Of a stretch of DNA of 64,000 bases, positions 1 to 64,000 are shown one piece after another (the first letter of the stretch is position 1; each line of letters starts with the position of its first letter). Source of the DNA: an uncultured Eubacterium sp. (GTDB lineage Bacteria; Bacillota; Clostridia; Lachnospirales; Lachnospiraceae); contig CAKRGX010000005.1 of assembly GCA_934338065.1 (NCBI GenBank), positions 1 through 64,000 on the forward strand, written 5' to 3'. The notes below the pieces were generated by a model. It saw nothing but the letters and a program-made list of their open reading frames with translations. It made no database searches and was not told the origin of the DNA. Made by a program: the position numbers and the translations under genes.

Positions 1-1761
1 GACGGTGATGGACAGGATGAATATTATATCTTCTATACCAATGGTGGTGCAGTAGGATATGTTCAGGGTGATTCTCCTTCAGGTCCTTGGAAAGATGATC
101 TTGGTGTGACTTTGTTTACTCAGAATACACCAAACTGCAAAGGCGTTGTATGGTGCTTTGACCCAGCCGTACTTGTTGATGACAAGGGAGATGCCTATGT
201 ATACTTTGGTGGTGGTACAACGAGTGATAAAGCACATGGTAAGACGGCACGTGTCTGCAAGATCAAATTCGAAAAAGGTACCGGTAAAGTATTGTTAGAT
301 GGAGACCCACAGGAATTGGATAACTATTATATGTTTGAAGATAGTGAAATTAACCAGTTTAATGGTAAATACTACTATTCATATTGTACGAACTTTAACG
401 TACCGGGAACAGATAAATTTACCGGGTCCGGACAGATTGCATGTTATGTATCCTCTGATCCTATGAATATTTCTTATGCACCTGATGTAAAGGGTGAGAA
501 ATTCACAGATGAAAATGGTGTTTATCATCACTATCTTGGAACAATCCTGAATAACCCAAGTACAATCTATGGCGAGAGTTATAACAACCATCACCATATG
601 CAGTCTTACAAGGGACATGATTATATTTTTTATCATTCAACAGTGCTGAGCAATTCATTGTTCCGTGATAACAAACAGTACAGAAACCTTCATGTAGATG
701 AGATCAATGTTGATAAAGACACAGATAAGATTACAATCAATCCATCTTATGAAGGAGCAAAACAGATTGAAGACTTCAATCCATACAAGAACTTCGATAA
801 AACTACAAAATATATCAATGCTACAACAGCAGCTAACAGTGCAGGTGTAAAATCCAGCAGAGATGATATCATGGTTGAGTCTTCAATCAATGGTTCACCT
901 ATGGTTCTAGATGAGATTGACACTGGTGACTGGACTTGCATCAAGGGTGTAAACTTTGGTGAAAGCGGCATGAAGAATTTTGGGGCTGAGTTTACTTCTG
1001 CAACTACTAAGGGAAGAATTGAGATGTTTATTGACAGCCCGACAAAATTAGCTAATAAAGTTGGTATGATTGATATTACCGCTTCTACAGATGGTAAGTA
1101 TGTGATCAAGAATGTTGCAACGACAAAGGCAGTTACAGGTAAACATGATGTTTACTTTGTATTCCGTGGCAGTGACTACAAAGTAGCTTCCTGGATCTTG
1201 TCTGAAAAAGCAGAAGGAACAACACCTGATATTGACAGACCAGACCCAACACCTACACCAACTCCTGGTGCACAGACTACAGGTGGATGGAATGCAGATA
1301 AGACAGAGTATACTTTGCCAGTTACAGAAGATTCAATTGTTCCTGAGGGCGGTGCTACAGCAGAGGTAGACGAGACAAAAGGCGAGGCTGTTGTAAACTT
1401 TAAACCAAGTTATCCGGGTGTATGGATGGCTGTTCCAGATACGATGGCAGAGAAATTCTCATCAATCGAGATTTCCTATAAAGATGCAACAGACAAGACT
1501 GCTGTACTTGATACAGATGGCAATCCAAAGAAGAATGACAATGGTGATGATATTTTCTCAAGCTTTGGTTGTGCAATCAGATATTCAGACAGTGCAGGAG
1601 ATGAAGATATATCCTGGGGCGGTAAATTTGCTGCCGGGGAAGGCGTTCAGAAGGAAGTTATTAAATTGAATGCCGATAAAGAATTTGCTAAATTCAAGAT
1701 TTTCAGAAATGATTGTCCAGATGCTAATATAACAATTACTTCTATAGTTCTTAAAAAATAG
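1..1761 (+). CDS. Secreted glycoside hydrolase family 43 enzyme with CBM6 (5' end outside window)
   Basis: The reading frame is open from base 1, so the N-terminus and the catalytic base Asp lie upstream. What remains resembles GH43 arabinofuranosidase/xylosidase enzymes that trim arabinoxylan side chains. The motif FDPAVLVDD matches the pKa-modulating Asp region, and FEDSEINQFNGKYYYSY matches the region of the general acid Glu. A CBM6-like beta-sandwich follows at about 780-1220. It is joined by a short Pro-Thr linker (about 1243-1270) to a second beta-rich C-terminal module of about 160 residues that I cannot assign; it is probably another carbohydrate-binding domain. The preferred sugar cannot be told from this part. 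Family assignment is firm; substrate is inference. Confidence 0.85.
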   Translation, partial: DGDGQDEYYIFYTNGGAVGYVQGDSPSGPWKDDLGVTLFTQNTPNCKGVVWCFDPAVLVDDKGDAYVYFGGGTTSDKAHGKTARVCKIKFEKGTGKVLLDGDPQELDNYYMFEDSEINQFNGKYYYSYCTNFNVPGTDKFTGSGQIACYVSSDPMNISYAPDVKGEKFTDENGVYHHYLGTILNNPSTIYGESYNNHHHMQSYKGHDYIFYHSTVLSNSLFRDNKQYRNLHVDEINVDKDTDKITINPSYEGAKQIEDFNPYKNFDKTTKYINATTAANSAGVKSSRDDIMVESSINGSPMVLDEIDTGDWTCIKGVNFGESGMKNFGAEFTSATTKGRIEMFIDSPTKLANKVGMIDITASTDGKYVIKNVATTKAVTGKHDVYFVFRGSDYKVASWILSEKAEGTTPDIDRPDPTPTPTPGAQTTGGWNADKTEYTLPVTEDSIVPEGGATAEVDETKGEAVVNFKPSYPGVWMAVPDTMAEKFSSIEISYKDATDKTAVLDTDGNPKKNDNGDDIFSSFGCAIRYSDSAGDEDISWGGKFAAGEGVQKEVIKLNADKEFAKFKIFRNDCPDANITITSIVLKK

Positions 1762-1792
1762 TATGTTATAATATAACATAAAAATTCAAAAA

Positions 1793-1832
1793 GAGAGAAG
1801 TTTTCCAGATGAGGAAGGCTTCTTTCTTTTTT
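1793..1832 (+). terminator. Rho-independent terminator of the GH43 gene
   Basis: A stem of about 13 bp, with several G-T pairs, forms between 1793-1806 and 1812-1825, and a T-rich run follows. It separates the GH43 gene from the plsX promoter. A smaller perfect palindrome, TATGTTATA-AT-ATAACATA, sits just after the stop codon at 1762-1780. Confidence 0.7.
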
Positions 1833-1842
1833 CTGTTGTTGG

Positions 1843-1871
1843 TTGATTTTTTTTCATAATTCTAGTATTAT
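1843..1871 (+). promoter_or_regulatory. Sigma-A type promoter for plsX-rnc-smc-ftsY
   Basis: TTGATT (1843-1848), a 17-bp spacer and TATTAT (1866-1871) lie about 40 bases before the plsX start. The genes that follow are tightly spaced, so this is probably the main promoter for plsX, rnc, smc and ftsY. Confidence 0.65.
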
Positions 1872-1909
1872 TAAATATGTATGAGTATTTTTACAAGGAG
1901 GATTTCAGT

Positions 1910-2914
1910 ATGAGTCATAAAGTAACAATTGCATTGGATGCCATGGGGGGAGATTATGCGCCGGTTGAAACAGTGAAAGGTGCTGTTGAAGCAGTCAAAG
2001 AACATCCGGAGATAAAAGTTATATTAGTAGGAAAAAAGGATGAGATACAGACAGAGTTGTCTCATTATTCATATAATCAAGAAAATATTGAAGTTGTACA
2101 TGCTTCTGAAGTAATTGATATGGGAGAGGTGCCAACCAAAGCAATTCGTGAGAAGAAAGATTCTTCCTTGGTAGTTGCCATGAAACTGGTTCGTGAAGAC
2201 AAGGCAGACGCTGTTGTTTCTGCCGGAAGTACAGGAGCCATTCTCGTTGGAGGCCAGCTTGTTGTAGGCAGGATTAAAGGAATCAAACGTCCTGCACTTG
2301 CACCATTTTTACCGTCTAAAAAAGGCTTTTCTTTATTGATTGATTGCGGTGCTAATGTAGATGCAAGACCGGAACACTTGGTTCAGTTTGCTCAAATGGG
2401 ATCTGTTTACTTTGAAAATGTCATGGGTAAGAAGAATCCGACCGTGGGCATTGTCAATATAGGTACGGAAGAAGAAAAAGGAAATCAACTTGTAAAAGAA
2501 ACTTATCCGTTATTAAAAGAGTGTAATGATATTAATTTTGTTGGCAGTGTTGAGGCAAGGGATATTGCCTGTGGTGGAACAGATATTCTTGTGTGCGAGG
2601 CATTTGTTGGCAACGTTATTTTGAAATTCTTCGAGGGGGTTGCCAAAACTTTTCTGGGATGCATTAAAGAAGGTATAATGAAGAGTATGCGCACAAAGAT
2701 TGGTGGTATGCTGATTAAACCTGCCCTGAAAGGATTATTAAAAACATTTGATGTAAGCAGCCAGGGTGGTGCTCCATTATTAGGGTTGAAAGGACTTGTT
2801 GTAAAAGCACATGGCAATTCTAAGAGTACTGAAATAAAAACAGCATTGTGTCAGTGCATTACGTTTAAGGAAAATAGTATTAATGATAAGATTAAAGAAA
2901 TGGTGCAGTCTTAA
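1910..2914 (+). CDS. plsX: Phosphate acyltransferase PlsX
   Basis: PlsX makes acyl-phosphate from acyl-ACP, the first step of the PlsX/PlsY route to phosphatidic acid at the membrane. The N-terminus VTIALDAMGGDYAP and the later GSTGAILVGG and NIGTEEEKGN motifs are typical, and 334 residues is the usual length. The ATG at 1910 is chosen because AAGGAGG lies just before it; an upstream in-frame ATG at 1877 has no ribosome site. rnc follows after 14 bases. Many Firmicutes carry acpP between these two genes, but there is no room for it here. Confidence 0.97.
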   Translation: MSHKVTIALDAMGGDYAPVETVKGAVEAVKEHPEIKVILVGKKDEIQTELSHYSYNQENIEVVHASEVIDMGEVPTKAIREKKDSSLVVAMKLVREDKADAVVSAGSTGAILVGGQLVVGRIKGIKRPALAPFLPSKKGFSLLIDCGANVDARPEHLVQFAQMGSVYFENVMGKKNPTVGIVNIGTEEEKGNQLVKETYPLLKECNDINFVGSVEARDIACGGTDILVCEAFVGNVILKFFEGVAKTFLGCIKEGIMKSMRTKIGGMLIKPALKGLLKTFDVSSQGGAPLLGLKGLVVKAHGNSKSTEIKTALCQCITFKENSINDKIKEMVQS

Positions 2915-2928
2915 AGGAGGCGCATATA

Positions 2929-3630
2929 GTGAGCAAACAGGAACTTTCGCTTTTGCAGAAAAAACTGGGATATGAATTTAAAGAAAAAAATATATTAAAA
3001 AATGCTCTCACGCATAGTTCTTATGCGAATGAAAAACATTGGGCTTATTCTAGAAACAATGAACGATTGGAATTTCTCGGTGATGCGGTGCTGGAACTTG
3101 TCAGCAGTGATTTTATTTTTAAACATCATCCTCAGATGGAAGAAGGAAAGATGACCAAATTGCGTGCCAGTCTCGTATGTGAGACAAGTCTGGCTTCTTC
3201 GGCAAGGGAAATTGAGTTAGGCACATATTTGTATTTAGGTAAGGGTGAGTACGTAACAGGCGGAAATAAACGTGATTCCATTTTGTCTGATGCGTTTGAA
3301 GCGCTTATAGGAGCCATGTATCTGGATGGAGGTCTGGAACCGGCAAGGCGGTTTATCCAGCAGTATGTACTATCTGGTATTGAGCAGAAGCAGCTTTTTC
3401 ATGATAGTAAAACGGTATTACAGGAGTTAGTACAAAGCCGTTTCCATGAGGGAACGAACATCTCTTATCCGTTGATCAATGAAACCGGACCGGATCATAA
3501 TAAAACTTTTGAAGTAGTATGTCAGGTAAATGACGTGCAGTATGCGCGTGGCACTGGTCATACCAAAAAAGCGGCTGAGCAGAAAGCCGCCTATGAAACG
3601 ATTGTAATATTGAGACAGGAGAACAAATAA
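2929..3630 (+). CDS. rnc: Ribonuclease III
   Basis: RNase III is a dsRNA endonuclease that processes rRNA precursors and structured mRNAs. The signature NERLEFLGDAVLEL is at about residues 43-56, with the conserved acidic metal ligands there and in the later DAFEALIGAMYLDGG segment. A dsRNA-binding domain covers about 155-230 and ends in the usual basic GTGHTKKAAEQKAA stretch. The start is GTG, preceded by AAAGGAGG. smc begins two bases after the stop codon, so the two are almost certainly translated from one mRNA. Confidence 0.97.
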   Translation: MSKQELSLLQKKLGYEFKEKNILKNALTHSSYANEKHWAYSRNNERLEFLGDAVLELVSSDFIFKHHPQMEEGKMTKLRASLVCETSLASSAREIELGTYLYLGKGEYVTGGNKRDSILSDAFEALIGAMYLDGGLEPARRFIQQYVLSGIEQKQLFHDSKTVLQELVQSRFHEGTNISYPLINETGPDHNKTFEVVCQVNDVQYARGTGHTKKAAEQKAAYETIVILRQENK

Positions 3631-3632
3631 AA

Positions 3633-6600
3633 ATGTATTTAAAAAGTATTGAAGTACATGGTTTTAAATCTTTTGCCAACAAACTCGTATTCGAGTTTCA
3701 TAATGGCATTACGGGGATTGTAGGACCAAATGGCAGTGGAAAAAGTAATGTTGCAGATGCTGTCCGCTGGGTGTTGGGTGAGCAGAGTGCAAAACAGCTC
3801 CGTGGTGCCAGTATGCAGGATGTTATTTTTTCCGGAACGGAGATGCGCAAACCTCAAAGTTATGCTTATGTAGCACTTACTATTTCAAATGAAGACCACA
3901 AGCTGAATCTTCCTTATGAAGAAGTGCAGGTAGCTCGTCGCGTATACCGTTCAGGCGAAAGTGAATACTTATTAAATGGAGTTTCCTGTCGTTTAAGAGA
4001 TATACAGGAATTATTTTTTGATACTGGTATTGGAAAAGAGGGGTACTCAATCATTGGTCAGGGTCAGATCGATAAGATTCTTAGTGGTAAACCGGAAGAA
4101 CGCCGGGAATTATTTGATGAAGCTGCCGGAATTGTCAAATTTAAGAAAAGAAAGACGACAGCAGAAAAAAATCTGGAGGTTGAAAGCCAGAATCTGCTTC
4201 GTGTAAAGGATATTTTGGCGGAACTGGAAAAACAAGTAGGACCATTACAGGAACAGTCACAGAAAGCAAAGGAATATCTGCGTTTAAAGGAAGAATTGAA
4301 AAACTACGAGGTCGGTCTGTTCCGGATGGACTATGAAAGCCTTCGTCAGGAAACAGAAGAAATAGGAAAAAATCTTTCGGACACACGTCATAATCTGGAA
4401 GAGGCAAAAAAGGAAAAAGAACAATCCCGTTCTGAGTATGATGCGGTAGAGGCGTCCATCGCAGAATTTGATCGGTCGGTTGAGCATAAAAAAGAAAAGG
4501 TTAATAAAGATAAATTACTGATCAATAATTTTGAGAGTGAAGTCCGTATTATAAAAGAGAAGATTACTTCTGTCACTCAGGGAAAAGAATATTACAAGGA
4601 GCGTACGGATTCATTAGAAGCTTCTAAACAAATGGCAGAAAGTGAACTTGCTGAATATAGCACAAATCAAAAAGAAGCAATGGAACAGTTGTCATCTTTG
4701 CAATCAAGAGAAAAATCAATTGTAGATGAACTTACAGAAATAGAAAAAGAAATTTTAGAAAAAGAGATCGCATTAAATGAACAGAATGAAGCTATTATGG
4801 ACTCGATGAATACTTCTTCCAGAATTACGCTTGAGCAGCAAAAGGCGAAATCTATGTTAGAACAAAATAGTATCCGTAAAGCTGAATTAAATCAAAAGAT
4901 TCTGGCGAATAAGTCGCAGTTTGCTTCTGCACAGGCAGATATGGAAAAGGAAGAGGAATTGCTTCAGGCGGCAAAGAAAGAATTAGACAATGAATATGTT
5001 GCACGCAAAAACCTTCTTTCAATGGCTGATCAGAAACGGAATACCATTCGCGATTTACAACAGAAACAGCAAGAGAATCAGAAGTTTTATCATACTATGA
5101 CATCCAAAATGGATACATTAAAAAACATGGCAGAGCGATACGATGGCTATGGACAGAGTATTCGGAAAGTTATGGATAAGAAAAAAGACTATTCTGGTCT
5201 TATTGGTGTGGTTGCCGATATCATTAAAGTCGAAGATAAGTATATCACGGCTGTAGAAACCGCTTTGGGCGGTAACATACAAAATATTGTAACGGAGGAT
5301 GAACATGTAGCGCGTGATATGATTGAATATTTGAAAAAAAACAGATTTGGACGAGCTACTTTTCTACCATTAACAACTGTTACACCGAAGAAGGATAAGC
5401 CTTTTACGGATGAAATGCTGGGTGAAAAAGGTGTACTTGGTAATGTTGCATCCATGGTTCAAAGAGAGAAACGATATGACGATGTGGTTAATTATCTGTT
5501 AGGGCGATATTTATTAGTAGATACCATTGAGCATGCTCTGGCAATTAGTAAGAAATATCGTTATTCATTAAGAATCGTGACGCTGGAGGGGGAACTATTA
5601 AATCCGGGTGGTTCCTTATCGGGAGGTTCCTTTAGAAATAACAGTAATCTTCTTGGAAGACGCAAGGAATTGGAACAGCTTGAGAAAGATATAGCACAGA
5701 TGCAGGAAAAGATTGCGGAGTGTAAGAAGTCGATGGCTGAAGCGCAGAAAGAAGTAGAGGACTATGTTGTTCAGGCTAATCATAAGGCAGAAGTATTAAA
5801 AGAACTGGAATTAAAAAAGAACACAGCGTCAATTAAATATGAACAGGCAGTTTCCATAAAAGAGCAAAAAGAAAAAGAATATCTCACGATTGCTCATGAT
5901 GGCAAAGAAATAGAGACACAGAAGGCACTTTTAGAGGAGTCGTTATTACATATTGATGATGATCTGAAAGAAAGCAGGAAAAGAGAGGAACAGGCTAAAG
6001 AGCAGGTACAGCTTCTGTCCGGGCAACTGGATATTATACATGAGAAACAAATGAATGATCAGGAACAGTTAGCAGAAATGCGTATGAATATTTCTTCGTT
6101 TGAACAGAAAAATAATTATGTTTCTGAAAATATTCACCGGCTTGAAGAAAATCTGGCACAGATCAAAAAAGAATACGAACGTTTGATGCAGGAACAACAA
6201 CACTCGGACGAAACAGTCGTTGAAATGGAAGAAGCAATTGTCGGATTTAAAAAGAAGAATAAAGAATTAGAAGAAGAGATTCAGCGGTTATTACAGGAAA
6301 TTGAAGAGGAAAGCCATAAGAAAGAAGAGATGATGGCTTCGCAGAAAGACATCTTTGAAAAACGTGATACGCTGATGAACCATATCAGTGAGCTGGATAA
6401 GGAAACGTTCCGCCTGGAATCCCGCAAACAAAATATTGAAGATAAGCTGGAAGAAAAAGTTAATCATATGTGGAATGAATATGAGCTGACTTACCATAGT
6501 GCTATGGAAATAGAAATTGATGGCTCTATTTCCTATACTCGTATGAAGGCTAACGTCAGTGAGACACGGGGAAAGATACGGGGGCTGGGGGATGTCAATG

Positions 6601-7196
6601 TCAATGCAATTGAAGACTATAAATCCGTTAGCGAACGTTATGAATTATTAAAAACACAGCATGATGACCTGATTGAATCAGAAGAGGCGTTGAAGAAGAT
6701 CATTGCCGATCTGGATGAAGAAATGCGAAAACAATTTACTGAAAAATTTGCCGATATTCAAAAACAATTTGACAAGGTATTTCGTGAATTGTTTGGAGGT
6801 GGAAAGGGTACGATTGAATTAGTTGAAAATGAAGATGTACTGGAAGCCGGAATAACGATCAATGCACAGCCACCTGGAAAAAAACTTGGTAATATGATGC
6901 AGCTTTCCGGTGGAGAGAAAGCATTAACTGCGATTGCCTTACTTTTTGCTATTCAGAATCTTAAGCCATCACCATTCTGTCTGCTCGATGAGATAGAAGC
7001 AGCACTTGACGATTCGAATGTAAAGCGTTATGCTAAATATCTGCACAAATTAACGAAGAATACACAGTTTATTGTTATCACTCATCGAAAGGGAACAATG
7101 GAAGCTGCCGATGTTCTCTATGGAATAACGATGCAGGAAAAAGGTGTATCAACACTGGTTTCTGTTAAATTGATAGAAGAGCAGCTAGACAATTAG
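3633..7196 (+). CDS. smc: Chromosome segregation ATPase SMC
   Basis: SMC is the ring-forming ATPase of the bacterial condensin that compacts and separates sister chromosomes together with ScpA and ScpB. At 1187 residues it has full length. Walker [10 protein letters not shown] is at 31-39. Two long Glu/Lys/Gln-rich coiled coils flank a hinge at about 515-670, which includes the glycine-rich [10 protein letters not shown]. The ABC signature [10 protein letters not shown] is near 1090 and Walker [13 protein letters not shown] near 1115. It sits between rnc and ftsY, as in Bacillus and many clostridia. No defect is visible. Confidence 0.98.
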
Positions 7197-7224
7197 GAAA
7201 ACAACTTGTACAGGGAGGATGAAT

Positions 7225-8154
7225 ATGGAAGGGAAAAAAGGCTTTTTTACAAAATTAAAAGAAGGCTTATCGAAGACGCGGGATAATTTCGTGTCAGGTA
7301 TCGATTCACTTTTTACTGGTTTTTCGGAATTGGATGATGACTTTTACGAAGAACTGGAAGAGCTTCTTGTTATGGGAGATATAGGAATCAATACAACCAT
7401 GAGTATCATTGATGGTCTGAAGGAACGTGTGAAAGAAGAGAAAATTAAGGAAGCAAGTGCATGCAAGCAGCTTCTGATTGATACGATCAAACAGCAGATG
7501 ACTGTTCGTGAGGACGCATATGATTTTGAAAATCAAAAATCTGTTCTTCTGCTGATTGGTGTAAATGGTGTTGGTAAGACTACAAGTGTTGGTAAGCTTG
7601 CCAGTCAATTTAAAAAACAGGGGAAAAAGGTTTTGTTAGCAGCGGCCGATACTTTTCGTGCTGGTGCTATTGATCAGTTAAAAGAGTGGTCTGCACGTGC
7701 CGGTGTTGATATTATTGCCGGGCAGGAAGGGGCTGATCCGGCAGCAATTGTATATGATGCTGTAGCAGCCGCAAAGGCTCGTGATGTTGATATACTTCTT
7801 TGTGATACAGCCGGACGTCTTCATAATAAAAAAAATCTTATGAATGAACTCCATAAGATTCATACGATCATTGAGAAAGAATATCCGGAAGCATTATTGG
7901 AAACATTGATCGTTGTAGACGGTACAACGGGGCAAAATGCACTTGCACAGGCAAAAGAATTTAGTGAAGTAGCAGATGTATCCGGCGTTATTCTGACCAA
8001 ATTGGATGGTACCGCAAAGGGTGGTATTGCCATTGCTATCCAGTCTGAATTGAGCATACCGGTCAAATATATTGGAATTGGTGAACAGATTGGGGATATG
8101 CACCGCTTTGATGCGGAGGAATTTGTAAATGCACTTTTTGCAGTAAATGAATAA
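7225..8154 (+). CDS. ftsY: Signal recognition particle receptor FtsY
   Basis: FtsY is the membrane-associated GTPase that docks the SRP-ribosome complex at the Sec translocon. The NG domain is complete: a helical N part, P-loop GVNGVGKTTSVGKLA near residue 111, DTAGRLHNK near 193 and the TKLDGTAKGG guanine-specificity loop near 258. The acidic A domain is very short, as in other Firmicutes. ATG 7225 is preferred because GGGAGG lies six bases before it; the ATG at 7219 abuts the ribosome site. ylxM and ffh, often next in line, are not here. Confidence 0.97.
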   Translation: MEGKKGFFTKLKEGLSKTRDNFVSGIDSLFTGFSELDDDFYEELEELLVMGDIGINTTMSIIDGLKERVKEEKIKEASACKQLLIDTIKQQMTVREDAYDFENQKSVLLLIGVNGVGKTTSVGKLASQFKKQGKKVLLAAADTFRAGAIDQLKEWSARAGVDIIAGQEGADPAAIVYDAVAAAKARDVDILLCDTAGRLHNKKNLMNELHKIHTIIEKEYPEALLETLIVVDGTTGQNALAQAKEFSEVADVSGVILTKLDGTAKGGIAIAIQSELSIPVKYIGIGEQIGDMHRFDAEEFVNALFAVNE

Positions 8155-8180
8155 ATTCATAAAGAAAGGTTGTGCCTGTT

Positions 8181-9401
8181 ATGATGACATTAGATAAATT
8201 TGAAGAAGCTAGTGAGGCTGTACAGAAAGTAATTCTACCTACCAATCTGATTTATAGTGAGTACTATAGTGCAGCAACCGGTGGAAAGATATATCTGAAA
8301 CCGGAAAATATGCAATATACCGGCGCTTACAAAGTACGTGGGGCTTATTATAAGATCAGTACATTATCGGAAGAAGAAAGACAACGTGGGTTGATAACGG
8401 CATCTGCCGGAAACCATGCACAGGGAGTTGCTTATGCTGCCAAGTTATTTGGCGTCAAAGCAGTTATTGTTATGCCTAATACAACGCCATTAATAAAAGT
8501 TAACCGCACCAAAAGTTATGGTGCCGAAGTGGTTCTGCATGGTGATGTGTATGATGATGCATGTGCTTATGCGCTCACATTAGCAGAAGAGAACGGTTAT
8601 ACTTTTATTCATCCTTTTGATGATGAGGTTGTAGCAACCGGACAGGGTTCTATCGCTATGGAGATTATTAAAGAATTACCAACGGTTGATATGATCCTTG
8701 CACCAATCGGTGGTGGCGGTCTGGCATGCGGTGTATCCACCCTTGCCAAACTATTAAATCCGAATATAAAAGTGATTGGCGTAGAACCTGCGGGAGCTAA
8801 CTGTATGCAGGAGTCTTTAAAAAAGGGCAAAGTTGTATCATTGTCTTCGGTTAATACGATTGCAGATGGTACAGCAGTCAAGACACCGGGAACAAATATA
8901 TTTCCTTATATTCAGAAGAATATTGATGATATCATTACCGTGGATGACCATGAACTTATTGTCAACTTTCTAGATATGGTAGAAAATCATAAAATGGTGG
9001 TGGAAAATTCTGGTTTGCTGACGGTTTCTGCTTTAAAACAATTAGATTGCAAAGATAAGAAGATTGTTTGTATCTTAAGTGGAGGCAATATGGATGTCAT
9101 TACAATGTCTTCTGTGGTACAGCATGGTCTGATCCAGAGGGGGCGTGTGTTTACGGTAAGTGTCCAGCTTCCAGATCGTCCCGGAGAACTTCTGCATGTA
9201 GCTGATGTGATCGCTAAGGCACAGGGAAATATCATCCGTCTGGAACATAACCAGTTTGTCAGCATCAATCGTAATGCAGCAGTAGAATTAACGATCACGA
9301 TGGAAGCGTTTGGAAATGACCATAAAGAAGCAATCATCAAATCATTAAAAGATCATGGCTATACACCAAGACCAGAGCAGCCATCAGCAGTTTATCAATA
9401 A
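8181..9401 (+). CDS. ilvA: Threonine ammonia-lyase (threonine dehydratase) with ACT domain
   Basis: This PLP enzyme converts threonine to 2-oxobutanoate and ammonia, either for isoleucine synthesis or for threonine catabolism. The PLP lysine is in AYKVRGAYYK at about residue 50, and the phosphate-binding loop IGGGGLACG is near 176. A single ACT domain (VSVQLPDRPGELLHV) begins near 323. The roughly 406-residue form with a short ACT domain resembles clostridial and TdcB-like catabolic enzymes more than long E. coli IlvA, so the symbol is only a best fit. Start chosen: ATG 8181, 11 bases after AGAAAGG. A GTG at 8172 is too close to the ribosome site. Confidence 0.9.
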   Translation: MMTLDKFEEASEAVQKVILPTNLIYSEYYSAATGGKIYLKPENMQYTGAYKVRGAYYKISTLSEEERQRGLITASAGNHAQGVAYAAKLFGVKAVIVMPNTTPLIKVNRTKSYGAEVVLHGDVYDDACAYALTLAEENGYTFIHPFDDEVVATGQGSIAMEIIKELPTVDMILAPIGGGGLACGVSTLAKLLNPNIKVIGVEPAGANCMQESLKKGKVVSLSSVNTIADGTAVKTPGTNIFPYIQKNIDDIITVDDHELIVNFLDMVENHKMVVENSGLLTVSALKQLDCKDKKIVCILSGGNMDVITMSSVVQHGLIQRGRVFTVSVQLPDRPGELLHVADVIAKAQGNIIRLEHNQFVSINRNAAVELTITMEAFGNDHKEAIIKSLKDHGYTPRPEQPSAVYQ

Positions 9402-9431
9402 TTTACGGAAAGAATAGAGGAGGAACTTGTT

Positions 9432-10658
9432 ATGTATGATAAATCATTGCTTTTTACACCGGAGGGCGTAAGGGACATTTACGGAGAGGATTGTGAAAAG
9501 AGAGATGCCATACAACATGAAATACAGTCTACCATGAAATTATATGGATTTAAAAATATCCAGACTCCCACATTTGAGTTTTTTGATATTTTTAACCGGG
9601 AACGTGGAACAGTTAAGTCAGCAGATATGTTCAAATTCTTTGATCAATACAACAACACTTTAGTATTACGACCGGATATTACTCCTTCCATTGCACGTTG
9701 TGTAGCAAAGTATTATGAAAAAGAAGATATGCAGATCCGTTTGTGTTATACAGGAAATACCTTTATCCGTTTAAGTGGTTACCAGGGAAAAATGTCAGAA
9801 GTAACGCAGATTGGCGCAGAACTTATGAATGATGCTTCTTCTGATGCGGATGGAGAGATGATCGCTATGACGATAGAGTCTTTACAGAAGGCTGGACTTG
9901 AAGAATTCAAGGTAGACATTGGTCATGCAGATATCTTTCGCGGACTGATTGAAGATACCGGATTCAGAGAGGAAGAAATTGAGCAGTTAAAAACATATCT
10001 GACCAACAAAAATATTTTTGCTGTTGAAGATATGTTAGAAAATAAAAATATACCTCTTGATGTCAAAAATTTACTGATCAAAATGCCGGATCTGTTTGGC
10101 GGCATTGAAACGATCGAATATGCCAAAGAGCGTATCAATAATCAGCGTGCCTTAGAAGCCTTAGAACGTCTGGAAAAAATATATCAGATTCTTCAGGCTA
10201 GCGGACTGGAGGAACATATTACATTTGATCTTGGTATGTTGTCTCATTATGAATATTATACCGGCGTGATCTTTAAGGCTTATACTTATGGTACAGGCGA
10301 TGCCATTGTTACAGGGGGGCGTTATGACAATCTGGTCGAACAGTTTGGTAAAAAAACACCGGCGATTGGTCTGGCTTTTATGCTGGATCAATTAATGGAA
10401 GCACTTTACAGCCAAAAGACAATGATTGATGCAAAAACATTGGATTATCTGATTTTATATCGTTCTGCCAATCGAAAAAAAGCCCTGCATCTTGCAAGTG
10501 AATTACGGAGCCAGAACAAACCGACACGTTTAATGCGCAAAGACGCAGAGATACCATTGCAGGAATATAAAGACTATGGACTCAGAAACGAGGTCCGCTC
10601 CATTTATTATATTGATGATACCGGAGAAACAAGCGAATTTGACTTGACAATAGAATAG
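9432..10658 (+). CDS. hisZ: ATP phosphoribosyltransferase regulatory subunit HisZ
   Basis: HisZ is a histidyl-tRNA synthetase paralog that joins the short-form HisG catalytic subunit and gives it activity and histidine feedback control. The class II synthetase core is visible: FTPEGVRDIYGEDCEKRDAI at the start, LVLRPDITPSIARCVA as motif 2 and GGRYDNLVEQFG as motif 3. There is no C-terminal anticodon-binding domain of the kind in HisS. It lies 31 bases before hisG, and that hisG is the 211-residue short form that needs HisZ, which supports HisZ over HisS. GGAGG lies upstream of the ATG. Confidence 0.93.
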   Translation: MYDKSLLFTPEGVRDIYGEDCEKRDAIQHEIQSTMKLYGFKNIQTPTFEFFDIFNRERGTVKSADMFKFFDQYNNTLVLRPDITPSIARCVAKYYEKEDMQIRLCYTGNTFIRLSGYQGKMSEVTQIGAELMNDASSDADGEMIAMTIESLQKAGLEEFKVDIGHADIFRGLIEDTGFREEEIEQLKTYLTNKNIFAVEDMLENKNIPLDVKNLLIKMPDLFGGIETIEYAKERINNQRALEALERLEKIYQILQASGLEEHITFDLGMLSHYEYYTGVIFKAYTYGTGDAIVTGGRYDNLVEQFGKKTPAIGLAFMLDQLMEALYSQKTMIDAKTLDYLILYRSANRKKALHLASELRSQNKPTRLMRKDAEIPLQEYKDYGLRNEVRSIYYIDDTGETSEFDLTIE

Positions 10659-10689
10659 ATGAGTAACACCATAAGAATGGAGGAGACAT

Positions 10690-11325
10690 ATGAAATATAT
10701 AACCATTGCATTAGCAAAAGGAAGACTTGCAAAACAGACACTGGCTCTTTTGGAGCAGACAGGCATTACCTGTGAGGAAATGAAAGATAAGGAAACCCGT
10801 AAGCTTATCTTTGTAAATAAAGAATTGGGATTGAAGTTTTTTCTTTCTAAAACATCGGATGTCCCTACTTATGTTGAATATGGTGCAGCAGATATCGGAG
10901 TAGTGGGAAGTGATACGATCATGGAGGAAAATCGTAAAGTTTTGGAGGTCCTTGATCTTGGGCTTGGTAAGTGCAATATGTGCGTAGCCGGTCCGGCATC
11001 AGCCGCAGAATTATTACATAATAACCGGGTGATTCGGGTTGCATCCAAATATCCCAATATAGCAAAAGACTACTTCTATAATCAAAAACATCAGACAGTT
11101 GAAATTGTAAAATTAAATGGTTCCGTCGAACTGGCACCAATCGTCGGTTTGTCAGAGGTGATTGTTGACATTGTAGAAACAGGTTCCACATTAAAAGCAA
11201 ATGGATTAGAAGTATTAGAGACAATCTGTCCACTCTCTGCCCGCGTCATTGTTAATGAAGCAAGCATGAAATTACAGCGCGAACGTATCACAAAACTTAT
11301 TAAAGATTTAAAACAGGCATTATAG
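10690..11325 (+). CDS. hisG: ATP phosphoribosyltransferase, short form HisG
   Basis: HisG condenses ATP with PRPP in the first step of histidine synthesis. At 211 residues it lacks the C-terminal regulatory domain of long HisG and so must work with HisZ, encoded just upstream. MKYITIALAKGRLAKQT and the PRPP-binding segment EVIVDIVETGSTLKANGL are typical. A good ribosome site (GGAGG) precedes the start. hisD follows after 16 bases. Confidence 0.96.
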   Translation: MKYITIALAKGRLAKQTLALLEQTGITCEEMKDKETRKLIFVNKELGLKFFLSKTSDVPTYVEYGAADIGVVGSDTIMEENRKVLEVLDLGLGKCNMCVAGPASAAELLHNNRVIRVASKYPNIAKDYFYNQKHQTVEIVKLNGSVELAPIVGLSEVIVDIVETGSTLKANGLEVLETICPLSARVIVNEASMKLQRERITKLIKDLKQAL

Positions 11326-11341
11326 AAAGGAGTATGATCCT

Positions 11342-12652
11342 ATGCGCATCATTGAATTAACAGAAGAATCCAAAGAAAATATTTTGGAAAATTTATTAAA
11401 AAGAAGTCCTAATCAATATGATCAGTATCAGGATACGGTAAATGAAATTCTGAATGAAGTAAAGACAAAGGGAGATGAAGCTGTTTTTGCTTATACAAAA
11501 AAATTTGATAAAGCCGAGATTACTGCAGACAATCTTTTTGTAACGCAGAAAGAAATCGAGGAAGCCTACGATTTAGTAGATGAAACGCTGATTGAAACGA
11601 TGAAAAAATCAATTAAAAACATTCGTTCCTTCCATGAAAAACAGGTACGTAACAGTTGGTTCTCTACAAGAGAAGATGGTGTTATCCTTGGACAGCGCAT
11701 TACTGCTCTTGGCAGTGTAGGTGTTTATGTCCCAGGTGGAAAAGCCGCTTATCCTTCCAGCGTATTAATGAATATCATTCCTGCCAAAGTTGCAGGAGTG
11801 AAACGTATTGTTATGTGTACTCCACCTGATGCGAAAGGAAAAGTTACGCCGGCAACGCTGGTCGCCGCACATCTGGCAGGAGCAACAGAAGTAATTAAAG
11901 TAGGTGGTGCCCAGGCAATCGCTGCGCTGGCTTATGGAACAGAATCAATTCAAAAAGTCGACAAGATTGCAGGTCCGGGAAATATTTTTGTTGCACTGGC
12001 AAAGAAGACGGTATATGGTCATGTTAGCATTGACTCGGTTGCAGGACCAAGTGAAATTCTTGTTTTAGCAGATGAAACAGCAAATCCTCGTTATGTTGCT
12101 GCGGATCTTTTGTCACAGGCTGAACACGATGAACTGGCATCGGCTATTCTGGTTACTACCAGCCGCGAACTGGCAGAGAAAGTTTCGGCACAGGTAGATG
12201 AGTTTGCTGCGTCTTTATCACGTAAAGAAATTATTGAAAAATCAATTGAGAATTATGGTTATATACTGCTTGCAGACACGATGCAGGAAGCCATTGGTGT
12301 TGTTAATGATATTGCATCTGAGCATCTCGAAATACTGACAAAAAATCCATTTGACACGATGACACGCGTACAAAATGCCGGAGCAATTTTCCTGGGAGAG
12401 TATAGCAGTGAACCATTGGGAGATTATTTTGCAGGTCCGAACCATGTATTACCAACAAATGGAACTGCTAAGTTCTTTTCTCCATTATCGGTAGATGATT
12501 TTATCAAGAAATCAAGTGTGATTTCTTACTCAAGAGAAGCTTTGGAAGAAGTACATGAAGATATTATTCATTTTGCCAAAGCAGAGCATCTGACCGCACA
12601 TGCCAATTCTATCGCTGTACGTTTTGGGAAAGAAGTATTTGATGAGGAATAA
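11342..12652 (+). CDS. hisD: Histidinol dehydrogenase
   Basis: HisD carries out the last two oxidations of histidine synthesis, from L-histidinol to L-histidine, using NAD and zinc. The 436-residue length is usual. Conserved stretches include GSVGVYVPGGKAAYPSSVLM, KVGGAQAIAALAYGT, IAGPGNIFVALAK and SQAEHDELASAILV. It is the last of a hisZ-hisG-hisD set; the middle-pathway genes (hisB, H, A, F, I) are not in this window, so the histidine genes are split on this chromosome. Confidence 0.97.
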   Translation: MRIIELTEESKENILENLLKRSPNQYDQYQDTVNEILNEVKTKGDEAVFAYTKKFDKAEITADNLFVTQKEIEEAYDLVDETLIETMKKSIKNIRSFHEKQVRNSWFSTREDGVILGQRITALGSVGVYVPGGKAAYPSSVLMNIIPAKVAGVKRIVMCTPPDAKGKVTPATLVAAHLAGATEVIKVGGAQAIAALAYGTESIQKVDKIAGPGNIFVALAKKTVYGHVSIDSVAGPSEILVLADETANPRYVAADLLSQAEHDELASAILVTTSRELAEKVSAQVDEFAASLSRKEIIEKSIENYGYILLADTMQEAIGVVNDIASEHLEILTKNPFDTMTRVQNAGAIFLGEYSSEPLGDYFAGPNHVLPTNGTAKFFSPLSVDDFIKKSSVISYSREALEEVHEDIIHFAKAEHLTAHANSIAVRFGKEVFDEE

Positions 12653-12656
12653 TTTC

Positions 12657-12685
12657 TTGACAAAATAGGTAGGATGTGTTATTTT
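12657..12685 (+). promoter_or_regulatory. Promoter for rplS
   Basis: TTGACA (12657-12662), a 17-bp spacer and TATTTT (12680-12685) begin just after the hisD stop. A transcript from here would have a leader of about 75 bases before rplS. I see no strong hairpin in that leader, so an L19 autoregulatory leader is possible but not shown. Confidence 0.75.
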
Positions 12686-12766
12686 CTTAATGTTGTGAAT
12701 AAAGTAGATGGTCCTCTGATGGAAATGAATACATTAAGAACATCAAAAAGATTAGGAGGAACAACA

Positions 12767-13114
12767 ATGAACGAAATTATCAAGAAAATCGAAGAAGAGC
12801 AGTTGAAGGCAGATGTACCTGAATTTAGCGTAGGCGATACGGTTAAAGTATATGCCAAGGTAAAAGAGGGTCAGCGTGAAAGAACACAGGTGTTTGAAGG
12901 TGTTGTATTGAAACGTCAGGGTGGAAGCACACGCGAGACATTTACAGTACGTAAGTTCTCCAATGGCGTAGGTGTTGAGAAAACATGGCCGGTTCATTCA
13001 CCAATCGTTGAGAAAGTAGAGATTGTTCGTCTTGGTAAAGTGAGAAGAGCAAAACTGAATTATCTTCGTGGACGCGTTGGTAAAGCAGCTAAAGTTAAAG
13101 AGCTTGTAAAATAA
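12767..13114 (+). CDS. rplS: 50S ribosomal protein L19
   Basis: L19 lies at the interface of the 30S and 50S subunits. The 115-residue protein begins [20 protein letters not shown] and carries the family stretch [16 protein letters not shown] and the basic C-terminus [19 protein letters not shown]. The ATG at 12767 follows AGGAGGA at a good distance; the longer open frame from 12674 overlaps the promoter and is not coding. A terminator follows at once, which suggests a largely monocistronic mRNA. Confidence 0.97.
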
Positions 13115-13129
13115 TAATTTGCTTTTCAC

Positions 13130-13164
13130 AGAGGCGCATGGGCAATGCTCATGCGTCTCTTTTC
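13130..13164 (+). terminator. Terminator after rplS
   Basis: An 11-bp stem (13130-13140 with 13150-13160, one G-T pair) has a 9-base loop and is followed by TTTT. It separates rplS from the lepB-rbgA genes, or attenuates read-through into them. Confidence 0.8.
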
Positions 13165-13195
13165 AAAAAAGAACGTATATGATAGGAGCATACCT

Positions 13196-13810
13196 ATGAA
13201 TTTAAGATTTGAAGAAGAACAGAAACGGCAACGCAGGATAGCCCTGGCAAAAGAAGGGGGACGTTTTCTTATTGAGATACTTATTATCATACTGATTGCC
13301 TGGCTTATCATAACATTTGCTTTAAAAAAGGCAAGTGTTATCGGAAGTTCTATGGAGACAACCTTATACAATGGCGAAGACGTTATTGTTAATAAAATGT
13401 CCTATCTGCTCTTTTCGCCCCGTCGTGAACAAGTGATTGCTTTTTATCCGGAAAGTGAAGAGGAAGGTGATTTGGATGAAATGGATGATACCAATATCAT
13501 GATACGCCGTGTTATCGGACTGCCTGGAGAAAAAGTGCAGATTAAAGATGGTAAGGTATGGATCAATGGAGAAACTATTGCTGAAAAATATCCTTTTGAA
13601 CTAATGAATTCTGCCGGAAAGGCTATGAACGAAATACAATTAGAAAACGATGAATATTTTGTTTTAAGTGATAATCGTAATGACATGGATGACAGCCGTA
13701 ATAGCACATTTACCAGAGTAAGGAAGAAAAATATCATTGGTAAAGTGGTCTTACGTTTAAATCCATTTTCCCTCTTGGGGGGACCGGAAATACAAAAGGA
13801 AGAAACGTAA
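13196..13810 (+). CDS. Signal peptidase I paralog with altered active site
   Basis: This has the fold of type I signal peptidases, which remove signal peptides outside the membrane. There is one membrane helix at about 24-43, the nucleophile region GSSMETTL (Ser52), box D RRVIGLPGE at 104-112 and box E SDNRNDMDDSR at 158-168. The lysine that normally acts as general base (YxKR) is Arg104. The serine that normally holds that lysine in box E is Met164, and the box E glycine is Ser158. The two other lepB genes in this window keep all of these. So the protein may be inactive, use another chemistry, or bind substrates without cutting. Start ATG 13196 follows AGGAG at seven bases; rbgA is 25 bases downstream. 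Confidence 0.85.
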   Translation: MNLRFEEEQKRQRRIALAKEGGRFLIEILIIILIAWLIITFALKKASVIGSSMETTLYNGEDVIVNKMSYLLFSPRREQVIAFYPESEEEGDLDEMDDTNIMIRRVIGLPGEKVQIKDGKVWINGETIAEKYPFELMNSAGKAMNEIQLENDEYFVLSDNRNDMDDSRNSTFTRVRKKNIIGKVVLRLNPFSLLGGPEIQKEET

Positions 13811-13835
13811 AAACGTATTCAGAATGGAGGAGAAT

Positions 13836-14690
13836 ATGCATTTTCAATGGTATCCCGGACATATGACAAAGGCAAAACGTGCCATGCAGGAAGATATCAG
13901 GTTAATTGATGTTGTGATCGAACTTGTAGATGCCAGAATCCCATTAAGCAGCAAAAATCCGGATATAAACAGTCTGGCAAACAATAAATCAAGAATTTTA
14001 TTACTTAATAAAAGTGATATGGCGGATCCATCGGTTATCAAAGGCTGGATACGTTATTTTGAACAACAGGGATATCTGGCTATGTCGGTTAATGCTAAAA
14101 AGAGAAATGAATTAAAGCAGGTAAACGCACTTATCCAGGAAGCATGTAAGGCGAAGATAGAGCGCGACCGCAAACGTGGCATTCTCAACCGGCCGGTTCG
14201 TGCCATGATTGTTGGAATTCCTAATGTAGGAAAGTCAACATTTATTAACAGTTTTGCAGGGAAAGCCTGCGCCAAAACGGGAAATAAACCGGGTGTAACA
14301 AAAGGAAAACAATGGATACGCCTGAATAAACAAGTTGAATTGTTAGATACGCCTGGAATTTTATGGCCTAAATTTGAAGATCAGAGTGTTGGTCAGCATC
14401 TGGCATTCATTGGCTCGATTAAAGATGAACTGATCCAAAGTGTCGATCTTGCTTTAGATCTGATTGAATTTTTAGTGTGTGAATATCCGGGAACATTGAC
14501 AGATCATTATGCTGTATCAGAAAAATCCTCTTCATCGGATATCCTGCTTGCTATTGCAAAACAACGTGGATGCATTAAGAGTGGAAATGAACCGGATTAT
14601 GATAAAGCTGCTTTTTTACTTCTGGATGATTTTCGAAATGCAAGATTAGGAAGGATCAACGTTGAAAAGCCACCACGCGAATCCTATTAG
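13836..14690 (+). CDS. rbgA: Ribosome biogenesis GTPase RbgA (YlqF)
   Basis: RbgA is a circularly permuted GTPase needed for late 50S assembly in Firmicutes. The start MHFQWYPGHMTKAKRAM is characteristic. The G motifs come in the order G4 NKSD (about residue 59), G1 GIPNVGKST (about 127) and G3 DTPG (about 171), followed by a helical C-terminal domain. The 284-residue length agrees with B. subtilis RbgA (282). Start ATG 13836 lies five bases after GGAGG; the in-frame ATG at 13824 overlaps the ribosome site. A perfect 12-bp hairpin overlaps the stop codon. Confidence 0.96.
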   Translation: MHFQWYPGHMTKAKRAMQEDIRLIDVVIELVDARIPLSSKNPDINSLANNKSRILLLNKSDMADPSVIKGWIRYFEQQGYLAMSVNAKKRNELKQVNALIQEACKAKIERDRKRGILNRPVRAMIVGIPNVGKSTFINSFAGKACAKTGNKPGVTKGKQWIRLNKQVELLDTPGILWPKFEDQSVGQHLAFIGSIKDELIQSVDLALDLIEFLVCEYPGTLTDHYAVSEKSSSSDILLAIAKQRGCIKSGNEPDYDKAAFLLLDDFRNARLGRINVEKPPRESY

Positions 14691-14705
14691 AAATAATAGG
14701 ATTCG
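14678..14705 (+). other. Perfect 12-bp hairpin with GAAA loop across the rbgA stop codon
   Basis: CGAATCCTATTA (14678-14689), GAAA, then TAATAGGATTCG (14694-14705). The stop codon TAG is 14688-14690, so the stop falls in the stem and loop. No T run follows on either strand, so this is not a simple terminator. It may protect or process the mRNA between rbgA and the next lepB. Confidence 0.7.
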
Positions 14706-14738
14706 TGAGAGAAAAAGTGTGAAAGGAATCGCGAAAAA

Positions 14739-15524
14739 ATGTCGTTCAGTAAAGAAGTAGAAGATAGTTTACAAGCCTGTCATGATATACGGAATCAAAA
14801 AAATCAGGATGATAGGATAGAAGAGGATAAAAATTTTTTTTCACAAAATCCTTTTGATTCAGAAATTGATCGTATATTGAATAAGATATCTGTTGATAAT
14901 GGGCAGTTAGAGTCACCAAAAGAAAAAGCACCTGTAAATGAAAAAAAAACAGAAAAAAATGATGACAAAAATGAATCGGTATTGGCATCCGATGCAAAAC
15001 AACATACGGTACTCCGTACAATGTTAAGTATTTTTGTCTGTATCTTTACAGCATTATTACTTGCTCTTCTTATAACACAGTATATTGCGCATCCTACTTC
15101 GGTAGAAGGCAGTTCCATGGAGTCGGCATTATTTGACGGAGATCAGCTTGTTGTTGAAAATGTCAGTTATTATTTTCATGCTCCCGAGCGATTTGATATC
15201 ATTGTTTTTCCTAATTCCCAGGGGGTCAATTATATTAAGCGGATTATTGGCTTGCCTGGCGAAAAAATACAGATTATAGATGGTACTATTTATATTAATG
15301 AAGTGCGCTTGGAAGAAACTTATGGGAATGAACGGATAGAAGATGGCGGATTGGCAGATGAACTTATTCTTTTAGGAAAGCAGGAGTATTTTGTATTGGG
15401 TGATAATCGGAATGGAAGCATAGACAGCAGGAATCAGGAAGTGGGAACGGTAAAACGAAACGAAATCAAAGGTAAAGCATGGCTTCGATTATATCCTTTT
15501 TCACGTTTCGGATATATTAAGTAA
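14739..15524 (+). CDS. lepB: Signal peptidase I with long acidic cytoplasmic N-terminus
   Basis: This type I signal peptidase cleaves Sec and Tat signal peptides. A charged, Asp/Glu/Lys-rich cytoplasmic segment of about 90 residues is followed by one membrane helix (about 95-116). Ser126 in GSSMESAL, Lys167 in YIKRIIGLPGE and box E GDNRNGSIDSR are all intact, so the enzyme should be active. The N-terminal extension is much longer than in SipS-type enzymes. It lies 48 bases after rbgA, where many Firmicutes carry rnhB. The start has only a modest ribosome site (AAAGGA). Confidence 0.92.
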   Translation: MSFSKEVEDSLQACHDIRNQKNQDDRIEEDKNFFSQNPFDSEIDRILNKISVDNGQLESPKEKAPVNEKKTEKNDDKNESVLASDAKQHTVLRTMLSIFVCIFTALLLALLITQYIAHPTSVEGSSMESALFDGDQLVVENVSYYFHAPERFDIIVFPNSQGVNYIKRIIGLPGEKIQIIDGTIYINEVRLEETYGNERIEDGGLADELILLGKQEYFVLGDNRNGSIDSRNQEVGTVKRNEIKGKAWLRLYPFSRFGYIK

Positions 15525-15571
15525 CAAAGAAAAAACATGTATAGGAAATGGAGGATGTGTAAAGAACTGAC

Positions 15572-16033
15572 ATGGAAATTGAAAAGAAATATTTGGTTTC
15601 ACAAATTCCAGACAATATTGATGACTATGATAAATGGGAGATTGAACAGTGTTATCTCTGTATGAAACCAACAATACGTATACGAAAAAAAAATAAGGAT
15701 TATATTTTGACATATAAAAACAGGCTTGCTCAGAAATCAGAACAGAAACTTTGTGTAGCGGAGGAGATAGAAGTTCCTTTAACAAAAGATGCATTTGAAC
15801 ATTTAAAACAGAAGGCAGATGGAAAATGTATCTGTAAAACAAGATACCGGATTCCCTACGGAAAATATGTAATAGAACTTGACCTTTTTCACAAGGATTA
15901 TGAAGGTTTTGTTCTTGCGGAGGTAGAGTTTTCTTCTATAGAAGAAAGTAAAAAATTTATACCGCCATCCTGGTTTGACCGTGATGTAAGCGGTAATTAT
16001 CACTACACAAATAGTCATTTGTCCCAAATTTAA
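15572..16033 (+). CDS. CYTH-domain protein (triphosphate tunnel enzyme family)
   Basis: CYTH proteins bind triphosphates in a beta-tunnel; bacterial members are often inorganic triphosphatases. The family motif EIEKKYLV (ExExK) is at residues 2-9. Basic tunnel residues follow in TIRIRKKNKDYILTYKNR, and later strands read KTRYRIPYGKYVIELDLF and AEVEF. The length (153) fits a single-domain member. The ribosome site is unusual: GGAGG lies 17 bases before the ATG, with only a weak AAAGAA nearer. The biological substrate is unknown. Confidence 0.8.
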   Translation: MEIEKKYLVSQIPDNIDDYDKWEIEQCYLCMKPTIRIRKKNKDYILTYKNRLAQKSEQKLCVAEEIEVPLTKDAFEHLKQKADGKCICKTRYRIPYGKYVIELDLFHKDYEGFVLAEVEFSSIEESKKFIPPSWFDRDVSGNYHYTNSHLSQI

Positions 16034-16041
16034 ATTTTTAC

Positions 16042-16070
16042 TTGTCATTTCCTTATTACAGAAGTATAAT
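16042..16070 (+). promoter_or_regulatory. Promoter for gdhA
   Basis: TTGTCA (16042-16047), 17 bp, then a perfect TATAAT (16065-16070), 33 bases before the gdhA start. Confidence 0.85.
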
Positions 16071-16079
16071 AATAAGTGA

Positions 16080-17438
<1,359 letters not shown>

Positions 17439-17464
17439 TTTGAAATTATAGTTGCCTGGATATC

Positions 17465-17502
17465 GGGGTTCTGAAATAATTTTATTTCAGAACTCCTTTT
17501 TT
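17465..17502 (+). terminator. Terminator of gdhA
   Basis: A long stem, GGGGTTCTGAAATA with TATTTCAGAACTCC (17465-17495), is followed by six T residues. It separates gdhA from the DUF5688 gene. Confidence 0.9.
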
Positions 17503-17534
17503 CGTATTACGCAGAAAAAAGCGTAAAACAATTC

Positions 17535-17563
17535 TTGCAATCAATGTTTTCTTTTGTTACAAT
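17535..17563 (+). promoter_or_regulatory. Promoter for the intron-split DUF5688 gene
   Basis: TTGCAA (17535-17540), a 17-bp spacer and TACAAT (17558-17563), about 47 bases before the start codon. Confidence 0.7.
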
Positions 17564-17610
17564 TTTTCTACACAGTTACCTTATCTCATAATGATGGGAA
17601 GGGAGTCTAT

Positions 17611-19249
17611 ATGACAAAAGAACAGTTTGTAACCCAGTTGATTCATCATCTGGAAGGAATATTCCCACAAGAGGAGTATAGGATAAGAAGTGATATTTTT
17701 GTCAAAAATAACAGTACAAAACGTTATGGACTTATCATCCAGAAAAGAACGGAACAGGTACATCCTACCATTTACGTAGATGATTTTTTTGAAGATTATT
17801 TACATAAAAAAATTACTTTATCAGAAATTTCAGAGCGAATACAGCAGATTATGAAAGGGGTATCTGAACAAGTAGAACGTTATAGCAAATTTTCAATTGA
17901 ATGGCCGGACTGTCAGTCGAAAGTGACGTATCGGCTTATATCAATGGAGCGGAATAAAGAACTTCTTTCCTGTATACCGCATATTCCTTTTTTAAATCTG
18001 GCCATTGTTTTTTCTCTTGTCTACCATGTGTCGGAACAGGGACTTGAATCCATCTGTATCACTCAGGAATTACAGGATAAATGGAAAGTTTCAACGAAAG
18101 AATTATTTCAACAATCTGAAAAAAATACGATTCGTCTTTTTGAACCACATATTGAAACAATGGAAAATGTTCTTTATAATTATCTCGGTTATAAACCATG
18201 TATAGAAGAGCAGATTCCTTCTATCTATATTTTTTCAAATAAGATGGGGATCAATGGAGCAACTGTATTGATCTACAAAGATCTGATTCATAATTTTGCA
18301 AAGAAAATGCAATCCAATCTTTATATTATCCCTAGCAGTATTCACGAATGTGTGACCCGTTTTGCCGCATAAATAAACAAAGGGCAAGTATTGTGTAACC
18401 ACAGTAACAACTTATTTTTCGAGAGGCAGAATGAATGAGTAACGCCATGAAATGTCTCCTTTAATACTCCGAATAGCGTTTTACATTTGCACAGGTGAAA
18501 GGTTATAAGCTCGGTGAAGGCGGCTGAGAGCCATCCTAACATATAGTGGTGAGGAAATGCGAACTAGAGGTAGTCGAGTGGATGATAGGCCGGAAGTCTA
18601 TAAAATACCTATGGTGAGGATGTTGTCTATACAAAGTCAACTGGCGAACTTTTGAAGGAAAGAGTCTATAGAATAATTATATAGAAATGTATATTGGGGA
18701 TGCAACCAGGTAAGTGTGGGTGAGTAATTAATTCGTGATGACAGCCCATACAGTGTTACAGGCACTGACAAGCTTACAGGCTCAAAGAAAGCACCTAAGG
18801 GTATATGAACAGATAGAAAAATAGGAACGGGGAAAGCTGACAACGTTTAGGATGTGCAAATCCGGCAAGGCGTTCTATGGTAACATAGTTGATGTCAGTG
18901 AGAGCAGGGGCAGCATATCAATGAAACAGTGATAATAAGCTGTGGAGAGACAGCCCCAAGTCAGAGTGTTCATTAAACAGATGGATCAATAGGAATATTC
19001 TGATGGAACGCCGTATGAGATGAAAGTCTCACGTACGGTGTGGAGCGGGGGAAAAGATGGAAAGCAGAATATGATCTGTTCAGATCTTACCTATCGCTAT
19101 TACTTGTTATTCCAGATGCCGGAGCTGGTCCGCTGTCATATCTGTCCGACATGGTAAAAGAAATCAATCAGGCACATGTACAAGCAGAAGAAGTTTTGTC
19201 TGATTGCGCATATTATTATGATTTAGAAGAAAAACGTTTCGTTTTATGA
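17611..19249 (+). CDS. DUF5688 family protein, interrupted by a group II intron (join 17611-18349, 19101-19249)
   Basis: Exon 1 runs from ATG 17611 (after AAGGGAG) to 18349 and exon 2 from 19101 to the TGA at 19249. Joined, they give 888 bases, an unbroken 295-residue frame; the junction codon is T plus TA (Leu), giving SSIHE-LLVIPDAG. Both halves look like one DUF5688 protein, a family common in Lachnospiraceae with no known function. It is soluble, with no signal or membrane helix. Without splicing, translation ends eight codons into the intron, at the TAA of 18370-18372. This argues against a pseudogene, since exon 2 keeps its frame and a sensible sequence (MVKEINQAHVQAEEVLSD). Confidence 0.85.
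18350..19100 (+). mobile_element. Group II intron without a reverse transcriptase gene (751 nt)
   Basis: It starts with GTGTG (18350), matching the GUGYG rule, and ends in AT (19099-19100), matching the AY rule. ATTCGTG at 18731-18737 is an exact 7-bp complement (EBS1) of the last seven exon bases CACGAAT (IBS1, 18343-18349). A weaker EBS2-IBS2 pair may be AATAC (18604-18608) with GTATT (18338-18342). TATGG (18610-18614) and CCTAAG (18794-18799) form the two strands of the 11-nt GAAA-loop receptor. Domain V and VI follow at 19008-19100. No ORF for a maturase exists in domain IV, so splicing would need a maturase from elsewhere or be RNA-only. Confidence 0.92.
19008..19100 (+). ncRNA. Group II intron domains V and VI
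   Basis: Domain V is 19008-19041, exactly 34 nt: an 8-bp lower stem, a two-base CG bulge, a 5-bp upper stem, a T-G closing pair and a GAAA loop. The catalytic triad reads CGC. Domain VI runs from about 19044 to the end: AGCG pairs with CGCT, then G-T, an unpaired A at 19093, then further pairs. That A is eight bases from the 3' splice site, the usual place for the branch-point adenosine. Confidence 0.9.
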
Positions 19250-19286
19250 CAAATAAAATATTTTTTTAATAGTTTAAAAATAGCCC

Positions 19287-19316
19287 TTTACAAATATGCA
19301 TTTACTGATATATAAT
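19287..19316 (+). promoter_or_regulatory. Promoter for tRNA-Arg
   Basis: TTTACA (19287-19292), an 18-bp spacer and TATAAT (19311-19316), 12 bases before the tRNA 5' end. Confidence 0.8.
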
Positions 19317-19328
19317 AAATGAGTAAAT

Positions 19329-19401
19329 GCATCTGTGGCTCAGTGGATAGAGTAGAGGCTTCCGAAGCCTTTGGTCGGGGGTTCGAATCCCTCCAGGTGC
19401 A
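19329..19401 (+). tRNA. tRNA-Arg (anticodon CCG)
   Basis: The 73-nt cloverleaf has acceptor GCATCTG paired with CAGGTGC (one T-G pair) and discriminator A. The anticodon stem is GAGGC/GCCTT with loop TTCCGAA, so the anticodon is CCG, reading CGG. The T loop is GTTCGAATC. The CCA end is not encoded and must be added by nucleotidyltransferase. It probably shares a transcript with hslO, which starts 29 bases downstream with no terminator between them. Confidence 0.95.
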
Positions 19402-19430
19402 TTCTTTTATTGTAAGAAAGGATGATTTGC

Positions 19431-20321
19431 ATGGATAAGAATCAAGACTACATTGTCCGGGGCATGGCGGCTGAAGGTCAGATCCGTTGTTTTGCTATGA
19501 CCTCCCGTGGATTGGTTGAAGAAGCAAGACAGAGACATCAAACCAGTCCTGTTGTCACCGCAGCGTTGGGGCGTCTTCTTACCGGTGGAGCAATGATGGG
19601 GGCAATGATGAAAGATGAAAAGGATCTTCTTACATTGCAGATTGAATGTAATGGTCCGATTGGAGGACTGACAGTTACAGCAGATGCCTTTGGTCATGTA
19701 AAAGGTTATGCAAAGAATCCTGTTGTTTCACTTCCTGCGAGTCCAAAAGGGAAATTAGATGTTGGAAAAGCGGTAGATCTCGGTGTTTTAACGGTTATTA
19801 AAGATATTGGTCTGAAGGAACCTTACATGGGACAGGTACAGCTTGTTTCTGGAGAAATAGCAGAGGATCTCACATATTATTTTGCAACATCAGAGCAGAC
19901 ACCGTCATCGGTTGCATTAGGTGTATTGATGAACAAGAATAATACGGTAGCACAAGCAGGAGGATATATTCTTCAGCTTATGCCTGATACAGAAAATGAG
20001 GTTATTGATATTCTTGAAGAACGATTAAGGTCAATGGATCCTGTCACTACTTTATTATCAAACGGGCATACACCAGAAACTATGCTGGAAAAGGTATTGA
20101 GTGGATTAGATCTGGAGTTTACAGAGAATACACCGGCTTCGTTCTACTGTAATTGTTCAAAAGAACGTGTCAGCAGAGCTTTGGTTAGTCTGGGAAGCAG
20201 GGAATTGGACGAAATAATTGCTGAACATGAACCAATTGAGCTTAATTGTCACTTTTGTAATACAAATTACCATTTTGATCTGGACGATCTGATAGCAATA
20301 AAAAACTCCCTAAAATCATAG
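19431..20321 (+). CDS. hslO: Redox-regulated chaperone Hsp33
   Basis: Hsp33 is a cytoplasmic holdase activated when oxidants release its zinc. The four zinc cysteines are present: Cys240 and Cys242 (CNC) and Cys273 and Cys276 (CHFC), in the C-terminal redox switch. The N-terminal substrate-binding domain has the typical GRLLTGGAMMGAMMK segment. The 296-residue length is usual. Start ATG 19431 lies nine bases after AGAAAGG; ATG 19422 overlaps the ribosome site. Confidence 0.96.
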   Translation: MDKNQDYIVRGMAAEGQIRCFAMTSRGLVEEARQRHQTSPVVTAALGRLLTGGAMMGAMMKDEKDLLTLQIECNGPIGGLTVTADAFGHVKGYAKNPVVSLPASPKGKLDVGKAVDLGVLTVIKDIGLKEPYMGQVQLVSGEIAEDLTYYFATSEQTPSSVALGVLMNKNNTVAQAGGYILQLMPDTENEVIDILEERLRSMDPVTTLLSNGHTPETMLEKVLSGLDLEFTENTPASFYCNCSKERVSRALVSLGSRELDEIIAEHEPIELNCHFCNTNYHFDLDDLIAIKNSLKS

Positions 20322-20389
20322 ACAAAAAGTAAAAAAATTGATATACTTGGTAAAAAAGAATCAGAATACAACAGAAAGTTGGCTAAAAT

Positions 20390-21157
20390 ATGAAACTAAA
20401 ATACAAAAAAATGATTATTATTGCTACAGTAGCTGCTATGGCATTAGGCTTTGTTGCTCTCATTTTTCTGGATACTGATAACGGAACTAATAAGGCAGAA
20501 GATGCAAGTCTTTCGCTAAATAAAAATGAAGAAATCAACCGGTTGATCGAGCAGTATTTTACTGCAAAAAAAACAGTTAACATAGAAGCTATGTCGGAAT
20601 TAGTCAGTGATGCTAACCGTATTCCGAAGGAACGTTACACGATTATGGCAAGTTATGTTGAGGACTATAAAGATTTTGACTGCTATGTGATAAAAAATGA
20701 ACAGTCCGAAGCATACCGTGTCTATGTAAAGTATAATATGAAATTAAAAAATATAGAAAGCTGGGTTCCTTGTCTGACTACTTACTATGTTAAAGTTACA
20801 TCGGATGATAAGTATGTTATTTATCTGAGTGCATTAGATCAGGTGGAAGAGGAATTTATTGACTCTGCTGATAAAAACATTGAGATTGTGAAATTAAAGG
20901 AAGACGTAAAAAAGAAACTGAATGAGATTTTAGAGAAAGATGGTGCTTTTAAACAGTTTTATCAAAAGATGGAAAAAGAAATCAGTGCAACAACCAGTGC
21001 GGAACCATCTGGAAATCCGACGGCTGCAGCGACGATACCGTCAACAGCGGCATCGTCTGAACCGACAGCTTCACCGGTTGCGGCTGCATCGGCAACATCA
21101 CAACCAGCAGCGTCTGCACCACCGACTGCAGCAGTTGCTGCAACTCCGGCCGCATAA
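20390..21157 (+). CDS. Membrane-anchored or secreted protein with Ala/Pro/Ser/Thr tail, function unknown
   Basis: An N-terminal hydrophobic helix (about residues 8-27) has no lipobox cysteine, so it is an anchor or an uncleaved signal. Residues 40-185 look like an NTF2-like or cystatin-like alpha/beta domain (IEQYFTAKKTVNIEAMSELV, then strands such as AYRVYVKYNMKL). The last 50 residues are Ala, Pro, Ser and Thr only, a likely wall-spanning or glycosylated linker. The ribosome site is weak (AGAAAG). I cannot assign a function; a terminator-like hairpin follows. Confidence 0.7.
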   Translation: MKLKYKKMIIIATVAAMALGFVALIFLDTDNGTNKAEDASLSLNKNEEINRLIEQYFTAKKTVNIEAMSELVSDANRIPKERYTIMASYVEDYKDFDCYVIKNEQSEAYRVYVKYNMKLKNIESWVPCLTTYYVKVTSDDKYVIYLSALDQVEEEFIDSADKNIEIVKLKEDVKKKLNEILEKDGAFKQFYQKMEKEISATTSAEPSGNPTAAATIPSTAASSEPTASPVAAASATSQPAASAPPTAAVAATPAA

Positions 21158-21179
21158 AATAATTAATTATTAAAAAGTC

Positions 21180-21213
21180 AAGATGGTACGTTTTTCGGAA
21201 CGTACCATCTTTA
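21180..21213 (+). terminator. Hairpin terminator between the unknown secreted protein and rluF
   Basis: A perfect 13-bp stem pairs AAGATGGTACGTT (21180-21192) with AACGTACCATCTT (21199-21211). Only three T residues follow on the plus strand, so termination may be partial. Confidence 0.65.
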
Positions 21214-21244
21214 AGCCTAAAGGATAGGCAGGAGGTCATTTCAA

Positions 21245-21964
21245 ATGGATGGTATACGTATCAATAAATATCTCAGTCAATGTGGCTATTGTTCACGCCG
21301 GGAAGCTGATCGCTTATTAGATCAGGGAAAAGTCAGCATCAATGGTTCATGTGCCGCATTAGGATCCCGTGTGTTTGTTGGTGATGAAGTGTCAGTGGAT
21401 GGTTGTAAAATTACCAATACGGCCAAAGAAATTGTGATTGCGTTTCATAAGCCACGGGGAATTGTATGTACTACAAGTAAAAAAGATCCAGATAATGTAA
21501 TTGATTATCTTAATTTTCAAGAACGGATTTATCCGGTTGGACGGTTAGATAAAGAGTCTTCAGGACTTCTTTTGTTGACGAATAATGGCCAACTTATGGA
21601 TGACATACTGCGCGGCAGCAATTATCATGAAAAAGAATATGTTGTAACAGTCGATAAACCTGTGACAAAACGGATTTATGAAGCAATGGAGCAGGGAGTT
21701 CCTATTTTAGAAACAATTACACGTCCTTGTCATATTACATCGCGATCCGATCGATCGTTTCATATCATATTAACACAAGGTCTCAATCGGCAGATTCGCC
21801 GTATGTGTGAATATTTTGACTATCATGTACGAACACTAAAAAGAATTCGTATCATGAATATTAAACTGGGAGATCTGCCAGAGGGGGAGTGGCGGTATCT
21901 GACAAATGAAGAATTAGTACATTTGAAACAATTAGCAGCTAAGAAGGGAAAACAGAATGAGTAA
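21245..21964 (+). CDS. rluF: 23S rRNA pseudouridine synthase, RluF-like
   Basis: An N-terminal S4 RNA-binding domain (residues 4-60, INKYLSQCGYCSRREADRLL) precedes an RsuA-type catalytic domain with the active Asp in GRLDKESSGLLLLTNNG. The C-terminal stretches LTQGLNRQIRRMCEYF and MNIKLGDLPEGEWRYLT match RluF (23S U2604) better than RluB or RsuA. The exact rRNA target is by analogy. A strong AGGAGG precedes the ATG. The stop overlaps the ligA start by 8 bases, so the two are translationally coupled. Confidence 0.88.
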   Translation: MDGIRINKYLSQCGYCSRREADRLLDQGKVSINGSCAALGSRVFVGDEVSVDGCKITNTAKEIVIAFHKPRGIVCTTSKKDPDNVIDYLNFQERIYPVGRLDKESSGLLLLTNNGQLMDDILRGSNYHEKEYVVTVDKPVTKRIYEAMEQGVPILETITRPCHITSRSDRSFHIILTQGLNRQIRRMCEYFDYHVRTLKRIRIMNIKLGDLPEGEWRYLTNEELVHLKQLAAKKGKQNE

Positions 21965-23924
21965 ACAATCCTTGGTACGCATGAAAGAATTAATAAATGT
22001 TTTGAACAAAGCCTCTGAAATTTATTATCAGGGGCAGGGTGAAATTATGTCAAACCGGGAATATGATGCCCTTTATGATGAACTGTCTGAATTGGAAAAA
22101 ACGACAGGTGTAGTCATGTCTGCCAGTCCAACAATTCATGTAGGCTACGAAACTGTCAGTGAACTTCCTAAAGAAGAGCATGTTACCCCCATGTTATCAC
22201 TAGATAAAACCAAGGAAGTGACAGATCTGGTCGATTGGATTCACGATAAAAAAGGCATACTTTCGATGAAATTAGATGGGTTAAGCATTATTCTAACCTA
22301 TGAAAATGGAGTGTTGTCCAAGGCATTAACACGTGGAAATGGTGAGGTTGGCGAGGTAATCACTAATAATGCAAGAACATTTGTCAATATACCCACACGT
22401 ATTTCGTATTCCCACAGACTTATCATACGAGGGGAAGCGCTTATTCTATATTCTGACTTTGATGAATTGAATCGTGAATTAAAGGATGTTTCTGAAAAAT
22501 ATAAAAATCCACGCAATCTTTGCAGTGGAAGTGTCCGTCAGCTAAACAATGAAGTAACAGCCAAAAGAAAGATACATTTTTATTGTTATAATATTATTTC
22601 TACAGAAACAAATATGAAATTTGACCGGAAAGAAGAGGGACTTCTTTGGCTTCGTGAGCTTGGATTTGAAATTGTACCATATAAAATGGTGGATAAAACA
22701 GATCTGGAAGAAAATGTAAATCGTTTTTCAACGGAGATTACCCAGTCAGACCTGCCAAGTGATGGTCTTGTTTTGACTTATGATGATATTGCCTATAGCC
22801 GTACATTAGGACGAACAGCAAAATTTCCAAGGGATTCTATTGCTTTTAAATGGCAGGATGAACTTGCGGATACAACATTACGTGAAATTGACTGGAGTGC
22901 TTCACGTACAGGTCTGATCAATCCGGTAGCAATTTTTGACCCGGTAGAGTTGGAAGGAACAACGGTAAGCCGTGCAAGTATACACAATGTCAGTATTCTT
23001 CGTGAACTAAAGCTTGGCATTGGAGACATTATCGCTGTATATAAAGCGAATATGATCATTCCGCAAATATATGAGAACAAAACAAAATCGGATAACTGTA
23101 GTATTCCATCGCAATGCCCCGTATGTGGATCGCAGACGGTACTGCAAAACGAAAATGGCTCTGTTGTTTTAACTTGTCCCAATGAATCATGTTATGCGAA
23201 ACAAATTAAATTGTTAAGTCATTTTGCAGGTAGAAATGCACTCAATATAGATGGATTATCAGAGGCCACTCTGGAAAAATTAATCAATGAGGGAATGTTA
23301 CATGACTTGTCCGATCTATTTTACTTAGATCAATACAGAGACCGTTTGATCGAAATGGATGGACTGGGTGAAAAGTCTTATGAAAATCTAATGAGATCCA
23401 TTGAAAAAGCAAAGGAAGTACCTCTTGCCAATTTACTTTACGGTATTGGAATAAAGGGAATTGGATTGAGCACGGCAAAGCTGATCGTGGCAGAATATCC
23501 ACGCCCTCTTTCCGATATGAATACTTTGACCGTAGAGCAGCTTGCCCGGATTGATGGCATCGGAGAAGTATTGGCACAATCATTTGTTGACTTTTTTAAT
23601 GATGAAAAAAATCAGGAACTTGTCACTAAACTGCAGGAAATTCTGACAATTGTTTATCCAAAACAAAGTTCAAATCAGCCTTTATCCGGAGTGACTTTTG
23701 TGATAACCGGTACTTTAGAGCGTTTTAACAACCGACAGGAATGTAAAGAGAAAATCGAAAGTCTTGGCGGCAAAGTCGCCGGTAGTGTAAGTACAAAAAC
23801 AGCATATCTGGTAAACAATGATGTACAGTCCCAATCTTCAAAAAATAAAAAAGCCAAATTATTAGGTATTCCTATTATAAATGAACAGGAACTGCTTTCT
23901 ATCATAGAGGAAGCGGCACACTAG
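21957..23924 (+). CDS. ligA: NAD-dependent DNA ligase
   Basis: LigA seals nicks during replication and repair, using NAD as AMP donor. The adenylated lysine is Lys105 in MKLDGLS. The OB fold follows, then a four-cysteine zinc finger (CPVCG near 387 and CPNESC), helix-hairpin-helix repeats (LYGIGIKGIGLSTAKLI, LARIDGIGEVLAQSF) and a C-terminal BRCT domain from about 580 (GVTFVITGTLERF). The 655-residue length is usual. It overlaps rluF by 8 bases; the next gene is convergent, beginning its stop codon two bases away with no clear terminator between. Confidence 0.96.
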   Translation: MSKQSLVRMKELINVLNKASEIYYQGQGEIMSNREYDALYDELSELEKTTGVVMSASPTIHVGYETVSELPKEEHVTPMLSLDKTKEVTDLVDWIHDKKGILSMKLDGLSIILTYENGVLSKALTRGNGEVGEVITNNARTFVNIPTRISYSHRLIIRGEALILYSDFDELNRELKDVSEKYKNPRNLCSGSVRQLNNEVTAKRKIHFYCYNIISTETNMKFDRKEEGLLWLRELGFEIVPYKMVDKTDLEENVNRFSTEITQSDLPSDGLVLTYDDIAYSRTLGRTAKFPRDSIAFKWQDELADTTLREIDWSASRTGLINPVAIFDPVELEGTTVSRASIHNVSILRELKLGIGDIIAVYKANMIIPQIYENKTKSDNCSIPSQCPVCGSQTVLQNENGSVVLTCPNESCYAKQIKLLSHFAGRNALNIDGLSEATLEKLINEGMLHDLSDLFYLDQYRDRLIEMDGLGEKSYENLMRSIEKAKEVPLANLLYGIGIKGIGLSTAKLIVAEYPRPLSDMNTLTVEQLARIDGIGEVLAQSFVDFFNDEKNQELVTKLQEILTIVYPKQSSNQPLSGVTFVITGTLERFNNRQECKEKIESLGGKVAGSVSTKTAYLVNNDVQSQSSKNKKAKLLGIPIINEQELLSIIEEAAH

Positions 23925-23925
23925 A

Positions 23926-25413
23926 TCACTGATTTGTAAAATGGTTAATCGATACAAGACGAAAACAAATAAAATACAATAAGATAATCAATATGGCAGG
24001 AACAAGAGTGATGATGCACCAGAAAGGATTTCCGGTTTTATCATTCAACCATATACCTGCTATTTTACATAAGTACATGATACAAGTTGAAAATATCATT
24101 GGCCAGACAAAATATTTATTGATATTACAAGATATTTTCTGAGTTTTTAAGAGGTAACAGCCATGGAGAATACAGATTAAAATCTGGCTGATCAACATGC
24201 CTAACAGATATCCATAGATCCCATATCGTGGAGCAATAAAAAGTAATCCTATGATACGGAGCATAAGACCCAGGACAGTAAATAAAAATGTGATCACGGT
24301 TTTTCCCAATCCATTGATAATACTTGCTAATGTAGTTGACACATAAATAAACGGGCACAGAAATGACATAAGAGTTAATAGTTTACCTGCGTTATCATTA
24401 TGAAAAATATATTGTCCAATCTCTGCTCCAAAATTTAAAAATAATGAACTTGTTAAAACTCCAAGAAGGAGAGAATAGCGAACCGTAAGTGATGAAGTAT
24501 AGCGGATCTGTGAATCATTCCGGGCGCCGGATGCTCTTGCAATAGCTGGCAATAATAATACAGATAATGAGTTTGTTATTGTTCCAGGAAATAAAATAAA
24601 GGGGAGAACCACTCCGGTCAATATACCATAAAGTCCCAGAGACATGCTGGCAGAATATCCGTAATGCTGCATGACCACAGGAATTAAAACCGATTCTATA
24701 CTTCCGAGCAAAGCAATTATTAGTTTCGTTCCACTCAAAGGTACCGAATATCGAAAAATTTCCCCTATACAAAAGGGACTATATAAAAACTCTTTTTTTG
24801 TCATATACTTCCTTATATGAAATAAATTAAACAAATTACTACATAATTCTCCAATCACTAATCCCCATACGGCAATGTAAATTGACTTTGTATTATTTTC
24901 CCAAATGTAACAGATAAAAAAAACAAAACTAACACGTGCCAGCTGCTCTATTATCTGCGTAAGCGCAGGAATTTTGGCATGATTTAGTCCATAAAAAAAG
25001 CCATTAATCACCGACGTGATCCCGCAGATAGGAAAAATGTAAGAAAGAATACCGAGAAGCTCACCAGCCTGGGAAGACCCCAGAAAATGATGGGCAATGG
25101 GATCGCGAAAGTTATGTATGAAAAAAAATAAAGTGATTGAAAATGACAAAGAAAGTGTAATGGCTGATTTTAAAATGCTGCCATGATTTCGTTTGGCATC
25201 ATGAGATACCAGTTGTGAAACAGCCGTCTGTATTCCGGCAGCGTATATTGTAAAACAGATCGAATAAACCGGAAAGATCAACTGATATATTCCCAGATTA
25301 ACTGAACCTAGTTCGTCTGCCAGAAAGATCCGGTAGATAAATCCAATCAGACGGGTGATGATACCGGCTATGGTGAGTATAAGAGTTCCTCGAAGCAGTT
25401 GACTTTTCATAAT
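23926..25413 (-). CDS. MOP-superfamily flippase, SpoVB/polysaccharide exporter type
   Basis: This is a membrane protein with about 13-14 helices. The N-terminus LLRGTLILTIAGIITRLIGFIYRIFL is typical of the SpoVB branch of MurJ/Wzx-like flippases, which move lipid-linked sugar precursors across the membrane. Its substrate (lipid II for cortex or wall, or an exopolysaccharide unit) cannot be told from sequence. The start is ambiguous: ATG 25413 has GGGA six bases upstream, while ATG 25422 has no ribosome site. It is divergent from the next gene. Confidence 0.85.
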   Translation of the reverse strand: MMKSQLLRGTLILTIAGIITRLIGFIYRIFLADELGSVNLGIYQLIFPVYSICFTIYAAGIQTAVSQLVSHDAKRNHGSILKSAITLSLSFSITLFFFIHNFRDPIAHHFLGSSQAGELLGILSYIFPICGITSVINGFFYGLNHAKIPALTQIIEQLARVSFVFFICYIWENNTKSIYIAVWGLVIGELCSNLFNLFHIRKYMTKKEFLYSPFCIGEIFRYSVPLSGTKLIIALLGSIESVLIPVVMQHYGYSASMSLGLYGILTGVVLPFILFPGTITNSLSVLLLPAIARASGARNDSQIRYTSSLTVRYSLLLGVLTSSLFLNFGAEIGQYIFHNDNAGKLLTLMSFLCPFIYVSTTLASIINGLGKTVITFLFTVLGLMLRIIGLLFIAPRYGIYGYLLGMLISQILICILHGCYLLKTQKISCNINKYFVWPMIFSTCIMYLCKIAGIWLNDKTGNPFWCIITLVPAILIILLYFICFRLVSINHFTNQ

Positions 25414-25465
25414 AATTCCCATTTTTTGATTTTTACTATTCTATGAACCAAATTTATAAAAAATG

Positions 25466-25494
25466 TTGTATATCCGAGCTTTTTATAGTATGAT
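25466..25494 (+). promoter_or_regulatory. Promoter for the large unknown membrane protein
   Basis: TTGTAT (25466-25471), a 17-bp spacer and TATGAT (25489-25494). Transcription would begin near 25501. This rules out the upstream ATG at 25463 as the start of the next gene and supports TTG 25532. Confidence 0.65.
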
Positions 25495-25531
25495 TATTAT
25501 GTTTAATTATGTACAAAAGGAGAGACCTTCA

Positions 25532-27499
25532 TTGAAATTGAAAAGAAATTTTATTACATTTTTATATACGATCTTCTTCGCTGTTATCATAGGAGTTCAG
25601 TTATTTCAAACTTGCCGAAATTCTGTTTTTATGCTCCCAAACAGATATATTATTTCTGGTATTATTGTTTTTGGAGTCATTATTTTTCTGCTTATAGCAT
25701 TTTTGTTAAAAGAAAAAAATCATCTTGCTTTTTTCGAAAATAATACTAAATTTTGCATTATATCTGAATGTTTCATTGTCACGTCTTGTCTTGTTTTGTT
25801 GTTTTTTATCAATATAGAGCATATTATGCAGGCTATCTGCCACACAACATTGTTATTTTCTTTTTATATGACAGGACGTCTGTTATATGGCCGGTTAAAT
25901 GGAATAGTAACGATTGTTATATCACTAATGATGATGCTGTCATCTATTACATTAAATAATAAGCAGGCAATCTCACTTCTTTGTCTGGTTGTTCCGTTTA
26001 TGATCTTTTTGCTGATCAATCATTTTGCCGTCAAAAAAAATAGTTTTTTTATTATAGTCAGTTATTTATTGTTATCACTTGTATTCGCAATTGCTATAGT
26101 AATTAATCCGTTGGCTATATTGGTATTTACTGGCTGTATTCTTTCTCTGATATTTGCAAAAACAGAAAATACTTCTATTTTCACTGAAAAAGGAATTATT
26201 TATAGTGCTCTTCTTGCAATATTAACGGGAGCATTTCTTACGGCTGGTTATTTTTTCCTGCCGGAATTGGTTCATATCCCTTCCTGGAAAGCCGATGCAA
26301 TGCTTAACTTAAGGTCGATCAGCAGTATAAATTTTGCTTACACATTAACTAAAATGTCGAAAATATTGCCTGCCTCATTAATAATGCCATCAATTTATAT
26401 CGTGCAGATCATATTACTGATATTTTCACTTGCTGCAGCTTATTATTGTATTCGAAAGAAATTTTCCTATATCGGTCCGTTCCTGTTCAGTTATTTGGGT
26501 ATTATGTTATATTATCTGCTTTTCTCAGATACGGATAATGTAATTTATTATTTTAACTGTCTGCTTCCGGTTTTAGCAGCATATGGCTGTACCAATACGC
26601 TGCTAAATGAAATACCCGTTAAAACACCGGCTGCGTCTCCAAAAGAGGAACCGGTAGATGATATACCGGTTTCAAATGAGACAACAGATTCTAAAGAAAA
26701 TACAATAAATAACACGGAACAGGAGATTACTTTTTCTGAGCCGGAAATAAATGAAAATGAAATTCCAGAGTGGAAGATTTCCAGTGAATATATAGAGAAT
26801 ACAGACACCAATGAACCTGACATATCACAGGACATCAGGGAAGATCATACAGAAGACTCTGCTACGGTTCTACCGGTTATTTCAGAAACCGCCAGTCCTG
26901 TAATCGGAATGGAAACCGAAGAGCCGTCATATGATCAGATTGATATTGATAATGTTTCAAATGATGAAGAACCAATTAATAGTATATCTCTTGACGATGG
27001 TAATGGCTTTTTGGAATTTACAGATCATGACGATGACATGCTAGTAAATCATGAAGATCAAAACAGTGAAGATGAACAGTTGGATCAGTTATTAGACCGC
27101 CTTGAGATTTCAGATCATATTAAACGTATGAACGAAAGTGCACAGGAGGATATGGCGGACGTGATAGAACGTGATGAAGAACAGGTGGAACTTGATGAAG
27201 CGCTGCCTCTGAAACCATCCAAGAGCACTTTGCCCAAGTATAAAAAACCAAACTTTGATTTTAAATTAGAACCAGTCAGTATTCCGTTAGACGATAATTT
27301 TTCTAATATCAGTGAATATGACGAAGTTCCTACAATCCGTGATCTGGAATCACGTTGGAAATCAGAAGAGGGTGATGTTGTGGAAACTGTTGAGATTGAA
27401 TCAGAAGAACCGGATCCACAGCAACCTATTCATAGTGAAGAGATAGTAAAAAGGACTGGCGCATCCAAGCGGTCATATCATCGGATCACTATCCGCTAA
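25532..27499 (+). CDS. Polytopic membrane protein with long acidic cytoplasmic tail, function unknown
   Basis: From the TTG start (AAGGAG lies nine bases before it) the protein has 655 residues. Residues up to about 385 contain about 11-12 hydrophobic helices with few motifs. The last 270 residues are very rich in Glu, Asp, Asn and Ser (for example DDQNSEDEQLDQLLDRLE-like stretches) and end in a conserved-looking segment (YDEVPTIRDLESRWKSEE) and a basic tip. I do not recognise a family. The layout suggests a membrane platform whose tail binds other proteins. It lies between a flippase gene (divergent) and a cysteine desulfurase. Confidence 0.75.
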   Translation: MKLKRNFITFLYTIFFAVIIGVQLFQTCRNSVFMLPNRYIISGIIVFGVIIFLLIAFLLKEKNHLAFFENNTKFCIISECFIVTSCLVLLFFINIEHIMQAICHTTLLFSFYMTGRLLYGRLNGIVTIVISLMMMLSSITLNNKQAISLLCLVVPFMIFLLINHFAVKKNSFFIIVSYLLLSLVFAIAIVINPLAILVFTGCILSLIFAKTENTSIFTEKGIIYSALLAILTGAFLTAGYFFLPELVHIPSWKADAMLNLRSISSINFAYTLTKMSKILPASLIMPSIYIVQIILLIFSLAAAYYCIRKKFSYIGPFLFSYLGIMLYYLLFSDTDNVIYYFNCLLPVLAAYGCTNTLLNEIPVKTPAASPKEEPVDDIPVSNETTDSKENTINNTEQEITFSEPEINENEIPEWKISSEYIENTDTNEPDISQDIREDHTEDSATVLPVISETASPVIGMETEEPSYDQIDIDNVSNDEEPINSISLDDGNGFLEFTDHDDDMLVNHEDQNSEDEQLDQLLDRLEISDHIKRMNESAQEDMADVIERDEEQVELDEALPLKPSKSTLPKYKKPNFDFKLEPVSIPLDDNFSNISEYDEVPTIRDLESRWKSEEGDVVETVEIESEEPDPQQPIHSEEIVKRTGASKRSYHRITIR

Positions 27500-27567
27500 T
27501 CCAATGACACATATTGTTATAAAGAGCATAAGATAGATTATAGCGTTACAAGAGAGGGGAACAGCAT

Positions 27568-28758
27568 TTGGATAGAAAAGTTTATTTAGATAATGCGGCA
27601 ACAACCCGGCTTTCTGATGCAGTTTATCAAAAAATGCAGCCCTATCTGACGGAAAATTTCGGAAATCCTTCCAGTATATATGATCTAGGGGCAGATAATA
27701 AATCTGTTTTGTTACAGGCCCGAAGGCAGATTGCCGGTACTTTATTCTGTGAACCACAAAATATTTATTATACTTCCGGAGGAACGGAAGCTGATAATTG
27801 GGCATTAGTTGGTGTTGCAGAACAAAATAGAAATCGTGGGAAGCACATTATTACTACTAAAATAGAACACCATGCGGTTTTAAATACATGTGAATATCTG
27901 CATAGCAGAGGTTTTGATATAACCTATCTGGAAGTTGACGAACAAGGCTTTGTAAAAACAGAACAGATTCGGAATGCTTTAAGACCAGATACTATTCTGG
28001 TGTCTGTTATGGCAGCAAATAATGAAATCGGGACAATTGAACCAATAAGGGAGATTGGTGAGATAGTAAAAAAACATACCGCTTATTTCCATACGGATGC
28101 GGTACAGGCGTATGGACATATGACGATACCGGTAAAAGAATGGCATATTGATCTGTTAAGTGCAAGTGCCCACAAATTCCATGGGCCCAAAGGTATTGGC
28201 TTTCTCTATGTTGGAGACGGAGTTCAGATATCGCCTTATATGCATGGTGGACATCAGGAAAGGGGACTTCGTGCCGGTACGGAAAATGTTCCGGCAATTG
28301 TCGGAATGGCTGAGGCAGCCCAAATTGCCTATCAGGATCTGACGGAGGAGCAAAGGAAAATAACACAACTGCGCGACTATATGATCAGGCGAATGGAGTC
28401 CGAGATAACGTATTGTCGCAGGAATGGCCCTAAAAAAAATCGGTTAAGCAATAATGTAAATTTTAGTTTTCAATTTGTTGACGGAGAAACTTTAGTCATT
28501 TTACTTGATATGGAAGGTGTGTGTGCCTCGGCAGGATCTGCATGTACGGCAGGGCAGGCAGTTGCTTCCCACGTAATCCGGTCACTTCATGTACCAGATG
28601 ATCTTGCCCGGGGAACGGTGCGTTTTACTTTGAGTAATGATACGACAAAAGAAGATATTGATTATACGATAGAAGCAATAAAAAGAGTGCTGGACAAAAA
28701 CCGAAAACTGAATCCACGTTATCAGGCTTTTATCCAACAAAATAAATTATATTTATAA
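27568..28758 (+). CDS. Cysteine desulfurase, NifS/IscS family
   Basis: This PLP enzyme takes sulfur from cysteine as an enzyme-bound persulfide for Fe-S clusters or tRNA thiolation. The PLP lysine is Lys203 (SAHKFHGPKG) and the sulfur-carrying Cys326 lies in SAGSACTAG. The N-terminus VYLDNAATTRLSD is typical. The start is TTG with GAGAGGGGA upstream. No iscU, nifU or thiI partner is adjacent, so its sulfur acceptor is unknown. Its 3' end overlaps that of the convergent PHP gene by 6 bases. Confidence 0.92.
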   Translation: MDRKVYLDNAATTRLSDAVYQKMQPYLTENFGNPSSIYDLGADNKSVLLQARRQIAGTLFCEPQNIYYTSGGTEADNWALVGVAEQNRNRGKHIITTKIEHHAVLNTCEYLHSRGFDITYLEVDEQGFVKTEQIRNALRPDTILVSVMAANNEIGTIEPIREIGEIVKKHTAYFHTDAVQAYGHMTIPVKEWHIDLLSASAHKFHGPKGIGFLYVGDGVQISPYMHGGHQERGLRAGTENVPAIVGMAEAAQIAYQDLTEEQRKITQLRDYMIRRMESEITYCRRNGPKKNRLSNNVNFSFQFVDGETLVILLDMEGVCASAGSACTAGQAVASHVIRSLHVPDDLARGTVRFTLSNDTTKEDIDYTIEAIKRVLDKNRKLNPRYQAFIQQNKLYL

Positions 28759-29577
28759 CAGATCAAAGAACATCGGTTTACGTTTCTGGAATACACAATA
28801 TTGACGTAGGCCGATGCTTTTTAGCATATCTGGCAGATCAGAAAACCGATAGGAAATATATTCCGGAGTATGTGCATCAGAACCTATCGTTATGAGTTCT
28901 CCCCCCAGTGCTGTATATATTTTCAAAATATCAAAATGAGGATTTTGACACCGGCCAGATGTTTTCCAGCCCGAAGTATTGATTTCCAGAGCAATATCCT
29001 TCCTAATGATGAAAGCTAAAATCTCTTCCAGTATTTCTCTGAAATCTGCCGGAACATACGAGTAAGTGGCAGGGGCATAGCGTACAATATAGTCTAAATG
29101 TCCTAAAGAATCAAATTCAGAAAATCGCTGAATATTGGTTAAAACAGTTTGAAAATATTCGGTAATACACTGCGTCGGCTCTTTGTTTTCCCAAAAGGAT
29201 GGATAATAAGGATCTTTTGCATTAACAAGGTGAAGGGAGCCTATTATATAATCCCAATCATAATCCGAAACCAGCTTTTTATTTTTACTTATTACGGATG
29301 AACCAGTCTGCAGACCACATTCAACCCCGGTCAGAAGAGTAATATGACTTTTTCCTTTTAATTGCTGCAAATGCTCTATATAGGTATCGACATCAAATTG
29401 AAAAGGAGTTCCGTCCACCGGATGCTCCAAAGCATTTTCAGGAAAGTCATAATCCATATGATCGGTAATACATAATCCTTTTAGCCCTGTGTTCTCTGCC
29501 CTATTGATCTGCTCCACAACTCTTGTGTTACTATCTGTAGAATATTCCGTATGAATATGTGTATCAAACGATATCAA
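28753..29577 (-). CDS. PHP-domain phosphoesterase, histidinol-phosphatase (HisJ/HisK) type
   Basis: This is a metal-dependent PHP phosphatase. Metal-ligand motifs are DTHIHTEYSTDS at the start, ITDHMD near 40, GSLHLV in the middle and GSDAH near 235. Proteins of about 270 residues with this pattern are often histidinol-phosphatases, which would complement hisZ, hisG and hisD in this window, but other sugar or nucleotide phosphates are possible. The start is TTG, sharing TTGA with the rqcH stop; AAAGGAG precedes it at nine bases. Confidence 0.85.
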   Translation of the reverse strand: MISFDTHIHTEYSTDSNTRVVEQINRAENTGLKGLCITDHMDYDFPENALEHPVDGTPFQFDVDTYIEHLQQLKGKSHITLLTGVECGLQTGSSVISKNKKLVSDYDWDYIIGSLHLVNAKDPYYPSFWENKEPTQCITEYFQTVLTNIQRFSEFDSLGHLDYIVRYAPATYSYVPADFREILEEILAFIIRKDIALEINTSGWKTSGRCQNPHFDILKIYTALGGELITIGSDAHTPEYISYRFSDLPDMLKSIGLRQYCVFQKRKPMFFDLL

Positions 29578-31355
29578 GAGAAAAAACTCCTTTCCAAAAA
29601 AACTTTATCTTCATCATTCACACACTGGATCTCTCCAATAAAAGAAGATGCAACTAAAGAATAATTCGTATAATATACAACAAATCCTGGTTTGCTTCCA
29701 TTTGGTTTTTTTACATGTTTTTTTTGCACATAATCAACTTCCACTTTGTCTGATCCCTTACCTTTTGAAAAATAAGCTGCCAGACTTGCTGCTTCTTCAA
29801 AGGAGCGGATCGGCGGCTCATCACCTTTAGAACGCAGTATCACATGAGAACCCGGCATATTTTTAGCATGGAACCACCAATCATTTCCTACAGCCATATG
29901 AAAGGTTAATTCATCATTCTGATAATTGTTTTTTCCAACATAAATATCATAGCCATCCGAAGATAAAAAATGTAATGGTTTGCTTTTGGGCATGCGATGG
30001 TCTTTTTTCCGTCCGCCCTTTGCTTTCATATAGCCGCTATCAATCAATTCCTGTCGAATTATCGATAAATCTTCTTCCTTACGTGCAATATCTAATTCTG
30101 TTAAAACAGATTCCAGATGTCTCACGTCATTTTCACATTCTTTTATTTGTTCACTGACAGCCTCAAAAGTCCGCTTCATTTTATTATATTTGGCAAAAAA
30201 CTTATTGGCATTTTCAGTATAAGTCATGGTTGGATCAACAGGAATACTAACTTCTTCATTAGTATAATAATTCACGCAGGATAACGAAGTGTCCCCGGGC
30301 TGTAAACTATAGCCATAAGTGTTAAGCAATTCACCATAAACTTTATAACGATCCTTCTTTTCCGTATCATGCAGTTGTTTTCTTTGTATTTCAAGTTTTT
30401 TGTAATTACGTTCTAAAATAGTTGTTACCGTCTTTCGAAGGTCAGATGATTTTTGACGTATACGGGTGATCAGATCTTTTTCACCATAAAAAGTTTCTAT
30501 TACTTCAGAAATAGAAGAGTATTCTTTTTTTTCTGCTGCAGGAAAACGCAGCAATGAAACTGCCCCAAATTCAATTGGTTCACCAGACCTTGTAATAAGA
30601 CATGGCTTGAAATTCCCATTTTTCAGATCATTAAGCAATTCACGGATCTTATTCAAGAGTGCCGATTTTTCATTTCCATTCAAGGAAGCCATCGGTGCAT
30701 CACCATCTACGCCCGCACGAAAGGCTAATTCCTGTGACATACTGGCGCTTAAACCGATTAACGAGGTGTATAGAGCTTTGGCAACAGTGACCGGTTTCTT
30801 ACATATAATGTCATTCCATGCATCGATTGACAATGAAAAGGGATCCATTTTATTTAACGTATTAGGAATAAAATAAGTCCTTCCAGGTAAAACTTCCCTT
30901 ACGGAACTGAGCATAGCGTTAATATGTTTTATGCTATCAATAATTGTTTTTTGCTCATCAATAAATATTATATTGCTATGCTTTCCCATAATTTCAATCA
31001 TCAGAGATTTATGAACAACATCCCCTAACTCGTTCAGATTCTCAAATTGAAACTCGATAACCCGTTCTAATCCCATCTGCTGACATGACAGAATTTTTGC
31101 ACCGCCTAAATGCTTGCGCAGTAACATGCAAAAATTAGGTGCTGTCAATGGTGAAGGTTTGGTTTGGTTTGTTAAATGAATGAGTGGAAGAGAAGCGCTT
31201 GCTGAAATCTGTAATCTATAATTTGTTCTGTTGTTTTTTATTGTTAATAATAATTCATCCGTTTCCGGCTGCGCAATTTTTTGTACATAGCCGCCGATCA
31301 GTTTCTCATTTATCTCATATACCAATGCTGCTATAGTTATTCCATCAAAAGCCAT
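29574..31355 (-). CDS. rqcH: Rqc2/RqcH ribosome quality-control protein (NFACT family)
   Basis: RqcH binds stalled 50S subunits with a nascent chain and adds C-terminal alanine tails that mark the chain for degradation. The NFACT-N domain starts MAFDGITIAALVYEINEKLIGG. A helix-hairpin and long coiled coil occupy the middle (about 270-430), and the NFACT-R domain follows with FLSSDGYDIYVGKNNYQND and WFHAKNMPGSHVIL. The 593-residue length is normal. It has also been called FbpA (fibronectin-binding) in older annotation. AAAGGAG precedes the ATG. Confidence 0.93.
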   Translation of the reverse strand: MAFDGITIAALVYEINEKLIGGYVQKIAQPETDELLLTIKNNRTNYRLQISASASLPLIHLTNQTKPSPLTAPNFCMLLRKHLGGAKILSCQQMGLERVIEFQFENLNELGDVVHKSLMIEIMGKHSNIIFIDEQKTIIDSIKHINAMLSSVREVLPGRTYFIPNTLNKMDPFSLSIDAWNDIICKKPVTVAKALYTSLIGLSASMSQELAFRAGVDGDAPMASLNGNEKSALLNKIRELLNDLKNGNFKPCLITRSGEPIEFGAVSLLRFPAAEKKEYSSISEVIETFYGEKDLITRIRQKSSDLRKTVTTILERNYKKLEIQRKQLHDTEKKDRYKVYGELLNTYGYSLQPGDTSLSCVNYYTNEEVSIPVDPTMTYTENANKFFAKYNKMKRTFEAVSEQIKECENDVRHLESVLTELDIARKEEDLSIIRQELIDSGYMKAKGGRKKDHRMPKSKPLHFLSSDGYDIYVGKNNYQNDELTFHMAVGNDWWFHAKNMPGSHVILRSKGDEPPIRSFEEAASLAAYFSKGKGSDKVEVDYVQKKHVKKPNGSKPGFVVYYTNYSLVASSFIGEIQCVNDEDKVFLERSFFS

Positions 31356-31422
31356 GATAATCTCCTTTCTATTCCATCGAGAATATTATACTATATTTAT
31401 GCGGGGAAAGAAAGCATATTTC

Positions 31423-31451
31423 TTGACTTATTTTACCATATGCTCTATAAT
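31423..31451 (+). promoter_or_regulatory. Promoter for yicC-remA-gmk-lepB-rpoZ
   Basis: TTGACT (31423-31428), 17 bp, TATAAT (31446-31451), 37 bases before the yicC start. The genes that follow are closely spaced and end in a clear terminator after rpoZ. Confidence 0.85.
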
Positions 31452-31487
31452 AATACAGATTGGATATTTTGCGAAAGGGAGATTGTT

Positions 31488-32366
31488 ATGATTCAGAGTA
31501 TGACAGGTTTTGGCCGCGGAGAAGCAGCCAATGATAACTATAAGATTACAATTGAAATGAAATCCGTAAATCATCGTTATTTAGACCTCTCTATTCGTAT
31601 GCCTAGAAAATTAAATGTATTTGAAGCAATGATTCGAAGCGAAGTAAAAAAAATGGCAGCTCGTGGCAAAATAGACATTTATGTAAATATGGAGGAGTTA
31701 AGTATAGGAAGCAGCGCTATCCGGTATAATCCGCAGGCAGCATCTGCTTATCTTCAGGGACTTCGTCAGATTGCTAAAGATTTTCAATTAGAAGAGCGGA
31801 TTGATGCGCTTTCCCTATCCCGTTTTCCAGATGTTTTTTCAATGGAAGATGAGACCCCGGATGAGGATATACTGTTAGATTTGATACAAGCTGCGTTAGC
31901 CCGGGCAGGAGAAAAATTTACCGACAGCCGTATTAAAGAAGGCGAACCTCTGGGAAAAGATCTTCTCAGCAAATTGGATCATATTTCTGCTTTAGTAGAA
32001 AAAATTGAAAAGCGATCACCACAGATCGTTACGGAATACCGTCAGAAAATTACAGAAAAAGTAAACGAACTGCTTGGAAATACACAAATAGATGAAACTG
32101 TTCTGGCTTCAGAATTAGTTATTTTTAGTGATAAAATATGTGTGGATGAAGAAATAGTCCGTCTTCGTACACATGTGCAGCATATTAAAGATACTTTGCA
32201 GGATGGTAAAAATATTGGACGAAAATTGGATTTTCTCATTCAGGAAATGAATCGAGAAGCGAATACAGTTTTATCGAAATCTAATGATGTAGAAGTATCT
32301 GACTGTGGAATTGAATTAAAGACTGAAATTGAAAAAATACGGGAACAGATTCAAAATATTGAATAA
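31488..32366 (+). CDS. yicC: YicC-family endoribonuclease
   Basis: YicC/YloC proteins are endoribonucleases linked to stress and RNA turnover. The N-terminus MIQSMTGFGRGEA and SVNHRYLDLSIRMP and the C-terminal GRKLDFLIQEMNREANTVLSKSND are hallmarks. The 292-residue length is normal. Start ATG 31488 follows AAAGGGAGA; the longer open frame upstream contains the promoter and the start of the divergent rqcH. remA and gmk follow, the standard Firmicutes order. Confidence 0.95.
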   Translation: MIQSMTGFGRGEAANDNYKITIEMKSVNHRYLDLSIRMPRKLNVFEAMIRSEVKKMAARGKIDIYVNMEELSIGSSAIRYNPQAASAYLQGLRQIAKDFQLEERIDALSLSRFPDVFSMEDETPDEDILLDLIQAALARAGEKFTDSRIKEGEPLGKDLLSKLDHISALVEKIEKRSPQIVTEYRQKITEKVNELLGNTQIDETVLASELVIFSDKICVDEEIVRLRTHVQHIKDTLQDGKNIGRKLDFLIQEMNREANTVLSKSNDVEVSDCGIELKTEIEKIREQIQNIE

Positions 32367-32378
32367 GAGGTTTGTTAT

Positions 32379-32615
32379 ATGCAATATGTTAATATAGGAT
32401 TTGGTAATGTAGTGAATAGTGAAAAAGTATATAGCATTGTCAGTCCTGAAGCAGCACCGGTAAAACGTATGATACAAAATGCCAAAGATACAGGCAGTGC
32501 TATTGATGCTACTTGTGGAAGGAAAACAAAAGCCGTTCTGGTCATGGATAATCATACGATTGTTTTATCCTCTTTGTTACCGGAAACAATTGCAACCAGA
32601 ATGAATGCAAAATAA
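32379..32615 (+). CDS. remA: RemA family regulator (DUF370)
   Basis: RemA is a small DNA-binding protein that activates biofilm matrix and osmoprotection genes in B. subtilis. At 78 residues it is slightly short, with conserved GFGNVVNSEKVYSIVSPEAAPVKRMI and ATCGRKTKAVLVMD. AAGAGG precedes the ATG. Its place between yicC and gmk is the conserved one. Target genes in this organism are unknown. Confidence 0.93.
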   Translation: MQYVNIGFGNVVNSEKVYSIVSPEAAPVKRMIQNAKDTGSAIDATCGRKTKAVLVMDNHTIVLSSLLPETIATRMNAK

Positions 32616-32631
32616 AGGAGGAATTTTTAGG

Positions 32632-33258
32632 ATGGCTAAAAAAGGAATTTTAGTTGTATTATCCGGATTCTCTGGTGCCGGCAAGGGTACGATAATGAAA
32701 GAATTGATTAGAAAGTATCCTTATTTTCTCTCTGTGTCTGCAACAACGCGGAAGCCGCGCGAGGGTGAAAAAGATGGCATTGACTATTATTTTTACACAA
32801 AAGAGCAATTTGAATCAATGATACAAAATGATGAATTGATCGAATGGGCCGAATATGTTGGAAATTATTATGGCACACCGAAAGCGGCAGTAGAAAAACA
32901 GTTAGCAGATGGAAAAGATGTTTTACTTGAGATAGAGATGCAGGGAGGCATGCTTGTAAAAGAACAGTTTCCAGATGCTGCTTTGTTATTTGTTACTCCA
33001 CCTTCTTTTAACGATCTGGAGCAGCGTCTTACCGGTCGTGGAACAGAAACAAAGCAACAAATTGAAAAACGCATACAGCGTGCAACAGAAGAAGTATCTT
33101 ACATGTCATCATATGATTATCTGATCATAAACGATGAGTTAGAACAAGCGGTTCAGGATGTTCATCGGATCATTCAGACAGAGCACCTGCGTATTACTCA
33201 AAATCAATCGTTTATAAAAGGCTTTGAGAAAGAAGCAAAAAAAGTCAAGGGAGAGTAG
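32632..33258 (+). CDS. gmk: Guanylate kinase
   Basis: Gmk phosphorylates GMP or dGMP to the diphosphate. The P-loop GFSGAGKGTI is near residue 12. The GMP-binding stretch SATTRKPREGEKDGIDYYF is intact, and the lid region and HRIIQTEHLR follow. The 208-residue length is normal. Start ATG 32632 lies ten bases after AAAGGAGG; the open frame from 32605 overlaps remA. The next gene is a signal peptidase rather than rpoZ. Confidence 0.96.
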   Translation: MAKKGILVVLSGFSGAGKGTIMKELIRKYPYFLSVSATTRKPREGEKDGIDYYFYTKEQFESMIQNDELIEWAEYVGNYYGTPKAAVEKQLADGKDVLLEIEMQGGMLVKEQFPDAALLFVTPPSFNDLEQRLTGRGTETKQQIEKRIQRATEEVSYMSSYDYLIINDELEQAVQDVHRIIQTEHLRITQNQSFIKGFEKEAKKVKGE

Positions 33259-33263
33259 AAAAT

Positions 33264-33899
33264 ATGAATCCAGAAACAAATCAAGAGGATTTTACTGTTG
33301 CTGATGACATCGGCGAAAATCCAAAAACTGAAAAGAAGAAGCGGAGTGTTGCCAGCATTATTGCAGAACTTCTTATTTATGTGTTCATAATATTTTTCTG
33401 TCTATATGTTTTTCCAACATATATCATGGAGCGAACAGTAGTTTCCGGAGAGTCTATGGAAGATACACTTCATGATGGCGAAAGCCTGCTGGTTAATAAG
33501 ATTTCTTACCGTATTGGGAATCCGGAGCGCTATGATATCATCGTTTTTAAACCTAAAGGACAGGATGTTGACGAATATTATGTAAAACGTATTTACGGAC
33601 TTCCGGGCGAGACAGTAGCCATTGATAATAATAGTATCTATATTAATGGGAAAAAAATTGATGATCCTTATGCAAAAGATGCCATGGATGATGATTTAGT
33701 TGAAATTGGTACAAAAGATCATCCTTACACGTTAAAAGACGATGAATATTATGTACTAGGTGATCATCGTTCCGTAAGTATGGATAGCAGATATTCACCT
33801 GAGAATGATGAAGATGCGCCGGGACCGGTAAAAAAACAAAATATTGTAGGTAAAGTGTTTTTACGGATCTGGCCGCTTAATAAATTTGGTACACCTTAA
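33264..33899 (+). CDS. lepB: Signal peptidase I (third paralog)
   Basis: This type I signal peptidase has one membrane helix (about 31-54), the nucleophile Ser64 (GESMEDTL), general base Lys108 (YYVKRIYGLPGE) and box E GDHRSVSMDSR, so it should be active. A short charged cytoplasmic segment of 30 residues precedes the helix. It lies five bases after gmk and 34 before rpoZ, an unusual insertion in a housekeeping operon; gmk and rpoZ are normally adjacent. Confidence 0.93.
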   Translation: MNPETNQEDFTVADDIGENPKTEKKKRSVASIIAELLIYVFIIFFCLYVFPTYIMERTVVSGESMEDTLHDGESLLVNKISYRIGNPERYDIIVFKPKGQDVDEYYVKRIYGLPGETVAIDNNSIYINGKKIDDPYAKDAMDDDLVEIGTKDHPYTLKDDEYYVLGDHRSVSMDSRYSPENDEDAPGPVKKQNIVGKVFLRIWPLNKFGTP

Positions 33900-33933
33900 A
33901 TTAAAATATTTCAAACAGAAAGGAGTTTTTATT

Positions 33934-34179
33934 ATGTTACATCCATCGTATACAGATCTTATGAATATCGCCAATAGTGAGGTTGAACAGGGTGAGCAGC
34001 CCGTTGTTAACAGCCGTTATTCAATTGTTCTGGCAACAGCAAAGAGAGCACGCCAGATCATTGCAGGTTCCAAGCCTCTGGTAGAAGAGCAGGATTGTCC
34101 TAAACCATTGTCCATTGCTATTGATGAATTATCCTGCAGTGCTATAAAAATTGATGCCGAGGATGATTCGGAAGAGTAA
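33934..34179 (+). CDS. rpoZ: RNA polymerase omega subunit
   Basis: Omega helps assemble and stabilise RNA polymerase by clamping beta prime. The 81-residue product has the NSRYSIVLATAKRARQI segment that marks the family. Start ATG 33934 follows AAAGGAG; the open frame from 33886 overlaps lepB. A terminator follows. Confidence 0.93.
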   Translation: MLHPSYTDLMNIANSEVEQGEQPVVNSRYSIVLATAKRARQIIAGSKPLVEEQDCPKPLSIAIDELSCSAIKIDAEDDSEE

Positions 34180-34200
34180 TCTGTTTATGAAAATAATATA

Positions 34201-34244
34201 AATAGCCAAATAAGAACATACGTTTTTATTTTGGCTATTTTTTA
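34201..34244 (+). terminator. Terminator of the yicC-rpoZ operon
   Basis: AATAGCCAAATAA (34201-34213) pairs with TTATTTTGGCTATT (34226-34239) with one bulge, then T residues follow. The -35 box of the next promoter begins right after it. Confidence 0.85.
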
Positions 34245-34273
34245 TTGACAAACATTTGTTCGCGTGTTATAGT
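34245..34273 (+). promoter_or_regulatory. Promoter of the yneA-like gene
   Basis: A perfect TTGACA (34245-34250), 17 bp and TATAGT (34268-34273). A LexA-type box overlaps the -35 end and the spacer, so bound repressor would block the polymerase. Confidence 0.85.
34249..34262. promoter_or_regulatory. LexA (SOS) box of the yneA-like gene
   Basis: CAAACATTTGTTCG fits the Gram-positive LexA pattern CGAAC-N4-GTTCG with one change. It resembles the two boxes before lexA in this window, CGAACATTCGTTTG and CAAACAGTTGTTTG. Confidence 0.8.
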
Positions 34274-34325
34274 GTATATATAAACAAACGTTCGGATTAT
34301 ATGTTCGAAAAAAGGAGTGTATACT

Positions 34326-34637
34326 ATGACGAAAAAAATGTATCGTGTAAAACCTATTTCATTTATAACACTTACACTTATTTTACTAGTTCTTTTTGTT
34401 TTCTTTTTTGGAAATCGTTCAACTGCAAATTCGGGCAATTTGAATGATGATATGAAAGGATTTGAATCTATTTTAATTAAGAAGGGAGATACCTTAACGG
34501 ATATTGCCGGTAAATATTCCCCAAAATATTCCCATGTATCCAGTGGCGAGTATATGGAAGCTATTGTTTCGCTTAATTCTTTGTCCACTCAATATATTCA
34601 TGCCGGTGAGTATATATTATTACCTAAATATCGTTAA
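34326..34637 (+). CDS. YneA-like SOS cell-division suppressor (membrane helix plus LysM)
   Basis: The 103-residue protein has an N-terminal membrane helix (about 13-33) and a C-terminal LysM domain (IKKGDTLTDIAGKYSP, NSLSTQYIHAGEYILLP). That is the layout of YneA, the SOS-induced division inhibitor of Bacillus and related Firmicutes, where yneA is next to lexA. Here it lies 28 kb from lexA but has its own LexA box inside a strong promoter. Start ATG 34326 follows AAAAGGAG at nine bases. Sequence identity with YneA is low, so the role is inferred from layout and control. Confidence 0.8.
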   Translation: MTKKMYRVKPISFITLTLILLVLFVFFFGNRSTANSGNLNDDMKGFESILIKKGDTLTDIAGKYSPKYSHVSSGEYMEAIVSLNSLSTQYIHAGEYILLPKYR

Positions 34638-34691
34638 TAATATTTCTATTTTCTCCTATATGTGATATAATTCTTAGGGTTGTGTAAATTA

Positions 34692-34717
34692 TGACAGAAA
34701 GTGACAACTTTCTGTCA
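34692..34717. repeat. Perfect 11-bp inverted repeat upstream of the amidase gene
   Basis: TGACAGAAAGT (34692-34702), GACA, ACTTTCTGTCA (34707-34717). A TATAAT at 34729-34734 follows, with no good -35 at normal spacing, which suggests an activator-dependent promoter. No T run follows, so it is not a terminator. Confidence 0.7.
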
Positions 34718-34767
34718 ATGTATTTCTATATAATCCAATTTATCAAATAATAAGGAGATGAAAATAC

Positions 34768-36993
34768 ATGCGAAATAATAGATTCTGGGATAATAAAAAA
34801 TTAAAAAAAGGCTTCCTTATGCTTTTTCTATCAGGAGGATTACTAGGAGGCTTTCTCGTATTCTCTGACACACCGGTTCAGGCTGCAACAAAATCAATTA
34901 AAATCCGCTATAATGGCAAAGTATATAAAAACAAATCAAAGAAAATGACCGTAAAATTTAATGGTAAGACTGTATCAAAGAAAAACTATAAAGCTCTTGT
35001 CATTAAGAAAAAGTATATGGTATCTTATTATGATGTTTTAAAAAAGGGAGTAAAAGCTAAGTGTAGCTATAAAAAGGCCAAGAAGTCACTATCTATTTCT
35101 GCCAATGGTTCTAAACTTGTTATGAAAATTGGAAAGAAAAAAGCAACTTTAAATGGGAAAAAGGTTACATTGCCGGTAGCTCCAGTTTCTGTTCGATATA
35201 TATCCAAAAAGAAGACAAAAATTTTAGTTCCTGTTAATTATGTGGCCAAAGCCTTACATTTATCTTATAAAAAATCAGGTTCAACCATTGCACTTGGCTC
35301 ACCTCTTGTTCTTACTTATGACCACACATTTCAATATTATACCGGTGTACAGGGAAAGATTTATTATAATCACAAAATACATAATCTTACTTCATTACCT
35401 GTAATTAAAATAAACAAAAATATGTACGCACCGGCAGAAGAAGTACTAAAAAATATTATGGGACTTGAATACGATTATAATCTGAACGATCATAAATTGA
35501 CCATTATTAACGAAGATACCGATAAAGAGTTAATTATGACTATTGATAACAACAATGCAACATTAAACAAAAAAAGCATCTCTTTATCGGCACCTGCTAA
35601 AATAATTTATGATAACAAAACAAAGAAAAACATTGTATGCATCCCGCTTGCTGGAACTTTAAAGCAGTTGAATTATTTGCGTTCATGGGATAAAAAGAAT
35701 AATTATTATCAAATACAAACAAAAGAATATTTTAAGTGGAATAAAGATTTGACTGAACAAGAGAAGAAAAAACAGAATATCAACTATTTATATAATTTTG
35801 AGTCAATTTACCAGGAACATAATAAAACAGGATTTATTACTTTTAGGCTTGCAGGATCACAGACGAATATTTTAAAAACAGCAACGATCAATCGTTCGTC
35901 TAATGTAATTACTATTACAATTCCTGACTCAAAGTATTCACTAGATAAGAATTTATTTAGTAAATTTGGCGAGATAATTAAAAAAATGGAGGTAACCGAG
36001 AAAAACAGTTCTGTTGAAATAAGCTTTACATGCGAAAATGTTGCTGATTATTCCTATGTTTTCCAAAATAATGTACTTGAATTTAATATACTATATTCTT
36101 ACGGAAATAAAGATGGAAGTGTAATTAACAATTCGCTTTCCATTCCCAAGCCCGCAGGTATAACGATCAATCAGGTTACGAACGAAGATTTGTACGCTTC
36201 ACACATGTTTAAAATATACATTCCTGGAGATCAGATAAGTTTTTACCAAAATAATCCTGTTGTGATAAATAATAGTTCAATAACAAATCTTGCCATTACT
36301 AAATCAGGAAATCAAACTGTGATTACTGTTACAACATCAAAACTTGTTGGATATAAGATTTATGAAGAAGGAAACTGCTTTAATGTAAAAATTGGCAATC
36401 CGGCCTCGATATACAAAAATATTCTTGTTCTGGATGCTGGTCATGGAGGACACGATCCAGGTGCTCAAAATAATGGGACAAATGAAAAAGACCTGACCTA
36501 TAAAATTATTTATACTTTGATGAAAGGATACTTTTCAAGTAATGCTTCCGACATAAAAGTATATTGGACGCGTACAAATGATACATTTGTGACATTAGCG
36601 GACCGTGCGGCTTTTGCCAAATCTGTTGGTGCGGATGCTTTTATTAGTCTCCATATGAATTCAGCTTCAAATAAAACTGCTAATGGTACAGAAGTTTATT
36701 ATTCAGTTTCAAATAATAATACAAGTTTTAGTGGAATAAATAGTCAGAAAATGGCTAATCTTTTCAAGACACAGCTTGTTACCGATCTAAAGACAAAGAA
36801 CAGGGGAACAAAGACAGCAGCGTATTATGTGCTAAAACATAATACAGTGCCATCTATCCTGATTGAATTAGGTTTTATATCTGGAAATAGTGATTATTCC
36901 AATCTGGTAAACCCTGCATTTCAGCAAAATGCAGCAAAATCCATTTATACCGGTATTGTTTCAATGTTTAATTCTTATCCGACCGGAAGGTAA
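34768..36993 (+). CDS. Secreted N-acetylmuramoyl-L-alanine amidase with N-terminal wall-binding region
   Basis: A signal peptide (about 1-40, ending QAA) leads into copper-amine-oxidase-like N-terminal repeats (about 45-320, Lys-rich, LVPVNYVAKALHL and VCIPLAGTLKQL) and an AMIN-like beta domain (about 340-540). A C-terminal Amidase_3 domain (about 550-741) follows. Zinc and catalytic residues are in LDAGHGGHDPG, NEKDLTYK, FISLHMNSAS and PSILIELGFISG. It should cut the link between stem peptide and MurNAc, probably at the septum or during wall turnover. AAGGAG lies ten bases before the ATG. An 11-bp inverted repeat upstream may control it. Confidence 0.93.
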   Translation: MRNNRFWDNKKLKKGFLMLFLSGGLLGGFLVFSDTPVQAATKSIKIRYNGKVYKNKSKKMTVKFNGKTVSKKNYKALVIKKKYMVSYYDVLKKGVKAKCSYKKAKKSLSISANGSKLVMKIGKKKATLNGKKVTLPVAPVSVRYISKKKTKILVPVNYVAKALHLSYKKSGSTIALGSPLVLTYDHTFQYYTGVQGKIYYNHKIHNLTSLPVIKINKNMYAPAEEVLKNIMGLEYDYNLNDHKLTIINEDTDKELIMTIDNNNATLNKKSISLSAPAKIIYDNKTKKNIVCIPLAGTLKQLNYLRSWDKKNNYYQIQTKEYFKWNKDLTEQEKKKQNINYLYNFESIYQEHNKTGFITFRLAGSQTNILKTATINRSSNVITITIPDSKYSLDKNLFSKFGEIIKKMEVTEKNSSVEISFTCENVADYSYVFQNNVLEFNILYSYGNKDGSVINNSLSIPKPAGITINQVTNEDLYASHMFKIYIPGDQISFYQNNPVVINNSSITNLAITKSGNQTVITVTTSKLVGYKIYEEGNCFNVKIGNPASIYKNILVLDAGHGGHDPGAQNNGTNEKDLTYKIIYTLMKGYFSSNASDIKVYWTRTNDTFVTLADRAAFAKSVGADAFISLHMNSASNKTANGTEVYYSVSNNNTSFSGINSQKMANLFKTQLVTDLKTKNRGTKTAAYYVLKHNTVPSILIELGFISGNSDYSNLVNPAFQQNAAKSIYTGIVSMFNSYPTGR

Positions 36994-37002
36994 GGTCGAT
37001 AT

Positions 37003-38064
37003 TTATTCTTTACGTAATTTAATTACTGATGCAGCTTTTCGTTTGCGGTCCTCTTCAAGGGCCGCATAATGCTTTCTGGTAGTATTTACATTATTGTGGC
37101 CTAATACCTCAGCTACAAGATAAATATCGTCTGTTTCGCGGTATAAATTAGTTCCATAGGTGCTTCTCAGTTTATGAGGGGTAATATGTTTTACCGTAGT
37201 TACCTGTCTGGCACAGTCGGACACAAGATTTTCAATGGCTTGAACTGTCATTCTTCTTTTTTGTATTGATAAAAACAATGCATGTTCATGCCCTTTTTGG
37301 GTTTGAAGTGTTTTTCTTTCTACATAATAATCATAGAGACTTTCTTCCACTTCATCGCCAAAATAAACAAAATCCTCTTTTCCTCCTTTACGTATGATCT
37401 TGATCCGATTGTTTTTAAAATCGATATCTTCCAGATCTAGTCCAACACATTCTGACACACGTATTCCAGTACCTAATAGAAGAGTAAAAATGGCAAGATT
37501 ACGTGTCTTATTTTTTTCAAAGTATACTTTTTTCATCCCATTCATTTCATTACCACCGTGTTGAACATAATCAAGCAGATTGGCAACCTCATCCGGATCA
37601 AGACGTATAATCTCTCTTTTATGAATTTTTGGCATATTTACAATGACAGATGGATTATTCTTTATCATTTCATGTTTATAATAATAGTTGAAAAAACTAC
37701 GTAAAGAAGCAAGTTTTCGATGAATTCCCCGTTCATCATTTGTTTTTATTTTACCGTCAGAATCTTCGTAGTATTTTAAGTATTCCAAGTATTCTTCAAT
37801 ATCAACAGCCTGCAAAGATTCAAGATCAGAAAGCTTAATCTGTTTTATACTAGAATATTTCCCGTAATATGAATTATTATGATATAAGTAATTTAAAAAA
37901 ATTCTTATATCATATACATAAGATATTCTTGTTTTGGTTGATGTGTTTGGTTCGATTGCTCGGAAATAATCCTTTGTAAAGTCAGGTAATGTAGATAATA
38001 CAGCTCGTAATTTAATTGTATTTTCCCGGTTATTTTCTTCGTGATAAGTTAATTTTTTTTTCAT
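37003..38064 (-). CDS. Tyrosine recombinase, XerS/XerC-like
   Basis: The 353-residue protein has an N-terminal SAM-like core-binding domain (about 15-140). The catalytic domain carries Arg in GTGIRVSECVG, Lys in RKGGKEDF, His-x-x-Arg in PHKLRSTYG, His in LGHNN and the nucleophile Tyr in TTRKHYAAL. Length and N-terminal sequence (LPDFTKDYFRAIEPNTS) resemble the single-recombinase XerS type of streptococci and some clostridia, which resolves chromosome dimers alone. No phage or transposon genes adjoin it. A 38-nt palindrome just upstream could be its site. A lone integrase remains possible. Confidence 0.88.
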   Translation of the reverse strand: MKKKLTYHEENNRENTIKLRAVLSTLPDFTKDYFRAIEPNTSTKTRISYVYDIRIFLNYLYHNNSYYGKYSSIKQIKLSDLESLQAVDIEEYLEYLKYYEDSDGKIKTNDERGIHRKLASLRSFFNYYYKHEMIKNNPSVIVNMPKIHKREIIRLDPDEVANLLDYVQHGGNEMNGMKKVYFEKNKTRNLAIFTLLLGTGIRVSECVGLDLEDIDFKNNRIKIIRKGGKEDFVYFGDEVEESLYDYYVERKTLQTQKGHEHALFLSIQKRRMTVQAIENLVSDCARQVTTVKHITPHKLRSTYGTNLYRETDDIYLVAEVLGHNNVNTTRKHYAALEEDRKRKAASVIKLRKE

Positions 38065-38121
38065 ATTATTGCCTCCATTTCCTTTTTTTTCATTCTGTTA
38101 ATATGATACTGGTCAACAGAT

Positions 38122-38159
38122 ACTCTCTATTTGAAAAACTGGAGTTTGTCCAAGAGAGT
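38122..38159. repeat. 38-nt imperfect palindrome beside the tyrosine recombinase (possible recombination site)
   Basis: ACTCTCT (38122-38128) faces AGAGAGT (38153-38159), and AAACT-GG-AGTTT forms the centre (38136-38147). Between them 11-base arms flank the centre with 9 of 11 matches. It starts 58 bases before the recombinase gene. No T run follows on either strand. It could be a dif-like site or an operator. Confidence 0.5.
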
Positions 38160-38173
38160 TGTTTTGAAAAATA

Positions 38174-38216
38174 ATCATACTGCTCTTTATTATTTTCATA
38201 CTATGAACAGTATGAT
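38174..38216. repeat. Repeated CATACT half-sites upstream of the recombinase gene
   Basis: ATCATACTG (38174-38182) is the exact inverse of CAGTATGAT (38208-38216), and a further CATACT is at 38197-38202, giving a second smaller palindrome (38197-38214). It lies between the BlaI-type gene and the recombinase gene. Confidence 0.45.
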
Positions 38217-38222
38217 GTACTA

Positions 38223-38597
38223 TTATCTCTTATTTATTACGCGTTGCAGTTCGATAACTTGTGCAACAGTTAAACTTTGATGATCCAAATAATCTGTGAT
38301 AAATGTAGTCAAGGATCCATTAAACATTTTCTTCAGCAAAGCATTTGTTTCAATATCCTGTATTTCACGTTTTGTAACTTTGGCACTGCATAAAAATCCA
38401 GGATCTTCGCGTTGAACAGCACCTTTATCAATTAAACGTTTAATAACCGTATAGGTAGTATTTTTTTCCCAGCCGATATATTCTTTAATGATTTTCGATA
38501 TATCCTTAGCAGCAAGAACCTTATTAGACCATAATAATTCCATTACATTTAGTTCTCCTTCATGTAAGCGTATTTCCTTTGTCGAACTATTGCTCAT
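38223..38597 (-). CDS. BlaI/MecI/CopY family repressor
   Basis: The 124-residue protein has a winged helix (about 10-80): LHEGELNVMELLWSNKVLAAKDISKIIKEY then NTTYTVIKRLIDKGAV, which is the BlaI recognition region. A dimerising tail follows. BlaI proteins are usually freed from DNA by a BlaR1 sensor protease encoded next door; none is here. Two BlaI-type operators lie in its own leader, so it probably represses itself. It may control wall genes elsewhere, or use another signal. Confidence 0.92.
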   Translation of the reverse strand: MSNSSTKEIRLHEGELNVMELLWSNKVLAAKDISKIIKEYIGWEKNTTYTVIKRLIDKGAVQREDPGFLCSAKVTKREIQDIETNALLKKMFNGSLTTFITDYLDHQSLTVAQVIELQRVINKR

Positions 38598-38656
38598 ACT
38601 GTTATGATCCTCCTCTTCTTACTGACTGATTTAACTCATAGAATCAAATGTTTTTA

Positions 38657-38668
38657 CTACAAATGTAG
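38657..38668. promoter_or_regulatory. BlaI-type operator 1
   Basis: CTACAAATGTAG contains the TACA-N2-TGTA core of BlaI/MecI operators and is a perfect palindrome. It lies 60 bases upstream of the repressor start. Confidence 0.75.
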
Positions 38669-38679
38669 ATGTTAATAAT

Positions 38680-38691
38680 CTACGTTGGTAG
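38680..38691. promoter_or_regulatory. BlaI-type operator 2
   Basis: CTACGTTGGTAG is a weaker palindrome, 23 bases centre-to-centre from operator 1, or about two helical turns, so two dimers could bind on the same face. Confidence 0.6.
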
Positions 38692-38727
38692 TAAATAAAT
38701 CCCCCCATTTCTATGGCGAGTAATTCA

Positions 38728-38757
38728 ATTCTACACCTATAGTAATGATATTGTCAA
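38728..38757 (-). promoter_or_regulatory. Promoter of the BlaI-type gene
   Basis: On the minus strand, TTGACA (38757-38752), an 18-bp spacer and TAGAAT (38733-38728). The two operators lie downstream of the predicted start of transcription, so repression would block elongation or early escape. Confidence 0.7.
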
Positions 38758-38779
38758 GTAAATATTTGAAATAAAAAAT

Positions 38780-39709
38780 TTAATTATTTAAGTCTTTTAG
38801 GAGCTGTACAAAATATTGAGGTAAGGGAGCTTCTATCTCTATATATTGTTTTTTGGTTGGATGTTCAAAACCAATGATTCTTGCATGTAAAGTTTGTCCC
38901 TGCAAATTTTTAAACTGCTTTTGAGGCGATGGTCCATACGTGGTATCTCCCAATAAAGGGTGATTAATATATGACATATGTACACGTATCTGATGTGTTC
39001 TACCGGTTTCAAGTTGACACTCAATATGATTAAATTGGTGATTCAGATGTTCCAATACATGATAATGAGTGATTGCTGATTTCCCTTTTTCTTTTGTGAC
39101 AACAGCCATCTTCTTACGATCAACCGGATGTCTTCCAATATAGGTTTTAATCGTTCCCTCCTCCTCAGATAAATTGTTATAAACAATGGCATTATATTTT
39201 CTTGTAATGGAATGAACACTAAGCTGCTCAGCTAAGGACTGATGTGCAAGATCTGTTTTACATACAACCAGAGCACCTGTGGTATCCTTATCGATGCGGT
39301 GAACAATTCCTGGACGCATAACACCATTAATCCCGGATAATTGTCCTTTGCAGTGATATAACAAACCATTTACAAGTGTATGAGCCATATGACCGGGAGC
39401 AGGATGAACAACCATATCTTTCGGCTTATTTACAACAAGAAGATCTTTATCCTCATATAAGATATCAAGGTTCATGTTTTCCGGTTCGATAGACACCTCC
39501 TCAGCTGAAGGAACTGTTAAAGTTATAAGGTCACCAAAAGAAACGGGAAACTTCACTTTCGTGATGGATTTCCCGTTTATCAGTACGTTCTCATTTTTTA
39601 TTAACTTTTGAATATACGAACGAGAAAAATCAGTATGATCAGCTAAAAAACGATCAAGTCGTTCTTCGTTCTTTTCCTTTACGTCAATTTGTACGGTCTC
39701 GTTTACCAA
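38780..39709 (-). CDS. rluD: Ribosomal large-subunit pseudouridine synthase, RluD/RluA family
   Basis: It has an S4 domain (RLDRFLADHTDFSRSYIQKLI) and a catalytic domain with the active Asp in HRIDKDTTGALVV. Further stretches are KPKDMVVHPAPGHM and TGRTHQIRVHM. Its place after lspA is conserved in Firmicutes (B. subtilis ylyB). The start appears to be TTG at 39709, inside the 3' end of lspA (26-base overlap), with no clear ribosome site, so coupling to lspA translation is likely. Confidence 0.92.
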   Translation of the reverse strand: MVNETVQIDVKEKNEERLDRFLADHTDFSRSYIQKLIKNENVLINGKSITKVKFPVSFGDLITLTVPSAEEVSIEPENMNLDILYEDKDLLVVNKPKDMVVHPAPGHMAHTLVNGLLYHCKGQLSGINGVMRPGIVHRIDKDTTGALVVCKTDLAHQSLAEQLSVHSITRKYNAIVYNNLSEEEGTIKTYIGRHPVDRKKMAVVTKEKGKSAITHYHVLEHLNHQFNHIECQLETGRTHQIRVHMSYINHPLLGDTTYGPSPQKQFKNLQGQTLHARIIGFEHPTKKQYIEIEAPLPQYFVQLLKDLNN

Positions 39710-40199
39710 AAAAATCTACATCCTTATATTTTATTAAGAAACAATATAATAACAATACTGCTGAAACACAAACATAACAATCTGCTATATTAAATACCGG
39801 GAAATTAATACATTTTATATATATAAAGTCCACAACATAATGCCACATGATACGGTCAATAAAATTCCCTACCGCACCTGCAGATAAGATGATGATGGAT
39901 AGGCGTAATAATGTGTATTTTCTTTCTATTGGAATGTGGCTGTAAAAATATAACATAGCAATAACTACAACAACAGTAACTAATACAAAGAGCCATGTTG
40001 CGTTTTGAAACCATCCCCAGGCTGCTCCTCTGTTTTCCAGATAATGAAGTGAAAGAACATCTGGAATAAGGTCTACATCATGTTTCATAATTTGGTGAAC
40101 TGCTATCTTTTTTGTAATGCGGTCTATGGCAAGTAATAAAATAAATATAGCAGTATAAAGCAGATTTACGATGAAATATTTCTTTTTCATTAAATTCAT
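39684..40199 (-). CDS. lspA: Lipoprotein signal peptidase (SPase II)
   Basis: LspA removes signal peptides from diacylglyceryl-modified prolipoproteins. It has four membrane helices in 171 residues. The two catalytic aspartates lie in GNFIDRIMWHYVVDF and PVFNIADCYV, and the NRGAAWGWF segment is typical. The start overlaps the DivIVA stop by one base (TAATG). Confidence 0.95.
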   Translation of the reverse strand: MNLMKKKYFIVNLLYTAIFILLLAIDRITKKIAVHQIMKHDVDLIPDVLSLHYLENRGAAWGWFQNATWLFVLVTVVVVIAMLYFYSHIPIERKYTLLRLSIIILSAGAVGNFIDRIMWHYVVDFIYIKCINFPVFNIADCYVCVSAVLLLYCFLIKYKDVDFFGKRDRTN

Positions 40200-41242
40200 T
40201 AAAAATCATCTACAGAACCAAGAAATTCAAAAGGATCTTCGTCCTGACCTTTCTTTTTCTTATTTTTTTTATTATTACCTAAATTGATACTTTGCAATAA
40301 AGAATCTAAGGTAGGTGCTTCCTTTGTTTCTTCTTCATTAGGTTCTAAAACCTCCTGATGTGCCGGTTCTGAGGAAATTGGTTCCAGATTGATCGGTTCA
40401 CTAACTACAGCATCAACAGGCTCTAATACCAGCGCATCCTGAACAGTTTTCGGTGCTCTGTTATGAGGTTTTTGTACTTCTTTTAATGTATCACTCAGGT
40501 CAATTGTATCGGCGTTTAAAACATCATCCAGATTTTGACCTATATTAGTATTATTGTGTTTTTCTTTTAGTTCTGCTTTAACATCCGGGATCTGCATTGT
40601 TTTGTCGAAATGTTCGCTTTCTATCTGCTGCGCTGGTATAGTATCTGCCATCTCTTCAGTTGCCAATGTTTCAGACATCTCCTCTTCTGCAGGCATAGAA
40701 TAATTCTGTGTTGTTTCCACTTGTTCACCGGCCTCTTCAAACTCAGGAAATACTTGTTTTTCTTCACGGATTGCTTCTATCTCTGGTGAATATACATCAA
40801 ATGTGTCACTTGTGATCATCTCTAGCTGGGCAGTTGCCACTTGCTGCAATTGGATTTTATATTGGTTAAATTGAGAAACAAGATTTAAACACTTGTCTTT
40901 AATTTTATCGTATTCCTGTTCTGCCTGATTTACAATTTGTTCTGCTTTGCTAAGTGCATCTTTTTCCATTGCTTCTGCTTTCAACTGAGCAGCATCTTTT
41001 GTCTCCTTAGCTGTTTTCTCTGCAAGAACAAGAGCTTTCTGCATCGTAGTTTCAATAGACCGATAATATTGAATTCCATCGCTCAGGGTTTTAACATTCT
41101 TTGTTAGCTCCTGATTTTCCTTATATAATTCCTGATAATTTTCAAAAATAAATTCTAAATACTCATCTACTTCCTCTTTGTCATAGAATCTTCTTTTTTT
41201 TACCTCAATTTTTTTGTTTTTTAAATCCATCATTGACAACAT
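40199..41242 (-). CDS. divIVA: DivIVA-domain protein
   Basis: DivIVA recognises negatively curved membrane at poles and septa and recruits division and chromosome-anchoring partners. The N-terminal domain is at about 8-45 (VKKRRFYDKEEVDEYLEFIFENY), followed by a coiled coil to about 140. A long, acidic, low-complexity C-terminal region (140-320) has no assigned fold, then a Lys-rich segment and a short end (DEDPFEFLGSVDDF) that could bind partners. At 347 residues it is longer than B. subtilis DivIVA. AAGGAG precedes the ATG. Confidence 0.88.
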   Translation of the reverse strand: MLSMMDLKNKKIEVKKRRFYDKEEVDEYLEFIFENYQELYKENQELTKNVKTLSDGIQYYRSIETTMQKALVLAEKTAKETKDAAQLKAEAMEKDALSKAEQIVNQAEQEYDKIKDKCLNLVSQFNQYKIQLQQVATAQLEMITSDTFDVYSPEIEAIREEKQVFPEFEEAGEQVETTQNYSMPAEEEMSETLATEEMADTIPAQQIESEHFDKTMQIPDVKAELKEKHNNTNIGQNLDDVLNADTIDLSDTLKEVQKPHNRAPKTVQDALVLEPVDAVVSEPINLEPISSEPAHQEVLEPNEEETKEAPTLDSLLQSINLGNNKKNKKKKGQDEDPFEFLGSVDDF

Positions 41243-41256
41243 AGAGTTTCATCTCC

Positions 41257-42027
41257 TTATTTATATTTATAAATCGTAATTTTATGCTTTCCCTTTTTGG
41301 TGAGGTTATTATTATCCATAGATAATTTGAATTTTCCATATCCTCTAATCGTTACCACAGTATGATCTCTACATCGATAACTATTCGAATTTCTTTCTTC
41401 ATAATCAGCCATTACTTTGCCCTGTGTAATCAATTCGGAGGCTTTTCCTCTGGATGAACCGATCATGGCAGAGACAACATTATCCAAACGCGGCGAAGCA
41501 ACGCTCCTTTGTAAAATTTGATATTCTTGTGGCGGTATTTCATTTATGTCTTTTATAACGTGACACCGGACAGAGGTTCGTCGAACGAGTTGTAATTCAT
41601 TTAAAAGAAAAGGAACGAATTCCTGATTACTGAATACATAGGCCGCTTCATCACTGATACGTATATCACCGATCATTGACCGTTCAATTCCTAAATTCAA
41701 AATCGCTCCTAAATAATCTCTATGTCCGATATCTCCTGCATATTTAACATTAACTGCCTTTATCTGTAAACATGCAATGGGAAACATCGTCTCATCCGCC
41801 TGCATCATCATAGGAAAGAACCCTGCCATCTTATGATCACAATCCGGATGTCCTCCCCATAACATCGTATGGACATTATGAAATGCAGGTACATTTTTTA
41901 TAAATAAAGAAAGATCTTTTGTTGTCATAAAATCGGTAAAAACCGGATAGTTATAACGCTCTGCATGTTCTGCCAGATCAAATAAATGGGAAATAAAAAA
42001 ATTATCTTTTCTACTATTATCATTCAT
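41257..42027 (-). CDS. ylmH: S4-domain RNA-binding protein YlmH
   Basis: YlmH-type proteins rescue or recycle stalled 50S-peptidyl-tRNA complexes, with RqcH partners known in Firmicutes. An N-terminal alpha/beta region (about 1-165) carries the conserved FPMMMQADETMFPIACLQI-like core, and a C-terminal S4 domain (about 180-245) reads GKASELITQGKVMADYE. The 256-residue length is normal. It lies two bases after sepF and 14 before divIVA. Both rqcH and ylmH occur in this window. Confidence 0.93.
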   Translation of the reverse strand: MNDNSRKDNFFISHLFDLAEHAERYNYPVFTDFMTTKDLSLFIKNVPAFHNVHTMLWGGHPDCDHKMAGFFPMMMQADETMFPIACLQIKAVNVKYAGDIGHRDYLGAILNLGIERSMIGDIRISDEAAYVFSNQEFVPFLLNELQLVRRTSVRCHVIKDINEIPPQEYQILQRSVASPRLDNVVSAMIGSSRGKASELITQGKVMADYEERNSNSYRCRDHTVVTIRGYGKFKLSMDNNNLTKKGKHKITIYKYK

Positions 42028-42029
42028 TT

Positions 42030-42521
42030 TTAAAATTCACGATTTAGCGTTGGCATCTTAGCTGTTGCTCCATCAATAGCCAGCGAATCACCACTTATAT
42101 CAACATTTTCCGGTGTAAATATAAATATGTATTTGGAAATCTGCTGATATTGTCCTTTAATAGCATAGATACACCCTGATATAAAATCCATAATACGCTG
42201 TGCATCATCCGGGTCAAACCCTTCCAGATTAACGACAACCGGTCTGCCCGATAATAGCATATCACATATATTCTGGGAATCTTCAAATGTTGTTGGTTTT
42301 ATAATACTAACTTCCATCATTGCCCTGTTATTCATGGAAACAACTTTAGGTTTTGAGTTTAAAAAACCACGTTGTTTGGTTGAATCATCAATATTTCCTT
42401 CTCGTCTCTGATTGCGGACAGGTCTGCTTTCTTTAACAGTTTCCTCTTCATAATCATCCTCGTAGTCCTCTTCATAATCGTCTGGTATTCTAAAAAAATT
42501 TAAAATGGAATTGATACCCAT
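42030..42521 (-). CDS. sepF: Cell division protein SepF
   Basis: SepF bundles FtsZ filaments and ties them to the membrane with its amphipathic N-terminus (MGINSILNFFRIP). A variable acidic linker (DDYEEDYEDDYEEE) and the core domain at about 75-150 (PTTFEDSQNICDMLLSGRPVVVNLEGFDPDDAQRIMDF) follow. The 163-residue length is normal. Confidence 0.95.
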   Translation of the reverse strand: MGINSILNFFRIPDDYEEDYEDDYEEETVKESRPVRNQRREGNIDDSTKQRGFLNSKPKVVSMNNRAMMEVSIIKPTTFEDSQNICDMLLSGRPVVVNLEGFDPDDAQRIMDFISGCIYAIKGQYQQISKYIFIFTPENVDISGDSLAIDGATAKMPTLNREF

Positions 42522-42538
42522 ATCGTAATCGTCCCTTT

Positions 42539-43228
42539 CTATACGTATTGTCTGCTTCCGAAAATTCCCGTTCCTACTCTTACATAGGTTGCGCCCTCCT
42601 CAATGGCTACCTCGTAATCACCAGTCATTCCCATAGAAAGCTCACTCATACTAATATTATCAATGTTTTTGTTGTTTATGTCAACTAGTAATTTATGCAA
42701 ATTACGAAAATGGATGCGATTTTCTTCCGCATCTTCAACATATGGGGCAATTGTCATTAATCCTTGTACTTTTATGTTCGGAAATGCAGAAACTTCACGG
42801 ATGGCAGCTTCTGTTTCTTCAGGCATAAATCCAAACTTTGATTCTTCTTTTGCCATATTCACTTCGATTAAAATATCTGCTATTAAGTTCTTTTTCTCAT
42901 ATTCAGCCTGAATCTGTTTCGCAAGCCTTAAAGAATCTACCGAATGAATCCTTGCTACTTTTCCTGCAATCTGACGTACTTTATTTCTTTGTAAATGTCC
43001 AATCAGATGCCAGTTCAGGTCTTCTGTAATAATTTTCTGCTTTTCAACTAATTCCTGAACTTTATTTTCTCCAAAGGTTGTTATGCCATATGACATTGCT
43101 TCCCGGATCATTTCGACTGGTTTTGTTTTACTTACCGCTATCAGAGTAACTTCTTCTCTCCTGCGTCCGGCACGATCACATGCACGTTGTATTTTCTCTT
43201 CAACTAACTGTAAATTTTCTGTTACCAT
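42539..43228 (-). CDS. ylmE: PLP homeostasis protein, YggS/YlmE family
   Basis: This TIM-barrel protein binds pyridoxal 5'-phosphate and balances free PLP. It has no known enzyme activity. The PLP lysine is in LIAVSKTKPVEMI at about residue 34. Other marks are GENKVQELVEK, WHLIGHLQRNKV and LSMGMTGDYEVAIEEGATYVRVGTGIFG. It precedes sepF as in B. subtilis. Confidence 0.95.
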   Translation of the reverse strand: MVTENLQLVEEKIQRACDRAGRRREEVTLIAVSKTKPVEMIREAMSYGITTFGENKVQELVEKQKIITEDLNWHLIGHLQRNKVRQIAGKVARIHSVDSLRLAKQIQAEYEKKNLIADILIEVNMAKEESKFGFMPEETEAAIREVSAFPNIKVQGLMTIAPYVEDAEENRIHFRNLHKLLVDINNKNIDNISMSELSMGMTGDYEVAIEEGATYVRVGTGIFGSRQYV

Positions 43229-43240
43229 TTATTTTTTCTC

Positions 43241-44617
43241 CTATTCTATAAAATCATCATCTTTTAAGCTTGTCGGATCTACAACAATGTGATCAAATGC
43301 TGACAGGCCATTGACTGTTTGTGCCGACACAATTGTATATTCTTTATTTTTATATTGAACCTCAATAGGACGGAACTGACAATATCCTTTATTGACATAA
43401 TATACACCGGACAGCTTCTGTTTATTATTAACAATGTAATTGTCACTGCTGGAAGAGCTTAAAAGGATATCTCCTGCATGAATATCCGGATTTGCGGTAT
43501 AGTAATCATTTTTAATCAGTAATGAATTTTTTAATGAAATAAATTGAGGTGTACTTTTACCATTTTTATCTATTGTCTGTTTTACTACGCCGATGCCCTT
43601 TTCGCCCCGGGTAACATAAGCCTTTGGTATAACAAAATAGTCTTTTTCAAGAATGGAACTATTTGGTATTTTTAATCCCGACGCTGACTTTAAATTGAAT
43701 TCAATCTGTAAAAAACGGTCATTGATATAGTGTTCCATGAAACGGGAAGTGTTTAATTTTGCAAAATGATCATTTCCCCGTTCAAATAATTCTACTGCTG
43801 CATTAAAAGATACTTTGTCCTTTAATACAGTAAGCCGTACATTAGACAATTCTTTTAATTCATTATAATAGCTATCATCAAGTTTTACAATCAGTGACCA
43901 GTCATTGTTCGTAATTAATTTATATACCGGTGTTCCTGCTTCCACACTTTTTTCACTTTGCATCTGTTTTCTGGCGATACTTCCATATTGATCAAATAGG
44001 TCCGAAGTAATGTCATCTTTTCTGGTATTTTCATAACCGTCCATTGTATAGGCAATAATGCCACTTTTTTTTGCCGTAACTTTTGTGAAATTTTTGTCTT
44101 TTCCCGATGAAGCCATCGCCTTTTTTAGATCACTATACAGATTTCCATTATTAATATCAAACACAACATTTTTTGCATCATACTTAAGACGTGTTACATC
44201 ATTATAATTAGACATAGAAAACGCTTGCTGAAATGAGTCAATCACCTCGCGCATCTGGACAATACTCTCTGTGTGGTCTTTTTTACTTTGTATCCGCTCC
44301 AGCATGTTGCTGACTTCACCACTCCGGTCTACTGTGTAGGCAACATCTCCCTTTCCAATCCTGTTCCCCTCCGAACAATAATAATTAATATAGCCGGATT
44401 CATCTGTTTTTACCACTTCTTCTTCCCGCATAATGAAAGCATACAATGGGGCATCATCGGATATATTGCTTGTATTAACTTCATAAATGGAAACGTGGCT
44501 TTTGGAAAAAAAAACCCAGGCAAGAACAAGAATATAGACAATAATTAAAAGAAATAAGAAAAAAGCTAAATTAGGTTGAAATTTTCTTTTAAATTTTACT
44601 ACTTTTTTCCCAGACAT
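43241..44617 (-). CDS. HlyD-like membrane-anchored adaptor protein of the division cluster
   Basis: It has one membrane helix at about 18-40, then HlyD/biotinyl-like half-hairpins: DESGYINYYCSEGNRIGKGDVAYTV near 75-100, and later barrel strands (KKSGIIAYTMDGYEN, AGTPVYKLI). No matching exporter or outer-membrane gene is near, and Gram-positive cells lack an outer membrane, so it is not a simple efflux adaptor. It is the first gene of the ylmE-sepF-ylmH-divIVA cluster, which suggests a role in envelope or division. Function is unknown. Confidence 0.75.
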   Translation of the reverse strand: MSGKKVVKFKRKFQPNLAFFLFLLIIVYILVLAWVFFSKSHVSIYEVNTSNISDDAPLYAFIMREEEVVKTDESGYINYYCSEGNRIGKGDVAYTVDRSGEVSNMLERIQSKKDHTESIVQMREVIDSFQQAFSMSNYNDVTRLKYDAKNVVFDINNGNLYSDLKKAMASSGKDKNFTKVTAKKSGIIAYTMDGYENTRKDDITSDLFDQYGSIARKQMQSEKSVEAGTPVYKLITNNDWSLIVKLDDSYYNELKELSNVRLTVLKDKVSFNAAVELFERGNDHFAKLNTSRFMEHYINDRFLQIEFNLKSASGLKIPNSSILEKDYFVIPKAYVTRGEKGIGVVKQTIDKNGKSTPQFISLKNSLLIKNDYYTANPDIHAGDILLSSSSSDNYIVNNKQKLSGVYYVNKGYCQFRPIEVQYKNKEYTIVSAQTVNGLSAFDHIVVDPTSLKDDDFIE

Positions 44618-44694
44618 AACAGATGCTCCTTTTTTCTATTTTTTGTATAAAATCAATTTTTGTGTGCCATACTTACTACAAAGGAGGTAGTCCT

Positions 44695-44889
44695 ATGAAA
44701 GCATTGGATTATACAGTGCTGATCCTTGTTATTATTGGGGCAATTAACTGGGGCTTGATAGGTTTTTTTGGCTTAGACCTTGTTGCATTTTTGTTTGGGT
44801 CCATGTCAATTCTATCCCGCATCGTATATGCTGTTATCGGAATATGCGGATTATATGCCATAAGTTATTGCGGCCGGATCAGCAGTTGA
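44695..44889 (+). CDS. DUF378 family small membrane protein
   Basis: The 64-residue protein has two helices (about 5-30 and 38-58). YTVLILVIIGAINWGLIGFFGLDLVAFLFG is the DUF378 (YuzA) pattern. Function unknown. ATG 44695 has AAAGGAGG just upstream; the longer frame from 44623 is not real. Confidence 0.9.
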   Translation: MKALDYTVLILVIIGAINWGLIGFFGLDLVAFLFGSMSILSRIVYAVIGICGLYAISYCGRISS

Positions 44890-44894
44890 TTTTT

Positions 44895-44946
44895 AGCGGA
44901 ACTGTTTAAGGACGGCATACGCCGTTCTTGAACTTCCGCTTATTTT
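44895..44946 (+). terminator. Terminator after the DUF378 gene
   Basis: A two-part stem: AGCGGAA with TTCCGCT, then GTTTAAGGACGGC with GCCGTTCTTGAAC (two G-T pairs), then a T-rich run. The mgsA stop lies just beyond, on the other strand. Confidence 0.85.
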
Positions 44947-44971
44947 TATAGAAAAGTTCAATTATCCTTTT

Positions 44972-45370
44972 TTACATACGAACCAGATTACGCCAATCCA
45001 GATCCCCACGATCTAACGCCTTAACTAACAGCTCGGCAGTTGCAACATTAGTTGCCAGAGGAATATTATGAATATCACACAAGCGGAACACATTATTTAC
45101 ATCTGGTTCATGAACCTTTTGTGTCAGAGGATCACGTAAAAAAATTACCAGATCCAATTCATTATTTTCTATCTGTGCCCCTAATTGTTTCTCACCGCCC
45201 AGATGCCCTGCCAGATATTTATGAACGGTCAGATTCGTTACCTCTTCTACTAATCTTCCGGTTGTTCCTGTTGCATATATTGTATGCTTACAGAGAATCC
45301 CACGGTAGGCAATACAGAAATTCTGCATTAATACTTTTTTTGCGTCATGTGCAATTAACCCAATATTCAT
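44972..45370 (-). CDS. mgsA: Methylglyoxal synthase
   Basis: MgsA converts dihydroxyacetone phosphate to methylglyoxal and phosphate, a bypass that relieves phosphate limitation in glycolysis. The active Asp is in VIFLRDPLT; further marks are IAHDAKK, YATGTTGRLV and HLGGEKQLGAQI. The 132-residue length is normal. It is the last gene of the radC-mre-min-rodA set, 29 bases after rodA; this link of rodA and mgsA is common in clostridia. Confidence 0.96.
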   Translation of the reverse strand: MNIGLIAHDAKKVLMQNFCIAYRGILCKHTIYATGTTGRLVEEVTNLTVHKYLAGHLGGEKQLGAQIENNELDLVIFLRDPLTQKVHEPDVNNVFRLCDIHNIPLATNVATAELLVKALDRGDLDWRNLVRM

Positions 45371-45399
45371 ATGCTGCCATCCCCTTCCTTTCTCCTTAT

Positions 45400-46557
45400 C
45401 TAAAATTCAAAACTGCCACTTCCCCGGTTTGGCTGGATGCCAATATTGATCAGTATACCAATCGCCATCATATTTCCGATTAATGATGAAAGACCATTAC
45501 TAAGAAACGGCAAAGGTAATCCGGTATTCGGCAATAATGAAGTTGCTACTCCTATGTTAAAAAATGTTTGAAAACAAAACATAGCCCCAATTCCTACGGC
45601 AATCATCATTCCCATATAATCCTTTGCATTTTTCGCCGCAATAAAACATTTTATAATAATAACAGATAATAATATCAGAATAGCCATACATCCAATAAAG
45701 CCAAATTCCTCACTAATTGGTGTCCAGACAAAATCACTCTCTGTTACATCAACGCTGGTATAGTTCCGTGCTGTACTGTTTCCATCTAATAATTTACCAT
45801 AAAGTCTGCCTGATGCAATGGACAATACGGAGTTATTTTGCTGATACATTACTCCTAATTGTTTGTTTTCGGGATGAAGCCAGCCCATAATACGATCAAG
45901 CTGATATCCACGTAGCAAATGCTGATTTGGCTGTTGGATATACCAGAACAAAAAGCCGATAACCGGTATGATCACTGCTGCGATTGGACCAAGTATCTTA
46001 TGTCCGATTCCTGAACATGCCAGCATCATCGTAAGGATAACTAATAAAACAACACTTGATGAAAGATCCGATTGAATCAGAATAAAAAAAGTTGGCAAGA
46101 TCGTAATCCCTAATGCAAGAAAAAAATTTTTAAATGACTTTAAATTTTCCCGTTTCTTTGCAAAAAAAGCTGCTAAGGTCAAGATCAAAACTATCTTACA
46201 TAACTCAGATGGCTGGAAACTGATAACTTTAAGATTAAGCCAGCGAAAAGATTTTGTATGCTGGTCATCTCCCAACGGTGACAGTTTGGTAGCCGCTGCC
46301 ATCAATGTTGTAATGATATAAATAATCGGAATATACATGCAGATATCATGATAATCAATGACAGTAAAAATTGCAATGATAATCAATCCACCTAATATTC
46401 CTATCATCTGTCTTTTTAATGAAATAGCCGGATTTACAATTGAAATAATGTAGGAACTGATCATTGTTAAAATTAGTACAATCACAACAAGGACTACATC
46501 AATATTTTTCCAATTATACCGTTTGATCTGCAGCCACTGACGGACTCGATTTTTCAT
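45400..46557 (-). CDS. rodA: SEDS glycosyltransferase RodA
   Basis: RodA polymerises lipid II into glycan strands during elongation with its partner PBP2, encoded 2 kb upstream in this operon. It has about ten membrane helices in 385 residues. SEDS motifs are FRWLNLKVISFQPSELCK and a late GLPLPFLSNGLSSLIGNM. Its partners (mreBCD, PBP2) argue for RodA over FtsW. Confidence 0.94.
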   Translation of the reverse strand: MKNRVRQWLQIKRYNWKNIDVVLVVIVLILTMISSYIISIVNPAISLKRQMIGILGGLIIIAIFTVIDYHDICMYIPIIYIITTLMAAATKLSPLGDDQHTKSFRWLNLKVISFQPSELCKIVLILTLAAFFAKKRENLKSFKNFFLALGITILPTFFILIQSDLSSSVVLLVILTMMLACSGIGHKILGPIAAVIIPVIGFLFWYIQQPNQHLLRGYQLDRIMGWLHPENKQLGVMYQQNNSVLSIASGRLYGKLLDGNSTARNYTSVDVTESDFVWTPISEEFGFIGCMAILILLSVIIIKCFIAAKNAKDYMGMMIAVGIGAMFCFQTFFNIGVATSLLPNTGLPLPFLSNGLSSLIGNMMAIGILINIGIQPNRGSGSFEF

Positions 46558-46579
46558 TTAAATCTCCACCTTTACTTTA

Positions 46580-46858
46580 TCATCTTTTTTCTTCCTGTTT
46601 CATATCTTTAATTGGTATATTAGCAAAAAGTGCCGGAACCATGCCATGATTATTTTCAGACTTTGTCTGCTCTATCTTAATATCAATTCCAGCCAGATCA
46701 ATCTCAACATATTTTGATAGTACATAAATGAGATCGTTCTTTATCTGTTCAAGAACATCCGGTGAACAATTTGCCCGGTCTGATACAAGAACCATTTTTA
46801 ACCGGTCTTTGGCAACATGTCCGGATGATTTTCTGCTAAAAAAATCAGTTATTCTCAT
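46580..46858 (-). CDS. minE: Division-site topological factor MinE
   Basis: MinE triggers MinD ATP hydrolysis and drives its pole-to-pole pattern. The 92-residue protein has the RLKMVLVSDRANCSPDVLEQIKNDL segment and the N-terminal amphipathic helix MRITDFFSRK. ATG 46858 is best placed (nine bases after AGGAG); ATG 46867 abuts the ribosome site. Both MinE and DivIVA are in this window, so the Min system may have both oscillating and polar parts. Confidence 0.94.
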   Translation of the reverse strand: MRITDFFSRKSSGHVAKDRLKMVLVSDRANCSPDVLEQIKNDLIYVLSKYVEIDLAGIDIKIEQTKSENNHGMVPALFANIPIKDMKQEEKR

Positions 46859-46870
46859 ATTCATCATCTC

Positions 46871-47659
46871 CTAACTCTTTAACTTGTTTCTCAATAAAGA
46901 GAAAAAACCGCGTTTAGGAAACAAATCTAAAAATGGAACATCTTCACCCGCAACACGTTGACATATATTTTCATAAGCTTGTCCTGCCAGCGTATGATTT
47001 CCTACTAATGGTTCTCCCTGGTTTGTCGCAATAACAATATTTTCGTCATCCGGAACTACTCCAAGAAGGTCGACCGCTAAGATTTCAACAACATCATCAC
47101 TTGACATCATATCACCTTTACGTACCATATCGGCACGAAGCCGGTTCACTACTAATTTGATGTTGCGGATTTCATTGGCTTCTAATAAACCAATAATACG
47201 ATCCGCATCCCGTACTGCAGATACCTCCGGTGTTGTCACAACAATAGAACGATCTGCACCGGCAATAGCATTTTTAAACCCCTGTTCAATTCCTGCAGGG
47301 CAGTCTAACAGTATGTAATCAAATTCCTCACGCAGTTCATCGGTAAGCTTTATCATTTGTTCCGGAGTTACAGCGTCCTTATCTCTTGTCTGGGCGGAAG
47401 GAAGCAAGAAAAGATTCGGATAACGCTTGTCCTTGATCAGTGCCTGTTTCAAACGGCAATTTCCTTCTATCACGTCGACTAAGTTGTATACAATTCGATT
47501 TTCCAAACCCATTACAACATCAAGGTTTCTCAGCCCAATATCGGTATCGATTAAAACAACTTTGTACCCTTCCTTTGCTAATCCCGTTCCTACATTTGCT
47601 GTTGTCGTTGTCTTCCCGACACCACCCTTCCCGGATGTAATAACAATTACTTCACTCAT
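46871..47659 (-). CDS. minD: Septum-site ATPase MinD
   Basis: MinD is a deviant-Walker ATPase that brings MinC to the membrane. The deviant P-loop SGKGGVGKTTTTANVG is at about 8-23, and IDTDIGLRNLDVVMG and ILLDCPAGIEQG follow. The C-terminal amphipathic helix (FFSLLRNKLK) is present. GGAGG precedes ATG 47659; the in-frame ATG at 47671 overlaps that site. Confidence 0.97.
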   Translation of the reverse strand: MSEVIVITSGKGGVGKTTTTANVGTGLAKEGYKVVLIDTDIGLRNLDVVMGLENRIVYNLVDVIEGNCRLKQALIKDKRYPNLFLLPSAQTRDKDAVTPEQMIKLTDELREEFDYILLDCPAGIEQGFKNAIAGADRSIVVTTPEVSAVRDADRIIGLLEANEIRNIKLVVNRLRADMVRKGDMMSSDDVVEILAVDLLGVVPDDENIVIATNQGEPLVGNHTLAGQAYENICQRVAGEDVPFLDLFPKRGFFSLLRNKLKS

Positions 47660-47690
47660 GATAACCTCCATATGCCTTGTTTACAATAAT

Positions 47691-48356
47691 TTATACAGTT
47701 ATATTTGTCAAAGATGTTCTAGACAAATCATCAATGTATATTGCCCCATCTCGCAGATAGGCTATCTGAGGTACGTTTGAAATATTTTCTTTATCATCAT
47801 CAGCTCTTGCTATAACATCACTTATCCTAACCTGAATCGGATTCATTCTTGAAGCAACAATAAAAGCGTATTCTTTACCAGATGCGCCGGCATACACAGT
47901 GCCATTTAGTTTTCCAAGTATGACAATATTTCCTGTAGAAACAACTTGTGCACCGGCATTAACATCTCCTAATATAACGATACTCGTTTCAAATTCCATC
48001 ACTTGTCCAGAACGAAGACTTCCTTTAAAAAATTGCCCGGAATTATTATGAATTGACATCAGATGTTCTTGAAGCGAGTGTTCATAAAGACTCTCGCGTT
48101 CGGCATCCTCATCAATTACACACACAATCTTTAATTTTGAGTTTTCTTGAATTGTTCTGATAAGAACGGATTCTTCCTCTTCTGAAAGTTCCCTGCCATC
48201 AAAGGCAACTACTACCTGATTATCTCCTAAAAATTCGGTATTATCCTGAAATTTACGTATGACCTCGCCAATTAATTTTTCAAAGGAAAGCTGGTCATCT
48301 AAAACAATACGTATTCCCGCTTTATTCCCTTTCAGCATAACAGCTTCTTTATTCAT
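47691..48356 (-). CDS. minC: Septum-site inhibitor MinC
   Basis: MinC blocks FtsZ polymers away from midcell. The N-terminal alpha/beta domain (about 1-100) is variable. The C-terminal beta-helix (about 115-215) has GSLRSGQVMEFETSIVILGDVNAGAQVVSTGNIVILGKLNGTVYAG, a clear MinC hallmark. AAGGGGG precedes the ATG. Confidence 0.95.
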   Translation of the reverse strand: MNKEAVMLKGNKAGIRIVLDDQLSFEKLIGEVIRKFQDNTEFLGDNQVVVAFDGRELSEEEESVLIRTIQENSKLKIVCVIDEDAERESLYEHSLQEHLMSIHNNSGQFFKGSLRSGQVMEFETSIVILGDVNAGAQVVSTGNIVILGKLNGTVYAGASGKEYAFIVASRMNPIQVRISDVIARADDDKENISNVPQIAYLRDGAIYIDDLSRTSLTNITV

Positions 48357-48367
48357 GATTGCCCCCT

Positions 48368-51220
48368 TTAATCTGTCTGACGGCTTGAGCTGATTGTCGG
48401 ACTAGATACCTTTTGATTGAGCAATTTCTTCCGAGCTCCCTTATCATAGTAGTATTTATAAACATTACTTGCTAACTCGGCTGCATTCGAAGATGTAAAA
48501 CCATTTGGAATAACAACCGTTACTGATATCTCCGGATTTTCATACGGTGCAAAGCTGACAAATAATGCATGGTTAGGTTCATTATCTGTAATCTGGGCAG
48601 TACCTGTTTTACCAGCTACCGTAACGGGTACCTTTTGAAACAACGTCTTGATACTGCCTGCATTTACTACATTATTCATTCCGGTTTTTATTGCAGGCAG
48701 AGTCGATGATTTAAAATTAAGTTTATTACGCACACTGGCATTGTTCTTTTGTTTTTCTCCTGATCTGGTATTTTTAAATTTATCAACCAGCGTCAGATTA
48801 TAACAAGTACCACCATTTGCTATCGTAGTTACATATCTTGACAATTGTGTTGGTGTATAACTATTCGAGCCTTGTCCTATAGCAGAACGAACGATATCAA
48901 TGTCTGAAAAAGAAGGTTCCGCTTCGGATAATTCAATTCCTGATTTTTCGGTTAAGCCATACTTGTTTGCGTATTTTTTGAGCTTTGCCAGGCCTTTTTC
49001 ATTATCAACCAGCGTCTTATGTCCATTTCCTAACCGGTATCCCATTTCATAGAAGAAATAGTTACACGAATGTTGAATCGCCTGGGATACATTAATGCTC
49101 CCATGAGAAACATTACTCCAGCATTTTGGCCATGGTTTATTTATTTTAGTGAATTGTACACGATCCGTCACTTTAGAATAAGAATCAATGATACCTTCCT
49201 CCAATGATGTTGTGGCTGTTACCATTTTAAAAGTAGAACCGGGTGCTGTCTTTTGTTGCGTCGCACGATTTAATAATGCTGATGCACTGCTTGTGCTGAT
49301 CTTTGCATAATAATCGCTATCTACGGAATTTGCAAATTTGTTATTATCATAGCTTGGATAAGATACCAAAGCTTTGACTTTTCCTGTTTTCACATCTGTG
49401 ATGATGACTGAACACGAACAAGGAGTTAATCCCAATTCTCCCGGTGATATTTCAAGAGACCGAATCTTTGATCGCAAAAAATCATAAGGTGCTGTCATCC
49501 CCGTATTTAATTTGGCGTATGCCGTAGTATTCTTTTTCAGAATTCCCTGATCGTACAATAACATACAGATCTGTCTTCCAGTGATTGTCCCTTTTTCCAC
49601 CATGGAATGATAAACCTTTTTATCAAAGGAAAGATCATCCGCAATGGTCTCCAGAATATAAGAAACAATTTTCTCAAAAACTTCTTCTGAACTATAATAA
49701 TTGTTATCAACTTCCAAATTATCCAGATTTATCCAATTATTTTTTATTGCATACATCAAAAATTCACTCAGACTTAATTTAGCATTAATATATTTTTTAT
49801 AAGTAGCATCCGTAGTATCCATAGTGTCTACATTGAAGATCTGTGTGCTTTTTAACATAGAAAAAATATAGTCGAGATAACTGTTAACCGTTTTTGACAA
49901 TTCCTTTCCATGAGACTTCGATGATACCGTTAATTGCCTTTTTACACTATTTATGGCATTCTTTTTAGCCTTTGTAAATGCTCTATATACAGATTTTTCA
50001 AGTGATGTTGCCTTATTCTTTGAAAAATGTGTAACATCTACAATGCTGTTTTGAAGGATTGCATCATATACATCGTATATCGATATCAAAATACCGGAAG
50101 CTTTTTTCCCTTTTGTACCATGACTTTTCCCATTCACAAGTTTCGATGTAACAATTCCTGCAATCTGCTTTTCTGCCAGTTTATAGGTAGCTTTTTGTAA
50201 TTCCGAATCAACGGTGAGATAAATATCATCACCAGCTACCGCATTCTTTGTTTTTTTTGAACTGACAACGCGTGAGCTGCTATCAATGATCAAAGTTTCT
50301 GAACCTTTCTTTCCTTTTAGCTTATCCTCATATATTTTTTCAATCCCTGTTTTACCAATCTGATCTGCAGATGTATACTCAGTATTTTTATCTTTATCTT
50401 TCATCTCAGCCAATGTTTCTGATGAAATAAGTCCGGTGTACCCGACAATATGTGAAAAATACTCGCTATCGTAATACACCCGGTTCATCTGTGTTGACAC
50501 TTCAACACCAGGTAACTGTGCAGAACTTTCTTTGATGGCAGCAACTGTTCTATCTGATACATTGGAGCTTAATGTAATTGGTTCATATTTTGAATATGTG
50601 TTCATTAACAAAGCATAACGTACTGCCATAATACGGATAGCCTGCTCATCCGTATAATTTTCCTCTTTATCAAAGAAATGTATTGTATTTACTTTATCTT
50701 CCGTCCGAATATAGTGGAATAACTCTTCCGCTGTCATATTTTTTTCTGTTTCTTTTAGTTTTCTTGTTGCTGTACAGAAGAAAATATCTTTTTTAAAACG
50801 TATCTCCGCACCATGATTTATATTAAATTTAAAAGTTCCTTTTTTAGTACGTGTGATTGGGAAATCAAGATCCAGTTTATCTCCATATTTTTCAATGAGT
50901 TCAATGCATTTTAAAATCATTGCATTTTTTTCAACATTTTTCTTTAATTCCCCGGAATCTTCTAATGTGATCGAGTAGCTCTGCTCATTGCTTACCAGTA
51001 GTTTCCCATTACAATCGTAAATTTTTCCTCTCGCACTTTTTATTGTTTTGATCTTTTGCTTTTGTAAAGATGCCTCTTTATCATAGGTTTCGCCATTAAT
51101 GATCTGAAGATAAAACATGCGTCCGATCAGTATACTAAACAACACAACATAGGTAACGATCAAACTGAAGAATCTCGATTTTACTATCGTTTTCAAAAAA
51201 TCAAGTACACCGTCAAACAC
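48368..51220 (-). CDS. mrdA: Penicillin-binding protein 2 (elongation transpeptidase)
   Basis: This class B PBP crosslinks new wall with RodA. There is one membrane helix near residues 15-35, a PBP dimer region, then the transpeptidase with SxxK (STFK, about 660), SxN (SCN, about 719) and KTGT (about 869). At 950 residues it is longer than E. coli PBP2 (633). A Lys/Ser-rich stretch of about 240 residues (around 340-590) separates the two parts, as in several clostridia. The start is GTG after AGGAGG. It lies between mreD and minC. Confidence 0.94.
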   Translation of the reverse strand: MFDGVLDFLKTIVKSRFFSLIVTYVVLFSILIGRMFYLQIINGETYDKEASLQKQKIKTIKSARGKIYDCNGKLLVSNEQSYSITLEDSGELKKNVEKNAMILKCIELIEKYGDKLDLDFPITRTKKGTFKFNINHGAEIRFKKDIFFCTATRKLKETEKNMTAEELFHYIRTEDKVNTIHFFDKEENYTDEQAIRIMAVRYALLMNTYSKYEPITLSSNVSDRTVAAIKESSAQLPGVEVSTQMNRVYYDSEYFSHIVGYTGLISSETLAEMKDKDKNTEYTSADQIGKTGIEKIYEDKLKGKKGSETLIIDSSSRVVSSKKTKNAVAGDDIYLTVDSELQKATYKLAEKQIAGIVTSKLVNGKSHGTKGKKASGILISIYDVYDAILQNSIVDVTHFSKNKATSLEKSVYRAFTKAKKNAINSVKRQLTVSSKSHGKELSKTVNSYLDYIFSMLKSTQIFNVDTMDTTDATYKKYINAKLSLSEFLMYAIKNNWINLDNLEVDNNYYSSEEVFEKIVSYILETIADDLSFDKKVYHSMVEKGTITGRQICMLLYDQGILKKNTTAYAKLNTGMTAPYDFLRSKIRSLEISPGELGLTPCSCSVIITDVKTGKVKALVSYPSYDNNKFANSVDSDYYAKISTSSASALLNRATQQKTAPGSTFKMVTATTSLEEGIIDSYSKVTDRVQFTKINKPWPKCWSNVSHGSINVSQAIQHSCNYFFYEMGYRLGNGHKTLVDNEKGLAKLKKYANKYGLTEKSGIELSEAEPSFSDIDIVRSAIGQGSNSYTPTQLSRYVTTIANGGTCYNLTLVDKFKNTRSGEKQKNNASVRNKLNFKSSTLPAIKTGMNNVVNAGSIKTLFQKVPVTVAGKTGTAQITDNEPNHALFVSFAPYENPEISVTVVIPNGFTSSNAAELASNVYKYYYDKGARKKLLNQKVSSPTISSSRQTD

Positions 51221-51222
51221 AC

Positions 51223-51729
51223 TTATACCTCCTCTCTATCCTGGCCGAACTTACTTTCGACTGCAGCAATAATTCGATATACAACAATTCCAACCAAAGT
51301 TGTATAAAGAATCTCGGGCAAAAATTTATGAACAAAATAAAAGAAAAAATGTAATCTTCCCCGCATCAAAAATTCTGTTATATAATAATAAAAGCAGTAA
51401 ACCAGATCACTTATAGCAATCAAAACCGTTGGAAGCAGCAAAGTATCAGTGAAATATAATTTCCGGCAGAAGCCGACCAAAAAGCCAAGTGTCATAAAGA
51501 TAAATGCATATAACCCAATAACACTTCCATACATCATATCAAGCATTATTCCACTGGTAAAACCGATAACCAGACCGGATGTCCGCCCTCTTAGATAAGC
51601 ATAAGAGATTGTTATCACCAGCATTAGATTTGGCACCACATCGGCCAGTGCGATTGTTTTGAATATTGTTGTCTGTAAAAGAAATGCCGCCATAATAAAT
51701 ACAATAGCAATCAGCTTTTTCTTAATCAT
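51223..51729 (-). CDS. mreD: Rod-shape determining protein MreD
   Basis: The 168-residue membrane protein has about five helices. It links MreC to the elongation complex. The SYAYLRGRTSGLVIGFTSGIMLDMMYG stretch is typical. It overlaps mreC by 8 bases. Confidence 0.92.
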   Translation of the reverse strand: MIKKKLIAIVFIMAAFLLQTTIFKTIALADVVPNLMLVITISYAYLRGRTSGLVIGFTSGIMLDMMYGSVIGLYAFIFMTLGFLVGFCRKLYFTDTLLLPTVLIAISDLVYCFYYYITEFLMRGRLHFFFYFVHKFLPEILYTTLVGIVVYRIIAAVESKFGQDREEV

Positions 51730-52597
51730 ATGTCTTAATATCCTCGATTTCCGAATTGTCTTTCAGTTGTGTAATCACTAATACATTCTCTAACTGATCA
51801 AAATCAACAATAGGTGTCAGATGCGCCGTCTTTGACTGAGAAGATTCATCGTTTACAATATCCTTGACATAACCAACGGATAAGCCCTGTAAAAATTTAT
51901 CACTTACATGGGAAGTAACGACTTCATCACCTTCTTTAATCTTGGCAGAATTTGAAATCATTTCCACATCAATGTATCCGTGATAAATGCTTTCCATATT
52001 TCCTTTTACGATGCATGTTTCCCCGGTAGCCTCAAACATTGCACTAACGTTACTTTTATCATCAATAATAGCACGTACCTTGGCATAAGAAGTTCCCACT
52101 TCTGATACAATACCTACCAATCCGTTTCCTGCAATGACATTCATATCAACTTTAATGCCATCTTTCTTCCCTTTATCAATCGTAAAAACATGGAACCAGT
52201 TGTTACCGTCCCTGCTGATCACCCTCGCTGCCACTTTCGGATAGTCCGGATATTTTTTGTCAAGTTTGTATAATTTCCGGTAATTACCCAGCTCCGTATT
52301 TTCATGTGCTAAAATTTTATTATCATAGCTTAGTTCACTTAACTTTTTTTGCAGTTCTTTGTTTTCTGCAAGTAATTTTTCCTTACTGTTTAACAGATCT
52401 GTCTTATCCGATATATATCGTCCTACGGAATTAATCCCCTTTTGCATAGGTGTAACAATATTTCCTAAAGCAGATTTGACAGTAGAAAAACGATCCGTAA
52501 ATTTAAATGACAGCAAAACAAGGATAACACACAAAATAGAAAGACAAATGTAAAGTATTTTAGGATGTATCCAGTTTTTCTTCCTGCGTCTCTTCAT
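51722..52597 (-). CDS. mreC: Rod-shape determining protein MreC
   Basis: MreC is a single-pass protein whose outer beta domains stabilise PBP2. There is a membrane helix at about 11-30, a coiled coil at 65-110 (LLAENKELQKKLSEL) and beta domains from 120 (VAARVISRDGNNWFHVFTIDKGKKDGI). The 291-residue length is normal. Confidence 0.95.
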   Translation of the reverse strand: MKRRRKKNWIHPKILYICLSILCVILVLLSFKFTDRFSTVKSALGNIVTPMQKGINSVGRYISDKTDLLNSKEKLLAENKELQKKLSELSYDNKILAHENTELGNYRKLYKLDKKYPDYPKVAARVISRDGNNWFHVFTIDKGKKDGIKVDMNVIAGNGLVGIVSEVGTSYAKVRAIIDDKSNVSAMFEATGETCIVKGNMESIYHGYIDVEMISNSAKIKEGDEVVTSHVSDKFLQGLSVGYVKDIVNDESSQSKTAHLTPIVDFDQLENVLVITQLKDNSEIEDIKTYD

Positions 52598-52619
52598 GAT
52601 AACCTCCCAAAAACTAAAA

Positions 52620-53612
52620 TCAAACGGTAAGTTTTGCTAATTGCGGATCTTCTATAATAGCTCCCAATCCCAGAACAACCGTGCTTTCCGGATCCTCACA
52701 AAGATTCACCTTCAAGCCAAGCTGATCATAAACAAATTGTCCCAGATCTCTGATCTTACTAGATCCTCCGGTGAGATAAACACCGGCTTTGTAAATATCC
52801 GAAGAAATCTCCGGTGGTGTTCTCTCGAGAATGATCTTGACAGAATCTACAATGCTCTGGAATAATTCAGCAAGAGCTTCATGAACTTCCTGACCGGATA
52901 CCGTAATCTCACTAGGCAGACCGGTAACAAGATTTCTGCCACATACATCAATCGTATCGGTATTTACATAAGCTGCTCCAATTGCCATCTTGATCTGTTC
53001 TGCTGTTTTTTCACCAATAACAAAACTTTTGTCTTTTTTTATTTTATTGATGATTGCCTCATCAAAGCGATTGCCACCAACAGGAATAAGACGGCTTAAA
53101 ACAATTCCGCCAAGAGACAGAACGGAAATCTCTGTTGTGTTTGCACCAATATCAACAACCAGTGTTCCTGTTGACTTGGTAATATCCAGATTCATACCTA
53201 ATGCATCTGCAATCGGTTTTTCCACAACATGAATCTTATGAGGCTTTAGATTTGTATTGGTGATCAGATCAAAGTAGGCACGTTTTTCTACTTCCGTAAT
53301 ATCCGTAGGTACGGCAATATAATAATCAGCTCCTTTAAGCTTACGTTTACCATCCAATTCCAAAAAGAAATAATCAATCATTGACTGCATATTTCCTATG
53401 TCAGCAATCACACCATTTTTGACCGGATAGGATACCTGTATGTTGGCTGGTGCCTTCTCATACATTTCATATGCTTCATTTCCAACCGCAAATGTATGCG
53501 ATTTATTGTAGATTGCAATCACACTTTTCTCATGTAGGATTACGCCATCATGATTTTTATAAAATTTGATCGAACTGGTTCCAAAATCAATACCTATTGC
53601 TTTTCCTGCCAT
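52620..53612 (-). CDS. mreB: Actin-like rod-shape protein MreB
   Basis: MreB forms membrane-bound filaments that orient elongation. The phosphate 1 loop is GIDFGTSSIKFY, somewhat altered from the usual GTANTL. YPVKNGVIADI, PTDITEVEKRAYFDL, VVDIGANTTEISVLSLGGIV and GVYLTGGSS follow. The 330-residue length is normal. The divergent first loop sets it apart from most MreB/Mbl proteins but the family is clear. Confidence 0.93.
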   Translation of the reverse strand: MAGKAIGIDFGTSSIKFYKNHDGVILHEKSVIAIYNKSHTFAVGNEAYEMYEKAPANIQVSYPVKNGVIADIGNMQSMIDYFFLELDGKRKLKGADYYIAVPTDITEVEKRAYFDLITNTNLKPHKIHVVEKPIADALGMNLDITKSTGTLVVDIGANTTEISVLSLGGIVLSRLIPVGGNRFDEAIINKIKKDKSFVIGEKTAEQIKMAIGAAYVNTDTIDVCGRNLVTGLPSEITVSGQEVHEALAELFQSIVDSVKIILERTPPEISSDIYKAGVYLTGGSSKIRDLGQFVYDQLGLKVNLCEDPESTVVLGLGAIIEDPQLAKLTV

Positions 53613-53633
53613 AACACTCTTCCTCTCGAATTC

Positions 53634-54332
53634 TTAAATAAGTCCTCTTTCTTTTAAACTAACGTATCGGTTGTCGCCAATAATAATATGATCCGTTAAA
53701 GGGATTCCTAATTCATCGGACGCCTTTACCAAACGCTTTGTAACAACCACATCTTCTTCGCTCGGTGTCGGATCACCGGTCGGATGGTTGTGAAGTACAA
53801 CGTATTGTGCTGCATCATGTAGTAATGCCAGACGAAGTAATTCTCTTGGCTGAACGATGGAACTTTGAACTCCGCCCTTAAAAACAACCTGATCATATAA
53901 AAGTCTTCCTCTTGTATCGAGATATGCTGCCACAAGATGTTCTGTCTCCGCATTACGCATCTCTTCCATAAAATAAGCCGCCAACTGTTTCGGGCGGCAA
54001 AAATAAGGAGCAGTACTCTTACATTCCCTGGCTAATCGTTTTGACAACTCCACCGCACACAAAATCTGAATTGCTTTCACCCGTCCTATCCCTGATATTT
54101 TCATTAAATCTTTTTGTGTCAGATGATGCAGCCCCAACAGTCCTTTATATGATGGGTGAAGCTGTAGGATTTCCATCGCAAGGGATAAACTTGTCCGTTC
54201 TTTTGTTCCTGATTTTATTAAAACGGCAAGCAATTCCGGATTCGATAACGCTTTAGCACCAGATCTTTCACATTTTTCATAGGGACGTTCTGAAAAAGGC
54301 AATTCTTTCATAGTAAAATTATCTTTTTTCAT
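53634..54332 (-). CDS. radC: RadC family JAB/MPN-domain protein
   Basis: The N-terminal UPF0758 helix-hairpin region (about 1-105, ending SGIGRVKAIQILCAVE) and a C-terminal JAB domain carry the metal motif HNHPTGDPTPSEED. A role in DNA repair was claimed long ago but later doubted. Its place before mreB is conserved in Firmicutes. The start has AAAGGAG at five bases. A TATAAT (54363-54358, minus strand) lies upstream, with no strong -35. Confidence 0.93.
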   Translation of the reverse strand: MKKDNFTMKELPFSERPYEKCERSGAKALSNPELLAVLIKSGTKERTSLSLAMEILQLHPSYKGLLGLHHLTQKDLMKISGIGRVKAIQILCAVELSKRLARECKSTAPYFCRPKQLAAYFMEEMRNAETEHLVAAYLDTRGRLLYDQVVFKGGVQSSIVQPRELLRLALLHDAAQYVVLHNHPTGDPTPSEEDVVVTKRLVKASDELGIPLTDHIIIGDNRYVSLKERGLI

Positions 54333-54445
54333 TCAGGCTCCTTTCATAGAGACCCAAATTATACCTAAACAAAAATATTTTAACATATTCCCATAAAAAA
54401 GTATACCTAATAACTCATTTTTTGTGTGAATTTTCTTTGTCTTTT

Positions 54446-55744
54446 TTACTTTTTATGCGGCAATTCGACAAATCCGCCATCTATCATATTTTGTAATGTC
54501 TTTATAATTCCTAATTTCCCATGCGGCCAGGTAATACCTCCTTGAAAATATACACTATAGGGCGGTTCAATCGGGGCATCTGCGCTCAGTTCGATGGAGG
54601 ATCCCTGAACAAAGGCACCTGCCGCCATGATCACATCACTGTGATAGCCTGGCATCGCATATGGCTCAGGAAGAACATAAGAATCTACCGGTGCCGCCTG
54701 TTGAATTCCCTGGCAAAAAGCAATGATTCTTTCCGGACTGCCAAACGCAATTGCCTGAATGATATCATTTCTCTCATCATCCCCGCCCGGACTTGCTTTA
54801 AACCCAAGCTTTTCATATAAATTTGCCGCAAACACTGCTGATTTCAAGGCACTGGCAACTACTGTTGGTGCCAGAAATAATCCCTGATAGAAAGAATGAT
54901 TCGCCTGCAGGGAGGCACCTACTTCTTTACCAAGTCCCGGTGCTGTAAGACGATATGCCGCAAGATCTACCAGCTCTTTTTTTCCAACAATATATCCTCC
55001 CATAGGAGCCAGACCGCCGCCGGGATTTTTGATCAGTGAGCCGACACAGATATCTGCGCCTGCCTCCGTTGGTTCAATTGTATCAACAAATTCTCCATAA
55101 CAGTTGTCTACCATACAAATCACATCCGGTTTGATTCCCTTAATAAATGAAATCAATTGACCAATCTGCTGAACCGAGAATGTTTTTCTCATTGCATATC
55201 CTTTCGATCGCTGGATTGTTACCAATTTAGTTTTTTCATTAATGGCTTCACGGATTGCATCATAGTCAAATTCACTATCTCCAATCAAATCCACCTGTCG
55301 ATAAGAAATACCAAATTCACGTAAGGAACCTTTCGTATGAGTCCCTTCCATGCCAATAATCCCTTCTAATGTATCGTATGGTTTACCAACCGGAGATAAC
55401 AATTCATCACCCGGACGCAAAATAGCAGACAATGCAATCGTAAGCGCATGTGTTCCACAAGTAATCTGTGACCGCACCAGGGCATCCTCAGCATGAAAAA
55501 TATCAGCATAAACGACTTCTAACGTATCACGTCCACTATCATTATACCCATATCCGGTTGACCCCCATAAATGGCTTTCGCTCACTTTATTCTTTTGCAT
55601 GGCATGAATAACTTTTAATTGGTTGATTTCAGCAACTGCATCAATATCGGCAAATCTGCCTTCAATATTTTTTAATACTTCATCAGAAAAAGCAATCACA
55701 TCTTCTCCTATTCCAAATTCCGCATACATATCTTTTACTGTCAT
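54446..55744 (-). CDS. Methionine gamma-lyase family PLP protein (YnbB-like)
   Basis: This is a fold type I PLP enzyme of the group once called aluminium resistance protein. The PLP lysine lies in the GSLIKNPGGGLAPMGGYI segment; HALTIALSAILRPGDEL and CMVDNCYGEFVD are family hallmarks. The 432-residue length is normal. The reaction is not established for this branch. It follows miaA with a 4-base overlap, much as ynbB lies near miaA in B. subtilis. Confidence 0.9.
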   Translation of the reverse strand: MTVKDMYAEFGIGEDVIAFSDEVLKNIEGRFADIDAVAEINQLKVIHAMQKNKVSESHLWGSTGYGYNDSGRDTLEVVYADIFHAEDALVRSQITCGTHALTIALSAILRPGDELLSPVGKPYDTLEGIIGMEGTHTKGSLREFGISYRQVDLIGDSEFDYDAIREAINEKTKLVTIQRSKGYAMRKTFSVQQIGQLISFIKGIKPDVICMVDNCYGEFVDTIEPTEAGADICVGSLIKNPGGGLAPMGGYIVGKKELVDLAAYRLTAPGLGKEVGASLQANHSFYQGLFLAPTVVASALKSAVFAANLYEKLGFKASPGGDDERNDIIQAIAFGSPERIIAFCQGIQQAAPVDSYVLPEPYAMPGYHSDVIMAAGAFVQGSSIELSADAPIEPPYSVYFQGGITWPHGKLGIIKTLQNMIDGGFVELPHKK

Positions 55745-56688
55745 GGTATCATCCCTCTTTCTTTTGCTAATCGTATTATATATGCAACAAGTTCTTCTGT
55801 TGTATTAAATAAATCTTTATTCAACATCGTCACATCACGCTCTCTTCTGAACCATGTCTGTTGTCTCTTTGCAAAATGTCTGGTATCCCGTTTGATTCGG
55901 TACACGGCTTCTTCCAGACTATAGTTTTGTTCCAGATAGGGAACCAGCTCTTTATAACCAAGTCCCTGCATAGATACAAGATCTGTTGAATAACCCTCTT
56001 CAATCAGACGTTGTACCTCTTCTACTAACCCCTCCTGAACCATCTGATCCACCCGGTGATTGATTCTGTCATATAATTTCTGCCTTGGCAGCTCAAGCAC
56101 AAGATAAAGAAATTGATAGGGAGATTCTTTTTGTCGTTCTTTCTCATTATGCACCGAAAACTTCTGACCTGTAAAATGATAATATTCAAGAGCACGGATC
56201 ACCCGTTTTACATTGTTGGGATGGATCTGATCTGCTGATTCCGGATCCTCTTTCCGCAATCTTTCATGAAGTTTCTCAATTCCATGTTTTTTTGCAAATT
56301 GTTCCATTTCCTCACGAAACCCATCTTGCTCCTGATTTTCCGTAAAAGAGATATCATACAAGACAGACTGAATATAAAATCCTGTTCCACCTACCAGCAT
56401 AGGTATCTTCCCGCGTTCATAAATGTCTGCCATATACTTTTTTGCTCTTTTTTGAAAAATCGTTACATTAAATTCTTCGTCAGGTTCAAACTCATCTATC
56501 ATATAATGCGGAATTCCTTGCATTTCCTGCGGTTTTATTTTTGCTGTTCCTATATTCATTTTCCGGTATACCTGCATGGAATCCGCTGAAATAATTTCTC
56601 CTCCAATTGATTTTGCCAATTGAAGGGAAGTTTCTGTTTTTCCTACTGCTGTTGGCCCTGTCAATATAATTAAAGGTTTCTTTTTCAT
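55741..56688 (-). CDS. miaA: tRNA dimethylallyltransferase MiaA
   Basis: MiaA adds an isopentenyl group to A37 of tRNAs reading UNN codons. The P-loop GPTAVGKTE is near residue 11, with ISADSMQVYRKMNIGTAK, LVGGTGFYIQSVLY and RDTRHFAKRQQTWFRRE following. The 315-residue length is normal. mutL-miaA is a conserved order; the gap here is 30 bases. Confidence 0.97.
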   Translation of the reverse strand: MKKKPLIILTGPTAVGKTETSLQLAKSIGGEIISADSMQVYRKMNIGTAKIKPQEMQGIPHYMIDEFEPDEEFNVTIFQKRAKKYMADIYERGKIPMLVGGTGFYIQSVLYDISFTENQEQDGFREEMEQFAKKHGIEKLHERLRKEDPESADQIHPNNVKRVIRALEYYHFTGQKFSVHNEKERQKESPYQFLYLVLELPRQKLYDRINHRVDQMVQEGLVEEVQRLIEEGYSTDLVSMQGLGYKELVPYLEQNYSLEEAVYRIKRDTRHFAKRQQTWFRRERDVTMLNKDLFNTTEELVAYIIRLAKERGMIP

Positions 56689-56718
56689 AACTCTCCCAAA
56701 TTCTTGGCGTGTCCGCCG

Positions 56719-58533
56719 TTAAATAATTCTCTTAAATTTTTTCTCTAATTCATGCTTGCTCATCGATATTGTCGTTGGTCTGCCGTGAGGACAGTGATAT
56801 GGCTGATCCATCTGGAGCATCTGTTCGATCAGATGTTTCGCTTCTGCAAATGTCAGCATATGGTTCCCCTTAACTGCCGCTTTACATGCCATAGTTGCAC
56901 AATGATCCAGTACTAGTTCCGGTTTATCCGGATGCCCTTCCTGCATGAAACTATCCAGCATTTCTAAAAACAATTCCTTTGAAGCGAGATTCAAAAAATC
57001 TGCCGGAACACCTGTGATCAAATAATCACGATCTCCAAAACTTTCCATGCGGAAACCTATTTTTTCAAAAACCTGTTTATATTGTTGTAAAACTTCTATT
57101 TCCCGTCCGGAAAGTGAAACGACGATCGGAGCAATCAATTCCTGGGACAACCCATCTTTTTCGCGAAGTTGTTTCATCAGTTTTTCATACAAGACTTTTT
57201 CATGCGCTGCATGCTGATCGATCAGAAGTAATTCATTTTCATATTCAATAATCCAATAGGTATCAAATACCTGACCTATCATACGAAATTGTGGCACATC
57301 AGAAATAATCTGCTCATCATTTTTTAAATCTATCTGGGTATATGCCGGTTCCACAACAGCAGTCCGCTGCAGACCGGAAAACGGTGCCTCTCTTATTTCC
57401 TGTGGCTGGACAGGTATTTCCTGCGTCACAGGAAGTAATTCCTGGCGATTTATCTCAAATGGCTCTGGCCGCTTTTTTGTCTCTTTATCCGTAAATGGTA
57501 TTTTTTTTGTTTCTTTTCCATCATCCGAAAGAGTTACCTCTGGTATAAGATTACTTTCTTTCAAAGCAGTGTAAATTGTATGATAAAAAATATCGTACAC
57601 TTCCTGCTGATTTGTAAATCTTACTTCCATCTTGGTCGGATGAACATTTACATCCAGATAACTGCTGTCTATCGTTAATTCAAGCGCCACAAAGGGATAA
57701 CGGTGATTCATTAAAAATTCTTTGTATGCCTGTTCGATTGCACCGGTTATAACAGGAGTTTTAATATACCTGCCGTTTACAAAATAATTCATAAAAGTCC
57801 GGTTTCCTCTCGACAAAACAGGTTTACCAATAAATCCGGTGAGTTTCATTCCAGCGGATTCACAAGAAACAGGCAGCACATTCTTTGTTGTATCCGGTCC
57901 ATAATGATAATAAATATTGGTCTTGACATTACCATCCCCTGAAGTCTGGAATTTGTTTCTGCCGTCTGCAATAAAGGAAAACCGGATATCCGCATGGGCA
58001 AGTGAATAGCGCTGTACTAATTCATGAATATAATTGCCTTCGGTTGTTTTTGATTTCAGAAATTTTCTCCGGGCAGGTGTATTATAAAACAAATTTCTAA
58101 CGATAAATGTCGTTCCTTCCGGACAGCCTACCTGTTCCCAGGCTATTTCTTTGCCACCATGAATCTCATATCTCGTTCCAACAAATTCTTCCTGTTGTTT
58201 TGTTATCAATTCAACCTGTGCTACAGCAGCTATACTTGACAAAGCCTCTCCACGAAATCCAAGACTGTTAACCGTCAATAAATCTTCCATCGTCCGGATT
58301 TTACTCGTTGCATGACGAAGAAAGGCTGTTTTTATCTCATCCTTAGCAATTCCGGAACCATTGTCCGTTATGCGGATAAAAGAAATACCGCCTTCTTTGA
58401 TCTCAATTGTAATTGCTGTAGCCCCTGCATCAAGAGCATTTTCAATCAATTCTTTTACAACTGCCATTGGCCGTTCAATCACTTCTCCGGCTGCAATCTG
58501 ATTAATGGTCTTCTGATCTAATACTTGTATCAT
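56719..58533 (-). CDS. mutL: DNA mismatch repair protein MutL
   Basis: MutL couples MutS recognition to strand incision. The GHKL ATPase domain has ENALDAGATAI, DNGSGI and GFRGEALSSIAAVA. The C-terminal domain has DQHAAHEKVLYEKLM with DQHAAHE as the endonuclease metal motif, and CATMACKAAVKGN and CPHGRPT, so it is the nicking type usual in Firmicutes. ATG 58533 with GAGG at six bases is chosen; the frame also opens upstream from 58572. Confidence 0.96.
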   Translation of the reverse strand: MIQVLDQKTINQIAAGEVIERPMAVVKELIENALDAGATAITIEIKEGGISFIRITDNGSGIAKDEIKTAFLRHATSKIRTMEDLLTVNSLGFRGEALSSIAAVAQVELITKQQEEFVGTRYEIHGGKEIAWEQVGCPEGTTFIVRNLFYNTPARRKFLKSKTTEGNYIHELVQRYSLAHADIRFSFIADGRNKFQTSGDGNVKTNIYYHYGPDTTKNVLPVSCESAGMKLTGFIGKPVLSRGNRTFMNYFVNGRYIKTPVITGAIEQAYKEFLMNHRYPFVALELTIDSSYLDVNVHPTKMEVRFTNQQEVYDIFYHTIYTALKESNLIPEVTLSDDGKETKKIPFTDKETKKRPEPFEINRQELLPVTQEIPVQPQEIREAPFSGLQRTAVVEPAYTQIDLKNDEQIISDVPQFRMIGQVFDTYWIIEYENELLLIDQHAAHEKVLYEKLMKQLREKDGLSQELIAPIVVSLSGREIEVLQQYKQVFEKIGFRMESFGDRDYLITGVPADFLNLASKELFLEMLDSFMQEGHPDKPELVLDHCATMACKAAVKGNHMLTFAEAKHLIEQMLQMDQPYHCPHGRPTTISMSKHELEKKFKRII

Positions 58534-58605
58534 ACAAATCCTCATTTCCCGGCAGGATATCGCAAAAAACAAACAAAGTTTGTTCTATCAAGGCAATTTT
58601 TCACA

Positions 58606-61236
58606 CTACCATCGCTCTTTTAATTGATTCTGCCACTTATACACAAGATTCATTGCATCTATCGGTGTAACATTTGTAAGGTTAATGTCCCGCAGTTCAA
58701 ATAAAATATCATCTGTCTTGTTGCTGCCCATGGTGTCAAAAATAGACAACTGTGTCATCTCCTTCGAGTCTTTTGACGCCGATATTTCCTCAAATGAAAT
58801 TGAAGTATCATTGTTCTGAGATTCCATATGATCAGCAATTTCTCTGGCACGCAAAAGAACCTCATCCGGGACACCGGCAAGCCTTGCTACCTGGATACCA
58901 TAACTCCGGTCCGCTCCACCTTTGACAATTTTGCGTAGAAATACAATATTCTCCCCATCTTCTTTTACTGCGATACAGTAATTTTGCACACCATCTAATT
59001 TTCCTTCCAACTCGGTCAGTTCATGATAATGTGTAGCAAATAATGTCTTGGCTCCGATTTTTTTCTTATCTACAATATGCTCAACAACCGCCCATGCAAT
59101 ACTTAATCCATCAAATGTACTCGTTCCACGCCCAATCTCATCTAAAATGATCAGACTGTCTTTCGTTGCATTATGTAAAATGTTAGCCACTTCCGTCATT
59201 TCAACCATAAAAGTACTTTGACCACTAGCCAGATCATCGGAAGCGCCCACTCGTGTAAAAATACGGTCAACCAGCGAGATATCTGCACTCTCTGCTGGTA
59301 CAAAACTTCCAATCTGCGCCATCAGAACAATCAGAGCCGTTTGCCTCATGTAAGTAGACTTACCAGCCATATTAGGACCGGTAATGATAACAACCCGGTG
59401 AGTATCTTCATCCAAAAAAGTATCATTGGCAACAAACATATCATGTTCCAACATATTTTCTATAACCGGATGACGTCCACTTTTGATGGAAACAACTCCT
59501 TTATGATTGATAACCGGCCGGACAAAATGATTATGTTCCGCAACATAGGCAAGGGACGCAAGCATATCAATATTGGCTATTGCTGTTGCCGTCTGCTGGA
59601 TTCTTGTCATTTGCTCAAAGATTTTATCCCGCAGTTCACAAAAAACAGCATATTCTAACTGATAAAGCCGGTCTTCTGCTCCCAATATGACATCTTCCAT
59701 TTCCTTTAGCTCCGCCGTTGTATATCGCTCTGCATTCGTAAGCGTCTGTTTACGCGTCCAATCCTCCGGCACAAGATCAATAAAGGATTTTGTCACTTCC
59801 AGATAATAGCCAAATACCTTATTATATTTGATTCGTAAATTCTTGATACCTGTTTTCTCTTTTTCTCTTGCCTCTAGTTCTGCCAGCCAGTCTTTTCCTT
59901 CCGTCTTGGCATTGCGCAGACGGTCAATCTCCTCCTGATACCCTGTTTTAATGATACCACCTTCACGCAGACTAATCGGTGGTTCTTCTACAATCGCATC
60001 ATGAATCAACTGATATATGTCTTCCAGCGGATCCAGTTGTTCATATAGATCATGAAATAATTTTGCTTTAAAATTACCACACAAAAAACGGATATGTGGC
60101 AACATCTCCAATGAAGACTCTAATGCGATCATATCTCTCGGATTAACGGTTTTATAGCTTATCTTACTCAAAAGACGTTCCAGATCATAGACCGGGTTCA
60201 AATATTCCCGTAATTCTTCCCTTGTTATAATATTGTCATTTAACTCCTCAATTACATCATAGCGTTCTATGATCTGCTGTTCATCGATCAATGGCTGTTC
60301 AATACATGTGCGGAGTTTTCTTGCCCCCATAGCTGTTTTGGTTTTATCCAGAATCCACAGAAGAGAACCTCTCTTTTGTTTTTCGCGAAGAGTCTCTACT
60401 AACTCCAGATTTCTTCTTGTATTACGATCTAGCAACATGTATTTTCCTGTATGGTAAGGCTGCAGATGCGAAATATGTGCCAAAGAACATTTCTGTGTTT
60501 CTTCCAGATACTGCATGACACATCCTGCGGCAACAACACCAAGTGAGTATTCCTGTAAACCAAGACCATCTAATGAATTTATATGAAAATGATGACACAA
60601 CGAACGTTTACAATTTTCTTCATCAAAATACCTCGGTTCCAATGCGGAAATTGCAATACCAAGTCGCTCACTCAGATCAGTAAGATCTGCTCCACTAATA
60701 TAAAATGAATCATTGCAAATAATTTCCGCCGGCATATATTTATTAATCTCATCAAGCAATTTACCAAGTGAATCTACTTCTGTCAAAAAATACTCTCCTG
60801 TAGTCACATCAACAACGGAAAGTCCGAAAATCTGATTAAGCGATACTATTCCCATCAAATAGTTATTCCGTGTTTCATCGAGAGAAGAAGTAAAACAATT
60901 TGTCCCCGGTGTTACTATGCGTGTCACTTCACGTTTCACTAATCCTTTTGCCTGCTTAGGATCTTCCACCTGTTCGCAAATAGCTACTTTATAACCTTTT
61001 TCGACCAGACGGTTAATATATCCCTCCGCAGAATGAAACGGGACACCACACATGGGTGCCCGCTCCTTTAAACCACAACTCTTACCGGTCAGAGTAAGTT
61101 CTAATTCTTTTGTGACGCATAATGCGTCCTCAAAAAACATTTCATAAAAATCCCCTAAACGGTAAAATAAAATACAGTCTTTATATTGTTTTTTTGTCTC
61201 CATGTATTGCTGCATCATGGGTGTCAACTGTTCCAT
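58606..61236 (-). CDS. mutS: DNA mismatch repair protein MutS
   Basis: MutS binds mismatches and recruits MutL. The mismatch-reading Phe-x-Glu lies in FYRLGDFYEMFFEDA. The connector, lever and clamp domains fill the middle. Walker A GPNMAGKST is near 618, Walker B ILDEIGRGTSTFDG follows, and ATHYHELTELE is the H motif. The 876-residue length is normal. GAGG lies 11 bases before the ATG. It is separated from mutL by 72 bases. Confidence 0.98.
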   Translation of the reverse strand: MEQLTPMMQQYMETKKQYKDCILFYRLGDFYEMFFEDALCVTKELELTLTGKSCGLKERAPMCGVPFHSAEGYINRLVEKGYKVAICEQVEDPKQAKGLVKREVTRIVTPGTNCFTSSLDETRNNYLMGIVSLNQIFGLSVVDVTTGEYFLTEVDSLGKLLDEINKYMPAEIICNDSFYISGADLTDLSERLGIAISALEPRYFDEENCKRSLCHHFHINSLDGLGLQEYSLGVVAAGCVMQYLEETQKCSLAHISHLQPYHTGKYMLLDRNTRRNLELVETLREKQKRGSLLWILDKTKTAMGARKLRTCIEQPLIDEQQIIERYDVIEELNDNIITREELREYLNPVYDLERLLSKISYKTVNPRDMIALESSLEMLPHIRFLCGNFKAKLFHDLYEQLDPLEDIYQLIHDAIVEEPPISLREGGIIKTGYQEEIDRLRNAKTEGKDWLAELEAREKEKTGIKNLRIKYNKVFGYYLEVTKSFIDLVPEDWTRKQTLTNAERYTTAELKEMEDVILGAEDRLYQLEYAVFCELRDKIFEQMTRIQQTATAIANIDMLASLAYVAEHNHFVRPVINHKGVVSIKSGRHPVIENMLEHDMFVANDTFLDEDTHRVVIITGPNMAGKSTYMRQTALIVLMAQIGSFVPAESADISLVDRIFTRVGASDDLASGQSTFMVEMTEVANILHNATKDSLIILDEIGRGTSTFDGLSIAWAVVEHIVDKKKIGAKTLFATHYHELTELEGKLDGVQNYCIAVKEDGENIVFLRKIVKGGADRSYGIQVARLAGVPDEVLLRAREIADHMESQNNDTSISFEEISASKDSKEMTQLSIFDTMGSNKTDDILFELRDINLTNVTPIDAMNLVYKWQNQLKERW

Positions 61237-61264
61237 TTGTTATGTTACCTCGCTTCACATTTGT

Positions 61265-62062
61265 CTACTGTTCAGCAGCAGTATTTTCGCCCGGTGTCGG
61301 CTCTGTTGTCGGTTTTTCCTGTGGTTTTTCCTGTGGCTTTTCAGTCGGTTCCGGTGTTGCCGGACGTTCTGTAGGTGCCACTGTCGGCTCCGGTGTTACA
61401 ACATTATTCTGCGTTGGTTTAGCAGTTGCTGCCGGTCTTGGCGTTTTCGTTGGCTTTGGCGTCTTTGCAGCTTTCGGTGTTTTCACCGGTTTTGCTGTCT
61501 TAGCCGGTTTGGCAGTTCTTGTTACCGGTGCCGTGGTCGGACGAGGAGCAACCGTCTCTATCGGTTTTGGCTTCTCTGTCGATAAATACATCGCATTAAT
61601 ATAACCATTTACACCATTATATTCAACTTCCATCCATTCCTTATCATGCAGTTTGATAAAGGTCAGCTTCTGTCCCATCGGAACCTTAACAACAACCGAA
61701 GATGTCAGCGAAGCTTCCGAACGCATATTGACCGTAGTTGTTGTATATCCTTCCTTGGCATTTACAAGTTCCTCATCAATATCAGCTCCAAAGTCTTCTT
61801 CTGTTTCTACCACATTACCATCCGGTGTAGCTACCGGTTCCGGTGTTTCAGAAACAGTCAGTGCACCTTCCGTAACAGATGAAGCGTTTGCTTCTTCATC
61901 TGTAATCACATTATTATCAAAATAGGTAATATTTACATAATATCCTATACCGATCACTAAAGCCAGGGAAAGTATAACACTAATTCCAAACATACTTGTT
62001 TCAAACACACGATGTTCAGAACTTAACATCTTGGCAAAAAAACCTTTTTTTTCTTTCTTCAT
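61265..62062 (-). CDS. Membrane-anchored SH3-domain protein with Pro/Thr/Lys-rich repeats
   Basis: There is one membrane helix at about 24-46, an acidic Thr-rich linker, then a bacterial SH3 domain (about 108-165: YTTTTVNMRSEASLTSSVVVKVPMGQKLTFI and WMEVEYNGVNGYINAMYL). The last 100 residues are Pro, Thr, Lys and Ala, with repeats such as KPAKTAKPVKTP and PQEKPQEKP, probably crossing the wall. SH3 domains of this kind bind peptidoglycan. It starts the group leading to mutS, a surprising neighbour. AAGGAG precedes the ATG. Confidence 0.85.
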   Translation of the reverse strand: MKKEKKGFFAKMLSSEHRVFETSMFGISVILSLALVIGIGYYVNITYFDNNVITDEEANASSVTEGALTVSETPEPVATPDGNVVETEEDFGADIDEELVNAKEGYTTTTVNMRSEASLTSSVVVKVPMGQKLTFIKLHDKEWMEVEYNGVNGYINAMYLSTEKPKPIETVAPRPTTAPVTRTAKPAKTAKPVKTPKAAKTPKPTKTPRPAATAKPTQNNVVTPEPTVAPTERPATPEPTEKPQEKPQEKPTTEPTPGENTAAEQ

Positions 62063-62098
62063 TCCTATTTACACTCCTTACTTTTTATGTCTTTGTCT

Positions 62099-62127
62099 AT
62101 TATAACCATTCTGACCTCATTTGTCTA
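62099..62127 (-). promoter_or_regulatory. Promoter of the SH3-mutS-mutL group
   Basis: On the minus strand, TAGACA (62127-62122), 17 bp and TATAAT (62104-62099). It is divergent from the lexA promoter and near but not overlapping its first LexA box. Confidence 0.7.
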
Positions 62128-62156
62128 TGAAAAATATTGAATTTTGTAGAATTTAC

Positions 62157-62170
62157 CGAACATTCGTTTG
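62157..62170. promoter_or_regulatory. LexA box 1 of lexA
   Basis: CGAACATTCGTTTG overlaps the -35 box of the lexA promoter by three bases; it has the CGAAC-N4-GTTYG form of Gram-positive LexA sites. Confidence 0.85.
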
Positions 62171-62196
62171 ACACGATATGTATATTATGATATATT
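62168..62196 (+). promoter_or_regulatory. Promoter of lexA
   Basis: A perfect TTGACA (62168-62173), 17 bp and TATATT (62191-62196), between two LexA boxes. Confidence 0.85.
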
Positions 62197-62207
62197 AGAA
62201 AAGAAAG

Positions 62208-62221
62208 CAAACAGTTGTTTG
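62208..62221. promoter_or_regulatory. LexA box 2 of lexA
   Basis: CAAACAGTTGTTTG, within the larger palindrome GCAAACAGTTGTTTGC (62207-62222), lies near the transcription start. Together with box 1 it should give tight autoregulation. Confidence 0.75.
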
Positions 62222-62251
62222 CATAAAATGTATTATTGAGGAGGAATATTT

Positions 62252-62866
62252 ATGGGAAATGGCAGAATTTCCGCCAAACAATCCGAAATTCTGGAATATA
62301 TCAAAGATCAGATATTAGAGAAAGGTTATCCGCCTGCAGTTCGTGAGATATGCGCGGCGGTTCATTTAAAATCAACCTCTTCTGTCCATTCACATTTGGA
62401 AACGCTGGAAAAAAATGGTTACATTCGTCGTGACCCGACAAAGCCCCGCGCTATTGAGATTGTTGATGATGACTTTAATCTTCAGAGAAGAGAGATGCGA
62501 AACATTCCTCTTCTTGGCAATGTTGCTGCCGGGCAGCCGCTTTTTGCCGAACAAAATATCGAGACCTATTTTCCTATGCTTGCTGATGAACTTCCGGCTG
62601 GTGATCTGTTTATGCTTAACGTTCGCGGAGAAAGCATGATCAATGCCGGTATCTATGATGGTGACAAAATTATTGTACAGCAGACATCGATTGCAAGAAA
62701 TGGAGATATTGTTGTTGCTCTGATCGAAGATTCTGCGACAGTAAAAACTTACTACAAAGAAGAAGGCAGATATCGTTTGCAGCCGGAAAATGACAGTATG
62801 GAACCGATCTACGTCAACGAAGTACTCATTCTTGGCAAAGTGATCGGACTCTTCCGTTTTATGTAG
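62252..62866 (+). CDS. lexA: SOS repressor LexA
   Basis: LexA represses DNA-damage genes until RecA filaments trigger its self-cleavage. The N-terminal winged helix (about 6-70) reads ISAKQSEILEYIKDQI and PAVREICAAVHLKSTSSVHSHL. The cleavage site is Ala93-Gly94 (NVAAGQPLF), and the catalytic pair is Ser128 (GESM) and Lys165 (ATVKTYY). The 204-residue length is normal. Two LexA boxes flank its promoter. A further box in this window lies before the yneA-like gene. Confidence 0.97.
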   Translation: MGNGRISAKQSEILEYIKDQILEKGYPPAVREICAAVHLKSTSSVHSHLETLEKNGYIRRDPTKPRAIEIVDDDFNLQRREMRNIPLLGNVAAGQPLFAEQNIETYFPMLADELPAGDLFMLNVRGESMINAGIYDGDKIIVQQTSIARNGDIVVALIEDSATVKTYYKEEGRYRLQPENDSMEPIYVNEVLILGKVIGLFRFM

Positions 62867-62891
62867 TCCTGTATGGGATATTCTATAAGAA

Positions 62892-62930
62892 AAAATGACC
62901 CTGCAAGTGAATCCCTGCAGGGTCATTTTA
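62892..62930. terminator. Bidirectional terminator between lexA and rsfS
   Basis: A perfect 14-bp stem pairs AAAATGACCCTGCA (62892-62905) with TGCAGGGTCATTTT (62916-62929). T-rich ends lie on both strands, so it can end both lexA (plus) and rsfS (minus) transcripts. Confidence 0.9.
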
Positions 62931-62984
62931 ATCTTATAGAAAAGTTCATCTGCCAGGGGCACAGTTCCCAATCGCCTCTTTTAC

Positions 62985-63338
62985 TTACAACTCGTCCCTC
63001 AGCACTTTTTTACCATCTTTCCAGATTCTTTCCAGATCATAAAACAATCGATCTTCTTTTGAAAAAACATGAATGATAACGTCCCCGTAGTCCATCAGAA
63101 CCCATGATGAATTTTTATTTCCTTCAATTCTTTTACTGCTAAAACCTGCCATACTCATTTTCTCATCAACAAGATCAATCATTGCATTTAACTGGTTTTG
63201 ATTTCGTCCACTTGCTATAATAAGGTAATCAGCAATAACGGAGATTTCATCGATCTTTAATATTTCAATATCTTCTCCCAGTTTTTCATCCAGGGCATCA
63301 TAAGCGATTTTTACCATTTCTTTTGCTGTTTTGTTCAT
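62985..63338 (-). CDS. rsfS: Ribosome silencing factor RsfS
   Basis: RsfS binds L14 and blocks joining of subunits during slow growth. The 117-residue protein has IDEISVIADYLIIASGRNQNQLNAM and DYGDVIIHVFSKEDRLFYDLERIW. AAAGGAG precedes the ATG. It follows yqeK by 7 bases, the conserved order nadD-yqeK-rsfS. Confidence 0.96.
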   Translation of the reverse strand: MNKTAKEMVKIAYDALDEKLGEDIEILKIDEISVIADYLIIASGRNQNQLNAMIDLVDEKMSMAGFSSKRIEGNKNSSWVLMDYGDVIIHVFSKEDRLFYDLERIWKDGKKVLRDEL

Positions 63339-63345
63339 GCGATTC

Positions 63346-64000
63346 TTACTCCTTTCGATGTTTATAGTATTGGTAAGTTTGTAATGTCATTTCATCGATT
63401 AATTCATTACTTTTTTGCAAATATTGTACTGTATTTGTAAGGATCATCATCAATCCCTTATCCAGATCGCGGAAACATTCCCTGCGTATCTGTGCAAGAG
63501 AATATGGTATGCAATCCATTTTTCGTCTCGGCTCTATATAATCCGCAACATAAATAATTTTTTCCAACGTTGTCATATGTGGTTTGCCTGTTGTATGGCA
63601 TTCAATGGCAGAACAGACTTCTTTATCCTTTACACCATAGCGTTTTTTTGCCAGATATGCCCCAAGCTTGCCATGAATCAACGCCGGATTTTCTTTTTCC
63701 ACCTTACTCAGATGGATCTCATACTTTTGACACAACGCGATCATCTCAGAGGGAGTAAGATATTTTGCGCAATCGTGAAGAAGACCTGCCCGTCGGGCTC
63801 TTTTTTCATCTTCCTGATCTGTCATATGGCACGCTGCAAGATTAGCTGCCGTAACAGCTACCCCCAGTGTATGCATATATCTTTGTGGTCGGAGCGTTGC
63901 CTGCAGGCAGGCAAGCAGTTCCTTTTCCTTGCCGGTATCTTTTTTTATACAAGTTCCATAGAGCGAATGTAACTCAATATAATGTAACACCGTCTCTGGC
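63346..64000 (-). CDS. yqeK: YqeK HD-domain hydrolase, probably the C-terminal half of a NadD-YqeK fusion (runs off window)
   Basis: The HD domain (about 63400-63890) has RYMHTLGVAVTAANLA, LLHDCAKYLTPSEM and IHGKLGAYLAKKRYG and matches YqeK, which splits Ap4A into two ADP. The frame stays open to the window edge. Its first residues, PETVLHYIELHSLYG, look like the end of NadD (nicotinate mononucleotide adenylyltransferase), where a YI-x-x-H-x-LYG motif is common. So this may be one bifunctional protein. A GTG at 63990 could instead be a separate yqeK start, but no ribosome site is visible in the ten bases available. Confidence 0.8.
   Translation of the reverse strand, partial: PETVLHYIELHSLYGTCIKKDTGKEKELLACLQATLRPQRYMHTLGVAVTAANLAACHMTDQEDEKRARRAGLLHDCAKYLTPSEMIALCQKYEIHLSKVEKENPALIHGKLGAYLAKKRYGVKDKEVCSAIECHTTGKPHMTTLEKIIYVADYIEPRRKMDCIPYSLAQIRRECFRDLDKGLMMILTNTVQYLQKSNELIDEMTLQTYQYYKHRKE

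Follow-up and report, generated by a model that had tools for sequence, protein, structure and literature searches.

The window, that is, the whole 64-kb stretch of DNA analysed here, carries a DUF5688 gene interrupted by a group II intron of 751 nt that has no reverse transcriptase (RT) ORF. The features of the locus are as follows (a slash in amino acid motifs marks the intron position):

17611..18349, + strand: exon 1 of the DUF5688 gene (Pfam PF18941, E 5.5e-63; 246 codons and one base; ends ...SIHE/)
18338..18343, + strand: IBS2, GTATTC (5/6 pairs with EBS2)
18344..18349, + strand: IBS1, ACGAAT (6/6 pairs with EBS1)
18350..19100, + strand: group II intron without an RT ORF (Rfam models)
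18406..18604, + strand: domain I core (RF02004 match)
18610..18614, + strand: presumed 11-nt GAAA receptor, TATGG strand (located by eye in the sequence)
18671..18676, + strand: EBS2, GAATAA (class alignment; pairs with exon positions -12..-7)
18731..18736, + strand: EBS1, ATTCGT (class alignment; pairs with exon positions -6..-1; base 18737 pairs too)
18794..18799, + strand: presumed 11-nt GAAA receptor, CCTAAG strand (located by eye in the sequence)
19008..19041, + strand: domain V with GAAA loop and CGC triad (RF00029)
19093, + strand: presumed branch-point A of domain VI (unpaired in the RF00029 alignment; eighth base from the 3′ end)
19101..19249, + strand: exon 2 of the DUF5688 gene (in-frame join; final 49 residues and stop)
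19328..19402, + strand: tRNA-Arg(CCG) gene adjoining the DUF5688 gene

The domain I model RF02004 (group-II-D1D4-5) matches with 158.6 bits (E 1.6e-35; cut-off 34.5), and RF00029 (Intron_gpII) matches domains V and VI at 19006-19100 with 62.7 bits (E 6e-10; cut-off 40). The comparison with Rfam group II models proposed in the initial annotation thus gave two scores above the gathering values, with domain V inside the RF00029 match; the 64-kb window contains no further group II match at or above cut-off. The intron starts with GTGTG and ends with ...GCTAT, in agreement with the GUGYG and AY boundary motifs, and domain VI has a bulged A. The 5′ GTGTG, the 3′ AT, both receptor strands, domain V and the domain VI adenosine were all found where they had been placed before. 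We read TATGG and CCTAAG as the paired strands of an 11-nt GAAA receptor. A GTG-started frame (19040-19249) runs from the end of domain V across the 3′ splice site into exon 2. Alternative splicing of the kind found in intron C.te.I1 of Clostridium tetani was considered and set aside, since the window holds a single DV/DVI above cut-off.

The absence of an RT, also claimed earlier, was borne out: the longest stop-free sense frame within the intron has 45 codons, and the RT of a sister intron finds nothing in the window better than E 0.29, compared with E 9e-157 at control locus L158. The window intron therefore lacks the intron-encoded RT/maturase that defines the retroelement form.

Joining the exons without the intron restores the reading frame and gives a 295-aa DUF5688 protein with the motif PSSIHE/LLVIPD rebuilt. 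The PF18941 score is 267.9 bits for the spliced protein (profile positions 2-289 of 290) versus 213.6 bits for exon 1 alone. The junction directly follows PSSIHE, which is invariant across a 30-row DUF5688 alignment. The motif is uninterrupted in 45 of 46 aligned homologues, the exception, P0001, being the interrupted form; the closest homologue with an unbroken gene is P0002 (74% identical). The Rfam matches, together with the frame and family motif regained on excision, uphold the original reading of an RT-less group II intron inside a DUF5688 gene. The label 'self-contained' goes further than this, since a helper RT may lie at another place in the source genome. P0001 represents five sequences from four contigs, so the interruption is unlikely to be an artefact of one assembly.

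Read unspliced, the gene meets a stop 7 codons inside the intron and would yield a truncated protein of 253 aa. The locus could accordingly be a pseudogene, truncated at residue 253 by a dead, non-splicing intron remnant; the missing RT fits this, and with the function of DUF5688 unassigned, loss of the gene would perhaps be tolerated. However, the catalytic and guide elements checked are all intact, exon 2 has kept an open frame and its likeness to the family, and the same interrupted ORF recurs in the sequences behind P0001. Double changes are, moreover, kept in paired positions of RT-less introns of the class described below: at least one at 32 of 47 predicted domain I pairs (raw count; 8 of 10 aligned RT-less introns, with L153 and L092 excluded from the folding set) and at 7 of 14 domain V pairs (raw count; 10 RT-less introns). 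These changes indicate that the RNA structure of the RT-less members may be under selection. We regard a dead remnant as very unlikely.

The intron class, its boundaries and its guides

We scanned 200 genomes of the family to which the Lachnospiraceae MAG G001 belongs; 21 of them gave a total of 31 domain I matches that exceed the cut-off. Among the D5 matches listed, 23 of 26 paired introns are long, spanning 2.6-3.1 kb between domain I match and 3′ end, and three are short, spanning 675-690 nt (G127, G019 and G024); 5 of the 31 domain I matches were unpaired. Long and short were called by span and pairing was carried out by hand; length alone is no proof of an RT, as shown by L148 from another sample, which is long and has a broken RT. 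Short copies are a minority in the class, yet recurrent.

A set of 21 introns, chosen by similarity to the window intron and hence not a census, was analysed further. Ten are short and without an RT match. Their hosts are DUF5688 (three cases), a UvrD-like helicase, a HAMP-domain protein, a MoCF-domain protein, an RMMBL-like protein (assigned 0.1 bit below cut-off), Maff2, DUF815 and a DnaE-type polymerase. A further intron of the set, L001 (2922-4078; Cetobacterium somerae plasmid p1), lies in an annotated galU and carries an annotated HNH endonuclease ORF, with no RT match. The initial annotation had called the window intron unusual. This holds insofar as ORF-less introns are described as rare in bacteria in the available text of a 2015 review (PMC4424553); within the class, however, RT-less copies inside genes recur, as in 10 of the 21 introns, three of them at the same codon.

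Several individual loci are also of note. The MoCF-domain (molybdopterin-type) gene of G575 hosts its RT-less intron on the minus strand (L151, 4274-4956), with a Moco riboswitch match upstream. In G292, an RT-less intron of 801 nt lies in the DnaE-type DNA polymerase III alpha gene (L092, 1208-2008; YQ/EQVMQI). L155 (G035:C16) contains two RT-bearing class introns, after DPKG/ and DFWT/, apparently in one VirD4-type gene. In L156 (G506:C38), a D1D4-2 match with its own D5 is apparently nested in a D1D4-5 intron, a twintron-like arrangement.

For the analysis of boundaries, 20 domain I and D5/D6 matches were paired, 19 of which have a GTG(C/T)G 5′ end. Splicing in silico at the exact boundaries produced an open join (at least 30 codons on each side) in 17 of 18 introns, while boundaries shifted by -2, -1, +1 and +2 did so in 4, 3, 5 and 3 of 18, and the unspliced sequence in 1 of 18. 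L153 is the sole failure, with a stop 11 codons past the junction. L155b is counted among the 17 open joins, yet its upstream flank is flawed, as it holds the end of the first intron. L002 is outside the 18 joins but was kept for the tree, the comparison of RTs and the counts of guide pairing; L154, whose 5′ end was not found, is absent from the later intron counts, and L149 and L156 are outside the analysed intron set.

The guides of the window intron match the exon closely. A 7-bp EBS1 had been proposed at 18731-18737, and ATTCGTG is indeed the exact complement of CACGAAT; the class alignment instead favours a six-base EBS1 accompanied by an EBS2 that had not been listed. EBS1 and EBS2 together form 11 of 12 pairs with the final 12 exon bases. 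In the window, 23 of 127,976 12-mers on both strands, the true site included, reach at least 11 pairs with this guide; 231 reach 10 and 6,017 reach 8. The pairing is therefore above chance. Among the best 80 of 552 DUF5688 loci found, the empty sites pair with the window guide at 8/12 or more in all 80 cases and at 10/12 or more in 23; these sites are not independent, because the protein motif is common to all of them.

The guides follow their targets across the class as well. Over 21 related introns (the 19 with a GTG(C/T)G 5′ end plus L114 and L146), mean pairing is 10.33/12 with the own exon and 5.75 with other exons, G-U pairs counted. The own exon ranks first for 19 of the 21 introns and third for L115 and L146, both of which belong to the same-site clade. 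None of 100,000 permutations for EBS1 and none of 5,000 for EBS2 (offset search included) equalled the observed pairing; these tests ignore kinship and count related introns as independent, L114 and L146 being near-copies. The EBS1 changes of L116 compensate synonymous exon changes (GAA to GAG, CAC to CAT).

Same-site relatives and the reverse transcriptase

A search with the window intron in 397 and 392 genomes (partly overlapping sets) returned four genomes at E < 1e-100, namely G211, G019, G036 and G728. G211 is Acetitomaculum ruminis DSM 5522, judged from protein P0162. The intron was found in none of the 8 genomes searched that carry the nearest DUF5688 genes, and a pattern search for its 5′ end in viral contigs found none. 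When plasmids were searched by Megablast with the 5′ half of the L114 intron plus the beginning of its RT, two Paenibacillus records gave matches of 67 bases, and the G728-type DUF5688 protein matched two Butyrivibrio records among plasmids.

In G211, where the intron measures 774 nt, and in G019, the same codon of DUF5688 as in the window holds an RT-less intron, and tRNA-Arg(CCG) adjoins the gene, on the other strand in G019. In G728, a DUF5688 paralogue (PSSVHE/) is interrupted at this codon too. The G728 locus is split at contig ends: one contig bears the 5′ half, and the other bears the RT, the 3′ half and exon 2. The RT is an open 605-aa ORF with an NCBIfam TIGR04416 match, followed by D5/D6 and then by DUF5688 exon 2. 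The two halves were assigned to one intron because DUF5688 exons flank both sides. A RepA_N protein gene begins about 0.6 kb past the intron, and on the other contig the DUF5688 gene is about 1.5 kb from a gene that we take to be hppA-like. That the intron-bearing gene of G728 rides a mobile element is therefore no more than a guess. In G036, the 5′ half of the intron is inside a GH38 mannosidase gene, after the codons for SSIHE. It has 684 bases in common with the G728 intron, with one mismatch, and the host genes are unrelated. The RT frame of G036 is terminated by an inserted stretch with three genes, presumably recombinase-like.

The introns of the window, G211, G019, G036 and G728 form one clade with support of 100/100, and the DUF5688 codon is an address common to clade members in several species. 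The RT-less introns are not a clade of their own in the tree (moderate supports of 90/84 and 93/91). The count of five changes between RT-bearing and RT-less states is indicative only, as L148 was scored as RT-bearing though its RT is in pieces; a fragment inside this intron is, we assume, transposase-like. With an RT-bearing sister at the same codon and a near-copy in a mannosidase gene, the window intron appears to descend from a mobile intron with site-specific insertion and to have lost the RT.

The intron of the window is 77% identical to that of G211 by BLAST over the full length (80.4% by pairwise identities) and 73.3% identical to that of G019; the G211-G019 value is 72.3%. Identities with the 5′ part available from G728 are 82.9% (window), 86.1% (G211) and 75.1% (G019). 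The DUF5688 exons are 46.8% (window-G211), 45.5% (window-G019) and 51.2% (G211-G019) identical, and 40.0%, 40.1% and 40.5% identical to G728 for the window, G211 and G019, respectively. This difference could be due in part to the ribozyme being more tightly constrained than the DUF5688 protein.

The intron site was read as empty in 80 of 80 DUF5688 loci (the best 80 of 552 found). The 552 loci came from an alignment-based contig scan; exon 1 as the sole query gave no relative. Three homologue searches listed 281 clusters (the third contributing 120 of 355): four have an intron-type tail (P0001, P0091, P0155 and P0162), 239 continue past the motif and 38 do not have the motif as written. P0098, a DUF5688 homologue of 254 aa, has a tail that corresponds to the intron 5′ end read in a different frame and comes before the PSSVHE position, which may reflect either a deletion or a second insertion site.

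These data bear on whether the intron was inherited vertically from an ancestral DUF5688 locus and lost many times, rather than inserted repeatedly by horizontal transfer. Common descent would account for the shared codon and for the tRNA-Arg(CCG) gene lying beside the DUF5688 gene in the window, G211 and G019; this tRNA gene lies there in all five relatives scanned (L115, L116, L004, L014 and L005; opposite strand in L005 and L116). Common descent fits poorly with the empty sites, with an intron identity far exceeding exon identity and with the presence of the clade in a DUF5688 paralogue and a GH38 gene. Vertical inheritance is thus improbable, and repeated horizontal insertion is the reading followed below.

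A helper RT was sought in seven RT-less carrier genomes, all drafts, a full-length cognate-type RT being defined by at least 45% identity over at least 570 residues. Such an RT is present in two of them (G575 and G024) and was not found in the drafts G019, G211, G552, G292 and G127. Partial matches were obtained in G211 (161 aa, 50%), G552 (133 aa, 42%) and G127 (204 aa, 39%), and none in G019 and G292. The sole RVT_1 match of G292 is a 343-aa frame, 26% identical to the cognate-type RT over 105 residues. Both positive controls, the RT-bearing genomes G290 and G046, were detected. Draft G019 has one RF00029 match and no RVT_1 or GIIM match. We rely on the RVT_1 and RT searches here, because the GIIM profile failed to pick up the cognate RT of G024 and had no match in either L158 or L182.

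A related RT-bearing intron at another place in the genome may provide the window intron with a maturase in trans, on which it would depend and with which it could still move. RT-bearing sisters do exist (G728 and G036), two of the seven RT-less carriers have a full-length RT of the same type, and an intron-encoded protein (IEP) acting in trans is reported for a cyanobacterium in the available part of PMC4424553. Against this stand the five carriers with no full-length cognate-type match, with the reservation that these are drafts and that other RT types might help, and especially G019, where neither RVT_1 nor GIIM has a match and a single group II intron is present. Dependence on a maturase in trans is a real possibility to which we give slightly less than an even chance. 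Since draft G019 is free of any RT match, maturase-free splicing is also possible, and introns of the clade may splice in this way.

Interpretation and comparison with known systems

It is very probable, in our view, that the window intron is a structurally complete and probably splicing-competent group II intron whose RT gene has been lost, and that its clade has spread horizontally into the same DUF5688 codon. The 12-base guide of the clade would read the DNA encoding S-I-H-E in the invariant DUF5688 motif. RT-dependent retrohoming from RT-bearing sisters would have carried the intron into one and the same codon of DUF5688 genes that have diverged, and in one case into the GH38 mannosidase gene, and the RT would have been lost after insertion, apparently more than once. 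In the pre-mRNA, the intron would fold, EBS1 and EBS2 would grip the exon end coding for SIHE and two-step ribozyme splicing would lead to the full 295-aa protein. Splicing itself, retrohoming as the route and the order of RT loss are what we infer from sequence comparison.

A broader reading is offered tentatively, as somewhat doubtful: bacterial group II introns may be able to last, and to appear repeatedly, at a fixed site of a cellular gene as introns that only splice and need no maturase, with the RT-bearing form as the disperser, possibly on a RepA_N element. The disperser would seed chromosomal DUF5688 genes, and its descendants would shed the RT and still splice, in one draft genome or more where no RT match was found. 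If true, this would be an organelle-like, domesticated state, for which the available text of PMC4424553 gives a single bacterial example. Organellar and spliceosomal introns are proposed to have arisen through such a passage, from mobile retroelement to RT-less, splicing-only intron. In the present case, a single codon of one gene family hosts both intron forms in related bacteria, and the guides track their targets, so RT loss, helper dependence and persistence become testable, among others in A. ruminis DSM 5522, a deposited strain. The locus also points to an annotation gap, as the interrupted A. ruminis gene is deposited as a 261-aa hypothetical protein (P0162). Among the entries that our literature search listed, there was no report of an intron in DUF5688, a name that the papers covered do not mention, and none of one common site with both RT-bearing and RT-less forms.

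Ll.LtrB and RmInt1 are retrohoming introns that address their targets by EBS/IBS pairing, spread site-specifically and encode their own RT. The window intron resembles them in EBS/IBS addressing and site-specific spread and differs in having no RT. It shares with the RF02004 introns of Firmicutes the domain I model, the GUGYG start, DV/DVI and the guides. The RT-bearing members of this group encode an RT of 600-635 aa, unlike the window intron, and most of the group, among the D5 matches listed, are the long forms described above, in contrast to 751 nt here.

Judged from the RF02004 match and the description in PMC3919590, the window intron probably belongs to bacterial class B. According to the available text of the same paper, C.te.I1 is most similar to class B and its genome has no RT-related sequence; like the window intron, it is ORF-less and has a boundary motif of the GUGYG form, in its case GUGCG. 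Its predicted 5′ boundary is 2 nt past the stop of an S-layer gene, with the real splice site on the other side of that stop, whereas the window intron sits in frame within coding sequence. C.te.I1 is described there as having no EBS2 and as using four DV/DVI copies in alternative splicing; in the window intron, EBS1, EBS2 and one DV/DVI are present. Start codons of ORFs downstream of C.te.I1 lie in DV/DVI, comparable to the GTG-started frame of the window (PMC3919590).

In the part of the 2015 review available (PMC4424553), C.te.I1 is the only ORF-less bacterial intron whose genome has no related gene for an IEP. A 2022 survey lists 888 of 13,041 group II introns as lacking an IEP (PMC8919778, as far as its available text goes), and among phage group II introns 6 of 20 are ORF-less and 14 of 20 lie in coding regions with intronless homologues (PMC12350094, 2025, available text). 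From the accessible portions of these three sources, ORF-less introns are therefore a kind already known. The present case differs from the phage introns, as far as PMC12350094 describes them, in that the host is a cellular gene, the same codon is occupied in several species and an RT-bearing sister is found at that codon.
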